Assembly: GCA_947463915.1 (NCBI GenBank) | Contig: CANHVO010000008.1 | Coordinates: 1-52,362 of the forward strand | DNA length: 52,362 nucleotides | Direction of reading: 5' to 3' | From: Planctomycetaceae bacterium | Lineage (GTDB): Bacteria > Planctomycetota > Planctomycetia > Pirellulales > Pirellulaceae | In this document: in pieces, positions 1 through 52,362 of the stretch | Layout of the letters: the number at the start of each line of letters is the position of its first letter | Position numbering within the stretch: position 1 is the first letter of the stretch | Notes under the pieces: model-generated | What the model was told of the DNA's origin: nothing | Seen by the model: only the letters and a program-made list of their open reading frames with translations | The model's database searches: none | Program-made: the position numbers and the translations under genes

Positions 1-1591
1 TATTGCTTTCGCGAGCATCTAATGCCGCAGTCACTGCTAGTTGTCCATTCTCGACCACGGAAATGTTGCCGCCTGCCTTCTTGAGAATAAAGGAAATCAA
101 TCGCTGGTTGTCGGGACCATCCTCTGCCAGAAGTATTCTGCAGCCCGTTAAGGGGTGTTCTTGTGGTTGTACTTTCAATTCTGTGGATGCGATCTCTGTG
201 GGCAAAGCACCTTGGTAAGGTTCCATCATTGGAACACCTTTTAGATCACCGGTGTTGATCGCTGCACGGAACCGCGTCCCGATTCCAGGCAGTGAATCAA
301 CGATAACCACCGATCCTCCCAGCATTTCAGCTAAATGTTTGCTGATGGTAAGACCAAGTCCCGTACCACCAAATTGTCGCGTTGTCGACGAATCAGCTTG
401 AACAAATGGTTTGAATAATCTTTCTTGTTGTTCACGAGTCATACCCAGTCCGGTATCAACCACGTCGAACTCGAGCTTGGGTTCACTACCCGGAACAAAC
501 CGGACGATTATTTTAACGGAACCAGCATCTGTGAATTTGATGGCATTGCTTACTAGGTTCAGGACGATTTGACGCGTTCGGGTGGGATCGGTTTGAATCA
601 GCGTTGGTATTTGCGATTCATATTCAACCTCTAGCCTGATACCACGGACTTTCGATTTAACCCGCATCAGAGACAGCACTTCTTCAACAATTGCCACCGG
701 TGAATACGCAATGGATTCGATGGAAAGCCTGTCGGATTCAATTTTGGACAGATCCAGAATGTCATCAATAATCGACAACAGATGTTCGCCGTTTCTCTGA
801 ATCGTTTGGACGGCTCGAACCCGTTGTTCCGGTTCGTTATCAATGTTTCTTGCATCGAATAGGAGCTCGGTATAGCCTAAAATGGCCGTCATGGGGGTCC
901 GAATCTCATGACTCATATTTGCCAGGAAGTTGCTTTTCGAAGTGTTGGCGGCATCTGCCATCTCTTTCGCACGAATCAGATCGGACTCGATCTTTTTCCT
1001 TTGAGTGATGTCCCGAATGATAAACGTATATTCAGTGCGCCCCTTGATTCTCAAGCCACTCACGCGAACTTCAAATGTGCGCGCCCAATCGTCTCGAGTG
1101 ACCTCAATTTCCTCATCTAGACATTGCTTGTTCGAACGAATCATTCTGGCTTCGATGGACTCTACAACCGTTAGACCGTTGCCATAGTCCGGAAATAGTT
1201 CCGAGAGAGGTTTTCCTAGAATCGACTTCTTGTCGGTCTCAAAATAGTCCTCGACCCTTGAGTTTACCGTTTCAACAAGTCCTTGATCACTGACGGTAAG
1301 AATCCCGTAGCCGGACTCCTCAACGATTGCGAAGTATTTGCGAGACTCGTCGCTCGCAATTCCAATCAACGGTCGGAACAGTAACGCCCACAGAGCTGGA
1401 GCCGTGATCAGCGTCAGCAAGCCAGCATCGCAAAAGGCCTCGATGTTTTGATCCACGTCGGACGGCAATATGAAAGGAAGCAAGTACATAACAAAAGCTT
1501 CACCGATGAAGATAATGGCCAAGACCGAACCAAAAAATCTAAAGGCGACCTGTAATGTAAACCGTTTTTGTGGCATTCTCGTTCCAATCAT
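1..1591 (-). CDS. Hybrid sensor histidine kinase, 3' end cut by window edge
   Basis: Membrane-bound hybrid kinase that autophosphorylates on His and passes the phosphate to its own receiver. Read from ATG at 1591 (an in-frame ATG at 1576 is an alternative) to base 1, about 530 residues with no stop. Order: two hydrophobic segments (about 14-40 and 54-75), one PAS domain (about 85-200), HisKA with NMSHEIRTPMTAILGYTELL (His228), HATPase with N-box NLVSNAIKF, G1 DTGLGM and FGGTGLGLTISKHLAEML, then the start of a receiver (ILLAEDGPDNQRLI). The receiver is cut before its phospho-acceptor Asp. It closely resembles the hybrid kinase at 6800-9529, including the AEDGPDNQ receiver start, so the two look like paralogues. 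Signal and target are unknown. Confidence 0.9.
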   Translation of the reverse strand, partial: MIGTRMPQKRFTLQVAFRFFGSVLAIIFIGEAFVMYLLPFILPSDVDQNIEAFCDAGLLTLITAPALWALLFRPLIGIASDESRKYFAIVEESGYGILTVSDQGLVETVNSRVEDYFETDKKSILGKPLSELFPDYGNGLTVVESIEARMIRSNKQCLDEEIEVTRDDWARTFEVRVSGLRIKGRTEYTFIIRDITQRKKIESDLIRAKEMADAANTSKSNFLANMSHEIRTPMTAILGYTELLFDARNIDNEPEQRVRAVQTIQRNGEHLLSIIDDILDLSKIESDRLSIESIAYSPVAIVEEVLSLMRVKSKVRGIRLEVEYESQIPTLIQTDPTRTRQIVLNLVSNAIKFTDAGSVKIIVRFVPGSEPKLEFDVVDTGLGMTREQQERLFKPFVQADSSTTRQFGGTGLGLTISKHLAEMLGGSVVIVDSLPGIGTRFRAAINTGDLKGVPMMEPYQGALPTEIASTELKVQPQEHPLTGCRILLAEDGPDNQRLISFILKKAGGNISVVENGQLAVTAALDARESN

Positions 1592-1848
1592 CTCTTAACC
1601 GACTTAACAACTGGAAAAGTTAACTCATCCCTCAACTCCGGCCATTTCTATCGTGTGAATTGGGCAGGAAATAGGTACCCAGAGATGGCCTATAAGGAAT
1701 TACCCCTACAGGCACGCTCAGCATTAGCGAAGTTGCAGGCATTGCAACAAATATCTACTGCACTAACCCGAATAATCCACAGAGTCGTCAAGCCTTTGGA
1801 CGCTAGCACCGGTTTTCGACGAAAGTCGAGCAATGTACCCGTCCCCTA

Positions 1849-1973
1849 GGGCCTGTTGATTTATTCGTTTAACAGTCAGCCGAAGGCGTACTTTGCTTCT
1901 TTGACAGTACGCCTACTACGGCTGACTTTTAAACGAAGTGCAATTGAGCAGGTATCAAATCGACAGGCCCCTG
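1849..1973. repeat. Imperfect 125-bp palindrome (AACAGTCAGCCG family)
   Basis: Left arm, from the outside in: GGGCCTGTTGATTT, then TTCGTTTAACAGTCAGCCG (1864-1882), then GGCGTAC. The right arm mirrors it: GTACGCC (1908-1914), CGGCTGACTTTTAAACGAA (1919-1937, one mismatch), AAATCGACAGGCCC (one mismatch). The whole unit can fold into a long interrupted hairpin, like a MITE or REP-type element. It carries no coding capacity. Confidence 0.8.
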
Positions 1974-2220
1974 GGTCCGCCTGGGAGCTCCCAATGGATT
2001 ATCACCGTACGACTCGCGCCGTACCACAAACTCAACGCCATTCGGCCTTAGGCCCCGGTAACTTAGAGTGCTTGAAACACTATTGTGTTTTGAAGCGGCT
2101 GGGCTCGAGGATTCTGTTTGTGCTGCATGTACCGTTCTGTAAAGGACGGTCTACGGCTTGTCGACTTGGTCGATTAACCGTTAGCCAAAGAGGCTAACTC
2201 AAGAGCACGCGGTACACCTG

Positions 2221-2239
2221 CGGCTGACTGTTAAACGAA
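2221..2239. repeat. Half copy of the AACAGTCAGCCG repeat
   Basis: CGGCTGACTGTTAAACGAA is the exact reverse complement of 1864-1882 and differs by one base from 1919-1937. A weaker match extends upstream (GGTACACCTG versus GTACGCCTACTA). It lies 33 bases from the stop of the adjacent regulator gene, so it could form a long-range stem with 1864-1882 or be a truncated copy. Confidence 0.75.
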
Positions 2240-2272
2240 GTCTCTTCACCGGACGGCGTGCGCCGTATGCTA

Positions 2273-2899
2273 TCAAATTCCGTCTACGGAACGGCGTATC
2301 AACTCGATTGCTTCGGAACGATTGTTCACGCCGAGCTTGGCGAAAATAGATCTTTTGCGATAGTGAAACGTGCGGACACTAATGTCCAGGGTGGAACCTA
2401 CTTCTTTGGCCGTTCGCCCTTGAACGATCAAACGCAGGATGACCGCCTCCTCGGACGACAAGACGTCGGAAATAGACCGAGGTATCTTTTCGTCCAAAGG
2501 AATGGATTCCTGGCGGCTTTCCGTCAGGATTTGATTGATGGCATTTTTGAGCTCGTTTCCATTGGCTGGAAAAACGCAAACTTCCTTGGCGCCAAACTTA
2601 ACTGCCTGAACGGCTTTGGCTACGTCCCATTGGTTTCCGAACGCGATTACTTGCATGTGCTTTTGCTGGGAACGGATCGAGGCAATGTTTTGGAGCTCCA
2701 ACTCAGGATCCCCTGATACCTCGACCAACACGCATCCCGCTTCAATCCGATCAAGCGTTGCAAAGTAATCGATTTCATTGCGAACTGGTACCAGTTCGAT
2801 CGGTTCATCGCTCAATTCTCGACAAATCAACTCCTGAGTTTCAAGATGATGGGAGATCACGTAGACTTTGGGTTGAGCTTGAAACTTAGACATAGCCAT
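2273..2899 (-). CDS. LuxR-type regulator with degenerate receiver domain
   Basis: Predicted DNA-binding transcription factor of 208 aa with NarL/FixJ architecture. The C-terminal LuxR helix-turn-helix (about 140-205) includes SSEEAVILRLIVQGRTAKEV and LDISVRTFHYRKRSIFAKLG. The N-terminal 125 residues keep the receiver beta/alpha pattern but lose every key residue. The acidic pair is Ser16/His17, the phospho-acceptor position is Glu60 (VLVEVSGD), and the switch Lys before Pro is Phe. It probably cannot be phosphorylated in the usual way; Glu60 might mimic the phosphorylated state. It lies downstream of the FixL-like kinase on the same strand, separated by 139 bp. M3 is an equally possible start. 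Confidence 0.85.
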   Translation of the reverse strand: MAMSKFQAQPKVYVISHHLETQELICRELSDEPIELVPVRNEIDYFATLDRIEAGCVLVEVSGDPELELQNIASIRSQQKHMQVIAFGNQWDVAKAVQAVKFGAKEVCVFPANGNELKNAINQILTESRQESIPLDEKIPRSISDVLSSEEAVILRLIVQGRTAKEVGSTLDISVRTFHYRKRSIFAKLGVNNRSEAIELIRRSVDGI

Positions 2900-3038
2900 T
2901 ACACTTATTGATTTGGATGAAAACCGGAATCGCTGGATATGCTATCGAACGATCTCGTCCCGTTTTTGTAGAGAATTGCCTTCATTAACCTCAAGGACAT
3001 GGTAAGGGAATCCCTAGAGAACTCGTCGCAATCGCAAC

Positions 3039-5297
3039 TCAGCCAATCGGCAGCCGTACTACAGTTCGCATTCCGTTCGGTTGAATCTGGCTCATTGTCA
3101 TCGTTCCGTTGTGCTGTTCCACAATGGATCGGCTAATGCAAAGGCCCATGCCTAGACCGTTTGGCTTGGATGTCTGGTACGGCTTAAAAAGTGATTCGAA
3201 TATGGCTTTAGAAACGGCTGGTCCGTTGTCCGCGATCGTGACATTGACCCATCCATCTTCACAGAGCGTCTTAACAACCAGGTGTCTTTCGCTTGCCTTT
3301 ATGCTCTGCATTGCCTCTGTCGAGTTTTTGAAGATGTTGACAAGTACTTGCTGGAAACTAATTGTGTCAACCTGAATGGGGGGTATGTGAGAGTCGAGTT
3401 CTAAATGGACGACAACATTTGAATGAAAGAACATGTTGTTTAGAATTAGCATCGTATCGCGAACACATTCGTTCAAATCGGTTTTTTCAAACTTCGACAA
3501 ATCTACCGAAATGAACTTTCTTAGTCGACTTAGAATCGCGCCTGCTCGGATGGCTTCGCTGAGAATGCGTCGCAAGTTTGACTCCAACTCGGTTGGACTA
3601 ACATTGTTTTTTTCTAGTCCGAACAACACACCACCAGCAAAGTTGCTTATCGCCCCGAGTGGTTGATTGATCTCATGGGCTAGGGTCGCTGCCATTTGGC
3701 CTATTGTTGCTGTGCGTTGCACGTGCGCCAATTGATCGTTTTGTTCCGAGATTAGTTTCTCAGATGCCCTTTTTTGTGTAATATCGCGAACATGCGCGAT
3801 ATGTATTTCCGGAAGAATGTTTGCGACAGCGAAGAACTCGCAAACCTTGGTTTGTTGGTCTTTACCCACCAACTCGATTTCGCCACGAAGCTGCCCCTTC
3901 TTCAAGAAAGTCTGGCCGAGCAATCGCATTCTTGAGTCCTGTGTTTTTTGTACCAAATGCTGCGCGTTCATTCCCAGAAGCTCGGTTCGGGGATAGCCAA
4001 ATACTTCCGTGGCTGCCTGATTCACATTCACAATTTGAAAGTCGTTGCCTACAAGCAAAACGGCATCGAGTGAATTTTCGAAAAGGGAACGCCAAAGATG
4101 AATAGCCGAATTTCGGAGGAGAACACCTGCAATCAGCGATGAAATGCTTTGCAGAAAATTTCGTTTCTCGTGACTTACTGGTCTTGAGTTTTCAAAAAAG
4201 CCCTCGATGCATCCTACTTGTTTTCCGTTATCGAAAAACGGGATTCGAAAGCCCTCGATAGGGTTTTGAAGGTGCAATTCATCGACATTGGTTAATTTTT
4301 GCCCCCCCGCATTGGCGGCTGTCAAGTCCCCCACAGAAGCAATACATGAAACGCTCTGGTCCGTAGGGCCAATCATGATCAACTGCCCATACTTCAAGCC
4401 GAGTCCATCATTCAGCTTTGTAAGGCAATGCTTTAGAAATTGCTCCCGATCCTCGATCTCCGTCGCGAGCCGCCCCAATTCCGCGTTGATCTCCAATAAC
4501 TTTGCCCGACGCTCCAAGCGTTCTTCATTTGCCTTGATCGCGGTCAAATCATGAATGGAAATCGCAGAACCTATTTGATTTCCATCGCTATCCTTTAGCA
4601 CGGAAAGCACCAACCGTACAAGAACCGAAACTTTCAAATTCAGATTCGGTTTGAAGGTCACTTCACCTTGCCAGCTTCCTCCGGAATTCATTTGTTTTCC
4701 GAGGAGTTTCCTGTCAACTACCGAAACCGAAATGAAATCCAATATGGATCGACCAAGAGCATCAGACGACGCGATTCCTGTCAACTTTTCCGAAAACCGA
4801 TTCCAATAGATAATGCCGCCCGAGGTATTGGTCGCAATGATCCCGTGATCCACCGCCCCAAGAAGCCTTAGCTGGAACGCAATCTTCCTATTGGCGGAAT
4901 CCAAGCGGCCTCGGAAGTAGGCAGCGGCAGCCCGATGGCATTCATCGACTAACTGATTGTCATTTCTGCCTTTTTCAACATACGCGAAAATCCCGACATT
5001 AACTCCTTTTTTCACCGTTTCAAACGAGGTGTCAATGGAGTGAATGATCGCTCGCGTCTTTGGCGAAGCCCTCGAAAGTGACTGAACAAAGTCTAAGCCT
5101 GATTCCCCTCCGAGGTCCAAATCGACAACCGCAATCGGGAATTCCCTTTGGCTTGCCAGTTGCAGCCCTTCGGCGATCGATTTGCAGCAAGAAACCTCGA
5201 AATCCGCTAGCTCTAGTTTTTTCTCAATCAAGGCAGACTGAAATGGGTCATCCTCGATAACAAGAACATGAAGCTTTCCCGACGACGGATTCACCAT
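3039..5297 (-). CDS. FixL-like histidine kinase with N-terminal receiver (REC-PAS-GAF-PAS-HK)
   Basis: Soluble 752-aa kinase with no evident membrane segment. Residues 8-125 are a receiver with acidic residues E15/D16/D17, acceptor Asp59 (VVDLDLGGESG) and Lys109. A PAS domain (about 145-255), a GAF-like domain (270-395) and a second PAS (400-510) follow. The HisKA domain has AHEINQPLGAISNF (His541), typical of the FixL/DctB subclass. The HATPase has N-box NIFKNSTEAM and GLGMGLCISRSIVEQH. No CXXC or clear haem-pocket signature was seen in the PAS domains, so oxygen sensing is not claimed. Its start is 11 bp after the HPt gene stop, so the two are very likely co-transcribed. The N-terminal receiver could accept phosphate from that HPt protein. 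Confidence 0.92.
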   Translation of the reverse strand: MVNPSSGKLHVLVIEDDPFQSALIEKKLELADFEVSCCKSIAEGLQLASQREFPIAVVDLDLGGESGLDFVQSLSRASPKTRAIIHSIDTSFETVKKGVNVGIFAYVEKGRNDNQLVDECHRAAAAYFRGRLDSANRKIAFQLRLLGAVDHGIIATNTSGGIIYWNRFSEKLTGIASSDALGRSILDFISVSVVDRKLLGKQMNSGGSWQGEVTFKPNLNLKVSVLVRLVLSVLKDSDGNQIGSAISIHDLTAIKANEERLERRAKLLEINAELGRLATEIEDREQFLKHCLTKLNDGLGLKYGQLIMIGPTDQSVSCIASVGDLTAANAGGQKLTNVDELHLQNPIEGFRIPFFDNGKQVGCIEGFFENSRPVSHEKRNFLQSISSLIAGVLLRNSAIHLWRSLFENSLDAVLLVGNDFQIVNVNQAATEVFGYPRTELLGMNAQHLVQKTQDSRMRLLGQTFLKKGQLRGEIELVGKDQQTKVCEFFAVANILPEIHIAHVRDITQKRASEKLISEQNDQLAHVQRTATIGQMAATLAHEINQPLGAISNFAGGVLFGLEKNNVSPTELESNLRRILSEAIRAGAILSRLRKFISVDLSKFEKTDLNECVRDTMLILNNMFFHSNVVVHLELDSHIPPIQVDTISFQQVLVNIFKNSTEAMQSIKASERHLVVKTLCEDGWVNVTIADNGPAVSKAIFESLFKPYQTSKPNGLGMGLCISRSIVEQHNGTMTMSQIQPNGMRTVVRLPIG

Positions 5298-5308
5298 AAA
5301 GATCGAGT

Positions 5309-5623
5309 CTAAGCCGGATCGGCGGTCATGCGAAGACAGGTCGCGATGAACACCTCGAGCGATTCCAACAGGGATGAAATCTCGGCGTCGGAACGGATCC
5401 TAGCCTCCAACGAAGCGGCAAGTGGGGTAATCTCATGAAAACCATAGCTCCCGCACGCCCCTTTGAGCTGGTGGACGAGTGTGCAAAGCTGCTTGGTATC
5501 ATTGCTGTCAATACACTGACGGATGGCTCGGATGCGCTCGGGGACATTGGATACGAACTCCGACACAAGTTCCGCGAAATCTGGGTCTTCCACTAGCGTC
5601 GAATGAATCGGGTTTGAAATCAT
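5309..5623 (-). CDS. HPt (histidine phosphotransfer) domain protein
   Basis: Stand-alone 104-aa phosphotransfer protein. The motif LVHQLKGACGSYGF places the phospho-accepting His at residue 51, with the Lys and small residues required around it. The rest is helical, as expected for the four-helix HPt fold. Such proteins shuttle phosphate between receivers. Here it is first in a two-gene operon with the receiver-containing FixL-like kinase and is divergent from a FixJ-like regulator. Two hybrid kinases with C-terminal receivers lie on either side, so it is the natural hub of a local phosphorelay (inference). Confidence 0.9.
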   Translation of the reverse strand: MISNPIHSTLVEDPDFAELVSEFVSNVPERIRAIRQCIDSNDTKQLCTLVHQLKGACGSYGFHEITPLAASLEARIRSDAEISSLLESLEVFIATCLRMTADPA

Positions 5624-6135
5624 GTTCTTATCCTACTATAGGTGGGGGGCGTAAGACATGGAGGATTTCCGCGAGAGCGAACAGTTGCTCTCTCTGCCTG
5701 AAGTCTCTATGCCTGAAGTCTATCGGAAGATCGTCAAAGAAAAAGCAAAAAATGTATTGTATGGATCAAATTCAAAACTGAAAAGCGAGCCTAAACTTAA
5801 CCTTTTTTAGCAACTGATTCGGGAAAAGGCCTTAGCTAAGGGTTTTCCTTACCTTGCGAATTCGTTCTCCCGACTCCTCGCAGCTTGACAATGCCCATGT
5901 TTGTGATTGCGGGTTTTCCTTAGCTGATCGCTGTACCAGCCGAAACTCAAAAGCTGTTACGATGCGACGCAGAGATTACCGATACATTGAATCTGATTCA
6001 AAAGTCAATGCAAGCCAAAAAATGCCAGAAACCGAATCGCATGTCTGTCTTGCCATTGCTTTGTCCACTATGCTTTAAGCACATTTCGAGTTTAGGTCGG
6101 ACCAGTCCACACTTTTACTGCAGTTGGGAATTCGA
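5624..6135. other. Divergent intergenic region between HPt and FixJ-like genes
   Basis: About 510 bases that must carry promoters in both directions. Visible features are a perfect 12-bp palindrome (5830-5841), a direct repeat GCCTGAAGTCT near 5695-5720, and two occurrences of GGTTTTCCTTA. No convincing -35/-10 pair was identified. A 74-codon plus-strand frame at 5854-6078 has no family features and is not called. Confidence 0.5.
5830..5841. promoter_or_regulatory. Perfect 12-bp palindrome, candidate operator
   Basis: CCTTAGCTAAGG is a perfect dyad between two divergent regulatory transcription units. A related half-site (CCTTAGCTGA) occurs near 5916. Dimeric LuxR-type regulators bind dyads of this kind, so autoregulation by the adjacent FixJ-like or LuxR-like protein is possible. 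There is no experimental or comparative support here. Confidence 0.35.
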
Positions 6136-6762
6136 ATGAACGATCAAGCCACCGTTTTTGTTGTGGATGACGATCTTGGAATGCGAGAATCGATCTCGTA
6201 CGTGCTCTCAAAGGCCGAAATCAATTCCAAGGAATACGCTTCAGGAAAAGAACTGTTGGCAGATCTGGATGAACATAGTCCGGGTTGCATGGTTGTAGAT
6301 TTCCAAATGCCGGACGAGTCGGGACTCAAACTGATGGAGCAGGTTCGAAGCCGTTTTGGGCAAGTTCCTTTCGTTTTGGTTACTGGGCATGGAACTGTCC
6401 CGTTAACAGTGGAAGCGATGAAGCTCGGCGCGGTCACAGTACTTGAAAAACCATTTCTCCCTGATGAGTTTCTGAATTCGGTTCGCGAGATGATGGTGAT
6501 TGAATCTCAGCGACGTCATGCCATGCAGCAAAAGCAAGCGATTCTGGACCGGATGAACTCGTTGACAGCTCGAGAGCAGGAGATAGCAGAGCTTGTCGTG
6601 GCAGGTAGTTTAACCAAGCAGATTGCAAAGCAGCTTGGTATAAGCACCAAGACAGTCGAAGTCCACCGAAGCCATATCACTAAGAAGCTTGGAGTTGAGT
6701 CCGTCGCTCAGCTAGTCAATCTTGTTTTGGGAGCTCGGATGCAAACCAACGGTCAAATGTGA
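6136..6762 (+). CDS. FixJ-family response regulator (REC + LuxR HTH)
   Basis: Transcription factor of 208 aa activated by phosphorylation. The receiver has TVFVVDDDLGMRESI, acceptor Asp in MVVDFQMPDESG, LVTGHG and the switch Lys in VLEKPF. A linker helix and a LuxR HTH follow (LTAREQEIAELVVAG, KQIAKQLGISTKTVEVHRSH). Both domains look intact, unlike the regulator at 2273-2899. The ATG at 6136 is preferred over an upstream in-frame TTG at 6124. It is divergent from the HPt/FixL-like operon and 37 bp upstream of a hybrid kinase. It is the likely output of the FixL-like kinase, by analogy with FixLJ pairs. Confidence 0.92.
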   Translation: MNDQATVFVVDDDLGMRESISYVLSKAEINSKEYASGKELLADLDEHSPGCMVVDFQMPDESGLKLMEQVRSRFGQVPFVLVTGHGTVPLTVEAMKLGAVTVLEKPFLPDEFLNSVREMMVIESQRRHAMQQKQAILDRMNSLTAREQEIAELVVAGSLTKQIAKQLGISTKTVEVHRSHITKKLGVESVAQLVNLVLGARMQTNGQM

Positions 6763-6799
6763 GGCAAGGTTTGACTGCTTCTTGGACGAGGGCGCGCGG

Positions 6800-9529
6800 A
6801 TGGGGACTTCAATCACGAGTAACTTGCAATCAAGCCCATCACGAAAAACCTCGTTGTTGAAACTGATTTCGTTCGGAATTTTCGCCACCATTGCGATCGA
6901 ACTAATCACTCTAGCCATTACCGTTGCGTTTGCGCCATCGCGAGCAATTTTCGCAACCGTTCATCTTTTCCTGGTTATGGCGATTTTCTTGCCGGCTCTA
7001 TTCTGTCTCCAGCTGAGCCAGAGAGCGATGGCAGATTTGATTCTCGAATTGCAGAGGGAACGAGAAAGGCTCCGCTCAACCTTCAGTGCGGTCGCTGAGG
7101 GAATTGTTGTGCACAACACCTCCGGAGAGATTGTAGAGTGCAACCCTGCTGCAGAACGCATTCTTGGCCTATCCTCCGGTCAATTAAAGGGACGTCAATC
7201 GATCGATCCACGCTGGAGGGCAATTCTCGAGGACGGAATTTCATTCCCCGGCGATCAGCATCCTGTAAGCGTAACATTACGAACCGGCAAAGCGGTTCGT
7301 AACTTCGTAATGGGAATTGAAACTCCCGACAAGGAACGTCGCTGGCTTTCCGTGAGTACCGAACCGATTCGAAACCTCAGTGGCAATCTCGAATCCGTTG
7401 TCGTTAGCTTCTCAGACGTTACACTTCAACGGGATCAAGCGATTAGGTTGGTATTGATCATCGAAAGCGCTGGTCTAGGAACATGGGAATGGGATATTGT
7501 TTCTGGAAAGGTTGCCTACAGTGATAATTGGGCCAAAATGCTGGGGTACAGCGTGGCTGAAATTGACTCCGATGTGAGCAGTTGGGAAAAACTGCTAAAC
7601 CCAAATGACCTCTATCGCGTGCTTCATTCCATTCAAGAGCATTTTCAGGGAAAAACAGAAGAGTATCGCTGTGAGCTCAACATGCGCCATAAAGATGGCT
7701 CATGGAAATGGATCCTTGCATCGGGCAAAGTAACCCAACGCGATTTCGATGGAAAACCGAGTCGCATGGTTGGGGTCCACGTCGATATCCATGAAATGAA
7801 GTCTCTCCGAGCCGAGCTCAGCGAACTTTCCGAAAGGTACGCGTTCGCAATTGCTGGCACCAGTGATGGAACTTGGGATTGGAAGCTTGGAACCGATGAG
7901 GTTTGGTACTCCACAAGATTCTGGACCCTCTTGGGCTTTCCTGCCGGAGGGCCATTTCCGGCGAATCAACTCCATTCCTTCTTGGACCGACTTCATCCTG
8001 AACACAAAGAGATGGTTCAAACCGCAATACAAGAACATCTGGACAATGGAGTTCTTTACGATGTCGAATACCAATTGAAATTGGTTTCAGGTGATTTCGG
8101 ATGGTTTCGAGCTCGAGGCGCCGCCCAAAGAAATGAAAACGGGACGGCCGTGCGTATGGCTGGTACCTTGCAGGATATCTCTCAAATCAAGACCTCTGAG
8201 CGGAAATTGCAAGATGCTCAGCTACGCGCACAAGCTGCGAGCGATGCTAAATCGGAATTCCTTGCGAACATGAGCCACGAAATCCGTACGCCAATGACGG
8301 CCATTCTTGGCTTTGCAGACTTGCTCGCGTCAGAATCGGAAGGCGACTCAACCAGACTCAACGAACACAAAGAATACGTCCATACAATTCAGCGCAACGG
8401 CAAGCAACTTCTGAAAATCATTAACGACATTTTGGACATCTCTAAGATCGAAGCGGGCAAGATGACTGTTGAATTGATTTCGACAAGTCCGCGGATGCTC
8501 GTAGAAGAGTTGCTCCAATTGATGAGAGTCAACTCAGATGCAAAGAAGCTTTCATTGAATGCGGTTCTCGAAACCGATCTTCCCGCCATGGTCATGACTG
8601 ACCCCGTAAGGTTGCGCCAGATTTTGGTCAATCTGATTGGCAACGCAATTAAATTCACCGAGGTTGGTGGAGTAACCCTATTTGTACGCTTTGATGCTTC
8701 TGTCGGAGAGCTGCAGTTTCGTATTGTCGATACAGGTATCGGTATGAACACCGAACAATCCAAGCGTCTGTTTGAGCCATTCTCGCAAGCAGATTCGAGC
8801 ATGACCCGACGGTTCGGCGGGACTGGCCTTGGGCTGAACATCAGCAAACGCTTCGCGGAACTACTCGGAGGTTCTATCCGCGCGGAAAGCACGCCAGGTA
8901 AGGGAAGCGTGTTTGTGTTGAATTTGAACTCAATTCAATTCGACGGAATGGATATCATGCCTCATCAACCGACTCCGCAGGTTCTCGTATCACTGCCTCA
9001 ATCCGCTCCACCGCTACCGCTCGATGGACTCCGTATCCTTTTTGCGGAAGATGGCCCTGACAATCAGCTTCTCATTGCTCACGTCCTGCGAAAAGCAGGT
9101 GCTCTGGTCACTGTGGTTGAAAATGGCAGACAAGCCGTTGAGGCTTTGACGGATGATCATACTCTATCTGGCAAGCTGGCTTTTCCGTCATCATTCGATC
9201 TCCTTGTTTCGGATATGCAAATGCCGGAATTGGACGGCTATTCGACTGCGAGACTGCTTCGTGACAAGGGGTGGCAGCTTCCTATTATCGCCTTAACCGC
9301 GCATGCGATGAGCTCGGATATGGCGGAATGCCTTGCTGCGGGCTGCAACGACTATGCAACGAAACCTATTGTCAAGGCGGACTTGATTTCTACATGCGAG
9401 AAATGGATGCCGAAGCCAGGCAAGGAGGTATTTCAAGATACGCTTCAACAATTGCAGTGTCTTGTGGAAGAACTCGCGATCAAGCCCAATCCCAATTCCG
9501 AGGAACCAACGAACTTGTCTGTTCCTTAG
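6800..9529 (+). CDS. Hybrid sensor histidine kinase with three PAS domains
   Basis: Membrane kinase of 909 aa. Two N-terminal hydrophobic segments (about 20-45 and 50-75) are followed by PAS domains at about 90-205, 215-335 and 345-465. HisKA has FLANMSHEIRTPMTAILG (His493), and HATPase has NLIGNAIKF, DTGIGM and FGGTGLGLNISKRFAELL. The C-terminal receiver (about 743-870) has FAEDGPDNQ, acceptor Asp805 (LLVSDMQMPELDG) and Lys855. ATG at 6800 is used because the longer frame starts at a TTG inside the upstream gene. It follows the FixJ-like gene by 37 bp and is probably co-transcribed. A C-terminal receiver normally hands phosphate to an HPt protein, and one is encoded at 5309-5623. Confidence 0.92.
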   Translation: MGTSITSNLQSSPSRKTSLLKLISFGIFATIAIELITLAITVAFAPSRAIFATVHLFLVMAIFLPALFCLQLSQRAMADLILELQRERERLRSTFSAVAEGIVVHNTSGEIVECNPAAERILGLSSGQLKGRQSIDPRWRAILEDGISFPGDQHPVSVTLRTGKAVRNFVMGIETPDKERRWLSVSTEPIRNLSGNLESVVVSFSDVTLQRDQAIRLVLIIESAGLGTWEWDIVSGKVAYSDNWAKMLGYSVAEIDSDVSSWEKLLNPNDLYRVLHSIQEHFQGKTEEYRCELNMRHKDGSWKWILASGKVTQRDFDGKPSRMVGVHVDIHEMKSLRAELSELSERYAFAIAGTSDGTWDWKLGTDEVWYSTRFWTLLGFPAGGPFPANQLHSFLDRLHPEHKEMVQTAIQEHLDNGVLYDVEYQLKLVSGDFGWFRARGAAQRNENGTAVRMAGTLQDISQIKTSERKLQDAQLRAQAASDAKSEFLANMSHEIRTPMTAILGFADLLASESEGDSTRLNEHKEYVHTIQRNGKQLLKIINDILDISKIEAGKMTVELISTSPRMLVEELLQLMRVNSDAKKLSLNAVLETDLPAMVMTDPVRLRQILVNLIGNAIKFTEVGGVTLFVRFDASVGELQFRIVDTGIGMNTEQSKRLFEPFSQADSSMTRRFGGTGLGLNISKRFAELLGGSIRAESTPGKGSVFVLNLNSIQFDGMDIMPHQPTPQVLVSLPQSAPPLPLDGLRILFAEDGPDNQLLIAHVLRKAGALVTVVENGRQAVEALTDDHTLSGKLAFPSSFDLLVSDMQMPELDGYSTARLLRDKGWQLPIIALTAHAMSSDMAECLAAGCNDYATKPIVKADLISTCEKWMPKPGKEVFQDTLQQLQCLVEELAIKPNPNSEEPTNLSVP

Positions 9530-9535
9530 GCCAGC

Positions 9536-9639
9536 GGCGAGAGAGGACTTGCCACGATTCGTAGCTGGATTCGCCTGAATTCAGTACGCTCTGAATTCTG
9601 GCGAATCCAGCTACGGTCGTTTTCCGCCTGCCGCTCGCC
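9536..9639. repeat. Palindromic element between convergent genes (GCTGGATTCGCC family)
   Basis: Inner arms 9560-9584 and 9591-9615 are inverted copies of 25 bases with one mismatch, around the loop TACGCT. The core is GCTGGATTCGCC-GAATTC. Outer arms GGCGAG (9536-9541) and CTCGCC (9634-9639) are also inverted. The unit fills the gap between two converging genes and could act as a bidirectional terminator. A longer copy lies at 23322-23479. GCCTGCCGCTCGCCTTAG (9626-9643) recurs inverted at 13651-13668. Confidence 0.85.
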
Positions 9640-10560
9640 TTAGCAAACGATTGCCTTGCAACCGTTCACATCGAGAACCTGTCCGGACGCAAAATGGCTT
9701 CGCTTGACGTAGGCAAGAGCCAGGTATTTCCCTTCAGCCTCGTTCACGGCCACGGAACAGATCGTGCCAACCTCTTTCGCATCGGCATGGACGGTCGCTT
9801 GCACAGCCGGCAAAAGGCTTGACTCAATCGATAACTTCACCAATTTCTTTTGAACCTTGCCCAGCATGTCGAGACGAGCAATCGTCTCTTGCCCTAGGTA
9901 ACAACCTTTGTTGAATGAAATGGCCGAGGCATCCCGATCCAGTTCCTGTGGCAAATGACGATCATCCATGTCTATTCCGTACCATGGCCAAAACGCTTCA
10001 ATGCGAGCCAACTCCCAGTCTGTGCGTTGAGACATGTCGCTCAAGCTCCATGCGCTGCCTAATCGCTCCGCAATCACTTCGCTTCCTTGCCCTGTAGGCA
10101 CAAGTGCCAAAATCGACTCGGGACCAATCCATGGTGCATGCGCGAGCGCAATTCGGTTGGCTCCCAAGCTTGTGGAAGTAACGCACGATTTCGCGGGCGT
10201 AGCGTCGACCTCTATCGCGAACGCTTTCGCTGTCACCGCTCGGTCTTCAAAAAGCCAAAACTGGAATTCGTTGCTCAAGTCAGTAACAATCGCATCTTCT
10301 CGAATGATATACCGATCGTAGTGCGGCACCAGCTTGGCCCCCTGATCTGGAACCGTAATCAAAAAGCATTCTCCGTCCACCGACATTGCAACTCCGTGTC
10401 CAAACGTACGCCCCTTGACGTCGGTGACAAATGTTTCCAACGCTTGGCCATCCAATAGTTTTCTGAGGTCTTGGGTGCACAGATTATTGAAAACCCGACA
10501 GCGGTCCGCTCCCTGAAAGCGAATAACGGTTCCTTGTCCTAAATGAAAGCCTCGCGGCAT
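9640..10560 (-). CDS. ygfZ: YgfZ/GcvT-type folate-binding protein
   Basis: Tetrahydrofolate-dependent accessory protein for assembly or repair of some Fe-S enzymes, 306 aa. The diagnostic signature is NKGCYLGQETIARLDMLGKV, with the conserved KGCYxGQE and its Cys. The N-terminal part has the aminomethyltransferase-like pattern (FNNLCTQDLRKLLDG). It is the last gene of a minus-strand operon, 23 bp after the sigma factor gene, with GGAG upstream of the ATG. Its stop overlaps the outer arm of the downstream repeat. YgfZ also occurs as a single-copy housekeeping gene elsewhere, so its place after a sigma factor may reflect only co-expression. Confidence 0.92.
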   Translation of the reverse strand: MPRGFHLGQGTVIRFQGADRCRVFNNLCTQDLRKLLDGQALETFVTDVKGRTFGHGVAMSVDGECFLITVPDQGAKLVPHYDRYIIREDAIVTDLSNEFQFWLFEDRAVTAKAFAIEVDATPAKSCVTSTSLGANRIALAHAPWIGPESILALVPTGQGSEVIAERLGSAWSLSDMSQRTDWELARIEAFWPWYGIDMDDRHLPQELDRDASAISFNKGCYLGQETIARLDMLGKVQKKLVKLSIESSLLPAVQATVHADAKEVGTICSVAVNEAEGKYLALAYVKRSHFASGQVLDVNGCKAIVC

Positions 10561-10583
10561 AATGTCTTTCTTTCTCCAGTAAT

Positions 10584-11210
10584 TTAGGCACTTAAGCCGT
10601 TTTGGCGATTCGCCATTTCCTCTCGCAGCGTTCGAAGCCCCCGCTTCAACAGCCCAGCAACTGCCATTTCCGATTTTTCAATACGTTCTGCAATTTCTTT
10701 AAGCGACATTCCCTCCAAATATCGCATTCGAATTGCCTCGCGCTGTGTCTCAGGCAGTTGCTCCAAACAAGTTGCGAGTACGACGGACGCTTCGTCTCGC
10801 ATCATTCTTTGGCTGGGGGACGAAGACTCCGACGGAACCATGTCCTGCATTCCCAGCGAGCTCCCGCCGGATTCAGAACTAACTCGCAACGTCACCTCCT
10901 TGCGAGCGGAGCGTTTCTGTGCGGCTAAATGATGCTGATGAGCGGTCGATACATTATTGCGAAGAATATTTCGCAGCCAAGCTAGCAGCGATTCGACTGA
11001 ATCGCCACGAAAATGATCGAAGTCGCGTGTGGCCTCCAAAAAAGTAATTTGAACCACATCTGCATAATCAAGACGGCTTTGTAAACGTTCGTCGAGATGT
11101 CGCTGCGCAATGACATTCAAATAGGGCCGAAAACGATTCAACAACTCGCCCTTAGCGGCTTCATCCCCCTGCTTGGCCTTTGCGAGAATTTCGTGTGAAT
11201 CAAATAGCAT
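10584..11210 (-). CDS. RNA polymerase sigma-70 family factor, plancto/ECF type
   Basis: ECF-like sigma factor of 208 aa that directs RNA polymerase to alternative promoters. Region 2 holds DYADVVQITFLEATRDFDHF and LLAWLRNILRNNV. Region 4 holds LPETQREAIRMRYLEGMSLK and IEKSEMAVAGLLKRGLRTLR. The Ser-rich linker (SSESGG, SESSSPSQ) is typical of the planctomycete-expanded family. The ATG at 11210 is preferred because it follows the transporter stop codon after one base (TAACATG); an in-frame TTG at 11237 would overlap that gene. No anti-sigma factor is adjacent. Confidence 0.9.
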   Translation of the reverse strand: MLFDSHEILAKAKQGDEAAKGELLNRFRPYLNVIAQRHLDERLQSRLDYADVVQITFLEATRDFDHFRGDSVESLLAWLRNILRNNVSTAHQHHLAAQKRSARKEVTLRVSSESGGSSLGMQDMVPSESSSPSQRMMRDEASVVLATCLEQLPETQREAIRMRYLEGMSLKEIAERIEKSEMAVAGLLKRGLRTLREEMANRQNGLSA

Positions 11211-11211
11211 G

Positions 11212-13365
11212 TTATGTGTCCGGATCGATTTCGCCAATATGCATCCACTTGATTAGCAGTGGCGAAAATGCCAAGCAAATGACACCAGCTGCACAGGAAC
11301 ATATTGCCAATAGTTTATAGACGTCCCCATAGATATGCACGGTTGCAGAAGGGATCGGAACAATGGTCCCGCCACCGTCATTCACGGATGCAAATTGAGC
11401 AATGATTCCAGCCAAATAGTGGGCAAAGGCGGTTGCCAAGAACCATGAACCCATGACAGTACTAACTAGCCGAGCTGGCGACAACTTCGTCACCATCGAC
11501 AACCCAATCGGAGAAAGACAGAGTTCTGCAGTTGTTAGAAGCAGGAATAACAAAAGCAACCAATACGACGATACCATTCCATCAGAATCAGACACCACGG
11601 TACCGAAGTAAACCATTCCGAAGGCCAGCCCCACTTGGATCAAACTTAGCGAAAACTTGACGGGGGCCGTCGGTTCCATGCCGAACGATCCCAGAAAGCT
11701 CCATAGTCCGGTCATTACGAGCCCTAGCAAAATGATGAACATGCTATTCACTGCCTGAAATACGGATGCCGGGATTTCGGAGCCTCCCAACCCTATCTTC
11801 CCAACGCTTTCTTCCATAAAGGTCCACTCGATTTTTTTGTCTTCGAGTGATGCCGTCTTTTGTTTTGCAAACTCACGCAGATACGTAATGGCGGTCATTG
11901 TCATCTTGGGCTCTTTCTGCAGGTCTGCGATCGTCGCCAGCAGCTTTTCTTCTTTCATCTTCTTCGCCTCTTCCTTGGAAGCTTCGACCTGTCGAATCGC
12001 CTTTTCGATCTGCGCCAATACTTTCGTCGATCCATTCACGTGGCCGAGGAATTCCTGACTAAAGTACTCCATGCCCAAAAGCTCTTCGTCGGCAGTTAAC
12101 CGCAGTTCAATCGTCTTTCCAACGTCCTCCGCCCCCACGAGTCGGCTTTCGCTAACACGGTCGACATTGCGGTCCGCGAAGTTATTGATCGAACTGCCTT
12201 GTTGTTCGAAGAAAGCCCAGAACCATATAGAAAAGAAGGTCAAAATGAAGACGACAAACATCCGTTCGCGCGCAATCTTGTTGATGCGGAGGGCTTCGCG
12301 AATGAGATAGACCGTGGCGATCAGCCCTGACAATGCCAACACGAGCCCCGCCGGTCGACTGGCCTCCTCCACAAACTTGGCCAAGCCCTTGACCAGTTTG
12401 TTCTGACTTTCCTGCATCGGCTTAATCATCGCCTCAGGTATCAAAGTAACTTGATCGTTGAATCCGGGAATGACCTTAAAACCCGAGACAAGCAAAATGA
12501 AAATTGGAATGGCAATCAAAATTCCGATGAGGACTTTGGCCAGATTTTTGCTCCACAATTCAGGATAGGGCGCATTTCCCACTTCTTTAGGCAAGCCGCC
12601 TCGCGCCAATGCCGTGATCGCAACGATCGCCGAAATGATGAGCGAAAAAACAACAAAGTAAGTTGAGACAAGTGAGAATAGGTCACCTGCGTTGTACCAA
12701 ACCATTCCCAACGCACTTGCGGTTGCGGCCATCGCAATAAGAACTTGCGTGATGAAGTTAGGGGCGACAAAAACAGCCAGACCAATCAACATGCCAATCG
12801 TCGCAAGCCCAAAGCCCTTTTCCCATCCGTAGGTTTCGCCGATGTATCCGCATAAGAGTGGCGAGATGGCTCCGCCTAAGTTAACTCCGATGTAAAAGAT
12901 CGTGAAACCACTGTCACGCTTGGTGCTGCTATCCGCGTACAATTCGCCGACCATCGACGAAATGTTTGGTTTGAAGAAACCGTTGCCTGCAATCAAGAAA
13001 CCGAGCGCACTGAAGAACCAAAACTCCGTTGGGATCATCATGAGCAAGTGCCCCATGGCCATGAGCAACCCACCGATAATCACCGCCGTACGCTTGCCGA
13101 GCATCCGGTCCGCGATCATTCCGCCGAAAAGTGGCGTCATGTAAATGAGCGCCATGTACGCGCCATAGACGGCGTTCGCGTCTTTGTCCCCAAATCCCAA
13201 AAAGCCTTTGATCATGTACAAGACCAATAAGGCCCGCATTCCGTAAAAGGAAAAACGTTCCCACATTTCGGCAAAAAACAACGTATACAACCCAGTCGGA
13301 TGCCCAAATAGGGTTGGAAGGGTTTCCGGATCGATCTTCGAAACTTGCGTGTTACCTGCGTGCAC
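11212..13365 (-). CDS. POT/PTR family proton-dependent peptide transporter with large insert
   Basis: Inner-membrane MFS symporter predicted to import di- or tripeptides with protons. The family signature GLYTLFFAEMWERFSFYGMR contains ExxER (E34, E37, R38). A second signature is FTIFYIGVNLGGAISPLLCG (about 154-173). At 717 aa it is far longer than the usual 450-500. Most of the excess is an extramembrane insert at about 395-535, rich in Lys and Glu and predicted as coiled coil (around 450-515), placed after the FFEQQGSS segment. The start is GTG at 13365 with GGAG eight bases upstream. It is the first gene of the operon with the sigma factor and ygfZ. Confidence 0.92.
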   Translation of the reverse strand: MHAGNTQVSKIDPETLPTLFGHPTGLYTLFFAEMWERFSFYGMRALLVLYMIKGFLGFGDKDANAVYGAYMALIYMTPLFGGMIADRMLGKRTAVIIGGLLMAMGHLLMMIPTEFWFFSALGFLIAGNGFFKPNISSMVGELYADSSTKRDSGFTIFYIGVNLGGAISPLLCGYIGETYGWEKGFGLATIGMLIGLAVFVAPNFITQVLIAMAATASALGMVWYNAGDLFSLVSTYFVVFSLIISAIVAITALARGGLPKEVGNAPYPELWSKNLAKVLIGILIAIPIFILLVSGFKVIPGFNDQVTLIPEAMIKPMQESQNKLVKGLAKFVEEASRPAGLVLALSGLIATVYLIREALRINKIARERMFVVFILTFFSIWFWAFFEQQGSSINNFADRNVDRVSESRLVGAEDVGKTIELRLTADEELLGMEYFSQEFLGHVNGSTKVLAQIEKAIRQVEASKEEAKKMKEEKLLATIADLQKEPKMTMTAITYLREFAKQKTASLEDKKIEWTFMEESVGKIGLGGSEIPASVFQAVNSMFIILLGLVMTGLWSFLGSFGMEPTAPVKFSLSLIQVGLAFGMVYFGTVVSDSDGMVSSYWLLLLFLLLTTAELCLSPIGLSMVTKLSPARLVSTVMGSWFLATAFAHYLAGIIAQFASVNDGGGTIVPIPSATVHIYGDVYKLLAICSCAAGVICLAFSPLLIKWMHIGEIDPDT

Positions 13366-13679
13366 TATTCACTCCATCCATCTGGAAAAAACGACAAATC
13401 AAGTTTGGATACCAGCATAATCAAAGGCCAGAAAGCCAAAACAAAAACAGGACTACTTGCAGAGGAACGGCTAGTCAAATTTGGACGCGAACCGGGAATC
13501 GGAGCCAAATTCAAGCAAACCTAGCTTTTTCGTTGAGAGTGCCTATTTCTAATTGATGCAATGGATGCACGCAATATGCCTAGGTTATCTACGATTTGAC
13601 TCATTGGATGAAAGCGGCAGGCCCCCGCCTGCACTTTCCGTAAATCCACACTAAGGCGAGCGGCAGGCTCTGAGCTATT
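13366..13679. other. Upstream region of the peptide transporter gene
   Basis: This stretch should carry the promoter of the transporter-sigma-ygfZ operon. It holds a short GC-rich inverted repeat, GCGGCAGGC/GCCTGC, around 13614-13632. CTAAGGCGAGCGGCAGGC (13651-13668) is an exact inverse copy of 9626-9643. No coding sequence is evident. Confidence 0.5.
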
Positions 13680-13764
13680 TAGCACGACGCCCAAGCTAGT
13701 GGATTAGCACGGCGCGCAGCCTAGTGCATCATCCATCCAATTCACTAGCTAGCGCGTCGTGCTA
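13680..13764. repeat. Inverted repeat TAGCACGACGC...GCGTCGTGCTA
   Basis: Left arm 13680-13703 (TAGCACGACGC-x-C-x-AGCTAGTG) and right arm 13741-13764 are inverted copies of about 24 bases with three mismatches. A third partial copy (TAGCACGGCGCGCAGCCTAG) lies between them near 13705-13724. The last three bases form the stop codon of the acetyltransferase gene. A related inverted pair is at 29944-30004. Confidence 0.8.
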
Positions 13765-14169
13765 TTGCCTTGGCAAGTACCAGGCACTTCGATGAGGAGT
13801 CATCCCAATATGCGGATAATACGATTCGGCCGCCGGAGCCGAAAGCAGCAAAAGCATCGTTTTGAGACCCGCCGCTTCATGTGTTCGTTCAATCAAGATT
13901 CGGCCGATCCCTCGACCTTGATACCCCTTATCGACCGCCAAATCCGACAAATAAGTGCAATAACAAAAATCGGTTATTGCTCGAGAAACCCCAACCAACA
14001 ATCCAGCCGTTGTTCGCGCCGCAACAATCACCCCCGCGTTCTTCAGCATCCCACAAATCGTTTCATGATCGTCAACGGGCCGCCGCTCCGCGAGCGTCGA
14101 TCGCACCAAACAATCGATGAATTCCTCTGCTCCAAGTTCGGGTTCAAGTCGGTAGATGATGTCGGTCAT
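13762..14169 (-). CDS. GNAT-family N-acetyltransferase
   Basis: Small acetyl-CoA-dependent N-acetyltransferase, 135 aa from the ATG at 14169. The acetyl-CoA-binding motif A is clear: [20 protein letters not shown]. Motif B follows with YYPHIGM. Substrate is unknown; the compact form resembles amino-acid or small-molecule acetylases. The longer open frame to 14292 is rejected because its extra N-terminus reads through a repeat (14232-14280). No good Shine-Dalgarno sequence is seen. The TAG stop lies in the terminal bases of an inverted repeat. Confidence 0.85.
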
Positions 14170-14231
14170 GGAGAGCAATGCAATGTTATCGAAACATAAA
14201 GAAGAGGACGAACAGATCGATAGCCGACGGG

Positions 14232-14280
14232 CGATAGCCCCGGTTTCCAAGCTCGACCTTCGCCGAGAACCACGGCTATC
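14232..14280. repeat. GGTTTCCAAG hairpin repeat
   Basis: GATAGCCCCGGTTTCCAAG is followed by GCTCGAC, TTCG and CGAGAACCACGGCTATC, giving a hairpin whose ends GATAGCC and GGCTATC pair. The same element in the same orientation recurs at 46328-46375. Confidence 0.7.
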
Positions 14281-14329
14281 ACCCCTTGTCATTACCTATA
14301 TCTTTTTGACTTCCATCGTACTCGCACTC

Positions 14330-14410
14330 AATAAAATGGTACTCGTACTCGATTGACCGCCTAGTCGAGTACGATTACGAGTACTGCCCTTCGGGCGGAG
14401 TACGAGTACG
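14330..14410. repeat. GTACTCGTACTCG repeat element
   Basis: Alternating GTACTCG / CGAGTAC units surround CTGCCCTTCGGGCGGAG. The element aligns over about 75 bases with the reverse complement of 46130-46204. It is self-complementary and could form several alternative hairpins. It is not a CRISPR array: there are no regular spacers. Confidence 0.8.
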
Positions 14411-14556
14411 AAAAAACCAGGGGAATTGGACTGTTACGAGCAAAGTTATGGGTAATGACAAGGCTAGCCGATATGAAAAACATCTGCGTCTATCTTAGCA
14501 TGACCTCACAAATCTTCACAGCGCAGCAACTATTGAGGACAATTGTGCGGCACTTA

Positions 14557-15999
14557 TTAGCCGACTGTTTGCGGTACTCGCATCGGAACAATTTGATACG
14601 CCCGAGACCGGAATAGGAAGTCGATCAAGTTCCCTTCGTGTGGTTGCAACCAATTGAGACGGCTCGTTGGCATCGGACCAATGTTCAAGCGATCAATATG
14701 CGTCGCATTGGTCAAGTCATCAATCCACGCTTCATCGGCAGTGAGCGCTGTGCCGACCAGTGTCGGTCCAATCGACTTGATCATGTCCTTTTGGCTGCAC
14801 TGCACTACCGAGACGAATGGAAACATGTACTCCTTCATCGCGACTCCGCGTTGCGGCGAGTCGGCGGTAACTACCATCGGACGCAAGTAAGCAGATCGTT
14901 CACGCTCAACGAGTCGCTCACCAAAAGAAGCTGTCATGTCGGTCACGCCAGCTTCGGCCAAGTCCTGCTGGACCATAGCGAAAGTTCCTTTGGCCATCTG
15001 CGGATTGGTGAATGCCGCCAGTGCTGCCTTCGGATCGGTAGGTGGCAAAATCTCGATAGCTCCCATTCGAGCAGCAAGCGCCTCGCCGATGGCTTTGGTG
15101 TGGCGAGATGCCCAAATGCCTGAACAATTGATGCAACTCCGGCCTGAATTGCTTAGGACACTCTCAACCATCAAATCCAAATAGTCTTCCCAATGGTCGA
15201 CAACATCGTCACCGATCAAGATCTTCGAAAATCCCGGACCGTGCGCTTGGACGCGTGGATTGCCTGAATATTGTTCGACCGTATGTGCACTGCCAAAGAT
15301 CATGCTTCGGGAACACTTGTTCATGATGGTTGAACCAACATCGTGCCCGCCTGGGTACAAACAAAACGCTTCGGCAGGAATCCCCGCCTCAATGTAAGCA
15401 CTGATCATTCGGTAAGGGGTCCATGGCTCTTGCGAGCCCGGTTTCAGCACCAAGCCAACCTGGAGAGGAACAGCAGGAAGCCACAACGTATGTACGCCGG
15501 GTGAGTTGTTCGGCAAAACAGCGCCAAGCACTGGTGTCTGACACTGGTAACTCACCGTCACATTGCGACCTTCTTCACCGTAACCTTTGCTGAAAATGTC
15601 GAGAGCTAAACCTCGCGTGAGGGCGTCGAGAATCGTGTCGATGTTGCTCAAAACAAAACAGTTCTTCTGCATGTTGTTTCGACACATGTGCTCGGGGAGA
15701 CCAGTGCTCGCCGATTGCTGATGAATGAACTCGTCGACCGTCTGTTGACCGTCACCCAGCGGCAGTGTCTCATGTTCGAAAAGGTGCGCCGCCCTCTTGC
15801 AGCGAGCAATCAATTCGGGAGTGGGAATGGACCGCAGCGCCTTCCGAGCATTCGCAGCTTTCCGCATGTCCATCTCGACCATGCCGCCATTTACTTGCCC
15901 GATCTTCGCAATAGGCTCGCCAGTATCAAAATGAAATACTTCCTGGAAATCAAGTGACTTGTATTGCTTGCCCCAGCGAATTGGGTTGATCGTCAGCAC
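14557..15999 (-). CDS. Aldehyde dehydrogenase-superfamily acyl reductase (LuxC-like role)
   Basis: NAD(P)-dependent enzyme of the aldehyde dehydrogenase fold, 480 aa. It has PNNSPGVHTLWLPAVPL (oxyanion Asn region), LKPGSQEP (cofactor-binding Lys186) and SNSGRSCINCSG, giving catalytic Cys289 with a second Cys at 292. No obvious general-base Glu appears at the usual YPGG-region position (PGGHDVG), as in acyl-CoA or acyl-enzyme reductases, which do not hydrolyse a thioester. The start is GTG at 15999 with GGGAG nine bases upstream; the longer frame begins with TTG. It is the last of three same-strand genes after an adenylating enzyme and an alpha/beta hydrolase. A role in reducing the activated acyl group to aldehyde is inferred. 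Confidence 0.75.
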   Translation of the reverse strand: MLTINPIRWGKQYKSLDFQEVFHFDTGEPIAKIGQVNGGMVEMDMRKAANARKALRSIPTPELIARCKRAAHLFEHETLPLGDGQQTVDEFIHQQSASTGLPEHMCRNNMQKNCFVLSNIDTILDALTRGLALDIFSKGYGEEGRNVTVSYQCQTPVLGAVLPNNSPGVHTLWLPAVPLQVGLVLKPGSQEPWTPYRMISAYIEAGIPAEAFCLYPGGHDVGSTIMNKCSRSMIFGSAHTVEQYSGNPRVQAHGPGFSKILIGDDVVDHWEDYLDLMVESVLSNSGRSCINCSGIWASRHTKAIGEALAARMGAIEILPPTDPKAALAAFTNPQMAKGTFAMVQQDLAEAGVTDMTASFGERLVERERSAYLRPMVVTADSPQRGVAMKEYMFPFVSVVQCSQKDMIKSIGPTLVGTALTADEAWIDDLTNATHIDRLNIGPMPTSRLNWLQPHEGNLIDFLFRSRAYQIVPMRVPQTVG

Positions 16000-16121
16000 G
16001 TTTATAAACTCCCGAGAATGTAAGTGACAATGGATTCGCCCCAACAGATTCGTCGGGGGCTACAGGTGATCGGAAATCATTTTCACGAATCACCAATGGG
16101 ATGAATTTGGCTTGAAATGAA

Positions 16122-17252
16122 CTAGTAGACACCAACGGTGGTTGAGGAAGCAAACGCCCTATAAGGCCGAACACCGCTCACGCCATCCCACGGATACTTC
16201 GTGTAAGGCATCTCTCGTTCCCCTTCGTCTCGCTCCAAAAATCCAGGGACAAAGAACTCCTTCGTCATTGTGTAGAGTTTCACTCGGCCTGTTTCGCCAT
16301 ACCCAACAACCTTGGTATGGTCATCGAAATCAACGACTTCGACGACTGCTCTAGGTTGTGGAGCGTAGTAAGCAATCGTGTAGTCTTCCTCTAGGATCAC
16401 CGGCCTTGAACAAGCAAGCCCCATCAGCGTATTGCCGTACGTTGGCGTCATGTAAACACCGCTCTCTTCGGCTGGACCGCCGAGGAGTTCCTCGACGCAA
16501 AAACGTGTCCACTGCGGAGTGAATTCCGTCCCTCCTGAGAATATCCCAGTGATCCCGATTTCTTGGATACTGGTATCCTTTTCCGCTAGTCCAGCAGCCA
16601 GCGACTCAAGCAACTTCGGCGTCGTGAACATGCATTTAATATCGTGATTTGCCGTCAAGATAGTAATGGCTTGATCAATGCAATGACGCTTGTATTCCTC
16701 TAGGTGCTCCATCCAGCCCTTCTTAATCAGCTTGACTACCCAGCGTGGATCTAGGTCGATACAAAAGCATATCCCGCCGCGATACTGACATAGATGTTCG
16801 ATCGCCAAACGCAGACGTCGCGGACCAGACGGGCCGAGCATCAACCAATTACTTCCTTTCGGAAAATACTCATCCGGCAGTGTATGGCTGAACAATTCGT
16901 AATCGATTCGAAAATCATCGATTACCATTCGGCTTTTTGGGATACCCGTTGTTCCCCCGGTCTCAAAAACGTAGGTAGGTTTTCCCAACAATCCCTTTGG
17001 TATCCAACGGTTGATCGGACCTCCGCGAAGCCATTCATCTTCAAATTCTGGAAACTTCTTCAAGTCATCGAAAACCTTCACTTCTTTCAACGGATCGAAC
17101 TTGAGCTCTTTTTTCTTCTCAAGCCAAAAAGGCGACCCCGTTGAGTCATGAAAGTGCCACTGCACCGATTCATAAGCATGTTGATCGAGGGATTGCTTTG
17201 CGGTCGCGATTTGCTCGGTTGTAGCCAACCAGGCGGGAGATGAAGCGGTCAT
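16122..17252 (-). CDS. LuxE/phenylacetate-CoA ligase-like adenylating enzyme
   Basis: Carboxylate-activating enzyme of the AMP-forming superfamily, 376 aa from the ATG at 17252. The P-loop is ETGGTTGIPKSRMV (residues 97-110), equivalent to the SGTTGxPK motif. Further landmarks are ITGIFSGGTEFTP and YGNTLMG, and a C-terminal GYGETGRVKLYTMTKEFFVP. The length fits acyl-protein synthetase LuxE (about 370 aa) better than phenylacetate-CoA ligase (about 430). It should make an acyl-adenylate and transfer the acyl group to a thiol; the acceptor is not evident. It lies 122 bp upstream of the reductase and 132 bp downstream of the hydrolase. An upstream TTG at 17354 would lengthen it but adds no family sequence. 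Confidence 0.75.
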   Translation of the reverse strand: MTASSPAWLATTEQIATAKQSLDQHAYESVQWHFHDSTGSPFWLEKKKELKFDPLKEVKVFDDLKKFPEFEDEWLRGGPINRWIPKGLLGKPTYVFETGGTTGIPKSRMVIDDFRIDYELFSHTLPDEYFPKGSNWLMLGPSGPRRLRLAIEHLCQYRGGICFCIDLDPRWVVKLIKKGWMEHLEEYKRHCIDQAITILTANHDIKCMFTTPKLLESLAAGLAEKDTSIQEIGITGIFSGGTEFTPQWTRFCVEELLGGPAEESGVYMTPTYGNTLMGLACSRPVILEEDYTIAYYAPQPRAVVEVVDFDDHTKVVGYGETGRVKLYTMTKEFFVPGFLERDEGEREMPYTKYPWDGVSGVRPYRAFASSTTVGVY

Positions 17253-17384
17253 AGATGGTAGGGTAGGGATAGAGACGTGGTGGATCGAACAACTGTCCGA
17301 CCTCTGCTGAACTGACTTTCCGCCAGCATTGTAACCGAATTTCCAGGCCTGCAAAACGCTTGCTTTCGGCGTCCGTCTCTTCGT

Positions 17385-18242
17385 TTAGGTCAAATCCCGT
17401 ATCCAATTGCCGATACAATCGCCAAGCTGGCCCAAAACCCCGCGATAGGAATGGTCCGCGTCAGCGATCACGCAAACGGTTTGCTTAGCATCAGAGGCGA
17501 CTAGGCTTAGTTGTCGCTTTAGATCGATGTCCGCACCACGAAAGTTTGCCGAGCCCTCCTCAACCTCAAATTGGCCAAACGTCCAAAGCGTTGGAATTCT
17601 CAATTGGTCGGCGAATGCAAGATAATCGTACTTGTCGCCGCTTCCGTATTTGTCTTTGTATGTTGAAGCGCATATCCACATCGGCAATGGAAAACGGACC
17701 TTCATCACGAACTCAGGAGCCCCATTCTCACAATTGTCTGTGGCCTCAGCGAGATGACGCTGGAAGACCGGCCCACGAACAGGGTCCTTAAGCAATAAAT
17801 CCGTGTTTAGGCGTGGAGGAGATATTGCTACCAGCGAGCTAAGGTGATCATGTTTTTTCAGGCTCCAAAGCAGGCACTTGAGGGCTCCCAAACTATGCCC
17901 TAACAATGAAATGCGTCCCACCCCTCTCCCGACCAGGAACTGGACCCAAGCATCTAGATCAAGCTGGCTGGCGGAGAGGCTCTCGATCTGCGAACCCAGC
18001 CGCATCGGTGTCGGTCCCGTATTGAAGCTGAGGATGTCGTGCCCGCGAGTATTGACAATCAGCACTGCAGTGTCTTCGGTTGCGAGTTTTCGGCTAAGCT
18101 CGCTAAGTAGCGTTGAACTATAGAAGTTGCTGTTCACTCCATGAACGCAGATCCAAGCCTTTTCAAGCCGACGAGGCTCGGAAAGAAAACCATGCAACTT
18201 CACTCCGTCGCTTGTCGTGGTCTGTACTAGTGTTCCGAGCAT
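17385..18242 (-). CDS. Alpha/beta hydrolase (possible LuxD-like acyl hydrolase)
   Basis: Serine hydrolase of the alpha/beta fold, 285 aa. The nucleophile elbow is LLGHSLGALK (Ser117), the oxyanion region is CVHGVNSNFYSS, and the catalytic His is in DADHSY (His264). ATG at 18242 is preferred over an in-frame TTG at 18257, which lies in a terminator. No signal peptide, so cytoplasmic. As first gene of the trio with an adenylating enzyme and an aldehyde dehydrogenase-like reductase, it could release the carboxylic acid that the next two enzymes activate and reduce. Sequence alone does not distinguish an esterase from a thioesterase. Confidence 0.8.
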   Translation of the reverse strand: MLGTLVQTTTSDGVKLHGFLSEPRRLEKAWICVHGVNSNFYSSTLLSELSRKLATEDTAVLIVNTRGHDILSFNTGPTPMRLGSQIESLSASQLDLDAWVQFLVGRGVGRISLLGHSLGALKCLLWSLKKHDHLSSLVAISPPRLNTDLLLKDPVRGPVFQRHLAEATDNCENGAPEFVMKVRFPLPMWICASTYKDKYGSGDKYDYLAFADQLRIPTLWTFGQFEVEEGSANFRGADIDLKRQLSLVASDAKQTVCVIADADHSYRGVLGQLGDCIGNWIRDLT

Positions 18243-18255
18243 TTTCGCGATCGTC

Positions 18256-18287
18256 AAAAAAGAAGGCCATCGAACAAGTCGATGGCC
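18256..18287 (-). terminator. Rho-independent terminator of the Gly-rich protein gene
   Basis: On the minus strand a perfect 8-bp stem GGCCATCG/CGATGGCC with a 7-base loop (18265-18287) is followed by a T-rich tract (TTCTTTTTT, 18264-18256). It lies 36 bp after the stop of the gene ending at 18324 and ends only 14 bp before the hydrolase ATG. The hydrolase trio therefore either starts its transcript inside this region or depends on read-through. Confidence 0.8.
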
Positions 18288-18323
18288 CCAATACTTCGTT
18301 CGTCACGTTACGCACGTGATCAA

Positions 18324-19493
18324 TTACCTAATTGGACTAACAACCGGTGCATTATTGTTGTCGTCGGCTGCAGCCACGATCCCAACTGCAGCGAGAGCGC
18401 CAATTGCTGCAAGACCGCCCAAACCGCCAACTCCAGCACCGATACCACCGCCACCGCCGCCGCCCCCACCGAATCCACCGCCAAAACCACCTCCGCAGCC
18501 ACAAGTCGAGGCTATTCCGCAATCATCGACAGGTACCGCACAAGCGTCAGTAACAACGGTCTCGACCTGTTGCTCGCATGCCACAACCTCGCAGCAAGCA
18601 ACAACTTCAACATTCATCTGACCGCAAGCGTCCCCAATAGCAGAAATCAATCGACTGCCATTCGAGCCAACCGATGCATTCGAATTGCTCACAAGTTGAA
18701 AGGAAGTTGCCGCAAAACCCGAGTTACCCGCCGCCACGAATCCATAAGCACCGGGCTTCAGGCCTTCAAACGAAAACTTGCCTGTGCTATCGGCCACGGT
18801 TCTCGCTACCTCTTTACCGTTCCGAAGAACATAAACGACCATGTCCTCCATCTTCTTTTGAGCGATCGCAGAACCAAGTTGTCCAGAAAGCTTTCCTTCG
18901 CTATCAATTTTTACCAAGTGCGATTTGCTGAACGACCGCGAATCTCCGAGCGGATCTGTTGAAATGTCTTGAATTTCTTCTCGAACAGTATAGCTCGGCA
19001 ATGATTGCGATCGAAGGATTTCGGTAATCTTCGCGCCGGCTGGACGAACCACGCGGACCTCAACCGAACTGCCCAAGTGACTGTTCTCTGCGTCGAGCAC
19101 TTGCAATGAGAATGCGGCAATGGATTCGTTGGTACGAACCACCAAAGAGTAAGAGCCAGTCTTGACGTCCGACAAAACGAATGCTCCCTTATCGTCAGCC
19201 TTTGCGGAGTAAACCACTTCGCCATCGCGAACCAATGCGACAGGAAGCCCCATCGAAGGTGCCGAACCGTTGTCGTTCAACTGAACCAAGCGACCAGAGA
19301 TCGAGTTGTCTTTACTCAAACAGACCCACTGATTGCTGAACAACTGATTCAGTTGCGTGGTTGACGCTTCATTATTTACCACCGAAACGCTGTCATCTGC
19401 GTAAAGGCTTGGCGCTATTCCGAACGACAAACTTGTGGACAACACTAATGTAAAAAGCTTCGAAAATCGGTTCAGACGTGATTCAAAATTCAT
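18324..19493 (-). CDS. Secreted protein with carboxypeptidase-regulatory-like repeats and Cys/Gly-rich tail
   Basis: Exported protein of 389 aa. The ATG at 19493, with AGGA upstream, gives a signal peptide ending near SLYA-DD. Two beta-sandwich units of the carboxypeptidase-regulatory/SpaA type follow. The first is near residues 50-130 (SGRLVQL, DDKGAFVLSDVKTGSYSLVV); the second is near 200-265 (GKLSGQL, DSTGKFSFEGLKPGAYGFVA). The C-terminus has a Cys-rich stretch (VVACCEVVACEQ, DDCGIASTCGCGG), a run of about 20 Gly/Phe residues and an Ala/Gly-rich hydrophobic segment. This layout is common in planctomycete envelope proteins; a cell-surface role is inferred. Terminated by the hairpin at 18256-18287. 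Confidence 0.75.
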   Translation of the reverse strand: MNFESRLNRFSKLFTLVLSTSLSFGIAPSLYADDSVSVVNNEASTTQLNQLFSNQWVCLSKDNSISGRLVQLNDNGSAPSMGLPVALVRDGEVVYSAKADDKGAFVLSDVKTGSYSLVVRTNESIAAFSLQVLDAENSHLGSSVEVRVVRPAGAKITEILRSQSLPSYTVREEIQDISTDPLGDSRSFSKSHLVKIDSEGKLSGQLGSAIAQKKMEDMVVYVLRNGKEVARTVADSTGKFSFEGLKPGAYGFVAAGNSGFAATSFQLVSNSNASVGSNGSRLISAIGDACGQMNVEVVACCEVVACEQQVETVVTDACAVPVDDCGIASTCGCGGGFGGGFGGGGGGGGGIGAGVGGLGGLAAIGALAAVGIVAAADDNNNAPVVSPIR

Positions 19494-19800
19494 GTTGTAA
19501 ATTCCTGGTTCAGGCAAATCTCTGATTTAACGACACCCCCCATTGGTGATATCCGATAGCTAAAGCTTTCACAAGCTTTTTTTAGCAAAAACACAGAAGA
19601 ATTGATAGAATCAGAACAAAAGGCCAATCCGCAGTAGTCACCACAATACGGTAACTACTCAAAACTCTTTTGAAGATTCTTATTAAGACACAGCCGACAA
19701 AAGTGAGCCTGAGGCGCTAGCCGAGTTCTTTTGACCTGCAAAAATCAGCTCGCGCCTCCATCTCATGAGAATGAAATCCGGCTTTTGTCGGCCTTAACTA
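19494..19800. other. Intergenic region before the Gly-rich protein gene
   Basis: It holds the upstream region of the 18324-19493 gene and, near the other end, a large inverted repeat (19693-19792) just after the next gene's stop. The middle (about 19520-19690) is A/T-rich with no recognisable feature. Confidence 0.5.
19693..19792 (-). terminator. Long hairpin after the coiled-coil protein gene, containing a repeat
   Basis: Outer arms GCCGACAAAAG (19693-19703) and CTTTTGTCGGC (19782-19792) are perfect inverses. Inner arms GAGGCG and CGCCTC pair inside. TGAGCCTGAGGCGCTAGCCG (19704-19723) matches the inverse of 46249-46268 at 17 of 20 bases. It starts 9 bp past the stop codon, so a transcript-end function is plausible; there is no T-tract of the classic kind. 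Confidence 0.5.
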
Positions 19801-21264
19801 TTAAGGCTTAATAGCGTTTCGTTTTTCGAAAATCTCAGAAACGCGACCGGTTCCCTCAGCACGTCGAGGCTCCTTGAATTGGTCCAGATTAGGACGCATC
19901 GCGCTGCCCATTGGAGAAACGTCCGATTCCCCCGACGCACGTAACCAGCCCTGAAGTTTGTCCACGTTGATAAAGCTAATGCCCTTCGATTTGGCATCGG
20001 CCTCAAGTTCTCTTCTCGCTTTTGCTGCTGCGTTATCGTTTGCGGGGTCAGCGTCCCCACCTGGAGTTCGCTTGAAATCCTCTCCCATAACCATCCAGCG
20101 AGTGTCGAAACTCAATTTACCTTTATAAATAGCCCCAGGTGGTAAATCGAGAGTTACGACGCCGCCATTTTGCTCAATCAACGCCTTGATAGTCTCTCTG
20201 TCGTCTGTTCCGTCCCCGTTCATGTCCATCTTGCCGACCAAGGCAATTTCGGTTTTTTGATTTGGATTCCAAGTTGGCGAATAAATCTTGTCGCCTGTCA
20301 AAATCGTTGTTGGGGCACGATCTGAAAGAACTCGACATCTCGAAAGCCGATCGTCTGACTGAATAACTTCGATTCTCGCTTTCGGCTTGGCATCCGCTAC
20401 GCGGCTGGTGTTGCTGTCAATTACGCCAAACCTAACTCCTGGTCGCAATCCATTGAGTTTTCCTAGGTTGATCCAGACCAGATCGCCACCGTTGGTAACT
20501 TGAGTGATTTCTCCTTGAGCGTACTGGAAGTCTTCGCCCTTGATCTCTTCGAGCTTGCGAACCACGCCGTCCAAAGTCTTCTGGAGCTCAGCATTCTTTT
20601 TCGTTTGCTCCTCTACCCGACCTTCCAAATCCCTGGCTTTTTTCTGCACGGTTTGAAAGGTCTTGTTTTTCTCTGCTACTTCCTTGTCCCACTTTTCTTG
20701 TTGGTTTTTGATGTCTTCCGCGTACTTTACCAACTCCTTGTCGAGTTTGACGGAAAGATCCATGGCATTCTGCTTTTCAGCCTCGCGGGCTTTGGTTTCT
20801 TGAGCCAGTTTTAACTCGAACTCTTGCTTTTGAGTTTCCTCTCTCTCTCTGGACGACAAGAGCTGCTGATTGCGAGCTCGGAGCTCAGCCATGAGTGTGG
20901 TCGCCAGTTTTGAATAGCTTCGCTCGGAAGCACTTGGCCCCAACAATTCCATGTTGTTTTGAAAAGTCTTGATCGCTGCATTCAGGTTTTCGTCAGTCGT
21001 AATCTGAGTCTTCATTTGCTGAAATTCGGCTTCAGGAATTGGCTTTCCTACTCCAATCATGCTCTCCAAAAGCTGACGACGAGTGCTCTCCTCACGCAGG
21101 GTCGTTTGGGCTTTTTGTTCCCTATCCAACGCTGCATCGACTGTTTTTGCACTCGTTCCGTTTGCGAAAATAACATATGCCACCGCTCCGAGGCACACGA
21201 CACTCACGATCGACATGACGATGACGTAGGCTTGCCAAACATAGACATTGCGATCGCGAGCCAT
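19801..21264 (-). CDS. Membrane-anchored coiled-coil protein, conserved hypothetical
   Basis: Protein of 487 aa, function not recognised. One N-terminal transmembrane helix (about 12-34, VIVMSIVSVVCLGAVAYVIF) is followed by a long Glu/Lys/Gln-rich coiled coil (about 45-225). A C-terminal globular region includes GGDLVWINLGKLNGLRPGVRFGV, read in two parts: GGDLVWINLGKLNG and LRPGVRFGV. That resembles the small beta-barrel of FlgT-like C-terminal domains. A short MNGDGTDDR segment looks like an isolated calcium-type loop. The ATG at 21264 has GAGG upstream. It is divergent from an exported beta-propeller protein. A structural or scaffold role at the inner membrane is possible but unproven. Confidence 0.7.
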   Translation of the reverse strand: MARDRNVYVWQAYVIVMSIVSVVCLGAVAYVIFANGTSAKTVDAALDREQKAQTTLREESTRRQLLESMIGVGKPIPEAEFQQMKTQITTDENLNAAIKTFQNNMELLGPSASERSYSKLATTLMAELRARNQQLLSSREREETQKQEFELKLAQETKAREAEKQNAMDLSVKLDKELVKYAEDIKNQQEKWDKEVAEKNKTFQTVQKKARDLEGRVEEQTKKNAELQKTLDGVVRKLEEIKGEDFQYAQGEITQVTNGGDLVWINLGKLNGLRPGVRFGVIDSNTSRVADAKPKARIEVIQSDDRLSRCRVLSDRAPTTILTGDKIYSPTWNPNQKTEIALVGKMDMNGDGTDDRETIKALIEQNGGVVTLDLPPGAIYKGKLSFDTRWMVMGEDFKRTPGGDADPANDNAAAKARRELEADAKSKGISFINVDKLQGWLRASGESDVSPMGSAMRPNLDQFKEPRRAEGTGRVSEIFEKRNAIKP

Positions 21265-21612
21265 AAAATACCTCGAAAACTCTGAAGAGACGGAACGGTT
21301 GGATCAATGGAGAAGGGACCAAAATCGAGAACGCGTGACCTCACAGCCCGACTAAATCCCGCATTTTGCCTTTATCCACCTACAGCATCCTAAATCGCAG
21401 CGCTACCGACGTCAAACATTCTCGCATGGCTCAGGTCGCTTTTTTGCTTGAAATCCTTTGCCCCCCCGAAAGCGAACCGTTTGGACCGAATAATCGGATT
21501 AATCCGACAACCACAAGACATGCGCGAAATTGGATTTCTTGTTCGCAAGTTGCCCTGGCATCAACTAGTATTCTAGTGAGGACTCATCTTGTTTATTACG
21601 GAGCTTTACCCA
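21265..21612. other. Divergent promoter region
   Basis: About 350 bases between two divergently transcribed genes. It must hold both promoters. No palindrome, repeat or clear -35/-10 pair stands out. GGAG at 21600 serves the plus-strand gene. Confidence 0.4.
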
Positions 21613-23310
21613 ATGACATTCCAATCGATTCGCAGCCGATTCCTGGGCACCCTTTTGTCGGGCCTTTCTTTAACGACTCTGTGTTCCTTGGAGCCAGTTC
21701 GGGCGGATAACAACTCGGATGATTTGGCCTCAATTGGCTTGACGGTTCACTGGGAGGCGAATGTTGGAGGCGCACCTCTCGCAAACGGAAGTCAAAGTTT
21801 TGTCCTTTGGTCGCACACGACGGAAAAACGCGAGTTCGTGAACGTTCGATTTGCGCCCAAGCAAAATAGTCGCGTGGCGATCAAAAATGGAATCGAGAAA
21901 CTGGGGATTCCATCTGGAACCATCGGATCGGTAACGAAAGTTCTCGCCGAAGGGACGCAATTTGAAGTCGAGTTTTTAGACTCAAATGGAAAAACTATTG
22001 GTACGACCGTGATGGAGGCCAAGGATGTTTCCCCCATCGATACACGAATCATCGAACGTATTCGCGGCGAGGAGGTTGATCAAAAGAAGCTCGACCAAGC
22101 CATCATCAGCGGAGAAAAAGTTCTAAAAACGCCGAGACTCGGACTTGAGGGGGCAACCGAAAAAGCTCAGAAACTCGTTGCAACCTACAAAGCCCTGGGC
22201 AAAAAAGTCGACATCGAGCCATACAGCCAGCGAATCGTCTACGCAGTCACCCTCACAACGAACGGTATCCTTGAATCGATGGATGCAGAATCGGGTGCGC
22301 TCCTTTGGCGAACGGAAGCTGGCAAATCGACTCTTCCTATGTTCGGCCCCGGTGTGTCTGACGATTATGTCGTTGTTACCAATGGCAATGTTTTTTACGT
22401 ATACGAACTTGCAACTGGAAACATGGTCACCTCTCGCCGTTTGGCATTCACGCCGACTGCTTGTCCGACCGTTCTGGGCGACAAAGTTATTGTCCCCTCA
22501 GTCGACGGACGACTCGTTGCGTACGATATCAAAAAATCCGAAATTGCCCCAGGAGTCATCCGCACGGGCACCGAAAATCGACTCGGCGTTGTCATCTCCG
22601 CAGATCGGCAATTCTTCGCTTGGCCCACAGATAGCCGACTCATTCAAGCCAAAATGGACAAGCTTCCAATGCTGTGGAACGCCATTGGCCTGCACGAGCC
22701 AATCCTGTCTTTACCGATTGCAACCCAAAGTGGCTTTCTCGCTTCAACGGTACTTGGCACCGTATTTCATTGCTCGAAGGGACGCGAAGATAGCTTGTTT
22801 TGGAAGTCACGATTGGCTGTTCAAGTTTCCCAACCTCCTTTAGCAAACAAAGAACTCGCCTTTATCGTCAGCGACGAAGGGAACTTGTTTGCGCTCCGAA
22901 TGCAAGATGGTTCAGACGCTTGGGGGCACCAACCCCGGAACATTCAAAACATGATCGCCGTCGGGAAAAAACACATCTATGTCAAGGACTCGCGAAACTC
23001 CTTAGTCGCAATCGATTTGGCAACCGGTCTTGAATCAGGACGTTCCAATTTGATTCTTCCAACAGTGGTTCCAAACAAAATCACCGACCGACTCCTATTC
23101 GTCACCAAACAAGGACAAGTGACTTGCCTCCGTGAAATAGACGCAACAGCCCCCTCGTTTACTACCGACATGAACGCGGAGTCCACAGCCGCTCCAGTCA
23201 CTCCTAAGAAAACGGAAGAATCATCGTCAACCAAGATGGACGACGATACCAATGTCTTCGAAGGGGCAGGATCAACGACCTCCGGGGACGACCCTTTCAA
23301 AATCGATTGA
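21613..23310 (+). CDS. Exported PQQ-like beta-propeller protein
   Basis: Secreted or periplasmic protein of 565 aa. The ATG at 21613 has GGAG nine bases upstream; the in-frame TTG at 21589 is rejected. Signal peptide: about 40 residues, ending near PVRA-DN. Residues 45-145 resemble a small beta-rich domain (VHWEANVGG, FVNVRFAPKQ). Residues 200-510 carry PQQ-like propeller blades (MDAESGALLWRTEAG, YVYELATGNMV, LVAYDIKKSE, FALRMQDGSDAWG, LVAIDLATGLESG). The C-terminal tail is rich in Ser, Thr and Asp and probably disordered. Such propellers usually bind proteins; PQQ binding is not implied. No catalytic motif was seen. Confidence 0.8.
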   Translation: MTFQSIRSRFLGTLLSGLSLTTLCSLEPVRADNNSDDLASIGLTVHWEANVGGAPLANGSQSFVLWSHTTEKREFVNVRFAPKQNSRVAIKNGIEKLGIPSGTIGSVTKVLAEGTQFEVEFLDSNGKTIGTTVMEAKDVSPIDTRIIERIRGEEVDQKKLDQAIISGEKVLKTPRLGLEGATEKAQKLVATYKALGKKVDIEPYSQRIVYAVTLTTNGILESMDAESGALLWRTEAGKSTLPMFGPGVSDDYVVVTNGNVFYVYELATGNMVTSRRLAFTPTACPTVLGDKVIVPSVDGRLVAYDIKKSEIAPGVIRTGTENRLGVVISADRQFFAWPTDSRLIQAKMDKLPMLWNAIGLHEPILSLPIATQSGFLASTVLGTVFHCSKGREDSLFWKSRLAVQVSQPPLANKELAFIVSDEGNLFALRMQDGSDAWGHQPRNIQNMIAVGKKHIYVKDSRNSLVAIDLATGLESGRSNLILPTVVPNKITDRLLFVTKQGQVTCLREIDATAPSFTTDMNAESTAAPVTPKKTEESSSTKMDDDTNVFEGAGSTTSGDDPFKID

Positions 23311-23321
23311 TTCGCGGTCTC

Positions 23322-23479
23322 GGCGAACAGCAAGACAAAATGGAACACAAATCGTAGCTGGATTCGCCAGAATCCAGTATCGCTGGATTCGCCAGATTTC
23401 ACCGTAGCTGGATTCGCCAGAATTCAGTGTGTTCTGAATTCTGGCGAATCCAGCTACGGTATTTTCTACGCTGCTCGCC
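23322..23479. repeat. Long palindromic element (GCTGGATTCGCC family), internally duplicated
   Basis: Perfect 26-bp inverted arms at 23402-23427 and 23434-23459 (core GCTGGATTCGCCAGAATTC) flank the loop TGTGTT. Two further direct copies of the left arm, one shortened, precede them at 23353-23376 and 23381-23398. Outer arms GGCGAACAGC (23322-23331) and GCTGCTCGCC (23470-23479) are inverted with one mismatch. It fills the gap between convergent genes and could terminate both. It belongs to the same family as 9536-9639. Confidence 0.9.
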
Positions 23480-23500
23480 GGGCGGAGTCAGGGAACGAGC

Positions 23501-26497
23501 TTATAAAAATGGTGCTGTAATCGATAACGGATTGGCACGGATCGATTCGACCGAACCTGACGCGGTAATCTTCCCACCCAGCGGCCCAGCCCCTGGGCCA
23601 AGCTCGATCAAATGGTCCGCAGCACAAATCATCTGCTGATTGTGCTCAATAACCACGACGCTATTGCCGCTGTTGATTATGGCGTCGATACATAGAAGCA
23701 ACCGTTGTACGTCGCTAAAATGCAAGCCTGTTGTAGGTTCATCGAGCACAATCAAATTGCCCATTTTGGCTTCCGATTTCGGCTTGCGAGAACTAAGGTC
23801 GAGATGGCTTGCAAGCTTGAGTCGCATGGACTCACCAGCCGACAACGTAGCCAGGCTTTGCCCCAACGGCAGATACCCAAGGCCAATCTCAATAAGAGGT
23901 TTCAGTCGCTCTTGAACCTTGGCGCTGCCACGGAAAAAACTCGAAGCGCGATCGACGCTCATCTCCAACACTTCTGAAATACTCAGGTCGCGATAACGCA
24001 CCTCAAGCACTTCCGCTCGAAATCGCTTGCCGTCGCAGTCTTGGCAAGGCAACTGAACATCCGCCATAAACTGCATGTCGATCGTGGTGTACCCAAGCCC
24101 CTCACACGTCGGACACCGCCCCAAATCACTATTGAAACTAAAGTGCCCAGCCCCAAATCCTCGAGACTTGGCATCTGACGTGTCGGCAAAGACCTGTCGA
24201 ATATCGTCCATCGCCTTCGAATAAGTCGCTGGGCTGCTGCGCATCGATCGCTGGATCGGACTTTGATCAATTGCCAAACAAGCGTATAGGTTTTCCATGC
24301 CAAAAAGACTCTCAAAAGGCAACCCCGGATCAGCCTCGTTATCAAAGAAACGTTCGACCGCTGGGCAAAGTGTGTCCAGGATCAAAGAGCTTTTGCCGGA
24401 ACCGCTAGGGCCAATCACGACCGTCAATCGATTGGCTGGAATGGACAATTCATCCACCTTTAAATTACGGCCGCTGGCACCTCGAATTCCAAACCAATTC
24501 GAACCTGTCGGTATTGAAGTTCGCTGAGTTTGTCGTGCGCCACTTAGATACTCGCCAGTCACGCAATCGCTTCGAAGCAATTCGGATGGCGTCCCTTGAA
24601 ACGTCACGCGGCCTCCTAGCTCGCCCGCTTGCGGACCAATCTCTACAATGCGATCAGCAATTCGCATCAAGTGCGGTTCATGCTCCACCAGCACAACCGT
24701 GTTGCCTCGATCACGTAGCCCCAGAATCGCACCAGCCATGCGTTCCGTGTCCTGTGGATGCAAGCCAACCGTCGGCTCGTCAAAAACATATAGCATGTCG
24801 ACCAAGCTTGAACCGAGCAATGTTGTCATCATCACTCGCTGGGCCTCGCCCCCGCTCAATGTATGAAGGGGCCTCGCCAAAGAAAGATATCCCAGCCCGA
24901 CACTTTGCAAATACTCGATCCGAGACAAGACCTGACGTTGTGGCTCCGATGCGACGTACCGGCTTCGATTTTCCGCTGCGAGAATGAAGTTCGATGATTC
25001 GTTTTCCTGCAAAAGCTCCTGTGTGCCCGCTCGAACTCTGTTGGGTCGCAGTGAATCGTCTAGTTCGACCGCCAGCAACTGCCATAGGTCATCGATGGTA
25101 AGTTCGCACAATTGAGCAAAACTCTTGCCGCAGAGTTGGTAAGCCAACGACTCCCGGTTTAGCCGTTGCCCATTGCAAGCCTGACAGCTTGAATACGTTC
25201 GCCATCTCGCCAAAAAAGCCCGCACATGCATCTTGTACTTTTTGCGTTCCAGCCAGGCAAAAAAACCATTCAGTCCTCCGAACGCTCGCTCTGGAACCCC
25301 TTCCTGGATCCAACGCCACTGCTTGGGCTTTAGTTTCGAGACCGGCACATCAAACGGGATGCCATATTCCTCAGATAAACTTCGCAACTCTTCCAACTCA
25401 TGCGAGTAAGCTGGAGTTCGCCAAGCGGCAATCGCACCCTCATCCAAACTCAAGGCATCGTCAGGAATCACCTTCTTCATGTCGATCGAGACGGTTTCAC
25501 CGAACCCTTCGCAGGTTGCACAAGCCCCGATCGGACTATTGAAATTAAATAGTCTTGGCTCACTTTCAGGATAGTCGATTTTGCAGTGCTCGCAGCGAAG
25601 CGAGGTCGCAAAACGATGCACCACGTATTCCACATCATCGACCGTGAGTTTCTCAAGCGATGATTCGTTTGCCGCTGGCTCCACATCAACGGCAGCCTGA
25701 ACCAAAACAATCGCTCTGCTGCTCCCCATATTGTCCCGGTGGTCAAACGCTGTGGCCAGCGACTGCACCATTCGATCCAACTCTTGTCGATCCATCTCTG
25801 GGAGGCTGCCAAGCTTCAATCGATCGACGACGACGAGAGCTTGTCCGCTGTCCTCCAGCAAAGTGGCTAACTGCTTGCGGTCATCCTCGGCCAAGTGGAT
25901 CGTTTTCCCGGCAGCAATCAATCGAATGAATCCTGTCGACTGCAAATCGAACAGCAATTCGGACAAACCACTTTTGGTTTGCCACCCTATCTCGAAACAA
26001 ACGACAACTCGTCGGCCAGAGTACTTGAATAGACTGTCGGCTACGGTTTTCGGACTATGCGACTCAATCTTCCGATGGCATTGATAACACGTCAGAGCCG
26101 CACGATTCGCGAAAACCACACGCAGGTATTCCAACATTTCGCTAGCAGTGCCGACCGTGCTGCGATTGTTGCGAGATCGAAGCTCGCGGGTAATCGCAAT
26201 CGAGGGTGGCAAATGGACCAACGAGTCGAAGAACGGCTTGTCAATGCGTTGCAAAAACTGCCGTGTATACGCCGAAAAACTCTCGATGTATCTTCGCTGC
26301 CCCTCCGCGTAAAGCGTGTTCAAAGCGAGCGAAGTCTTTCCGCTGCCGCTAACCCCGCAAACGACGGTCAGCTTGCCAATTGGGAAATCTAGGTCGATAT
26401 TTTTGAGATTGTGCTGACGCGCGCCACGCAACGAAATGTTTGCGATGGGTTCGCTGGAAATCGAGATTGGTTCGGCAGGGAGCTTTTTTTTTATCAT
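23501..26497 (-). CDS. uvrA: UvrA-family excinuclease ATPase, divergent paralogue
   Basis: ABC-type DNA-damage-recognition ATPase with two ATP-binding halves, 998 aa (canonical UvrA about 940). The first Walker A is GVSGSGKTSLALNTLYAEGQ (Lys54), followed by RRYIESFSAYTRQFL. The first ABC signature is LSGGEAQRV with VFDEPTVGLHPQD. The second Walker A is IGPSGSGKSSLILDTL; the second signature is altered to LSAGESMRLKLASHL, with VLDEPTTGLHFSDV. CxxC zinc modules are visible (CATCEGFG, CQACNGQRL, CPTCEGLGYTT, CQDCDGKRF). The altered signature and nonstandard N-terminal insertion (CYQCHRKIESHS) suggest a UvrA2-like paralogue, not the main repair subunit. The start ATG is followed within four bases by nine A residues. 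Confidence 0.88.
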   Translation of the reverse strand: MIKKKLPAEPISISSEPIANISLRGARQHNLKNIDLDFPIGKLTVVCGVSGSGKTSLALNTLYAEGQRRYIESFSAYTRQFLQRIDKPFFDSLVHLPPSIAITRELRSRNNRSTVGTASEMLEYLRVVFANRAALTCYQCHRKIESHSPKTVADSLFKYSGRRVVVCFEIGWQTKSGLSELLFDLQSTGFIRLIAAGKTIHLAEDDRKQLATLLEDSGQALVVVDRLKLGSLPEMDRQELDRMVQSLATAFDHRDNMGSSRAIVLVQAAVDVEPAANESSLEKLTVDDVEYVVHRFATSLRCEHCKIDYPESEPRLFNFNSPIGACATCEGFGETVSIDMKKVIPDDALSLDEGAIAAWRTPAYSHELEELRSLSEEYGIPFDVPVSKLKPKQWRWIQEGVPERAFGGLNGFFAWLERKKYKMHVRAFLARWRTYSSCQACNGQRLNRESLAYQLCGKSFAQLCELTIDDLWQLLAVELDDSLRPNRVRAGTQELLQENESSNFILAAENRSRYVASEPQRQVLSRIEYLQSVGLGYLSLARPLHTLSGGEAQRVMMTTLLGSSLVDMLYVFDEPTVGLHPQDTERMAGAILGLRDRGNTVVLVEHEPHLMRIADRIVEIGPQAGELGGRVTFQGTPSELLRSDCVTGEYLSGARQTQRTSIPTGSNWFGIRGASGRNLKVDELSIPANRLTVVIGPSGSGKSSLILDTLCPAVERFFDNEADPGLPFESLFGMENLYACLAIDQSPIQRSMRSSPATYSKAMDDIRQVFADTSDAKSRGFGAGHFSFNSDLGRCPTCEGLGYTTIDMQFMADVQLPCQDCDGKRFRAEVLEVRYRDLSISEVLEMSVDRASSFFRGSAKVQERLKPLIEIGLGYLPLGQSLATLSAGESMRLKLASHLDLSSRKPKSEAKMGNLIVLDEPTTGLHFSDVQRLLLCIDAIINSGNSVVVIEHNQQMICAADHLIELGPGAGPLGGKITASGSVESIRANPLSITAPFL

Positions 26498-26718
26498 CGT
26501 TAAACTGTGTTCTCAGTGCCCGCATTTCCAGAACGTGGAGGATTCCCAAGATTGGCTGCCGCTGATCGAAATGCCTTTCGGCTACGAAATCGTAACGTGC
26601 CGACCTACCCATCCTACAGGACATCGAATCGCTGGTACAATGTGGTCCAGACCGTTTCACGAATTCGGTTCCATGTCAAAGCCAATTTGGTCGCAACCAT
26701 TTCCCCAGAAAGAGACTT

Positions 26719-27468
26719 ATGAGTAGTTCTTCCGATTCCCAAACGAATTCTGGTTCCAATGAAACGAGAAAGGACTCGAGCCCTGGAAAAGCTCGGGGGC
26801 CGGGAAAAATTCGGATCTATAGTCACTCTGCTCTACTCTATTGGTGGCCAGTTTGGGTGGTAGGGTACATTATGGCCGCAATCACCTACTATCAAGGGGA
26901 ACTGGTGAAGATTGGACAAACCGAGACTCACATTCACACCAGCAGCGACTTGGGATTGATATTCTTTGTCGTTTTGTTTTTGGTAATTCTCGTAACCAAC
27001 TACTCCGTCCGAGGGCTCGCGTCTGGGATCGTCATCTTAGGATTGGTCCTGACTTTTGTACTGCTGCTCTACTTTCAAGTTTGGGAACAAGTCTTTGGAT
27101 GGATCACAAGCCACAAGATCTACTTGAACTCCGGTGCCTACCTTTGGATTTCGACGGTCATGTTTGTGATGTGGATGATTGTGGTCTTCGGCTTGGATCG
27201 ATTCCACTATTGGGAAATCGACCCAGGGCAATTGACTCGGGATTCGCTCATGGGCTCTGGTTCGAAAAGCTACAATACTCAAGGGATGACATTGGAAAAG
27301 CACCAAGACGATCTCTTTCGGCATTGGCTATTGGGCCTCGGGTCTGGCGACTTGCAAGTAATGACCTCGGGCGCGACCCGCGAGCAACTTGATATTCACA
27401 ATGTTCTATTCGTCGGCCATAAGATCATTGCAATGCAACGGCTCATCGCAGAAGTACCCGAAGAATAG
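26719..27468 (+). CDS. Conserved hypothetical membrane protein
   Basis: Protein of 249 aa, function not recognised. The N-terminal 28 residues are Ser/Asn/Lys-rich. About four hydrophobic segments follow (near 39-58, 78-95, 98-120 and 140-162), then a soluble C-terminal half (GQLTRDSLMGSGSKSYNTQG, VMTSGATREQLDIHNVLFVG). The latter looks like a small compact domain of PH-like character, but this is a guess. AGAGA precedes the ATG at 26719. It stands alone, between the divergent uvrA-like gene and a DUF1080 gene. The 221-bp gap upstream (26498-26718) must hold two divergent promoters; no motif was identified. Confidence 0.65.
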   Translation: MSSSSDSQTNSGSNETRKDSSPGKARGPGKIRIYSHSALLYWWPVWVVGYIMAAITYYQGELVKIGQTETHIHTSSDLGLIFFVVLFLVILVTNYSVRGLASGIVILGLVLTFVLLLYFQVWEQVFGWITSHKIYLNSGAYLWISTVMFVMWMIVVFGLDRFHYWEIDPGQLTRDSLMGSGSKSYNTQGMTLEKHQDDLFRHWLLGLGSGDLQVMTSGATREQLDIHNVLFVGHKIIAMQRLIAEVPEE

Positions 27469-27642
27469 GCTTTGCCCCTACATCAAAATAGTGCAACTTC
27501 AAAACTTGCGCGTCCTGCTAACGTCGCTTTTATGCTGCCGCTCTCCAAAACATGGCTCGATCCTTTTCGCCGATGTGTCCAGAGTCGCAGGATGCTATAA
27601 TTTGCAACCCATTCCGCTCAAAATTGACATGAAAGGCACACA

Positions 27643-28359
27643 ATGTTGTTCACACCTCTCCTTCGGAATTTTTGCTTAGCGGTTTCCGCCACAGTTTTGT
27701 CGACTCAGTTCGCGATGGCTCAAACGCCACTAAAGAAAGTAATCCCTCAGCCACCAGCAAGTGCCAAAGTTGAGACCAAAGCGGTTGAGTCGACTGCAAC
27801 TGAGTCCAAATGGAAGCCCCTGTTGGAAAAGGATTCGCTCAAGGGTTGGGAGATTACCAATTTCGGTGGCGAGGGAACCGCGGAAGTCAACGAAGGTGTC
27901 CTGCGTCTTGATCGCGGCGAACCGATGACTGGCATTACGACCATTCGCAAAGATTTTCCAAAGGAGAACTTCGAGATGCGATGGAAGGCTTCTCGCGTGG
28001 ACGGCTCCGATTTTTTTGCCGGAGTTACGTTCCCAGTCGGAGATGAATTTTGCTCGCTGATCTGCGGAGGCTGGGGCGGCGGACTGGTTGGGCTGAGCAG
28101 TATCAACAACAGCGACGCTTCGGAAAATGAAACGACCGGTTTCCAGTCTTTCAAAAACAAACAATGGTACGCGTTTCGAGTTCGTGTGGACAAGAAAACG
28201 ATAACCGCTTGGATCGACGACAAAGAAATTTTAAAGGTCGAGCGCGAAGGCAAGAAGTTTTCATTGCGAGGCGAAGTCTTCAAGTCCAAACCGCTTGGAT
28301 ACTGCGTCTTTCAATCGATTGTCGACGTGAAAGAGTGGGAATATCAAATCATCGAATAA
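27643..28359 (+). CDS. Exported DUF1080 (3-keto-disaccharide hydrolase-like) protein
   Basis: Secreted concanavalin-like beta-sandwich protein, 238 aa. Signal peptide ends at AMA-QT, followed by a Pro/Ala/Lys linker. The DUF1080 pattern is clear: WKPLLEKDSLKGWEITNFGG, EGVLRLDRGEPMTGITT, FEMRWKASRVDGSDFFAG, WYAFRVRVDKKTITAWID, and a final VKEWEYQII strand. This family is greatly expanded in planctomycetes; characterised members act on 3-keto-glycosides, but many have no known substrate. It may stand alone: the 174-bp gap before it shows nothing else. Confidence 0.88.
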   Translation: MLFTPLLRNFCLAVSATVLSTQFAMAQTPLKKVIPQPPASAKVETKAVESTATESKWKPLLEKDSLKGWEITNFGGEGTAEVNEGVLRLDRGEPMTGITTIRKDFPKENFEMRWKASRVDGSDFFAGVTFPVGDEFCSLICGGWGGGLVGLSSINNSDASENETTGFQSFKNKQWYAFRVRVDKKTITAWIDDKEILKVEREGKKFSLRGEVFKSKPLGYCVFQSIVDVKEWEYQIIE

Positions 28360-28842
28360 GTTCGCTAACCGAGGGATACCCTCGTTCGATGGTACTGCCT
28401 TGGAACGGACTGGCTTCGAAGCTCCGCTTGGGATGTGCGACAAAGAGTAGTCCAAATAGATTTTGTTTATCTGACTTTCGTTCCGCCCAATGGCATTTGA
28501 AGGTCTGTATTCTGATAGCCCGGAGGGCGACACATCTCTGCCGGTGGCGTAAGCCACCGGGGTAGTGGAGGTGCGATGGAAAGCCCGGAGGGCGACACAT
28601 CGCATCACGCTAAATATGTCGCCCTCCAGGCTTTGACAGAACTAGTTTTGTGTTTCAGACTGCCCTGCTTCTCAGTCTGAAAATGGAGCAAGAATAACGG
28701 AATCAAACTTGTGAAATTTTCTCAAAACTGGCCTTTGTCGCCAGCCGAGGCTCTGCTCCGCCTCGCGTTAGCCATGCTTTCATAACTTCATGAGGCAGGT
28801 GCTCGAAACATTTCAATCTTACAGATCGGAAGTAGAGAAAGG
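28360..28842. other. Repeat-bearing gap between convergent genes
   Basis: About 480 bases between convergent genes. It contains the AGCCCGGAGGGCGACACAT repeat cluster (28517-28633) and a short hairpin CGAGGC/GCCTCG (28746-28765). The remaining sequence shows nothing recognisable. Confidence 0.5.
28517..28633. repeat. AGCCCGGAGGGCGACACAT repeat cluster
   Basis: AGCCCGGAGGGCGACACAT occurs at 28517-28535 and identically at 28582-28600, with an inverted, slightly changed copy at 28616-28633 (ATGTCGCCCTCCAGGCTT). Between the first two lies the hairpin CCGGTGGCGTAAGCCACCGG (28541-28560, 8-bp perfect stem). It sits between converging genes. Confidence 0.85.
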
Positions 28843-29859
28843 TCAAACGATCGAATGAGATCTTTCTCCAAGCAGTTTTAATACTTCAGACGCTTTGCCG
28901 GAGTCGATGGCTCTAGCAGCCCGGGCTACGCCATCGATGAGTGAATGGGTTATGCCGCTGACCCAGAGGGATGCAGCCGTGTTCGCGAGAACGATGTCGC
29001 GTCGAGGCCCGACTTCACCTCCCAGAATAGACTGGATTGTTGCAGCGCTTTCTTTTGGATCATTGACTTTCAAGTCGTCGACGTTGATCTTGGAGAGACC
29101 GAACGATTGAGGGGACCAAACGGTTTGTGTCAGCATGCCGCGCTGGATGTGCAACACATGCGTATCGGCAGACAAGGTGACTTCGTCCATTCCGTCTTCA
29201 CCTCGCACCACGATTGCGGCCTCGATCGGTAACTGCATTAATGCGGCGGCCATTTTGGTTTGGAGGTCTTCTTTGCCAACACCGATCATCTGGAACGCAG
29301 CCCCGGCTGGATTGCAGAGCGGGCCAAGGTAATTGAAAAGGGTTGGGACGGTCAAGGAGCGGCGAACGGCCCCGACGTGTTTCATGGCTGGATGCAGAAG
29401 AGGTGCAAAGCAGAAACAGATGCCTAATTCGTTCAGGCATGTTTCGACAATGTTGCGAGGCGCTTCGATTTTGACTCCTAGCTCGCTTAGGACGTCTGCA
29501 GAGCCCGTCGCACTTGTGATTTTGCGATTGCCGTGTTTTGCGACAGCGGCTCCGGCTGCGGCGGCAACGATCGCTGTTGCGGTTGAAATGTTGAATGTTT
29601 TGGCGCCGTCGCCGCCAGTTCCACAGGTATCCAGCAATCCGGTCCGCGTCGTTCGAATTGGCGTCATCATCATCCGCATCGCTCGGACGGCACCGACGAG
29701 TTCCGAAACCGACTCCCCTTTTTCACGAAGAGCCAGGAGAAGATCGCGAATTTCCTCGTCTGGCACGGTTCCTGCGAGCATCCAAGTGATAGCTTGTTGC
29801 ATCTGATCGGCCGAAAGATCCGTGTTGGATTGCGAAAGACTTAGGAATTCTTCGAGCAT
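28843..29859 (-). CDS. trpD: Anthranilate phosphoribosyltransferase
   Basis: Second step of tryptophan synthesis: joins anthranilate to PRPP. Length 338 aa, normal for the family. The PRPP-binding motif LLDTCGTGGDGAKTFNISTA is intact, as are KHGNRKITSATGSADVLSEL and the HPAMKHVGAVRRSL segment. No other trp gene is adjacent, so the pathway is scattered here, as is common in planctomycetes. ATG at 29859. It is transcribed away from a nucleoside hydrolase gene, with a repeat (29944-30004) in the shared gap. Confidence 0.96.
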   Translation of the reverse strand: MLEEFLSLSQSNTDLSADQMQQAITWMLAGTVPDEEIRDLLLALREKGESVSELVGAVRAMRMMMTPIRTTRTGLLDTCGTGGDGAKTFNISTATAIVAAAAGAAVAKHGNRKITSATGSADVLSELGVKIEAPRNIVETCLNELGICFCFAPLLHPAMKHVGAVRRSLTVPTLFNYLGPLCNPAGAAFQMIGVGKEDLQTKMAAALMQLPIEAAIVVRGEDGMDEVTLSADTHVLHIQRGMLTQTVWSPQSFGLSKINVDDLKVNDPKESAATIQSILGGEVGPRRDIVLANTAASLWVSGITHSLIDGVARAARAIDSGKASEVLKLLGERSHSIV

Positions 29860-29943
29860 GTTGGTTAGGTAAGCTGGATCGGTGACTAGCTATTGGAGAG
29901 TAAGTGACTTAAAACTTAGGAGAGCGGCTGAATTCGGTTTGCC

Positions 29944-30004
29944 TAGCATGACGGCGCAAGCTAGTGAATACTAGGTCCGATTCGCTAGCTTGCGCGGCGT
30001 GCTA
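29944..30004. repeat. Inverted repeat TAGCATGACGGCGC...GCGCGGCGTGCTA
   Basis: Left arm 29944-29968 and right arm 29981-30004 are inverted copies with few mismatches (AAGCTAGTGAA against TTCGCTAGCTT). The family is the same as 13680-13764. It lies in the divergent gap between trpD and the nucleoside hydrolase gene, about 80 bp upstream of the latter. Confidence 0.8.
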
Positions 30005-30082
30005 CATTGGTTTCTAGGTAGCGGCTCGCGGTGGAGTAGATTTTTAATACGAGTTGACTCATTTCAGAGATATTTGTCCAGC

Positions 30083-31024
30083 ATGGCGCGTAAAGTCATT
30101 ATTGATTGCGATCCGGGGATTGACGATGCGGTTGCGTTGATCATGGCTTTGTTCGATCCTCGTCTGGACGTGGTGGCCGTGACTGCTTGTTCTGGAACGG
30201 TCGAATCCGAGCGAAGTATTCAGAATATCCTTGGTCTTTTGGAAAAATTGGATCCGCCCCGATTTCCCCGCGTCGGTTCCGGGACTGATCCTGAGGATGC
30301 GCCGGTATCCGACAATCGCCTCATGCATGGCGAGGATGGATTGGGGAATTTGGGGCTGACCCCAGTTAATCGTCAGCACATCATGGCTAGTGAAAAGCTG
30401 ATTGCGGATCGGCTGAGGGCGGAGCCGGGTGATATCACGATATTGTGTTTAGGCCCGTTGACTGGGATTGCGAGAGCTTTTCAGCGAGATCCTAGCATTA
30501 TCGAGGCGGTCGACAAGATTATTATGCTTGGCGGCTCAACCCAGTGCATCGGGGACGTAACCGCTGCCGCGGAGTTCAATATGCACTTCGATCCATCGAG
30601 CGCTTCGGCTGTGTTTCGATCGCCGACGACCAAGGCTCTCATTCCGCTTGAAGTGACCAATCAAGTTGTGTTTGATATCAACATGTTGGGCATGTTGCCC
30701 GCTAAACATACGCGAGCCGGAAGCTTGCTGCATTCCATGTTGCCGCATATGTTTCGCTCGTATCGACAAAATCGTGCTCAAGAAGCGATTGCTTTGCAAG
30801 CGGTTATGGGCATTGTTTATATGGTGGAGCCGATTCTGTTCAAGTCGGAACAGTTCTCCGTGGACGTCGAGGAGCTTGGCGAATTAACGCGGGGCGCGAC
30901 TATTGTGGATCGACGTCCATTTGCAAATAGTCGGCGCGACTTGGAAATTGTCACTTCGGTAGACGCCGATGCCGTTCGGGATTGTGTCATCAACGGATTG
31001 AAATTTGCGGGCCAATGCACATGA
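30083..31024 (+). CDS. Inosine/uridine-preferring nucleoside hydrolase
   Basis: Hydrolyses ribonucleosides to base and ribose; 313 aa from the ATG at 30083. The calcium-binding signature is IIDCDPGIDDAVALIMAL (DxDxGxDD). Further family motifs are CLGPLTGIARAFQRDP, IIMLGGS and AAEFNMHFDPSSA. The longer frame to 29990 would run through a repeat and is rejected. First gene of a plus-strand operon: the next gene's Shine-Dalgarno overlaps its stop codon. Substrate preference cannot be read from sequence. Confidence 0.9.
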   Translation: MARKVIIDCDPGIDDAVALIMALFDPRLDVVAVTACSGTVESERSIQNILGLLEKLDPPRFPRVGSGTDPEDAPVSDNRLMHGEDGLGNLGLTPVNRQHIMASEKLIADRLRAEPGDITILCLGPLTGIARAFQRDPSIIEAVDKIIMLGGSTQCIGDVTAAAEFNMHFDPSSASAVFRSPTTKALIPLEVTNQVVFDINMLGMLPAKHTRAGSLLHSMLPHMFRSYRQNRAQEAIALQAVMGIVYMVEPILFKSEQFSVDVEELGELTRGATIVDRRPFANSRRDLEIVTSVDADAVRDCVINGLKFAGQCT

Positions 31025-31037
31025 GGAGTCTAACTCT

Positions 31038-32645
31038 GTGACGCGTTCTCGCATCGGACCATTGGCTTTAGAATCACCGCTCGGCGAACGCGGCTCGAAT
31101 GTGTTTCGGGCTGTGCATATGCAACAACGGGCACAAGTCGTAGTGCGAGTGTTTTCTATTCCGTTGGGGATGACGCCAGAATCCAAACAGGAGTTCGCGG
31201 ACCAACTTGAAAGCCTCAAAGCGCTTCGCCATCGAGGCATCATTCGATGTTATGGTGGCGGGTTTGACGCCAAGGATGCGTATTTGGTTTATGAGTTGAT
31301 GCAAGGTGAGTCTTTGGCCTCGGCATTGAAACGCCGCGAGCGATTTCCTTGGGAGTCGGTACTCGACTATGGCCTGCAACTATGCGAAGCGTTGCATTAT
31401 GCTCATGAAGCGGGCTGGATACATGGACGAATTCGTTTGGACAAGATTCTGGTTTCCGACGATGCAAACACCGTCAAGATCAGCGACTTTCGTCGCGGGC
31501 CCGGAGCTCCGCCACCTTTGACCCTGGAACAACTACCCTATTCGGCACCTGAAGTGCTCGGCAGTCAAGCCAATTTCAATGCAGCTACGGACTTGTATAG
31601 CGTTGGAGCTGTCCTCTATCATGCCATCACAGGTATGCCTCCGTTTGCTGGTGAAACTCCGATCTTGGTCAAGCAAGCCATTGTGGGATCATCGGTTCCG
31701 CCAGTGGCATCGATTGTATTCGATTGCCCTGTTTGGTTAAGCGCCATTGTCGAGCAACTGCTGCATAAGGATCCACTTCGCCGGCCGTTCACTGCAGCCG
31801 CGACGGCAATGGCGCTTCGTGAAGCCCAGCGACGTGCCACCGAGGGAATGGGGGTTGCCGAGCATGCGGTTTCTGGTTTCAGCGCTTTGCAACTCAATAC
31901 CAATCGAGCCGAAGCGGAAGTTGCGTTAGGGAGAAAGAAAAAAAAGAAGCGGCGATTGGACGCCGAAGACGAATATGACAAACCCGGATTTTTTGAGCGG
32001 CCAGTCGTATTGTTGAGTTTGCTGGTGGCTGCAATTTGTCTCATTACATTTCTCGTTTGGCCAGCTGGTGAAAAAACACTTCTTGCCCGTGCGAAGAAAT
32101 TGATGGAGAGCGAAGATGTGAGCTCGCACAATGAGGCTCGGGACAAATACTTGTTCCAAATCCTTGAGCGATTCCCTGAAAGCAACAGCGCGGCGTGGGC
32201 AGAGGAGCAATTGCAATCCATTGAAATGGAGAATGCAGAAGCTCGAATACAAAGCAATCGGCGCTTTGGTAGGGAACCTTCGACGGAAGGAGAGCGCAAG
32301 TACACTGAAGCCAATCGATTTGAGCAGTTCGGAGACCGCGTCACTGCCTTAGAAAAATACAAGGGGATTGTGAACTTGCTCAAGAGCGAGGAAAAAGAGC
32401 GCCCCTACGTCAACTTGGCCAGAAGGCAAATCGCAAAAATTGAGACGCAGCCACTGAATAGTACTGAAGAATTGCGAAGATTCTTGTTCGAGAAATTGGA
32501 GCTAGCTGAGAAAATGTACGAAAAAGGGGACTCGATTGGCGCCAAACAAATTTGGGATGGTATCGTCAATCTATACAATGGGAACAAGGAAATGCAGCCC
32601 GTTGTCGAAAGAGCACAAGCGAGGCTCGACAAGATCAAAGGATAG
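31038..32645 (+). CDS. Membrane-anchored serine/threonine-kinase-like protein, probable pseudokinase
   Basis: Protein of 535 aa. Residues 5-265 have the Hanks-type kinase fold (YLVYELMQGESLASAL, SAPEVLGSQANFNAATDLYS, GAVLYHAITGMPPFAGETP). Catalytic motifs are lost: the ATP-anchoring Lys is Arg37 (VVVRVF), HRDLKPxN reads HGRIRLDK (129-136), and DFG reads DFR (150-152). A basic run KKKKKRR (about 302) precedes a transmembrane helix (about 322-342). The C-terminal half is helical and TPR-like, probably outside the inner membrane. The start is GTG at 31038, with AGGAG nine bases upstream overlapping the previous stop. It probably binds proteins or nucleotide without phosphotransfer. Confidence 0.85.
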   Translation: MTRSRIGPLALESPLGERGSNVFRAVHMQQRAQVVVRVFSIPLGMTPESKQEFADQLESLKALRHRGIIRCYGGGFDAKDAYLVYELMQGESLASALKRRERFPWESVLDYGLQLCEALHYAHEAGWIHGRIRLDKILVSDDANTVKISDFRRGPGAPPPLTLEQLPYSAPEVLGSQANFNAATDLYSVGAVLYHAITGMPPFAGETPILVKQAIVGSSVPPVASIVFDCPVWLSAIVEQLLHKDPLRRPFTAAATAMALREAQRRATEGMGVAEHAVSGFSALQLNTNRAEAEVALGRKKKKKRRLDAEDEYDKPGFFERPVVLLSLLVAAICLITFLVWPAGEKTLLARAKKLMESEDVSSHNEARDKYLFQILERFPESNSAAWAEEQLQSIEMENAEARIQSNRRFGREPSTEGERKYTEANRFEQFGDRVTALEKYKGIVNLLKSEEKERPYVNLARRQIAKIETQPLNSTEELRRFLFEKLELAEKMYEKGDSIGAKQIWDGIVNLYNGNKEMQPVVERAQARLDKIKG

Positions 32646-32708
32646 TGTGACACAGCTATCAAAGCCGTGATTCACACAATTGCTCTAGGAAGAAAAATAC
32701 ATACAGCG

Positions 32709-35300
32709 ATGACTCGATTTTTTCATTTCTTCTCCATAACACTCGTTTTGATCGCCGGTGTGTGCTTACCAGGTTGCGATCGAGCGGCTACCAAAACCAA
32801 GTTGGAAGCCGGAAGCAAAGAACCTCAATCCGACAAGAAGCCTGAGCCCGCTGCCGTTGAGGATTCTAGCATTGCGGCTAAATCGTTGCTGGAAGCCTTC
32901 ATGGCTAAATACAAAAAACTCAAAAGCTATGAGGACCTCGGAGTCTTGACGATTCGGCTACCAACCTTGGATGGCCTGAAAGTCATTACGGAACCCATGC
33001 GGATCGCTTATGAGGCACCGAATAGACTTGCTATTCAGGCGAGAGCTCTTCAAGCGATGTGGTCCGATGGCGATGGAGGAACTTGGCAAGCCATGGTTGG
33101 AGCTGAGGACTTCAAACCATTCGGGAAACAACGGATGGTAAGACCACTGCCTTTAGCGATCGATCTAACTTGGTTGGTCGTTGACAACTTGGGAGCGATT
33201 CTGAATGATCCCGCGCTTGGTTCGCCGATTCAATTGCAATTGTTGCTCCACGAAAAGTCACTTGAATATTTGCTCGTTCCGGAAGCCAAGCTATCGATGC
33301 TTGAGTCGAAGGAATTCGACTCGGTAAAATGCGAGCGAGTTCAAGTGGTCCTCGCGGACCAGAAATGGGTCTTTTGGATCGACGCGGACAAATTGCTTCG
33401 CAAATGCGAATGGCCAAGCCAAGCCATCGTCGCGTTGCTTCCTGGTTTACCCGCGGACTTCGATACGAAGTCTTCGGAAGTGTCGATCGATTTTACCAAA
33501 GTGAAAACCAACGGGAGTATCGATTGGTCCGTATGGCAACTGCCCAAGGAACCAGATGCACTTCTGGTACGGCGTTGGATCGATGCGCCTCCACCCAAAT
33601 CATCACCGATTGTTGGGGAAAGACTCAATCAGTTCGACTTGATTGGAGCTGATGGTGTGCGCATTCTCGATTCGGCGCAGCGCGCCAAGCCCATTACGGT
33701 AATGTTTTGGATTACCAACGATGACATGGGTGAGAAGTTGGTGAAGTATGCGTTTGAGGTCCAAAGCAAGCTTCGCGAGAAAGGACTTACCAAAGCGGAG
33801 ATCTTTCTCGTCTCCCAAGGTAATGGAAAGGAAATGCAAGCAGCGCTTGCCAAATGGAATTGCACTTTGCCGCTCGCGATTGACACCAAGAACATGACCC
33901 GTGACTTGTTTGGCATTCAACGTCAGCCAGCCGTTGTCATTATTGACAAAGATGTTCGCGTTCAGCATTTTAGCGACGTCGATTTGCGGTTTATTCCCGA
34001 GATCGTAGAAGAACTGCAAAGAGGCGTGGATATTGCTTTAAGAAAAAAGCAGCTGGAGTTGGACAATGAGGCCAGATTCAATTCGAGATTGCACAGAGCC
34101 ATCATCGATAAATCGCAAACGGAAAAACTAGACCCAATTTCTAGTTTCCCGTTCAGCAATCATCAAATCAAGGGCAGCTGGAAAGTCTCATTTGAGAACT
34201 CGATTATTGCGGCAAGCGCTGAGCACTATTACCCACAATCCGGGCTTGCTGTGGACGGCTCGCAGCTTTTTACAGAATCTGCTAGTAAGCATCGGGTGAT
34301 GACCGTTCTCGATGACTCGGGGCGAGTCTATTCGGTCGACAACAAGGGCAATAAGGACTTGATTGCGAACATCCCGACGGAACAAGCAGTCAACCCAAAG
34401 CGAATCCACGTTCTACCTGATCCTTGGCTTCATCGTTGGATTGCGATTGTGCCAGAAGGATTGCCTCGTTACTGGTTGATTGATTCTGCAGCAAGTACCG
34501 AAAGCGGTCCGCTCGATGCGACGCAGTTTGATTTTGAGAATCAAGACGAGTCGCCTGTTGCATTCACATGGGCAGTACGAGATGGTGACCCTGTTTTGGT
34601 AATCGCGACCAATGCGGCCAAATTGGATGTGCAGACCCCAACGGATAAGAAACGGTTTAGCTACGCAGCCGAGTCGGTTGTTTCTATCGCACCGACCATC
34701 AATGATCGTGGGGAAACGTACTCATGGAACTTGATCAAGGCAAATGGAGATATTGAGGAACTCGAGTTTCTTAGGTCGAAGACGAGTGCCGGCACCGAAC
34801 CCAATGGCTCGCAGCTCAAAAAGCTAAGCATTGCTCCACAACCCGGTGCATGGGAATGGGGAAGGAATGGAAACCAAAGTGTCATGCTAGGGATGTCTCA
34901 GTTGCCAAGCGGTGAAACCGGTTCCGTTCTTCAGACTCGTTTTTTTGAATCGAGGTTGCGGCATCCGTTGTCGGTTCGACCTGAGCAATGCCGCATTCTA
35001 TCTTCTGCAACGCTCAAGGATGGATCGTTTTATTGGCTTTCAACCGGGCCCAATCGGGTTTTGCACATACAAGCTGCAGACGGAATGTCCGGCGACCAAA
35101 TGTCGTTGGGCACACGCATCTTTGCGGCTGGGCTGTTCCCGGATGGAGAAAACTTGCAGACGGTTCTTGCGGTAGAAAGAGAAGTCAACTGCTGGTCCGT
35201 AACGATTCCTCGACTTCCAGCGAATATCCCAACGTCTGAGGCTAAACCTGAGGCTCCCGCCAAAGAGGCTGTAAGCGCTTCGGAGCGACCTAGTGCGTAA
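32709..35300 (+). CDS. Lipoprotein with LolA-like and thioredoxin-like regions
   Basis: Predicted lipoprotein of 863 aa. The ATG at 32709 gives a signal peptide with lipobox CLPGC (Cys23); a GTG at 32667 is possible. Residues about 55-270 resemble a LolA/DUF2092-type beta-barrel (LLEAFMAKYKKLKSYEDLGV, IAYEAPNRLAI). About 290-470 resemble an AhpC/TlpA thioredoxin fold (LNQFDLIGADG, FGIQRQPAVVIIDKD), but the CxxC position reads FWITNDDMG, so no thiol chemistry is expected. The C-terminal 400 residues look like a beta-propeller with no identified family. It is third in the operon and overlaps the next gene by 8 bp. Confidence 0.75.
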   Translation: MTRFFHFFSITLVLIAGVCLPGCDRAATKTKLEAGSKEPQSDKKPEPAAVEDSSIAAKSLLEAFMAKYKKLKSYEDLGVLTIRLPTLDGLKVITEPMRIAYEAPNRLAIQARALQAMWSDGDGGTWQAMVGAEDFKPFGKQRMVRPLPLAIDLTWLVVDNLGAILNDPALGSPIQLQLLLHEKSLEYLLVPEAKLSMLESKEFDSVKCERVQVVLADQKWVFWIDADKLLRKCEWPSQAIVALLPGLPADFDTKSSEVSIDFTKVKTNGSIDWSVWQLPKEPDALLVRRWIDAPPPKSSPIVGERLNQFDLIGADGVRILDSAQRAKPITVMFWITNDDMGEKLVKYAFEVQSKLREKGLTKAEIFLVSQGNGKEMQAALAKWNCTLPLAIDTKNMTRDLFGIQRQPAVVIIDKDVRVQHFSDVDLRFIPEIVEELQRGVDIALRKKQLELDNEARFNSRLHRAIIDKSQTEKLDPISSFPFSNHQIKGSWKVSFENSIIAASAEHYYPQSGLAVDGSQLFTESASKHRVMTVLDDSGRVYSVDNKGNKDLIANIPTEQAVNPKRIHVLPDPWLHRWIAIVPEGLPRYWLIDSAASTESGPLDATQFDFENQDESPVAFTWAVRDGDPVLVIATNAAKLDVQTPTDKKRFSYAAESVVSIAPTINDRGETYSWNLIKANGDIEELEFLRSKTSAGTEPNGSQLKKLSIAPQPGAWEWGRNGNQSVMLGMSQLPSGETGSVLQTRFFESRLRHPLSVRPEQCRILSSATLKDGSFYWLSTGPNRVLHIQAADGMSGDQMSLGTRIFAAGLFPDGENLQTVLAVEREVNCWSVTIPRLPANIPTSEAKPEAPAKEAVSASERPSA

Positions 35301-37224
35301 TCGAATGGGGCGAGCACTTTCGTGGCTGGTTTTGTGGTTTCTGCATGTCTTGGGAAACACGAATTCGGTCGTCGGATTCAATCCGCTGCAGGAATCTAAT
35401 GAGAAAGGCTTCCAAACAGCAGCCTCGACGGAACCATCCTCATTGGAACGCCAAATTGCACTGAGGTCGCTTGAAGAAATTGTGACACGGGCATCCAAAA
35501 TGTCCGCAGCGACTTCGGACACCCAATTTGCCGAGACGCTAGGTTCGCTTCGTCTATTGTTGGATCTTGAACCCAAGGGACGCCATCGATACGTTTTGCC
35601 AAGAGCATCAAGCGCTTCGAAGCTTAATTCTGACCGCTTGAAAAAGGTGCTGGATTCCGAATCGACTGGCCTCAAGTTAGCGATCGAGGCGCTCCGCAAG
35701 TCTGTCGAAAAAGAAATTGAAACGGCTGACTCGGAGCAAAACTGGGAGTTAGGTTATCGATTGCGATGGCGGCTGGCTGGCCTTAACGCGATCTTGCCTA
35801 ACGCGAGCGATGCAAAACGCGTTCGCAATGAACCTTGGTCGCATGCGAAAGCCCTGGACACGACGCCAGACGGAAGAAAGGCCTTTGCGAATCATCCCAA
35901 GACGCGTTGGCCTGCGAATTCCTACACGGTCATGACGACGCCTCATTTTGAAATAGCCTCGCAATCCGATACGAAGTCGACAGTTGAGGTTGCCAGCTTG
36001 AGTGAGCAAGCGTTTGCGGTTTGGAAGCAGGTTTTCTATTCCGCGTGGGCCAATAAACAAACAGTTGCACCTGAGTATGCTGAGCCGGTCGATCATAAAT
36101 TCTCGGTGGTGTTGTTTCGTGATCGCGAGTCGTACACCAAGGCTCTAAGGTCGATTGCGGACATTGCTATTTCGACAGGCTACTATGATCCGAGCGAAAA
36201 GGTAGCGTTCTTTTATTGGGATGGAGCCAAAACGCCAAGCACGCTTGTCCATGAATTGACCCACCAATTCTTTTATGAAGCGAGTGCCAATCCTGTGGCC
36301 TTGGATGCCAATCGCGGGAAGGGTTTTTGGGTCGTCGAGGGGGTCGCGTTGTACATGGAATCGTTGTCCACGCGAGGTTGCGGCGGTAGTTTGGTCGTGG
36401 ACCTTGGCGGATGGGACGCACCTCGATTGCAAGCTGGCCGATACCGTCGACTTCACGACAAATATTGGGTCCCCTGGGAGGAATTCCATTGGGCGGACGG
36501 AACGCGTTTTCGTGCCGAGGAGGACATCCGTGCTTGGTACAGCCAAGCGACCGGGCTAGCTCATCTGTGGTTGGACGGTTCGGTAGAGAAACGCGTTGCC
36601 TTTGCCGCTTATGTCGAAAGCGTGTATGCAAATCAGGCGTCAACTGCATTGCTGGGTGATTGGGACGACGACAAGGCTATGCGAGATGCTTACGATCGTT
36701 ATTTGATTAGCGGTTCGTCCGTGATGGCTTCTCGGCCGTTTTTTGCGAATCGTCGCGAGGCCGTCCTTTGCCGAACGAAACTTTCAGCCAAGGAGCTCCT
36801 GGAGTGGCCTGTTGAGTTCCGAACGACCCCATGGTTGGATCTCTCGTTTAGTCAGATCGATGATCTTCTTTTTACGGAAATGGAAAAACTGCCTCCACCT
36901 TGGAATGTTCAGCGTTTGAATTTGGAGTCAACCAAGGTCACCGACGCATCGTTGCCAGCGATCGCTGGGATGAAGAATTTGGCAGATTTGGATTTGTCGA
37001 ATTGTGACGTTTCGGATGAAGGTATCAAAGCGTTGAGCGGGCACAAGTCGCTCAAAACCATATGGTTGAACGAGTGCAAGGTGACGGACGCTTCGATGGC
37101 CGTTCTTTCAACGATTCCACAATTGGAATCGGTGCACTTGTCCAAAACAGCGGTAACGCCTGCAGGTTGGCGTCAATTGTTGTCGACGAAGCCACGATTG
37201 AAAAGCAAATCAACGGCACCGTGA
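35293..37224 (+). CDS. Exported DUF1570 metalloprotease-like protein with C-terminal leucine-rich repeats
   Basis: Protein of 643 aa from the GTG at 35293, with GGAG seven bases upstream; ATG at 35305 is an alternative. A signal peptide covers about 28 residues. The zinc site is LVHELTHQFFYEAS (His320, Glu321, His324) with downstream WVVEGVALYMES (Glu349) as the likely third ligand, a gluzincin pattern. Residues about 530-640 are leucine-rich repeats of the TxVTDASLPAIAGMKNL type, about four units, usually protein-binding. It overlaps the lipoprotein gene by 8 bp, so translation is probably coupled. Fourth and last gene of the operon. Substrate unknown. Confidence 0.85.
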   Translation: MRNRMGRALSWLVLWFLHVLGNTNSVVGFNPLQESNEKGFQTAASTEPSSLERQIALRSLEEIVTRASKMSAATSDTQFAETLGSLRLLLDLEPKGRHRYVLPRASSASKLNSDRLKKVLDSESTGLKLAIEALRKSVEKEIETADSEQNWELGYRLRWRLAGLNAILPNASDAKRVRNEPWSHAKALDTTPDGRKAFANHPKTRWPANSYTVMTTPHFEIASQSDTKSTVEVASLSEQAFAVWKQVFYSAWANKQTVAPEYAEPVDHKFSVVLFRDRESYTKALRSIADIAISTGYYDPSEKVAFFYWDGAKTPSTLVHELTHQFFYEASANPVALDANRGKGFWVVEGVALYMESLSTRGCGGSLVVDLGGWDAPRLQAGRYRRLHDKYWVPWEEFHWADGTRFRAEEDIRAWYSQATGLAHLWLDGSVEKRVAFAAYVESVYANQASTALLGDWDDDKAMRDAYDRYLISGSSVMASRPFFANRREAVLCRTKLSAKELLEWPVEFRTTPWLDLSFSQIDDLLFTEMEKLPPPWNVQRLNLESTKVTDASLPAIAGMKNLADLDLSNCDVSDEGIKALSGHKSLKTIWLNECKVTDASMAVLSTIPQLESVHLSKTAVTPAGWRQLLSTKPRLKSKSTAP

Positions 37225-37341
37225 GGGAAATCGTAATTCTGCCAGTTCGCAATTTGACTAAAGTCGGGGCTTTTTCTCCCGCTTCAAGGTCACACCCGGC
37301 AGGTGAGACCCACTTATTGCAAAGCATCGAGCCATAGCGTG

Positions 37342-38784
37342 TTATACAACGTCAGGCACGATAAACGGTGCGCGGTACTCGCGTCTCAGGAACTTGTTCG
37401 CTTGTTCCGAATCGCTACCGACGAATTTTTCCGTCTTTTGGTCAATGGTCAGCATCGGGCCAATCTTGAGGTCAGCATTTTCCATCGTCAAGGAATAGGC
37501 TCCCATCAGTTGCTTCATCTCATCGACCAGGGATGTCCATTCTTTGACATCGACTTTGGCTGCCGCGTCCATGGAGAACGCATTGCCCGTCCTATAGGCT
37601 ATGTTTGCCAAATTGCACCAGCCCGTCGAATCGTGTCCGACCTGAACGTCGGTGTTGAGGATCGACCGGTCTCGCTTGCGGACTGCTTCTAAGAAATTCT
37701 TTTGATGCAAAGTTCCGCCGCTGTTGCCCGAGAACTTCTTGATCAGTTTTCCGTCCTTGTCGTATGCAGCCCCACTTCCTCTTTGGCCTTCGAATCGCCC
37801 TCCTTCGCAATAGGCGATGTAGCCGCTGCCGGGACCAGGGCACTTCGGCGATTTGTTGCTGTCCGGTGAAGCAGGCAAATTGGTCAAGCCAATTACAACT
37901 GGAATTGAGCCGGTATCGAAGTAAACGAAATGAACGTTCGGTGTTTCGCCGCCATCTTTCCAAACAACGCGACCGCCGCCGCCAAAGATTCGTTTCGGCA
38001 AAGAGACTTTGTCGAGGAAGACGTTGTTGCGAAGATCGTCCAACACGTGAACGCCCCAATTCCCCATTTCACCGGAGCCCGTATTCCAGTCCCAATGCCA
38101 ATCGTAATGCAGATTGTTTCTGAAAAGCGGCTTCTCTTGAGCCGGGCCAAGCCAAAGGTTGTAATCGACATTCGAATCGATCGATAAGGGGGTCGATCGC
38201 AAACCAATCGAATCGCGAACGCCGTAGCGATTCACGCGAGCCGAGAGGATACTGCCAATCGCTTTGTCTTCATGCAAAAACTTCTTGATCTCGGCTTGCA
38301 TTGGATCGGATCGCTGTTGAGTTCCGACTTGGCAAATGCGATTGTACTTGCGAGCGGCGGCGATGGTTTGCTGCCCTTCCCATTGGCTGTGCGAAAGGGG
38401 TTTTTCCACGTAGACATCTTTGCCAGCTTGCATCGCCCATATGGCAGCTAAGCAATGCCAATGATTGCACGCTGCGATCACGACGGCGTCTATCTCCTTG
38501 TCGTCGAACATGGCACGAAGGTCTTTGAAGCCTTTTGCGTCCGGCCCAAACTTCTTGCTCGAATCCACTTTGCGAGTATCTGGATCGCATAGGCCAGCGA
38601 TTTTCACCCCATCCAATTTTGAAAAAACGCCAAGATGTTCGTTAGCGCGTCCGCCGCAACCAACAAAACCCAAACGGATCTCGTCATTGGAAAGCGAAAA
38701 CCCTTTCGTTGGCTTGGATAAAGTCGCAATGGCGGTTGTGGCTGCAGCGGCCTTGACGAAGCTTCTACGTGTGATTGGTTTCAT
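37342..38784 (-). CDS. Tat-exported Gfo/Idh/MocA family oxidoreductase
   Basis: NAD(P)-dependent sugar or polyol oxidoreductase, 480 aa. The N-terminus is a twin-arginine signal (ITRRSFVKAAAATTAIATL). The Rossmann motif is LGFVGCGGRANEH and the family EKP motif is YVEKPLSHS (127-129, Lys128). The GDxxxH-type C-terminal domain includes WDWNTGSGEMGNWGVHVLDD. Secreted Gfo/Idh/MocA enzymes are numerous in planctomycetes and often carry bound cofactor. It converges on the DUF1570 gene. The 117-bp gap shows no clear terminator. No sugar-utilisation genes are adjacent to indicate a substrate. Confidence 0.93.
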   Translation of the reverse strand: MKPITRRSFVKAAAATTAIATLSKPTKGFSLSNDEIRLGFVGCGGRANEHLGVFSKLDGVKIAGLCDPDTRKVDSSKKFGPDAKGFKDLRAMFDDKEIDAVVIAACNHWHCLAAIWAMQAGKDVYVEKPLSHSQWEGQQTIAAARKYNRICQVGTQQRSDPMQAEIKKFLHEDKAIGSILSARVNRYGVRDSIGLRSTPLSIDSNVDYNLWLGPAQEKPLFRNNLHYDWHWDWNTGSGEMGNWGVHVLDDLRNNVFLDKVSLPKRIFGGGGRVVWKDGGETPNVHFVYFDTGSIPVVIGLTNLPASPDSNKSPKCPGPGSGYIAYCEGGRFEGQRGSGAAYDKDGKLIKKFSGNSGGTLHQKNFLEAVRKRDRSILNTDVQVGHDSTGWCNLANIAYRTGNAFSMDAAAKVDVKEWTSLVDEMKQLMGAYSLTMENADLKIGPMLTIDQKTEKFVGSDSEQANKFLRREYRAPFIVPDVV

Positions 38785-38980
38785 TGTTTTGTTTTGGCTA
38801 GGTGAAGTAGTGTGGGGGTTTTAAGGAGGGAAGTCTAGCTAAGGCAGCATTGACGGTGTTATAGATCGCCACTAAATCTTACCCAAGGGATTGTCAATGC
38901 TCAATCAATTGCTGGGAAAGTTCTGCAGCGACTTATCTCTATTGACGCGACAATTGCCTATCTCCTAAAAATTGCCCATC

Positions 38981-40081
38981 ATGAAAGTAGCGTTTTTACT
39001 TCCAACTTGGTTGGGCGACACCTGTATGTCGACCCCCACAATCAGGGCGATTCGGCAAGGGATGCCAGAAATCGAAGAGCTTTGCGTGGTTGGGCGGTAT
39101 GCGCCAGTCGCGGTCCTCGAGGGGGCTCCTTGGGTAGATTCGACTTTGGTCTATAAGCCGAGATCCAACAGCCCAAAGACGTTGTCTCGTCGCGGGTTGG
39201 TTGCGGAGCTCAAGAGTCGCCGGTTTGACATGATTGTGTTGCTGCCGAATTCTCTTTCCGCGGGGCTCATCGGTTACTTGTCCGGTGCAAAGCGGCGCGT
39301 TGGATTTGCCAAAGACGGTAGAGCTTTGCTCTTAACCGATCCGATACCGATGCGCGACCAAAAGGTAGACCACCGCAAAGAACCAGCCATTGATTACTAT
39401 CTGAACATTGCAAAGCATTTGGGCTGTGAAGCGAGTGATCGCCGCATGCAATTGTTTGTATCCGAAAAAGAACGTGACCTAGCTCGCGATCTTTATTCCA
39501 AATTTCAATTCGAGTGGGATCGCGAAACGATCCTATTCAATACATCCTCAGCGGCGGCCTCCTCAAAATTGTGGCCTGTGGGGCACGCGAGTCGCGCCGC
39601 CAAAGAGCTTGCGACCAAGCACGAAGTCCAGGTCGTTGTGCACTGTGGGCCAGCCGATAGGGAGCGAGCTAACGCAATTGCATTTGGAGCGGATCACCCG
39701 CTCGTCAAGAGTATGGGGCAGGAGGAAGACATTCCGATCAGCCTCAGCAAAGCCATCATCGAGCAGGCAAGTGTGGTTGTTTCGACAGACAGTGGGCCGC
39801 GACATGTGGCAGTCGCCTTGAACAAAAAGGTGGTTAGCCTTTTCGGTTCAATGGATCCTGAAATCACAAGAACCTACAATCGCCCGGAAACGATCTTGAG
39901 TGTGCCGATGGCTTGCCAGCCCTGCTGCAAAGAAACGTGCCCGTTGGTTCACACGAATTGCATGCATGCTCTCACCTATCCGATGGTGGTCAATGCGGTC
40001 TTGGAGCAGTTGGGGATTTCAAGTGCGAGGCGTAGTTTGCCAATTTTGAGGTCGGCTGCCCTTGCTAGAAGCGCAGCGTAA
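38981..40081 (+). CDS. waaF: Glycosyltransferase family 9, heptosyltransferase II-like
   Basis: Enzyme that adds heptose or a related sugar to the lipopolysaccharide core, 366 aa from the ATG at 38981 (in-frame TTG at 38972 rejected). The GT9 features are [52 protein letters not shown] and [20 protein letters not shown]. The C-terminal Cys cluster [17 protein letters not shown] is typical of waaF-like proteins. The exact sugar is inferred only from family. It is followed by apt and a membrane protease on the same strand, 98 bp and 15 bp apart. Confidence 0.85.
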
Positions 40082-40179
40082 TTGCTGCTATAATCTGGCC
40101 GACGCCGATTTGGCGTGTTTCCATTAGCCACAGTACAAACAACGAACCTTGTACGCTTGCGACCGAGAGTCCAGACGAT

Positions 40180-40710
40180 ATGCAACGCAATCCTTCTTTG
40201 GATTTGACCAAATTCATTCGAGACATCCCTGATTTTCCTAAGCCTGGGATTTTGTTTCGCGACATCACGCCACTTCTTGGGAGCACTGACGCGTTTCGCG
40301 AGACGATCGCCCGAATGGCCGACCCGTTTCGCGGTCAAAAAATTGACAGCCTTGTTGCCGCTGAAGCTCGCGGATTTATTTTTGCCGCCCCGCTAGCGAT
40401 CGAGCTCGGTGCGGCTTTTGTGCCGGTTCGCAAGCCGGGCAAACTGCCGCACGAAAAGCATTCATTTAGCTATGATCTCGAATATGGCAGCGATACGTTG
40501 GAAATGCACAAGGACGGAGTTTCCGTGGGGCAGCGAGTTTTGGTTGTGGATGACTTGTTGGCTACGGGTGGAACGGTCGAGGCCTGCTGCAAGTTGCTTT
40601 CGAATATCCAAGTTGAAATCGTTGGCTGCCTGTTTTGCATCGAGTTGAGCGGCCTCAATGGACGCTCGCGGCTTGCACCGCATCAAGTCGTCAGTTTGCT
40701 AACCTATTAA
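40180..40710 (+). CDS. apt: Adenine phosphoribosyltransferase
   Basis: Purine salvage enzyme converting adenine and PRPP to AMP, 176 aa. The PRPP-binding motif is [20 protein letters not shown]. Other family motifs are [33 protein letters not shown] and [14 protein letters not shown]. Length is normal. ATG at 40180. It is followed 15 bp later by a site-2 protease gene, so the two are probably co-transcribed. No functional link between them is evident. Confidence 0.96.
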
Positions 40711-40725
40711 AGCTTGTTGAGATAT

Positions 40726-41775
40726 ATGAAATCCGATTCCAAGCGTGCGGACGAAGTAGAAGCAGCGTTCACAAGCCTTGGACTTAGCCTGGACGAGTTC
40801 CTGGCCGACGAAACCAAAGAAGCTCCTCCTCAACGGAGGACGCGGTCGCGTTGGAGGATTCCGCTCCTTTTGCTTTTTGCTACACTCGCGTCCATGACTT
40901 GGGTCGGACTAGCGGCTTGGTCGCCAATGGAGTTGCTTGAGGCCGCATTCTACCGAGGCTCTCTATTCGAAGTTCGAAGGCACATTCTAGCCAACTGGAT
41001 ACCCGGCCTACTTTTCTCGGTATCCCTGACGATTATTCTCGGCGCTCATGAACTAGGACATTACTTTGCAACCCGACTTTACGGGATTCGTTCGAGCTTG
41101 CCCATTTTCATTCCGTTTCCGGTAAGCCCTATCGGGACGTGCGGTGCCGTCATTTTAATGGACGGTCATCAAGCGGATCGACGACAGATATTTGACATTG
41201 GGCTGGCTGGCCCCTTGGCAGGCTTGGTCTTTGCTCTTCCGATAGCAGCTATGGGGCTTATGTATGGTGAGCCTCCCAAAACACGAAGTCATTCGATGCA
41301 GTTCGGACAACCCATAGTCGTCCAAGCACTTGCGCAAGTTGTTCCCGTTCGGGTGGCAACCGATGGAAATGTGGAAATGAAGAAGCCCGTAGTGAAAATG
41401 GATCGCATCAGCAACGATTCAATGAACCCGATGCTCATGGCAGCATGGGTAGGATTCCTGATTACTGGAGTAAACATGGTCCCGATAAGCCAGCTGGACG
41501 GTGGTCACGTGATACACGGCCTATTGGGGCGAGACTCACGCGTCGTCTGTTGGATCGCTTACCTGGCATGTATTGCTTACGTGATTTACACGAGCATTGT
41601 ATTCAAGCAGCCCATGTTCATCTTAATGGTATTGTTGATTCCGCTCATGGGCGTGACTCATCCGCCGAGTCGAAACGACAATGTACCGCTGGGAGTTCCG
41701 AGGCAAATCATCGGCGCCATTTCGCTGGTGCTGCCGTTTCTGTGTATCCCGTTGCAACCGATTGTTATTTTGTAG
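40726..41775 (+). CDS. Site-2 protease family (M50) membrane metalloprotease
   Basis: Intramembrane zinc protease of 349 aa. The zinc motif is ILGAHELGHYFATRLYG (His108, Glu109, His112) within a membrane helix. The third ligand lies in NMVPISQLDGGHVIHGL. At least five further hydrophobic segments occur, and FPVSPIGTCGAVILM matches the family. An N-terminal cytoplasmic stretch of about 45 residues is charged. ATG at 40726 is preferred over TTG at 40714. No PDZ domain was seen. Such enzymes cut membrane-bound regulators or act on signal peptides. A partner is not evident here. Confidence 0.88.
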   Translation: MKSDSKRADEVEAAFTSLGLSLDEFLADETKEAPPQRRTRSRWRIPLLLLFATLASMTWVGLAAWSPMELLEAAFYRGSLFEVRRHILANWIPGLLFSVSLTIILGAHELGHYFATRLYGIRSSLPIFIPFPVSPIGTCGAVILMDGHQADRRQIFDIGLAGPLAGLVFALPIAAMGLMYGEPPKTRSHSMQFGQPIVVQALAQVVPVRVATDGNVEMKKPVVKMDRISNDSMNPMLMAAWVGFLITGVNMVPISQLDGGHVIHGLLGRDSRVVCWIAYLACIAYVIYTSIVFKQPMFILMVLLIPLMGVTHPPSRNDNVPLGVPRQIIGAISLVLPFLCIPLQPIVIL

Positions 41776-41795
41776 GCTGCGCAGTGAAACACTTT

Positions 41796-41864
41796 GTAGC
41801 GAAACTCGTCCAGAGTTTCGGTCGTTAAGGCGATGCTGCCGAAAGTCTTGACGACTTTCGCTAC
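41796..41864. repeat. REPIN-like doublet of GTAGCGAAA hairpins
   Basis: Two oppositely oriented hairpin units. The first is GTAGCGAAACTCGTCCAG plus AGTTTCG (41796-41820), whose own stem is CGAAACTC/GAGTTTCG. The second, 41840-41864, ends in GACTTTCGCTAC with stem CGAAAGTC/GACTTTCG. The 19-base spacer allows the whole 69 bases to fold as one long hairpin. A matching doublet is at 48242-48307. It lies between convergent genes. Confidence 0.8.
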
Positions 41865-41926
41865 TCAAAAGCCTGCTTTAAAAAGAAAGAACTCGCTCAC
41901 GGCGTTGGGCAGACCCTTGGAGTGAG

Positions 41927-41950
41927 CTGAATTCTTACGAATCCAGCTAC
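41927..41950. repeat. Truncated copy of the GCTGGATTCGCC palindrome
   Basis: CTGAATTCTTACGAATCCAG followed by CTAC matches one inner arm of the elements at 9591-9615 and 23434-23459, with changes in the middle. The opposite arm is missing. GGCGAGCAGCC follows shortly after (41961-41971) and resembles an outer arm. Confidence 0.65.
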
Positions 41951-41970
41951 AAGCTACTTCGGCGAGCAGC

Positions 41971-42885
41971 CTAGGTCGGTTCGACTTCGTCGTCTACGAT
42001 CGTTTCGACACCCCGCAAACCATCCATATCGATTGTGGTGCCTGGCATCAGAACCTCCATTCGCAACGAATCCGAATCCATTTCCGGTATGCACGCCATC
42101 ACGTAGGATTTGCCGAGCACACCGATGCGACCGCTGGAAACGTGGATCACCATAGCTGTCCCTTCGTCGACTCCGAATCCAATAAGCGAGGGCTCGATTC
42201 TCAGAGTCTTGGCAAGCCTTTGTATTCGGTTTCGGCGAAAGAAGTGTTGGTCGACCACGGAGTCTTTCAGCAAGTCCAAGCCGCGTCGAAGTTTCGGGGT
42301 GGATTTCCCCTCCTCGATCATTACTTTAGTCATGACGGCTGCACCAGCAGATGTACCGCCGATGACTCCACCTCGATCTAGAAGTTCTTGAAGTCGTGTT
42401 TCTGTTTCGGTGCCTGCATAGAGGTTGGCCAGCCACGATTGCTCACCGCCGCTAAACCAGACCGCGGTCGCTTTGGATATAGGGTCTGAGAAACAAGGTT
42501 CGTCAGCGACATCGCGATTTCCGGCTTGGATCACGCGCATCGAAGAGAATTTCCAGCCTCTCCATTCCTCTTTGAGACGTTTGGTGTCTTCGCGTGTCGC
42601 TTCGTACGCTGGAATGATCACGAGTCGCCCGTATTTCCCACCAGCCAGTTCCCAAAATCGCTGATTCACGATTGGAGGCATTTCACCGCCGCCAGCAATG
42701 AGTAGAGTGCCGCCACGAAATCTTCCTAGAAACTCCCGCTCATCCGATAGGTTGGAGCGCAAGTAAACAATCACGCTGCTTGCTGTTAACGTGAGAAGGA
42801 GGACGAAAAGTCCTGCAGCCCGAAATGGGTAGTTTCTAAAATAACCCCAAGGAAAACGTCCTTGGATCAAGTTCCGAACGGACAT
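41971..42885 (-). CDS. Membrane-anchored S51 (cyanophycinase-like) peptidase
   Basis: Serine peptidase-like protein of 304 aa. An N-terminal hydrophobic helix (about 22-42, AAGLFVLLLTLTASSVIVYL) anchors it or acts as an uncleaved signal. The catalytic Ser is in VIGGTSAGAAVM (Ser179). Further family motifs are LLIAGGGEMP, VWFSGGEQSWL, VVDQHFFRRNRIQRL and IGFGVDEGTAMVI. Related enzymes cut cyanophycin or beta-Asp peptides, but no cyanophycin synthetase gene is nearby, so the substrate is open. It converges on the site-2 protease gene; ATG at 42885. Confidence 0.88.
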   Translation of the reverse strand: MSVRNLIQGRFPWGYFRNYPFRAAGLFVLLLTLTASSVIVYLRSNLSDEREFLGRFRGGTLLIAGGGEMPPIVNQRFWELAGGKYGRLVIIPAYEATREDTKRLKEEWRGWKFSSMRVIQAGNRDVADEPCFSDPISKATAVWFSGGEQSWLANLYAGTETETRLQELLDRGGVIGGTSAGAAVMTKVMIEEGKSTPKLRRGLDLLKDSVVDQHFFRRNRIQRLAKTLRIEPSLIGFGVDEGTAMVIHVSSGRIGVLGKSYVMACIPEMDSDSLRMEVLMPGTTIDMDGLRGVETIVDDEVEPT

Positions 42886-43231
42886 GATAGGCGCTCCAGA
42901 GTGCGGTTTTGGACCGAGAAGGCGAAAAGGAGGGTCAGTTGAAAACGGTCGTTCTTTTCAAAAAGCCCCAGCGGTTTTGCAGGGGAGACCCGAGATCGCT
43001 TGGGTTTTCCCAATGCGTGCCCTAATCCGTCCAGCAAAGCGCTAATGGATACTACGTCATCGTCAAGGCCTAGGTTCGCAAAACAGAAATTTGCATTCGC
43101 TATTTATTGATTTCCGTGCGGAATGTAACGGCAAGTTCAAATACATTAGAATTGCCAAATCCGATGTCCCAGATAACCTCTCCAAACACAATACCAATCC
43201 GATCCAACTGCAAACTCAAACGGAGTCCAAA
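42886..43231. other. Divergent intergenic region with a minus-strand hairpin and T-run
   Basis: About 346 bases between divergent genes. On the minus strand CCCCTGCAAAACCGCTGGGG (42985-42966) forms a stem with one T-T mismatch, followed by CTTTTTG (42965-42959). That is terminator-like but lies upstream of the S51 peptidase start, so it may be an attenuator or the end of a short transcript. The plus-strand gene's GGAG is at 43221-43224. The open frame beginning at 43091 is an unsupported N-terminal extension. Confidence 0.4.
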
Positions 43232-44491
43232 ATGAAGAAGAGTGTTCTTGGTATGCTTGCTTGGCTATGCCTCGTTCCTGTAACGCATGCCGACAACTGG
43301 GGGCACTGGCGAGGTCCAACAGGCAACGGTGTGGCAATGAACGCGACTCCTCCAACAAAATGGAGCCCAACGGAGAACATCAAATGGACAGTCGCCATCC
43401 CTGGCCGCGGCTCGGGCTCGCCCGTCGTTTGGGAGGATTCGGTCTTCGTAACCACCGCAGTGTCGACCGGCAAGGCCACGCGAATCCCTACGTTGGAATT
43501 CGTGGTTTTCTGCATTGATCGAAAGGATGGGGAGATTCGTTGGGAACAAACAGCTGTGGTCGCAACTCCGCACGAAGGTACCCATGAGACCAATGGTTTT
43601 GCGTCCGCGTCTCCATGCACCGACGGTCAGCACGTCTATGCCCACTTTGGCTCGCGAGGCCTCTATTGCTATACGATGGATGGCAACTTGGTTTGGTCAA
43701 AAGATGATTTCGGCCTAATGCAAACGCGCAACACTTTTGGCGAAGGGAGTTCTCCAACGATTGCAGGCGACAAGATTCTTGTGCCTTGGGATCATGATGG
43801 TCAATCGGCGCTCTATGCCCTGAACAAACTGACAGGCGAAACGATTTGGATGACTCCACGCGACGAACCCACCTGCTGGGCGACTCCTCTCGTGGCCGAG
43901 TTTGCTGGCAAGAAGCAAGTTATCATGAACGGCCAAAAGTTCGCGAGGGCCTATGACTTAGACACGGGTAAAGAACTCTGGCGGTGCGCCGGCCAGACGG
44001 AACGACCGGTTGCCTCTGCGGTGGCCGACCAAGATTTTGCCTATGTGGGAAGTGGCCACCGTGGCTCATATCTTGGCGCGTTTCGCATGGATGGTAGAGG
44101 GGACATCCAAGGGACCAAGAATGTCGCGTGGACGATCAATCGCGATACGCCCGATATCGGATCGCCGCTTCTGTCCTCCGGGCGAATCTACTTTTACAAA
44201 GGCAAATCCGGACAGCTATCATGTGTTGATGCCAAGACAGGCAAGCCGCATTACATGGCAAGTCGAGTCGCTGGCGTTGAAACGACTTACGCATCGCCAG
44301 TTGCTGCAGGTGGTTTCGTTTTTTTGACAGATAGAAATGGCACGACTGCAGTGATCAAGGATGCCGACGAGCTGAGCATCGTCTCAAAGAATTCAGTTGG
44401 AGAGCCAGTGGACGCAACGCCTGCTCCGGTTGGCAGTGAACTGTTTTTGCGAGGTGACAAACACTTGTTTTGCATCTCGGCAAAAAAATAA
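43232..44491 (+). CDS. Exported PQQ-binding-like beta-propeller protein
   Basis: Periplasmic or secreted propeller of 419 aa. The ATG at 43232, with GGAG seven bases upstream, gives a signal peptide MKKSVLGMLAWLCLVPVTHA. The mature N-terminus DNWGHWRGPTGNGVA is the typical start of planctomycete PQQ-like proteins. Blades follow with motifs such as FCIDRKDGEIRWEQ, YALNKLTGETIWMTPRDE, ARAYDLDTGKELWRCAG and SCVDAKTGKPHY. It resembles BamB-like and quinoprotein dehydrogenase propellers, but catalytic residues for PQQ are not evident. The 56-bp gap to the following gene suggests co-transcription. Confidence 0.9.
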   Translation: MKKSVLGMLAWLCLVPVTHADNWGHWRGPTGNGVAMNATPPTKWSPTENIKWTVAIPGRGSGSPVVWEDSVFVTTAVSTGKATRIPTLEFVVFCIDRKDGEIRWEQTAVVATPHEGTHETNGFASASPCTDGQHVYAHFGSRGLYCYTMDGNLVWSKDDFGLMQTRNTFGEGSSPTIAGDKILVPWDHDGQSALYALNKLTGETIWMTPRDEPTCWATPLVAEFAGKKQVIMNGQKFARAYDLDTGKELWRCAGQTERPVASAVADQDFAYVGSGHRGSYLGAFRMDGRGDIQGTKNVAWTINRDTPDIGSPLLSSGRIYFYKGKSGQLSCVDAKTGKPHYMASRVAGVETTYASPVAAGGFVFLTDRNGTTAVIKDADELSIVSKNSVGEPVDATPAPVGSELFLRGDKHLFCISAKK

Positions 44492-44547
44492 TCCGCCGTT
44501 GATTTCGTCGTTTCCAAGCCAGCCGAAGGTCCATTCTGGAAAACCCA

Positions 44548-46125
44548 ATGTGTTACCACCGAAGTTGTTTCTGGTTTTTGGCCAGCCTGCTGGCCGCTAT
44601 TGGATTTGAAGGTGCTGTATCTGCCAACGATTATGTCTTAACCGTCGGAGGCGGATACGAACCCGCTGGCAATCAAGCGTCGCTCGAGGCAAACGTTTTG
44701 TTCTTCCAGCAAGTGGTCAAGGAACGGTTTGCAAGCACAGCTCAAAATCATGTCTACTTTGCAGATGGGGTAGATGCTCAAGAAGATCTGCAAGTCATGT
44801 TGCCCAAGCCGGCAGCGGCCTCGCCTGCTATTGAGTTGCTGGAATCCGTTTTTGCACTCGATAAACCGAAACTCAGTTATCGAAACCACGAAGTGCCAAA
44901 CGTGCGTGGACCGATAAGCCCAAAATCGATTCGAAGTGGTCTGGATGAAATTCGCGAACGTTTGACGGAAGGAGATCGGCTGATCGTGTACGTCACCGCG
45001 CATGGAGGACCAGCCAGCGGCAAAGACTCGATGAATACCTCCATTACATGTTGGCGCAAACAACCGATCAGCATGAAAACCTTTACTGGATGGCTCGATA
45101 AGCTTCCTAGCAACATCCCCGTCGTATTGGTGATGGCTCAATGTTATTGCGGCGGATTTGCCAACTCCATTTTCGAGGGTGGAGAGCCAAACAATGGTCT
45201 TGCGAGCGCAGTTCGCGTTGGATTTTTTGCGCAACGATTCGATTTACCGGCTGCAGGATGCCGACCTGACATTGAGAACGACGAAGAGTACAGCAGCTAT
45301 TTCTGGGGCTCATTCATGGGCCGTTCACGGACCGGCAAACAAGCCGAGGGAGTGGACTGCGATCAAAACGGTCGCATTTCTCTTGCTGAAGCACATGCGT
45401 TCGCGGTACGAGCGAGTCAAACCATCGACATACCACTCAAGAGTAGCGACATTCTATTGCGACATTACAGTCGAATCGGAGGGTACGAGTCGACTCGCAT
45501 CAAAGATAGTCCATCGTCCGACGATCGAGCGGACAGTGAACTCGGTTTGGAATACTTTACCGGAACGCTCCAGGACGTCGCGAATCTTGGAACGCCAGTC
45601 GAACGCTTGACGCTAGAATCGTTGGCGAAACAATTGGAGCTTTCGATGGCGCTGTCTGTCACAGAAGTGTTTCAACAGAATCTTGCTCAAGGCCAAGTCT
45701 TCCAAGAAAGCAGAATGGGAACGAGACGTCGTGGACCTGGCGGACCTGGTGGACAAGCTGGGCGTGGTGGCCGGAATTCGAGAATGAGGACGCTTCAAAA
45801 GGAAATCGTGGAAAGTTGGCCAGACTTGTCAGACCCTGTTCAGTGGCCATATTTGGACTGGTTGCAAGGACAAGAAGGGGACTCGATTTTAGGCGAGCTT
45901 AAGCAGTTGCCCAGTTTCGAAGCTTACGCCAAAGGACAAGCGGATCGGCAAACCTCGAGAGACAAGGCAGCAGCGGCAGAGTCCCGAGACGTCCGATTCA
46001 AGCGACTGGTTCATACCATGGAGAGCATCGTGCTTGCGAGAAATCTGCCTCGAATGGCGACGCCTGAGGTAGTCGAACGATTTCAGGCTATGACAGCACT
46101 CGAATCGACGTATCTCGGTCCATGA
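44548..46125 (+). CDS. Secreted caspase-like (C13/metacaspase-fold) protein with EF-hand loop
   Basis: Protein of 525 aa with a signal peptide ending near VSA-ND. A caspase-fold signature is visible: strand plus His in RLIVYVTAHGGPASG (His152), then strand plus Cys in VVLVMAQCYCGGFANSIF (Cys199, with Cys201 where many families have Ser). A canonical 12-residue EF-hand loop follows, DCDQNGRISLAE (270-281), with all calcium-ligand positions filled. Further on is an Arg/Gly-rich low-complexity segment (TRRRGPGGPGGQAGRGG) and a helical C-terminus. Calcium-dependent proteolysis is a plausible role but not shown. It follows the propeller gene by 56 bp. Confidence 0.72.
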   Translation: MCYHRSCFWFLASLLAAIGFEGAVSANDYVLTVGGGYEPAGNQASLEANVLFFQQVVKERFASTAQNHVYFADGVDAQEDLQVMLPKPAAASPAIELLESVFALDKPKLSYRNHEVPNVRGPISPKSIRSGLDEIRERLTEGDRLIVYVTAHGGPASGKDSMNTSITCWRKQPISMKTFTGWLDKLPSNIPVVLVMAQCYCGGFANSIFEGGEPNNGLASAVRVGFFAQRFDLPAAGCRPDIENDEEYSSYFWGSFMGRSRTGKQAEGVDCDQNGRISLAEAHAFAVRASQTIDIPLKSSDILLRHYSRIGGYESTRIKDSPSSDDRADSELGLEYFTGTLQDVANLGTPVERLTLESLAKQLELSMALSVTEVFQQNLAQGQVFQESRMGTRRRGPGGPGGQAGRGGRNSRMRTLQKEIVESWPDLSDPVQWPYLDWLQGQEGDSILGELKQLPSFEAYAKGQADRQTSRDKAAAAESRDVRFKRLVHTMESIVLARNLPRMATPEVVERFQAMTALESTYLGP

Positions 46126-46129
46126 CCAT

Positions 46130-46204
46130 CGTACTCGTACTCCGCCCGAAGGGCAGTACTCGTACTCGTGCTCGATCGGATAATCGAGTACGAGTACCAT
46201 TTCA
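46130..46204. repeat. GTACTCGTACTCG repeat element, inverted copy
   Basis: The reverse complement aligns with 14330-14410 over about 75 bases, including CTGCCCTTCGGGCGGAG and the alternating GTACTCG units on each side. It starts 5 bp after the stop of the caspase-like gene, between convergent genes. Confidence 0.8.
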
Positions 46205-46248
46205 TTGCGTACGATTACGAAATCTGTCCGGAAATGTGGGTGACATGA

Positions 46249-46268
46249 GGGCTAGCGCCCGAGGCTCA
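46249..46268. repeat. Inverse copy of the TGAGCCTGAGGCGCTAGCC repeat
   Basis: GGGCTAGCGCCCGAGGCTCA is, inverted, a 17-of-20 match to 19704-19723. It is one of three repeat types packed into this convergent gap. Confidence 0.6.
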
Positions 46269-46305
46269 ATTCGAACGAAGTGAGTGCCATTGGACGCTAT
46301 CCCCC

Positions 46306-46375
46306 CGCGTTTCCAAGATCATCCCCCGGGTTTCCAAGATCGCTCGACATTCGTCGAAAACCGCGGCTAATAGCG
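46306..46375. repeat. GTTTCCAAGATC repeat, tandem plus hairpin
   Basis: GTTTCCAAGATC occurs twice (near 46309-46320 and 46330-46341) in a short tandem duplication with C-runs. The second copy continues as CGCTCGACATTCGTCGAAAA and CCGCGGCTAATAGC, matching the hairpin at 14232-14280. It abuts the stop codon of the acyl-CoA synthetase gene. Confidence 0.7.
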
Positions 46376-48067
46376 TTAAGCCGTTTCAATCTTCGCTACG
46401 GCTTGCAGGCCCAACTCTTCGATACTCATCTCGCGCATTTTGTACTTCTGAATTTTGCCGGTAACAGTGATCGGGAAGCTGTCCACAAACTTCCAGTAGT
46501 TCGGCACCTTAAAATACGCGAGGCTCGCTTTGCAAAAGGCTTTTAAGTCGTCGGAGGTTGCGGTGGTACCCTCTCGAAGCCGCACCCAAGCCATCACTTC
46601 TTCGCCGAACTTGCGATCGGGGACCCCAATGACCTGCACGTCTTGAATAGCAGGATGCTGGTACAGGAGCTCTTCGATCTCACGCGGATAAACATTCTCG
46701 CCTCCTCGGATGATGAGATCGCGAAGTCGGCCTGTAATGCGATAGTAGCCGTTTGGCTCTCGAACGGCCAAGTCACCGGTGTGCAACCAACCATCCGCAT
46801 CAATCGCCTCTGCGGTTTTGTCAGGCAAATTATAGTAACCAATCATGACATCATGGCCTCTTCCACAAAGCTCACCAGGTTGCCCATCTCCAAGCGTAAC
46901 ACCCGTCTCTGGATCAATCACCTTGACCTCGATTCCAGGGAGAGGCCGGCCCACGGTCCCAACACGAAGCTCCAGCGAATCGTCCGCTTTGGTCTGTGTA
47001 ATCAATGGCGACGCCTCGGTTTGTCCATAGCCGATCGTCATTTGATTAGCCCCCATCTCATTCGTCACGCGTTTCATAAGCTCGATTGGGCAGGGACTGC
47101 CGGCCATAATCCCTGTTCTGAGCGAGGTGAGATTGTGTTGCGGATAGTCCGTGTGTTCCATCATGCCGATGAACATGGTCGGCACTCCATAAACCGCTGT
47201 GCAATGTTCTGATTCGATGGCTTGCAGGGTCGCCGCAGCTTGAAAGTTTTCAGCCGGGAAAACCATCGTTGCGCCATGCACAATCGAACAGAGAGTGCCA
47301 AGCACACACCCAAAACAATGATAGAGTGGGACCGGTATGCAAATGCGATCCACATGGGTAAATCGCTGCCCCAGTCCCGCGAAATAGGCGTTAAGCAAAA
47401 TATTGCGATGCGAAAGCATAGCACCTTTGGGCGAACCGGTCGTTCCTGACGTGTACTGAATATTGATTGGGTCCGAGCAATTCAGTTGCCGTTCGGCCGC
47501 TTGCAACTGCTTGGCCGAAACCTCACCCGACCGAGCAAGAAGTTCTTGCCAAGAGATCGCGCCCGTGGGAGTCTCACCACGCATTGACAGAACCCATCTC
47601 AATTTCGGAAATTGCGAAGAATTGAGTTCACCTGGGGCATGCATCGCCATTTGTGGTATTGCTTCGCGTAATGAAGCGAAATAGTCGGTCGTCTTGAACT
47701 TGTCGATCAATGCCAAGCCCCAAAGATCGGCCTGTCGAACCGCATGTGCAAGTTCGCTTGTTCGGTACGAAGGGTTGATTGTCACCAAAACGGCACCGAT
47801 TCGAGCTGTCGCAAATTGCAGAACAACCCACTCTGGGACATTCGTCGCCCATACTCCAAAATGATCGCCGCGGCGCAGACCGAGCGAAAGCAAGCTGCAG
47901 GCCACGCGATCCACCTCGGCATCGAACGCACTCCACGACAAACGATAACCCGAACTACAGAATACCACTGCATCCTGTGCCGGATACTTCTTCGCCGTCT
48001 CGCGGAGCACTTCGCCAATAGTTAAGCCATCGATCCAGGGTTCTTCGGTATCAGAGTTGGTTGCCAT
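46376..48067 (-). CDS. AMP-binding acyl-CoA synthetase
   Basis: Fatty-acid or other acyl-CoA ligase of the AMP-forming family, 563 aa. Motifs: P-loop IQYTSGTTGSPKGAMLSHRN, YGQTEASP, WLHTGDLAVREPNGYYRITG and catalytic Lys in TVTGKIQKYKMRE. The length and closing motifs fit medium/long-chain synthetases. It has the same strand as the PrpD-carboxylase-AtuA genes but is separated by 305 bp with hairpins, so it may have its own promoter. Context suggests it activates a carboxylic acid for the acyl-CoA pathway encoded there. Confidence 0.92.
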   Translation of the reverse strand: MATNSDTEEPWIDGLTIGEVLRETAKKYPAQDAVVFCSSGYRLSWSAFDAEVDRVACSLLSLGLRRGDHFGVWATNVPEWVVLQFATARIGAVLVTINPSYRTSELAHAVRQADLWGLALIDKFKTTDYFASLREAIPQMAMHAPGELNSSQFPKLRWVLSMRGETPTGAISWQELLARSGEVSAKQLQAAERQLNCSDPINIQYTSGTTGSPKGAMLSHRNILLNAYFAGLGQRFTHVDRICIPVPLYHCFGCVLGTLCSIVHGATMVFPAENFQAAATLQAIESEHCTAVYGVPTMFIGMMEHTDYPQHNLTSLRTGIMAGSPCPIELMKRVTNEMGANQMTIGYGQTEASPLITQTKADDSLELRVGTVGRPLPGIEVKVIDPETGVTLGDGQPGELCGRGHDVMIGYYNLPDKTAEAIDADGWLHTGDLAVREPNGYYRITGRLRDLIIRGGENVYPREIEELLYQHPAIQDVQVIGVPDRKFGEEVMAWVRLREGTTATSDDLKAFCKASLAYFKVPNYWKFVDSFPITVTGKIQKYKMREMSIEELGLQAVAKIETA

Positions 48068-48241
48068 GTTATTGCCGTTGAGGAGAGAATCAACTTGGAG
48101 ACATCGCTATTGCTGAATTTGACGAAGACTACATTGAGTTGTCGCGAGATTTGATCGAAAACCATGTGCTTTTTCGCCACGCCCTGCATGAACAACTTTG
48201 GGGGCAGTGCAGGCCAATCGGGAATGGCGTTGAATTAGTAG

Positions 48242-48307
48242 GTAGTGGAATCTCGCAAGAGTTCATGAAGTGCCTCGAACTCCAGGAAGTTTTACAACTT
48301 CCGCTAC
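48242..48307. repeat. REPIN-like doublet of GTAGCGAAA hairpins, second locus
   Basis: First unit GTAGTGGAATCTCGCAAGAG plus TTC (48242-48264); second, inverted unit GGAAGTTTTACAACTTCCGC plus TAC (48285-48307); spacer 20 bases. The layout and end sequence (GTAG...CTAC) match 41796-41864 closely, while the loop sequences differ. That is what is expected of members of a mobile hairpin family. Confidence 0.7.
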
Positions 48308-48356
48308 GAGCAAAGGCTTAATTGAACGCCTTTCGGGCCAATCGGGCCTTTGCTCG
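48307..48356 (-). terminator. Hairpin after the AtuA-family gene
   Basis: CGAGCAAAGGC (48307-48317) and GCCTTTGCTCG (48346-48356) form a perfect 11-bp stem. It is just past the stop of the minus-strand gene ending at 48373 and next to the repeat doublet. No T-run follows, so intrinsic termination is uncertain. The repeat hairpin beyond it may add to the effect. Confidence 0.45.
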
Positions 48357-48372
48357 GGAGTAAGTGAGTTAC

Positions 48373-50166
48373 TCACTCCCTTAATCGTATCGACAACAAA
48401 GCTTGAGCAAGCGCTTTGCCTTGCGCATCATTTCTCAACCCACGTCGCAAAATCCCCTTCACTACGAAGTTGAGCCCGCCGAGATTTTCCATTTCAAAGC
48501 GCTCCACCGAAGTGATTCCGATCGGTGAAAAGAATTGTGCAACTCGATCTGCAGTTAGCCACTTCTTCAACCAGTCATAGTCGCTCATGGACCGCACAAG
48601 TATTCCGACGTTTGCCCCCGTCCCTTTGTCGCCGCTCCGCCCATGCGCCACATCCAACAAGCAGTTCGCTTCAGATACCGCAATCTGCTTTTTCAATGGG
48701 ATACTCGAAGTTAGTTGCTGAGGGAAGCGATTTTTCAGGTGTGGCCAAACTGCGGCAGTTAGGCGGATCGCTGTTGTCTCATCGGATTGAAAGGTCTCTA
48801 AGGTTGGACGAGCAAGTTTCGCATCAATAAGGCACGGCCAATAACGGATCACTCCATGCACGCGAGGTCGCCCCTCTGCATACCCAGTTGTACCCTGCGG
48901 TCCAGCAGTAATCAGAGGCATTAGTTCTCGCGAAAATCGCTCTACGTCGCTCTTCTTATCGGACTCGACGGCAATTCTCAAAACCGTTTCGTAAAGCGAA
49001 TGCCCTGCTTCTGTAAGATTCGCAACCGGAACACTTTCGGCATTGCCCAAGCACTCGACGATCGAATCGCGAAAAACAACCCCTGCTTCCCGAAGTCGCT
49101 GGAGGACCAGATCACCACAACAACGAGCCTTGACGACGGACTGCGGACCAAAAAATGTAAGCATCCCTGCCGCACGATAGCCATCGCGGTAGGTTGCGCT
49201 GACCTTAAGCGTTTCCGGACGCGGGCTTCCGATGGCCCCACTCACTCGAACCCGATTGACTCCGATGCTTTCGACTTCGAGAGAAAGAAATGAAACCGCG
49301 CAATCGGGGCTCAAGTAGTTTCCAGGGTTTCCAATTTCGTAGATGAGTTGCTCCTTGATGGTTGCCGGAGTTACGCATCCGCCTGACAGTTCCGATTTGG
49401 TGATTGTGCAACACCCGTCACGATGGATCTCCGCGATTGGGAATCCAAGGTGCACCGGGTCCGGAACATCGAGCCAATCGGTCGAGATGCCGCCTGTCGC
49501 ATGGGTACCGCATTCCAACAGATGGCCCGCGACCGTCGCACCGGCCAGTTCATTCCAGTCATCGTTCTTCCAACCGAACTCGTAAACGCACGGTGCGACA
49601 ACCATCGATGGGTCCGCAACGCGGCCGGTGATGACGATGTCTGCTCCGGCTGCTAACGCTTGCACTATTCCATCGCAACCCAAATACGCATTGGCGGTCA
49701 CCAAGCGATCTATGACGCTAGTCAGCGGGTCCGATGAGTCCAAATTTTGAAACTGAGTTGAGTTCGTTTCACTGGCGAGCAGGGCAGGCAACACATCGTC
49801 GCCAGCCACTACGCCAATCTTCATGGAACGGCACCCGGACTTTTCCAGCGCTGCAATACAAGCTCGAGCGCATTCCAGCGGGTTCAAGCCTCCAGCATTG
49901 GCAATCAATCGGCAACGTCCTCCCGCCGCCCAATATTCCGCGAGGCTTCGAACCACTTCGACGAAGTCTTGGGCATAACCAAGCTTTGGATCGCGTTCAC
50001 GTTGCAAGGCCAAGATCGACATAGAGACTTCGGCCAGATAATCCATCGTGAGATAGTCGAGATCTGGCTCTTGCGAAAGAATCTCAACCGCAGCCGACGG
50101 CCGATCTCCCCAAAAGGCCTGCGCGTTTCCGACCCGAATCATTTCTCGTGCTTTGGTGTTGGTCAC
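48373..50166 (-). CDS. AtuA-family protein (acyclic terpene utilisation-like)
   Basis: Protein of about 597 aa, family named for AtuA of the acyclic terpene pathway; biochemical role unproven. The N-terminal domain has IRVGNAQAFWGDRPSAAVEI, DLDYLTMDYLAE, RLIANAGGLNPLECAR and DIVITGRVADPSMVVAP. The C-terminal AtuA-like ferredoxin-fold domain contains DVAHGRSGDKGTGANVGILV. The GTG at 50166 overlaps the preceding stop by four bases (GTGA), a classic coupling arrangement; ATG at 50142 is the alternative. It is the last gene of the PrpD-carboxyltransferase-AtuA operon, and proteins of this family often sit with acyl-CoA carboxylases. Confidence 0.88.
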   Translation of the reverse strand: MTNTKAREMIRVGNAQAFWGDRPSAAVEILSQEPDLDYLTMDYLAEVSMSILALQRERDPKLGYAQDFVEVVRSLAEYWAAGGRCRLIANAGGLNPLECARACIAALEKSGCRSMKIGVVAGDDVLPALLASETNSTQFQNLDSSDPLTSVIDRLVTANAYLGCDGIVQALAAGADIVITGRVADPSMVVAPCVYEFGWKNDDWNELAGATVAGHLLECGTHATGGISTDWLDVPDPVHLGFPIAEIHRDGCCTITKSELSGGCVTPATIKEQLIYEIGNPGNYLSPDCAVSFLSLEVESIGVNRVRVSGAIGSPRPETLKVSATYRDGYRAAGMLTFFGPQSVVKARCCGDLVLQRLREAGVVFRDSIVECLGNAESVPVANLTEAGHSLYETVLRIAVESDKKSDVERFSRELMPLITAGPQGTTGYAEGRPRVHGVIRYWPCLIDAKLARPTLETFQSDETTAIRLTAAVWPHLKNRFPQQLTSSIPLKKQIAVSEANCLLDVAHGRSGDKGTGANVGILVRSMSDYDWLKKWLTADRVAQFFSPIGITSVERFEMENLGGLNFVVKGILRRGLRNDAQGKALAQALLSIRLRE

Positions 50167-51740
50167 ACTTCTACCCGTGCTTGTTTTTCGCTCACGCGTG
50201 GTGCGATCGCTAGTGCTGAGGACAACCATAATCGCGTATGGTGAGGTGCAATGATCGCATCCACCCAACCGCGGGCTGCTCCATAACGAATGTCGGTCTG
50301 CTCTTCGTACATACGTCGAATGGAATCTCGCATTTCCTCAATCGCTTCTGGTGTTAACTTGTTTCCCGATTTTTCTGCTTCGCGAATTCGCAAAGTCAAC
50401 ATCGTGTCGGCAGCTTGGTTTCCACCCATGACTGCGTATCGTGCGTTAGGCCAAGCAAGAATCAAAGCTGGATCGTATGCACGACCGCACATCGCGTAGT
50501 TGCCAGCGCCATACGAACTGCCCACGATGACCGTGAATTTCGGGACCGTGGCTGTGCTCATTGCGTGAACGAATTGTGCTCCTGATTGTATAATACCAGA
50601 CTGTTCCGCTTGTTTGCCAACCATGAATCCTTGGACATCCTGAATGAAGATGAGAGGGATCCGAGTCTGATTGCAATCCAACACAAATCGAGCCGCTTTT
50701 TCCGCGGAAGGGCCATAGAGTACGCCACCGATTTGCACCTCGCCTTGCGCCGTGGTCGATCGCTTGCGCTGGTTGGCGACGATTCCAGCGGGAACACCAT
50801 TGATGCGAACGTAGGCGGTAACGACGGTTCGGCCAAAGTCCGGTTTGAACTCCTGAATGCTTCCGGAGTCAACAAAGCACTTGAGCAAGTCGCGCACATC
50901 GTATTCGCCCCTCCCATCCGCTTGGACGATCGAATACGCATCATCGATACTTCGTTCTGTCGTGTAGCCGGATTGTTGGGGCGGCGGATCAGGTAACAAT
51001 GCGATCAAGGAACGAAGTCGGTTTAGGCAGTCGGTGTCATCTTTTTCGTGGAAGTCGACGGTCCCACTGATTTGCGAGTGCATGCTGGCTCCGCCGAGTT
51101 CTTCTGGATCAACGATTTGACCGATTGCCGCCTTGACCAAGGCAGGGCCAGCCAGACAAAGTTGACTCCCCTCGGTCATCAAAATCTTATCGCATAGCAC
51201 AGGCAGATAGGCTCCTCCGGCGATACAGTTACCCATGACCGCTGCATACTGCGGGATGCCATCGGCCGACAGAACCGAGTTGTTCCGAAAGATCCGACCA
51301 AAGTCATCTTCATCGGGAAAGATCTCATCTTGCAAAGGCAAGAAGACACCTGCCGAATCCACAAGATAAACAATAGGCAATCGCAAGCGATGAGCGATCT
51401 TCTGCGCTCGAATCATCTTTTTGACGGATTGCGGGAACATGGCGCCTGCTTTGACTGTCGCATCGTTAGCTGCAATCATGCATGGGTGACCGCTAATCCA
51501 GCCGATCCCGGACACCACACCAGCGGCAGGCACATCGCCCCAATCTGGATACATTTTGTAGGCGGCCCAAAGCCCCAGTTCCAAGAACGGTTGTCCCGGA
51601 TCTAGCAACACCGACAAACGTTCTCGAACAGGCAGGCGGCCAAGCTTTCGTTGCCGATCCGAACCAGATTTACCACCACCTTGCAACAGAATCTGCTCCT
51701 GTTGTTGGATCGAATCGGCAATTTCTCGCAACGCAGTCAC
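50163..51740 (-). CDS. Acyl-CoA carboxylase beta subunit (carboxyltransferase)
   Basis: Carboxyltransferase subunit of a biotin-dependent acyl-CoA carboxylase, 525 aa. Family features are LELGLWAAYKMYPDWGDVPA, IVYLVDSAGVFLPLQDEIFP, NCIAGGAYLPVLCD, FIQDVQGFMVGKQAEQSGII and SSYGAGNYAMCGRAYDP. It is closest in pattern to methylcrotonyl/geranyl-CoA carboxylase beta subunits; propionyl-CoA type is less likely. No biotin-carrying alpha subunit lies in the window. The start is GTG at 51740 with AGG upstream, 10 bp after the PrpD stop; TTG at 51773 would overlap that gene. Confidence 0.9.
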   Translation of the reverse strand: MTALREIADSIQQQEQILLQGGGKSGSDRQRKLGRLPVRERLSVLLDPGQPFLELGLWAAYKMYPDWGDVPAAGVVSGIGWISGHPCMIAANDATVKAGAMFPQSVKKMIRAQKIAHRLRLPIVYLVDSAGVFLPLQDEIFPDEDDFGRIFRNNSVLSADGIPQYAAVMGNCIAGGAYLPVLCDKILMTEGSQLCLAGPALVKAAIGQIVDPEELGGASMHSQISGTVDFHEKDDTDCLNRLRSLIALLPDPPPQQSGYTTERSIDDAYSIVQADGRGEYDVRDLLKCFVDSGSIQEFKPDFGRTVVTAYVRINGVPAGIVANQRKRSTTAQGEVQIGGVLYGPSAEKAARFVLDCNQTRIPLIFIQDVQGFMVGKQAEQSGIIQSGAQFVHAMSTATVPKFTVIVGSSYGAGNYAMCGRAYDPALILAWPNARYAVMGGNQAADTMLTLRIREAEKSGNKLTPEAIEEMRDSIRRMYEEQTDIRYGAARGWVDAIIAPHHTRLWLSSALAIAPRVSEKQARVEV

Positions 51741-51750
51741 GGCTGATACC

Positions 51751-52362
51751 TTATGGGTTATTGGTCTCTGCAAATTGATCCATAAACTGAGAAACTCGCA
51801 TTTTCAGAAGCGAGTCTTTCGCTTCAAACATACTGAACAATGCATCGACCCGAGCTTCCGAAAAACGAGTACCAGCGTTCTGGCGGAACTTCATTTCAAG
51901 AGGCCTAAGCGATTCGGCGCGACGACGTCGGTGTCCGAGTGGAAACTCCACTTCGAATGATTCCGTTTCAGTGCCATTGCTATATCGAACTCGAATGCGA
52001 TTGGAAATCGAACGAAGATCGGGATCCAGGTAGTCTTTTGTGTAGCGAGGGTCCTCGATGACGACCATCTTTCTACGCAAGGCGTCGATGCGAGGATCAG
52101 CGGCTGCGATATCTTCGTAGTGTTCTGAGGTTAGGTCACCATGCAGCATGGCCACAGCAGCGATGTACTGCAAACAGTGATCGCGATCCGCGGGATTGAG
52201 AAGTGGCCCCTTCTTGTCGATGATGCGCACTGCCGATTCTTGTGTATGGATCGTAATTTCTTGAATCGAATCGAGCCTGTCGATGACATGGGAATGCAAC
52301 TTCATAGCGGCTTCTGCGGCCGTTTGAGCATGGAACTCCGCCGGGAACGATACTTTGAACAA
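51751..52362 (-). CDS. prpD: MmgE/PrpD family protein (2-methylcitrate dehydratase-like), 5' end cut by window edge
   Basis: C-terminal 203 residues of a PrpD-type protein; the start lies beyond the right edge. Characteristic parts are VSFPAEFHAQTAAEAAMKLH, GPLLNPADRDHCLQYIAAVA and DPRIDALRRKMVVIEDPRYT, and the final polar helix. PrpD dehydrates 2-methylcitrate in propionate oxidation; other MmgE/PrpD members act on related hydroxy-acids. It is followed by an acyl-CoA carboxylase subunit and an AtuA-family protein on the same strand, so it may be part of branched-chain acyl-CoA breakdown. No methylcitrate synthase is visible here. Confidence 0.88.
   Translation of the reverse strand: MFKVSFPAEFHAQTAAEAAMKLHSHVIDRLDSIQEITIHTQESAVRIIDKKGPLLNPADRDHCLQYIAAVAMLHGDLTSEHYEDIAAADPRIDALRRKMVVIEDPRYTKDYLDPDLRSISNRIRVRYSNGTETESFEVEFPLGHRRRRAESLRPLEMKFRQNAGTRFSEARVDALFSMFEAKDSLLKMRVSQFMDQFAETNNP

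Follow-up and report, generated by a model that had tools for sequence, protein, structure and literature searches.

The genes at the locus

The window analysed here, a stretch of 52,362 nucleotides from a Planctomycetaceae bacterium (GCA_947463915.1, contig CANHVO010000008.1), carries three consecutive open reading frames on one strand, at the positions given for them in the initial annotation, which encode a serine hydrolase, an adenylating ligase and a reductase of the aldehyde dehydrogenase (ALDH) fold (Table 1). These frames are not chance products, since 200 base shuffles of the trio stretch reach at most 226 codons. The motif and residue numbers previously assigned, namely Ser117 and His264 of the hydrolase, TGGTTGIPK of the ligase and Cys289 of the reductase, could likewise all be confirmed; the hydrolase serine (in GHSLG) and histidine (in ADHS) carry these numbers when counted from the ATG, whereas numbering in the TTG frame gives 122 and 269. 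The intergenic gaps are 132 bp between hydrolase and ligase and 77 or 122 bp between ligase and reductase, depending on the start of the latter. The trio may form a separate transcription unit, because a terminator-like hairpin of 11 pairs with a T tail precedes the hydrolase, but this is weak evidence given that the region contains fewer terminator-like sites (5) than do its shuffles (mean 7.4).

Table 1. Positions of the trio and its features in the window
Feature	Position	Strand	Remarks
Alpha/beta hydrolase (serine hydrolase)	17385..18242	-	ATG start; PF12697/PF12146/PF00561; putative accessory member
Adenylating ligase, EhpF/GriC type	16122..17252	-	ATG start; 376 residues; C-terminal AMP-binding subdomain lacking
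TGGTTGIPK motif of the ligase (residues 98-106)	16935..16961	-	Conserved in the ligase alignment
ALDH-fold reductase	14557..16044 or 14557..15999	-	495 aa from TTG or 480 aa from GTG; PF00171
Reductase catalytic Cys	15133..15135	-	Cys304 in the TTG frame, Cys289 from GTG
Reductase His268	15241..15243	-	Aligns with the general-base Glu268 of classical ALDHs
Terminator-like hairpin	18263..18289	-	Consensus match only; just upstream of the hydrolase start

The hydrolase matches alpha/beta hydrolase families generally (best E-value 8e-8 in a Pfam scan) and has no relative by sequence in the PDB below E 0.7. Lipases and esterases dominate the 50 best folds found with its model (pLDDT 80.1), all of which are other hydrolases; monoglyceride lipases and feruloyl/cinnamoyl esterases are among the nearest, and LuxD is not named. 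Profiles and folds alike are generic and lend no support to the special tie to LuxD that had been proposed. Among the 80 best named loci, of which 72 have more than 1.5 kb of upstream sequence, the hydrolase directly precedes the ligase in 6, and it does so also in one other family of the same order (locus L119); in three genus-mates (L123-L125) it is found away from any ligase within the DNA stretches examined. The idea of a conserved third component must therefore be given up, and the gene order that recurs in planctomycetes is the succession of ligase and reductase, hereafter the pair. The hydrolase is a putative accessory esterase of the pair's unit. Two neighbours in the window, a GNAT gene (13762-14292) and a POT transporter, were not found next to the pair in any of the 80 best named loci, the sole POT-like match among these being encoded on the opposite strand in locus L188.

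Ligase, reductase and their characterised relatives

In a Pfam scan the ligase matches PF00501 only, and this below threshold (E 4e-4), and its closest solved relative is EhpF (3l2k, 3hgu; E 6e-40 over residues 28-366), with which it shares full-length homology, a size of about 370 residues and the lack of a C-terminal AMP-binding subdomain. Alignment with EhpF-type proteins furthermore reveals a common GGTTG-type motif, YGNT/YGST, ERDxxxR and a C-terminal EGVY (EGLY in L087), and from its position we take TGGTTGIPK to be the ATP/AMP-binding loop. With ligases of the EhpF/GriC type it shares only 28-34% identity, and in a tree the planctomycete sequences constitute a separate clade (support 94/90, short of the tool's star) outside that of EhpF. 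A grouping with PaaK-type ligases, which would have spoken against the initial annotation, is not found in this tree, where the one PaaK-type ligase included forms a very long, separate branch, and the PaaK C-terminal domain (PF14535) is not matched in the window ligase but present in the PaaK-type neighbour of one relative. A distant ligase of family f44 (32-33% identity) was set aside, as no ALDH partner occurs in the 18 kb examined in three genomes; multihaem cytochromes lie near this ligase and its hosts are perhaps anammox bacteria.

The reductase matches PF00171 (E 5e-22), its AlphaFold model (pLDDT 90.3) adopts the ALDH fold, and the nearest solved folds among the 50 best matches are ordinary ALDHs with 13-19% identity. 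Its identity to EhpG-type partners is 21-26%, that to the reductase of a Pantoea plasmid (L088) being 24%. A cysteine beside the classical Cys column is present in all 17 pair reductases aligned and invariant in the 34 rows of reductase alignment A5, and the Asn169 column is likewise retained in the 17-row alignment. In acid-forming ALDHs the general base is Glu268, but none of the 17 pair reductases has Glu in this column, which holds His in 12/12 planctomycete rows (and in 34/34 rows of A5) and Gln, Arg, Leu or Tyr in the five EhpG-type rows, as opposed to Glu in both classical ALDHs taken from the window's own genome. A Glu two residues ahead of the column occurs in L055, L057, L062, L064 and L092 and not in the window reductase. 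The reductase thus lacks the hallmark of an acid-forming aldehyde dehydrogenase, and since the deacylating Glu is missing the protein appears to be tuned to reduction rather than acid formation.

EhpF and EhpG reduce a phenazine carboxylate, EhpF being part of the D-alanylgriseoluteic acid phenazine pathway of Pantoea/Enterobacter agglomerans and alike in length and motifs to the planctomycete ligase. On the Pantoea plasmid an ALDH gene directly follows the EhpF-type ligase, as it does in the planctomycete pair, although the annotated planctomycete neighbourhoods contain no recognisable phenazine gene. Among seven loci examined out of 28 records of plasmid relatives, the ligase has an ALDH gene directly downstream in five (L086, L088, L089, L090, L092), and five (L086, L088, L089, L090, L091) have nearby genes that make or use chorismate, encoding anthranilate synthase, aminodeoxychorismate synthase, isochorismate synthase or DAHP synthase; two of the seven lack the adjacent ALDH gene and two lack a chorismate gene. 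It should also be mentioned that a Streptomyces ligase annotated as 'arylcarboxylate reductase' is 31% identical to the window ligase but has no ALDH gene beside it. In single-chain carboxylic acid reductases of the A-T-R type, which convert acid, ATP and NADPH to aldehyde with an SDR-type reductase, the overall reaction is the same, whereas the planctomycete system consists of two separate proteins, the reductase having the ALDH fold, and no carrier domain was matched in either of them by the Pfam scan.

The initial annotation had read the trio as a LuxD-LuxE-LuxC-like fatty-acid reductase whose long-chain aldehydes would feed into alcohols, wax esters or hydrocarbons. Hydrolase, adenylating enzyme and ALDH-fold reductase do in principle give the same order of activities, and the LuxC/LuxE/LuxD system likewise has separate acid-activating and ALDH-fold reducing proteins. 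However, the ligase has no match to LuxE (PF04443) at E<=0.1 and none was found genome-wide, with the weak control responding in 3 of 14 genomes and in none above the cut-off, and the reductase matches PF00171 and not LuxC (PF05893), of which there is again no match genome-wide (control responding in 11 of 14 genomes, in 7 above the cut-off). Homology to LuxC and LuxE is thus not upheld, the ligase is instead close to EhpF, and most of the 80 ligase loci lack the hydrolase. A fatty product likewise loses its footing, since the relatives are of EhpF/GriC type and mostly belong to aromatic pathways and since the gene set includes a chorismate-lyase-like gene; the Lux substrate is fatty, whereas that of the planctomycete pair is probably aromatic. 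We therefore regard a Lux-like role as highly unlikely.

Probably closer in function are GriC and GriD of the grixazone pathway of Streptomyces griseus, described in PMC10179220 as an AMP-forming ligase and a separate reductase that turn a hydroxybenzoate-type acid into an aldehyde, GriC adenylating and GriD reducing 3-amino-4-hydroxybenzoate by way of the acyl-AMP. The likeness is one of described function, and grixazone is the antibiotic of one strain, whereas the planctomycete pair is found in every sampled genome of the window's family and of another family of its class.

Occurrence of the pair and its associated genes

The ligase (E<=1e-100) and the reductase (E<=1e-40) are found in an identical set of 60 genomes out of 294 from Planctomycetota, representing 24 families, with no singletons at these thresholds. 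The ligase cut-off was chosen after viewing the results and falls within an E-value gap that runs from 1e-108 to 9e-46; a ligase match of any strength was obtained in 81 genomes, and the 21 with only weaker matches were excluded from the 60. An ALDH-fold reductase is encoded beside the ligase in the window, is the next downstream gene in 74 of the 80 best named loci, and in 52 of the 60 genomes follows it on the same strand within 2 kb, the two genes being far apart in seven. The pair is present in all four sampled genomes of the window's family, in all 16 from a second family belonging to the same class and in 20 of the 21 sampled from the class as a whole. Neighbourhoods were examined for 40 of the 81 genomes with a ligase match. 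Co-occurrence statistics ignore kinship, and gene absences are not proof, because the genome searches scored only 5 to 11 candidates per genome. No description of the planctomycete pair or gene set was found among the papers listed in literature searches.

Several further genes accompany the pair across genomes. A chorismate-lyase-like gene is present in 43 of the 60 pair genomes (no match in the remaining 17) and was not found in the other 234; in the window's genome it is encoded away from the pair (C20), and it lies near the pair in some relatives. The label stems from a sub-threshold PF01947 match of one sequence (L117, E 0.005), four other copies and the window genome's own giving no match, and from an alignment profile of these proteins that matches 2nwi at E 8.6e-5 in a test for the Rv2949c/DUF98 type. 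A HemN-like radical-SAM gene is found in 58/60 pair genomes as against 1/234 others. An iron alcohol dehydrogenase occurs in 29 of 30 relatives and in the window's genome (C28); its gene follows the pair in 33 of the 80 best named loci and is the very next one in many relatives. In one relative the whole set forms a single run with iron alcohol dehydrogenase, terpene cyclase and prenyl synthase, and the terpene cyclase of the set is of type II with its DxDDT motif kept. A DUF116-polyprenyl synthase is encoded in 50 of the 60 ligase genomes, but also in 17 others, among them genome G167, where the pair is missing; it was for this reason rejected as a pathway marker, and the link to terpenoids is weaker than that to aromatics.

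These associations also bear on the direction of the pathway. In a catabolic or aryl-CoA-forming module the ligase would activate an aromatic acid taken up from outside, while the ALDH would oxidise aromatic aldehydes in degradation, and indeed in deeper lineages a sodium:solute symporter adjoins the pair and a divergent small gene resembles, by eye, a MarR-type regulator, while a PaaK-type ligase is found at the edge of some clusters. Such a role is nonetheless unlikely, as the reductase lacks the general-base Glu, the PaaK-type ligase of the tree branches far from the pair ligases, the chorismate-lyase-like gene, found only in pair genomes, points to synthesis, and no ring-cleavage gene was recognised in the annotated neighbourhoods, which are a part of the loci. 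Alternatively the acid could be loaded on CoA, a carrier or a GcvH-like lipoyl protein, and the resulting thioester reduced to the aldehyde by the ALDH partner, acting as a CoA-acylating or acyl-carrier reductase. The clusters of relatives do encode a GcvH-like protein that carries a lipoyl-type motif (PF01597, E 7e-18) and, in other lineages, a thioesterase-family gene, and there are weak matches to CoA-acylating MMSDH. Beside the pair, however, the GcvH-like gene has turned up only within the window's class and in the named loci closest to it, while the pair is more widespread, and GriC/GriD are described as working through acyl-AMP (PMC10179220), which makes a thioester route quite improbable.

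A proposed role in aromatic metabolism

Taken together, the EhpF match of the ligase, the ALDH and chorismate genes beside its plasmid relatives and a catalytic Cys without its Glu make the pair most similar to a GriC/GriD-type enzyme, and the two proteins probably constitute a two-component aryl-carboxylic-acid reductase. The core of the initial annotation, a carboxylate-to-aldehyde module of adenylating ligase and ALDH-fold reductase, is thereby retained, in agreement with co-occurrence in 60/60 genomes, adjacency in 52, the separation from PaaK and the lost Glu. From the family, motifs, co-occurrence and gene order observed we infer activity, substrate, direction and product as follows. The ligase would use ATP to convert an aryl acid, most likely a chorismate-derived hydroxybenzoate supplied by the chorismate-lyase-like protein, to the aryl-AMP, the aryl group would be accepted by the reductase Cys, and reduction with NAD(P)H would release the aldehyde, which the iron alcohol dehydrogenase probably converts to the alcohol.

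More tentatively, the pair may be one step of an aromatic-isoprenoid pathway new to description and conserved in much of Planctomycetota, although we consider this doubtful as yet. Here chorismate would pass via hydroxybenzoate and aldehyde to a benzylic alcohol, the aromatic part would be joined to a polyprenyl chain made by the DUF116-polyprenyl synthase, and a type II terpene cyclase, a geranylgeranyl-reductase/halogenase-like flavoprotein and the HemN-like radical-SAM enzyme might shape the product, possibly a new membrane meroterpenoid or redox lipid.

To our knowledge aryl-acid reductase pathways of this kind are otherwise known only from antibiotic clusters. If the proposal is correct, such a pathway would be near-core in at least one planctomycete class (20/21 sampled genomes), chorismate would be tied to isoprenoid genes without an assigned product, and the pair would provide both a new ATP/NAD(P)H aryl-acid reductase for biocatalysis and a testable way in to a metabolite that numerous lineages of the phylum have in common.

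The conserved pair and its hydrolase neighbour

The three minus-strand genes of the window, which the initial annotation had proposed to be a LuxD-LuxE-LuxC-like trio, are present as it described them and its motif numbering is correct throughout; for comparison, the longest open frame in 200 base shuffles of the stretch was at most 226 codons. Since a terminator-like hairpin precedes the hydrolase, the three genes may constitute one transcription unit, although such hairpin matches are no commoner in the region than in shuffles.

Location of the genes under study and of further features in the window and its genome
Feature	Location	Strand	Remarks
ALDH-fold reductase	14557-15999 or 14557-16044	minus	open frame; two possible starts
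Adenylating ligase, 376 aa	16122-17252	minus	open frame
Alpha/beta hydrolase	17385-18242	minus	open frame
Protein with two carboxypeptidase-regulatory-like domains	18324-19517	minus	Gly-rich tail
UvrA-like protein, 998 aa	23501-26497	minus	ABC and UvrA DNA-binding domains
Two large ORFs, 877 and 643 aa	32667-37224	plus	no Pfam match at E<=1e-8
AtuA-family (acyclic terpene utilisation) protein	48373-50268	minus	E 3e-141
Fe-ADH	contig C28		
HemN-like and GcvH-like genes	contig C389		
Cyclase, prenyl synthase and chorismate-lyase-like genes	contig C20		together
DUF116 fused to polyprenyl synthase	contig C20 of G000 (the window's genome), L215:4427-6331		

Among 294 sampled Planctomycetota genomes the ligase has some match in 81 and a match at the cut-off of E<=1e-100 in 60, and the reductase, at its cut-off of E<=1e-40, is found in the identical set of 60 genomes from 24 families. 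Fifty-two of these genomes have the reductase downstream of the ligase at a distance of up to 2 kb, one has it at 4.8 kb, and the remaining seven, six of them from family f3, have it elsewhere. Likewise, it is the next gene downstream in 74 of the 80 named loci, which are the best of 585 confirmed and are headed by Pirellula-like bacteria (93% identity in locus L129); the other six comprise two that end at a contig edge, one with the reductase about 3 kb further on, one with it on the opposite strand, and two without a reductase in the locus DNA examined.

The notion that the trio is kept together holds for the ligase and reductase but not for the hydrolase, which matches general hydrolase families in Pfam and immediately precedes the ligase gene at only 6 of the 80 loci (best of 585). 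It also takes this position in L119, a locus of another family, and it occurs in 18 of the 19 genomes of the genus, the window's own counted, but not beside the pair in the locus DNA of three genus-mates (L123-L125). Because the hydrolase is rarely beside the ligase and is separate in the locus DNA of these three genus-mates, the trio amounts to a conserved pair with an accessory gene placed next to it locally. Upstream of the ligase, the protein with the Gly-rich tail occurs at 11 of these best 80 of 585 loci, mostly Rhodopirellula- and Pirellula-like.

Relationships of the ligase and direction of the reaction

A LuxE-type ligase and a LuxC-type reductase, as initially suggested, are not borne out, since neither profile finds a match in the proteins or the whole genome, the LuxE control being weak. 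The ligase gives only a sub-threshold AMP-binding match in Pfam, and among solved structures it matches EhpF, which belongs to the griseoluteic acid (phenazine) pathway, over nearly its full length (E 6e-40). Relatives are furthermore found by tblastn in 28 plasmid records, and among the 20 records listed four are labelled 'arylcarboxylate reductase' and two as phenazine biosynthesis proteins. An ALDH gene directly follows the ligase in five of seven plasmid loci examined (all except L087 and L091), and five of the seven (all except L087 and L092) have a chorismate-making or chorismate-using neighbourhood. A tree of 27 rows places the planctomycete ligases in a single clade (94/90) and groups EhpF separately with the plasmid ligases nearest to it (99/98); the single PaaK row is distant on a very long branch.

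The characterised precedent for a ligase paired with a separate reductase is GriC/GriD, where GriC converts 3-amino-4-hydroxybenzoate to its acyl-AMP, from which GriD produces the aldehyde by reduction (PMC10179220). By the sequence of its ligase and the presence of an ALDH partner, the pair is a member of the EhpF/GriC-type ligase family, and it is predicted to work like a two-component aryl-carboxylate reductase. More distant EhpF-like ligases (32-33% identity) occur in family f44 (L070-L072), where the 18 kb covered show no ALDH partner; the one in L071 lies, by eye, near SDR-type reductase-like and RND-type exporter-like genes and multihaem cytochromes.

The reductase matches Aldedh in Pfam (E 5e-22) and its AlphaFold model has the ALDH fold (pLDDT 90.3), the nearest solved folds being ordinary ALDHs of 13-19% identity that do not settle its function. 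In ALDHs the general base Glu268 matters for acid formation. When 17 pair reductases (12 planctomycete and five EhpG-type, the ALDH partners of EhpF-like ligases) were aligned with two classical ALDHs from the window's genome, the catalytic Cys and oxyanion Asn were kept in the planctomycete rows, and the Glu268 column, which is Glu in the classical enzymes, held His in all 12 of these and Gln, Arg, Leu or Tyr in all five EhpG-type rows. The window's reductase has no Glu in the surrounding segment. A Glu is found two residues before the column in five of the 17 rows (L055, L057, L062, L064 and L092), and an alignment error of one or two columns could make it relevant there.

The wider gene set and a probable aromatic substrate

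Downstream of the pair in L115-L119 and L126, loci from other families in the order, come an iron alcohol dehydrogenase (Fe-ADH), a BamB-like propeller and a HemN-like radical-SAM gene. The same run follows it in L036, from another genus of the window's family; GcvH-like lipoyl-type and ferredoxin-like proteins are also found downstream in L036, L117 and L119. Among the best 80 of 585 loci, many shortened by contig ends, Fe-ADH is downstream in 33, the propeller in 30, and the HemN-like, GcvH-like and ferredoxin-like genes in 19, 14 and 10. Further along the run in L117 are genes for a squalene-hopene-cyclase-like protein, a DUF116-polyprenyl synthase fusion, a chorismate-lyase-like protein and a flavoprotein of the halogenase/geranylgeranyl-reductase type. 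The cyclase keeps the DxDDT motif (DSDDT in the window's genome), which we take to denote a type II terpene cyclase. Most members are present in the window's genome but scattered over contigs. In deeper lineages the pair clusters with propeller proteins, a sodium:solute symporter, Fe-ADH, the HemN-like gene and the flavoprotein, and about half of these clusters hold the chorismate-lyase-like gene. The DUF116 part has matches in 67 of the 294 genomes, including 21 listed from the window's class. No description of the planctomycete pair or gene set was found in the open-licence literature searched.

In searches that scored only some candidates per genome, the chorismate-lyase-like gene is present in 43 of 60 pair genomes versus 0 of 234 others and the HemN-like gene (E<=1e-90) in 58 versus 1, while the DUF116-polyprenyl synthase is present in 50 yet also in 17 of the others; the Fisher tests of these counts ignore kinship. 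Members with and without the set occur inside single families, such as f12 and f10, which argues for its joint loss or gain. G167, a genome from the window's order, gave no hit to the ligase, the reductase, the chorismate-lyase-like gene or the HemN-like gene, so that all four are absent together, and in f3 the latter two adjoin in 8 of 16 genomes, with the ligase elsewhere (coordinates read by eye).

The chorismate-lyase label is likely for this co-occurring gene. One sequence matches PF01947 (Rv2949c-like) below the cut-off (E 0.005), whereas the Pfam scan gave no match for four other copies or that of the window's genome, and a ten-sequence profile matches 2nwi (172 aa, labelled hypothetical; presumably a DUF98 protein) at E 8.6e-5; its invariant positions (Arg, PLG, YGR and Glu) presumably resemble those of chorismate lyases. 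An aromatic substrate of the pair is supported by the EhpF homology, by the chorismate genes around five of seven plasmid relatives and by a chorismate-lyase-like gene not found outside the pair genomes, and this reading is stronger than that of a terpenoid link of the gene set.
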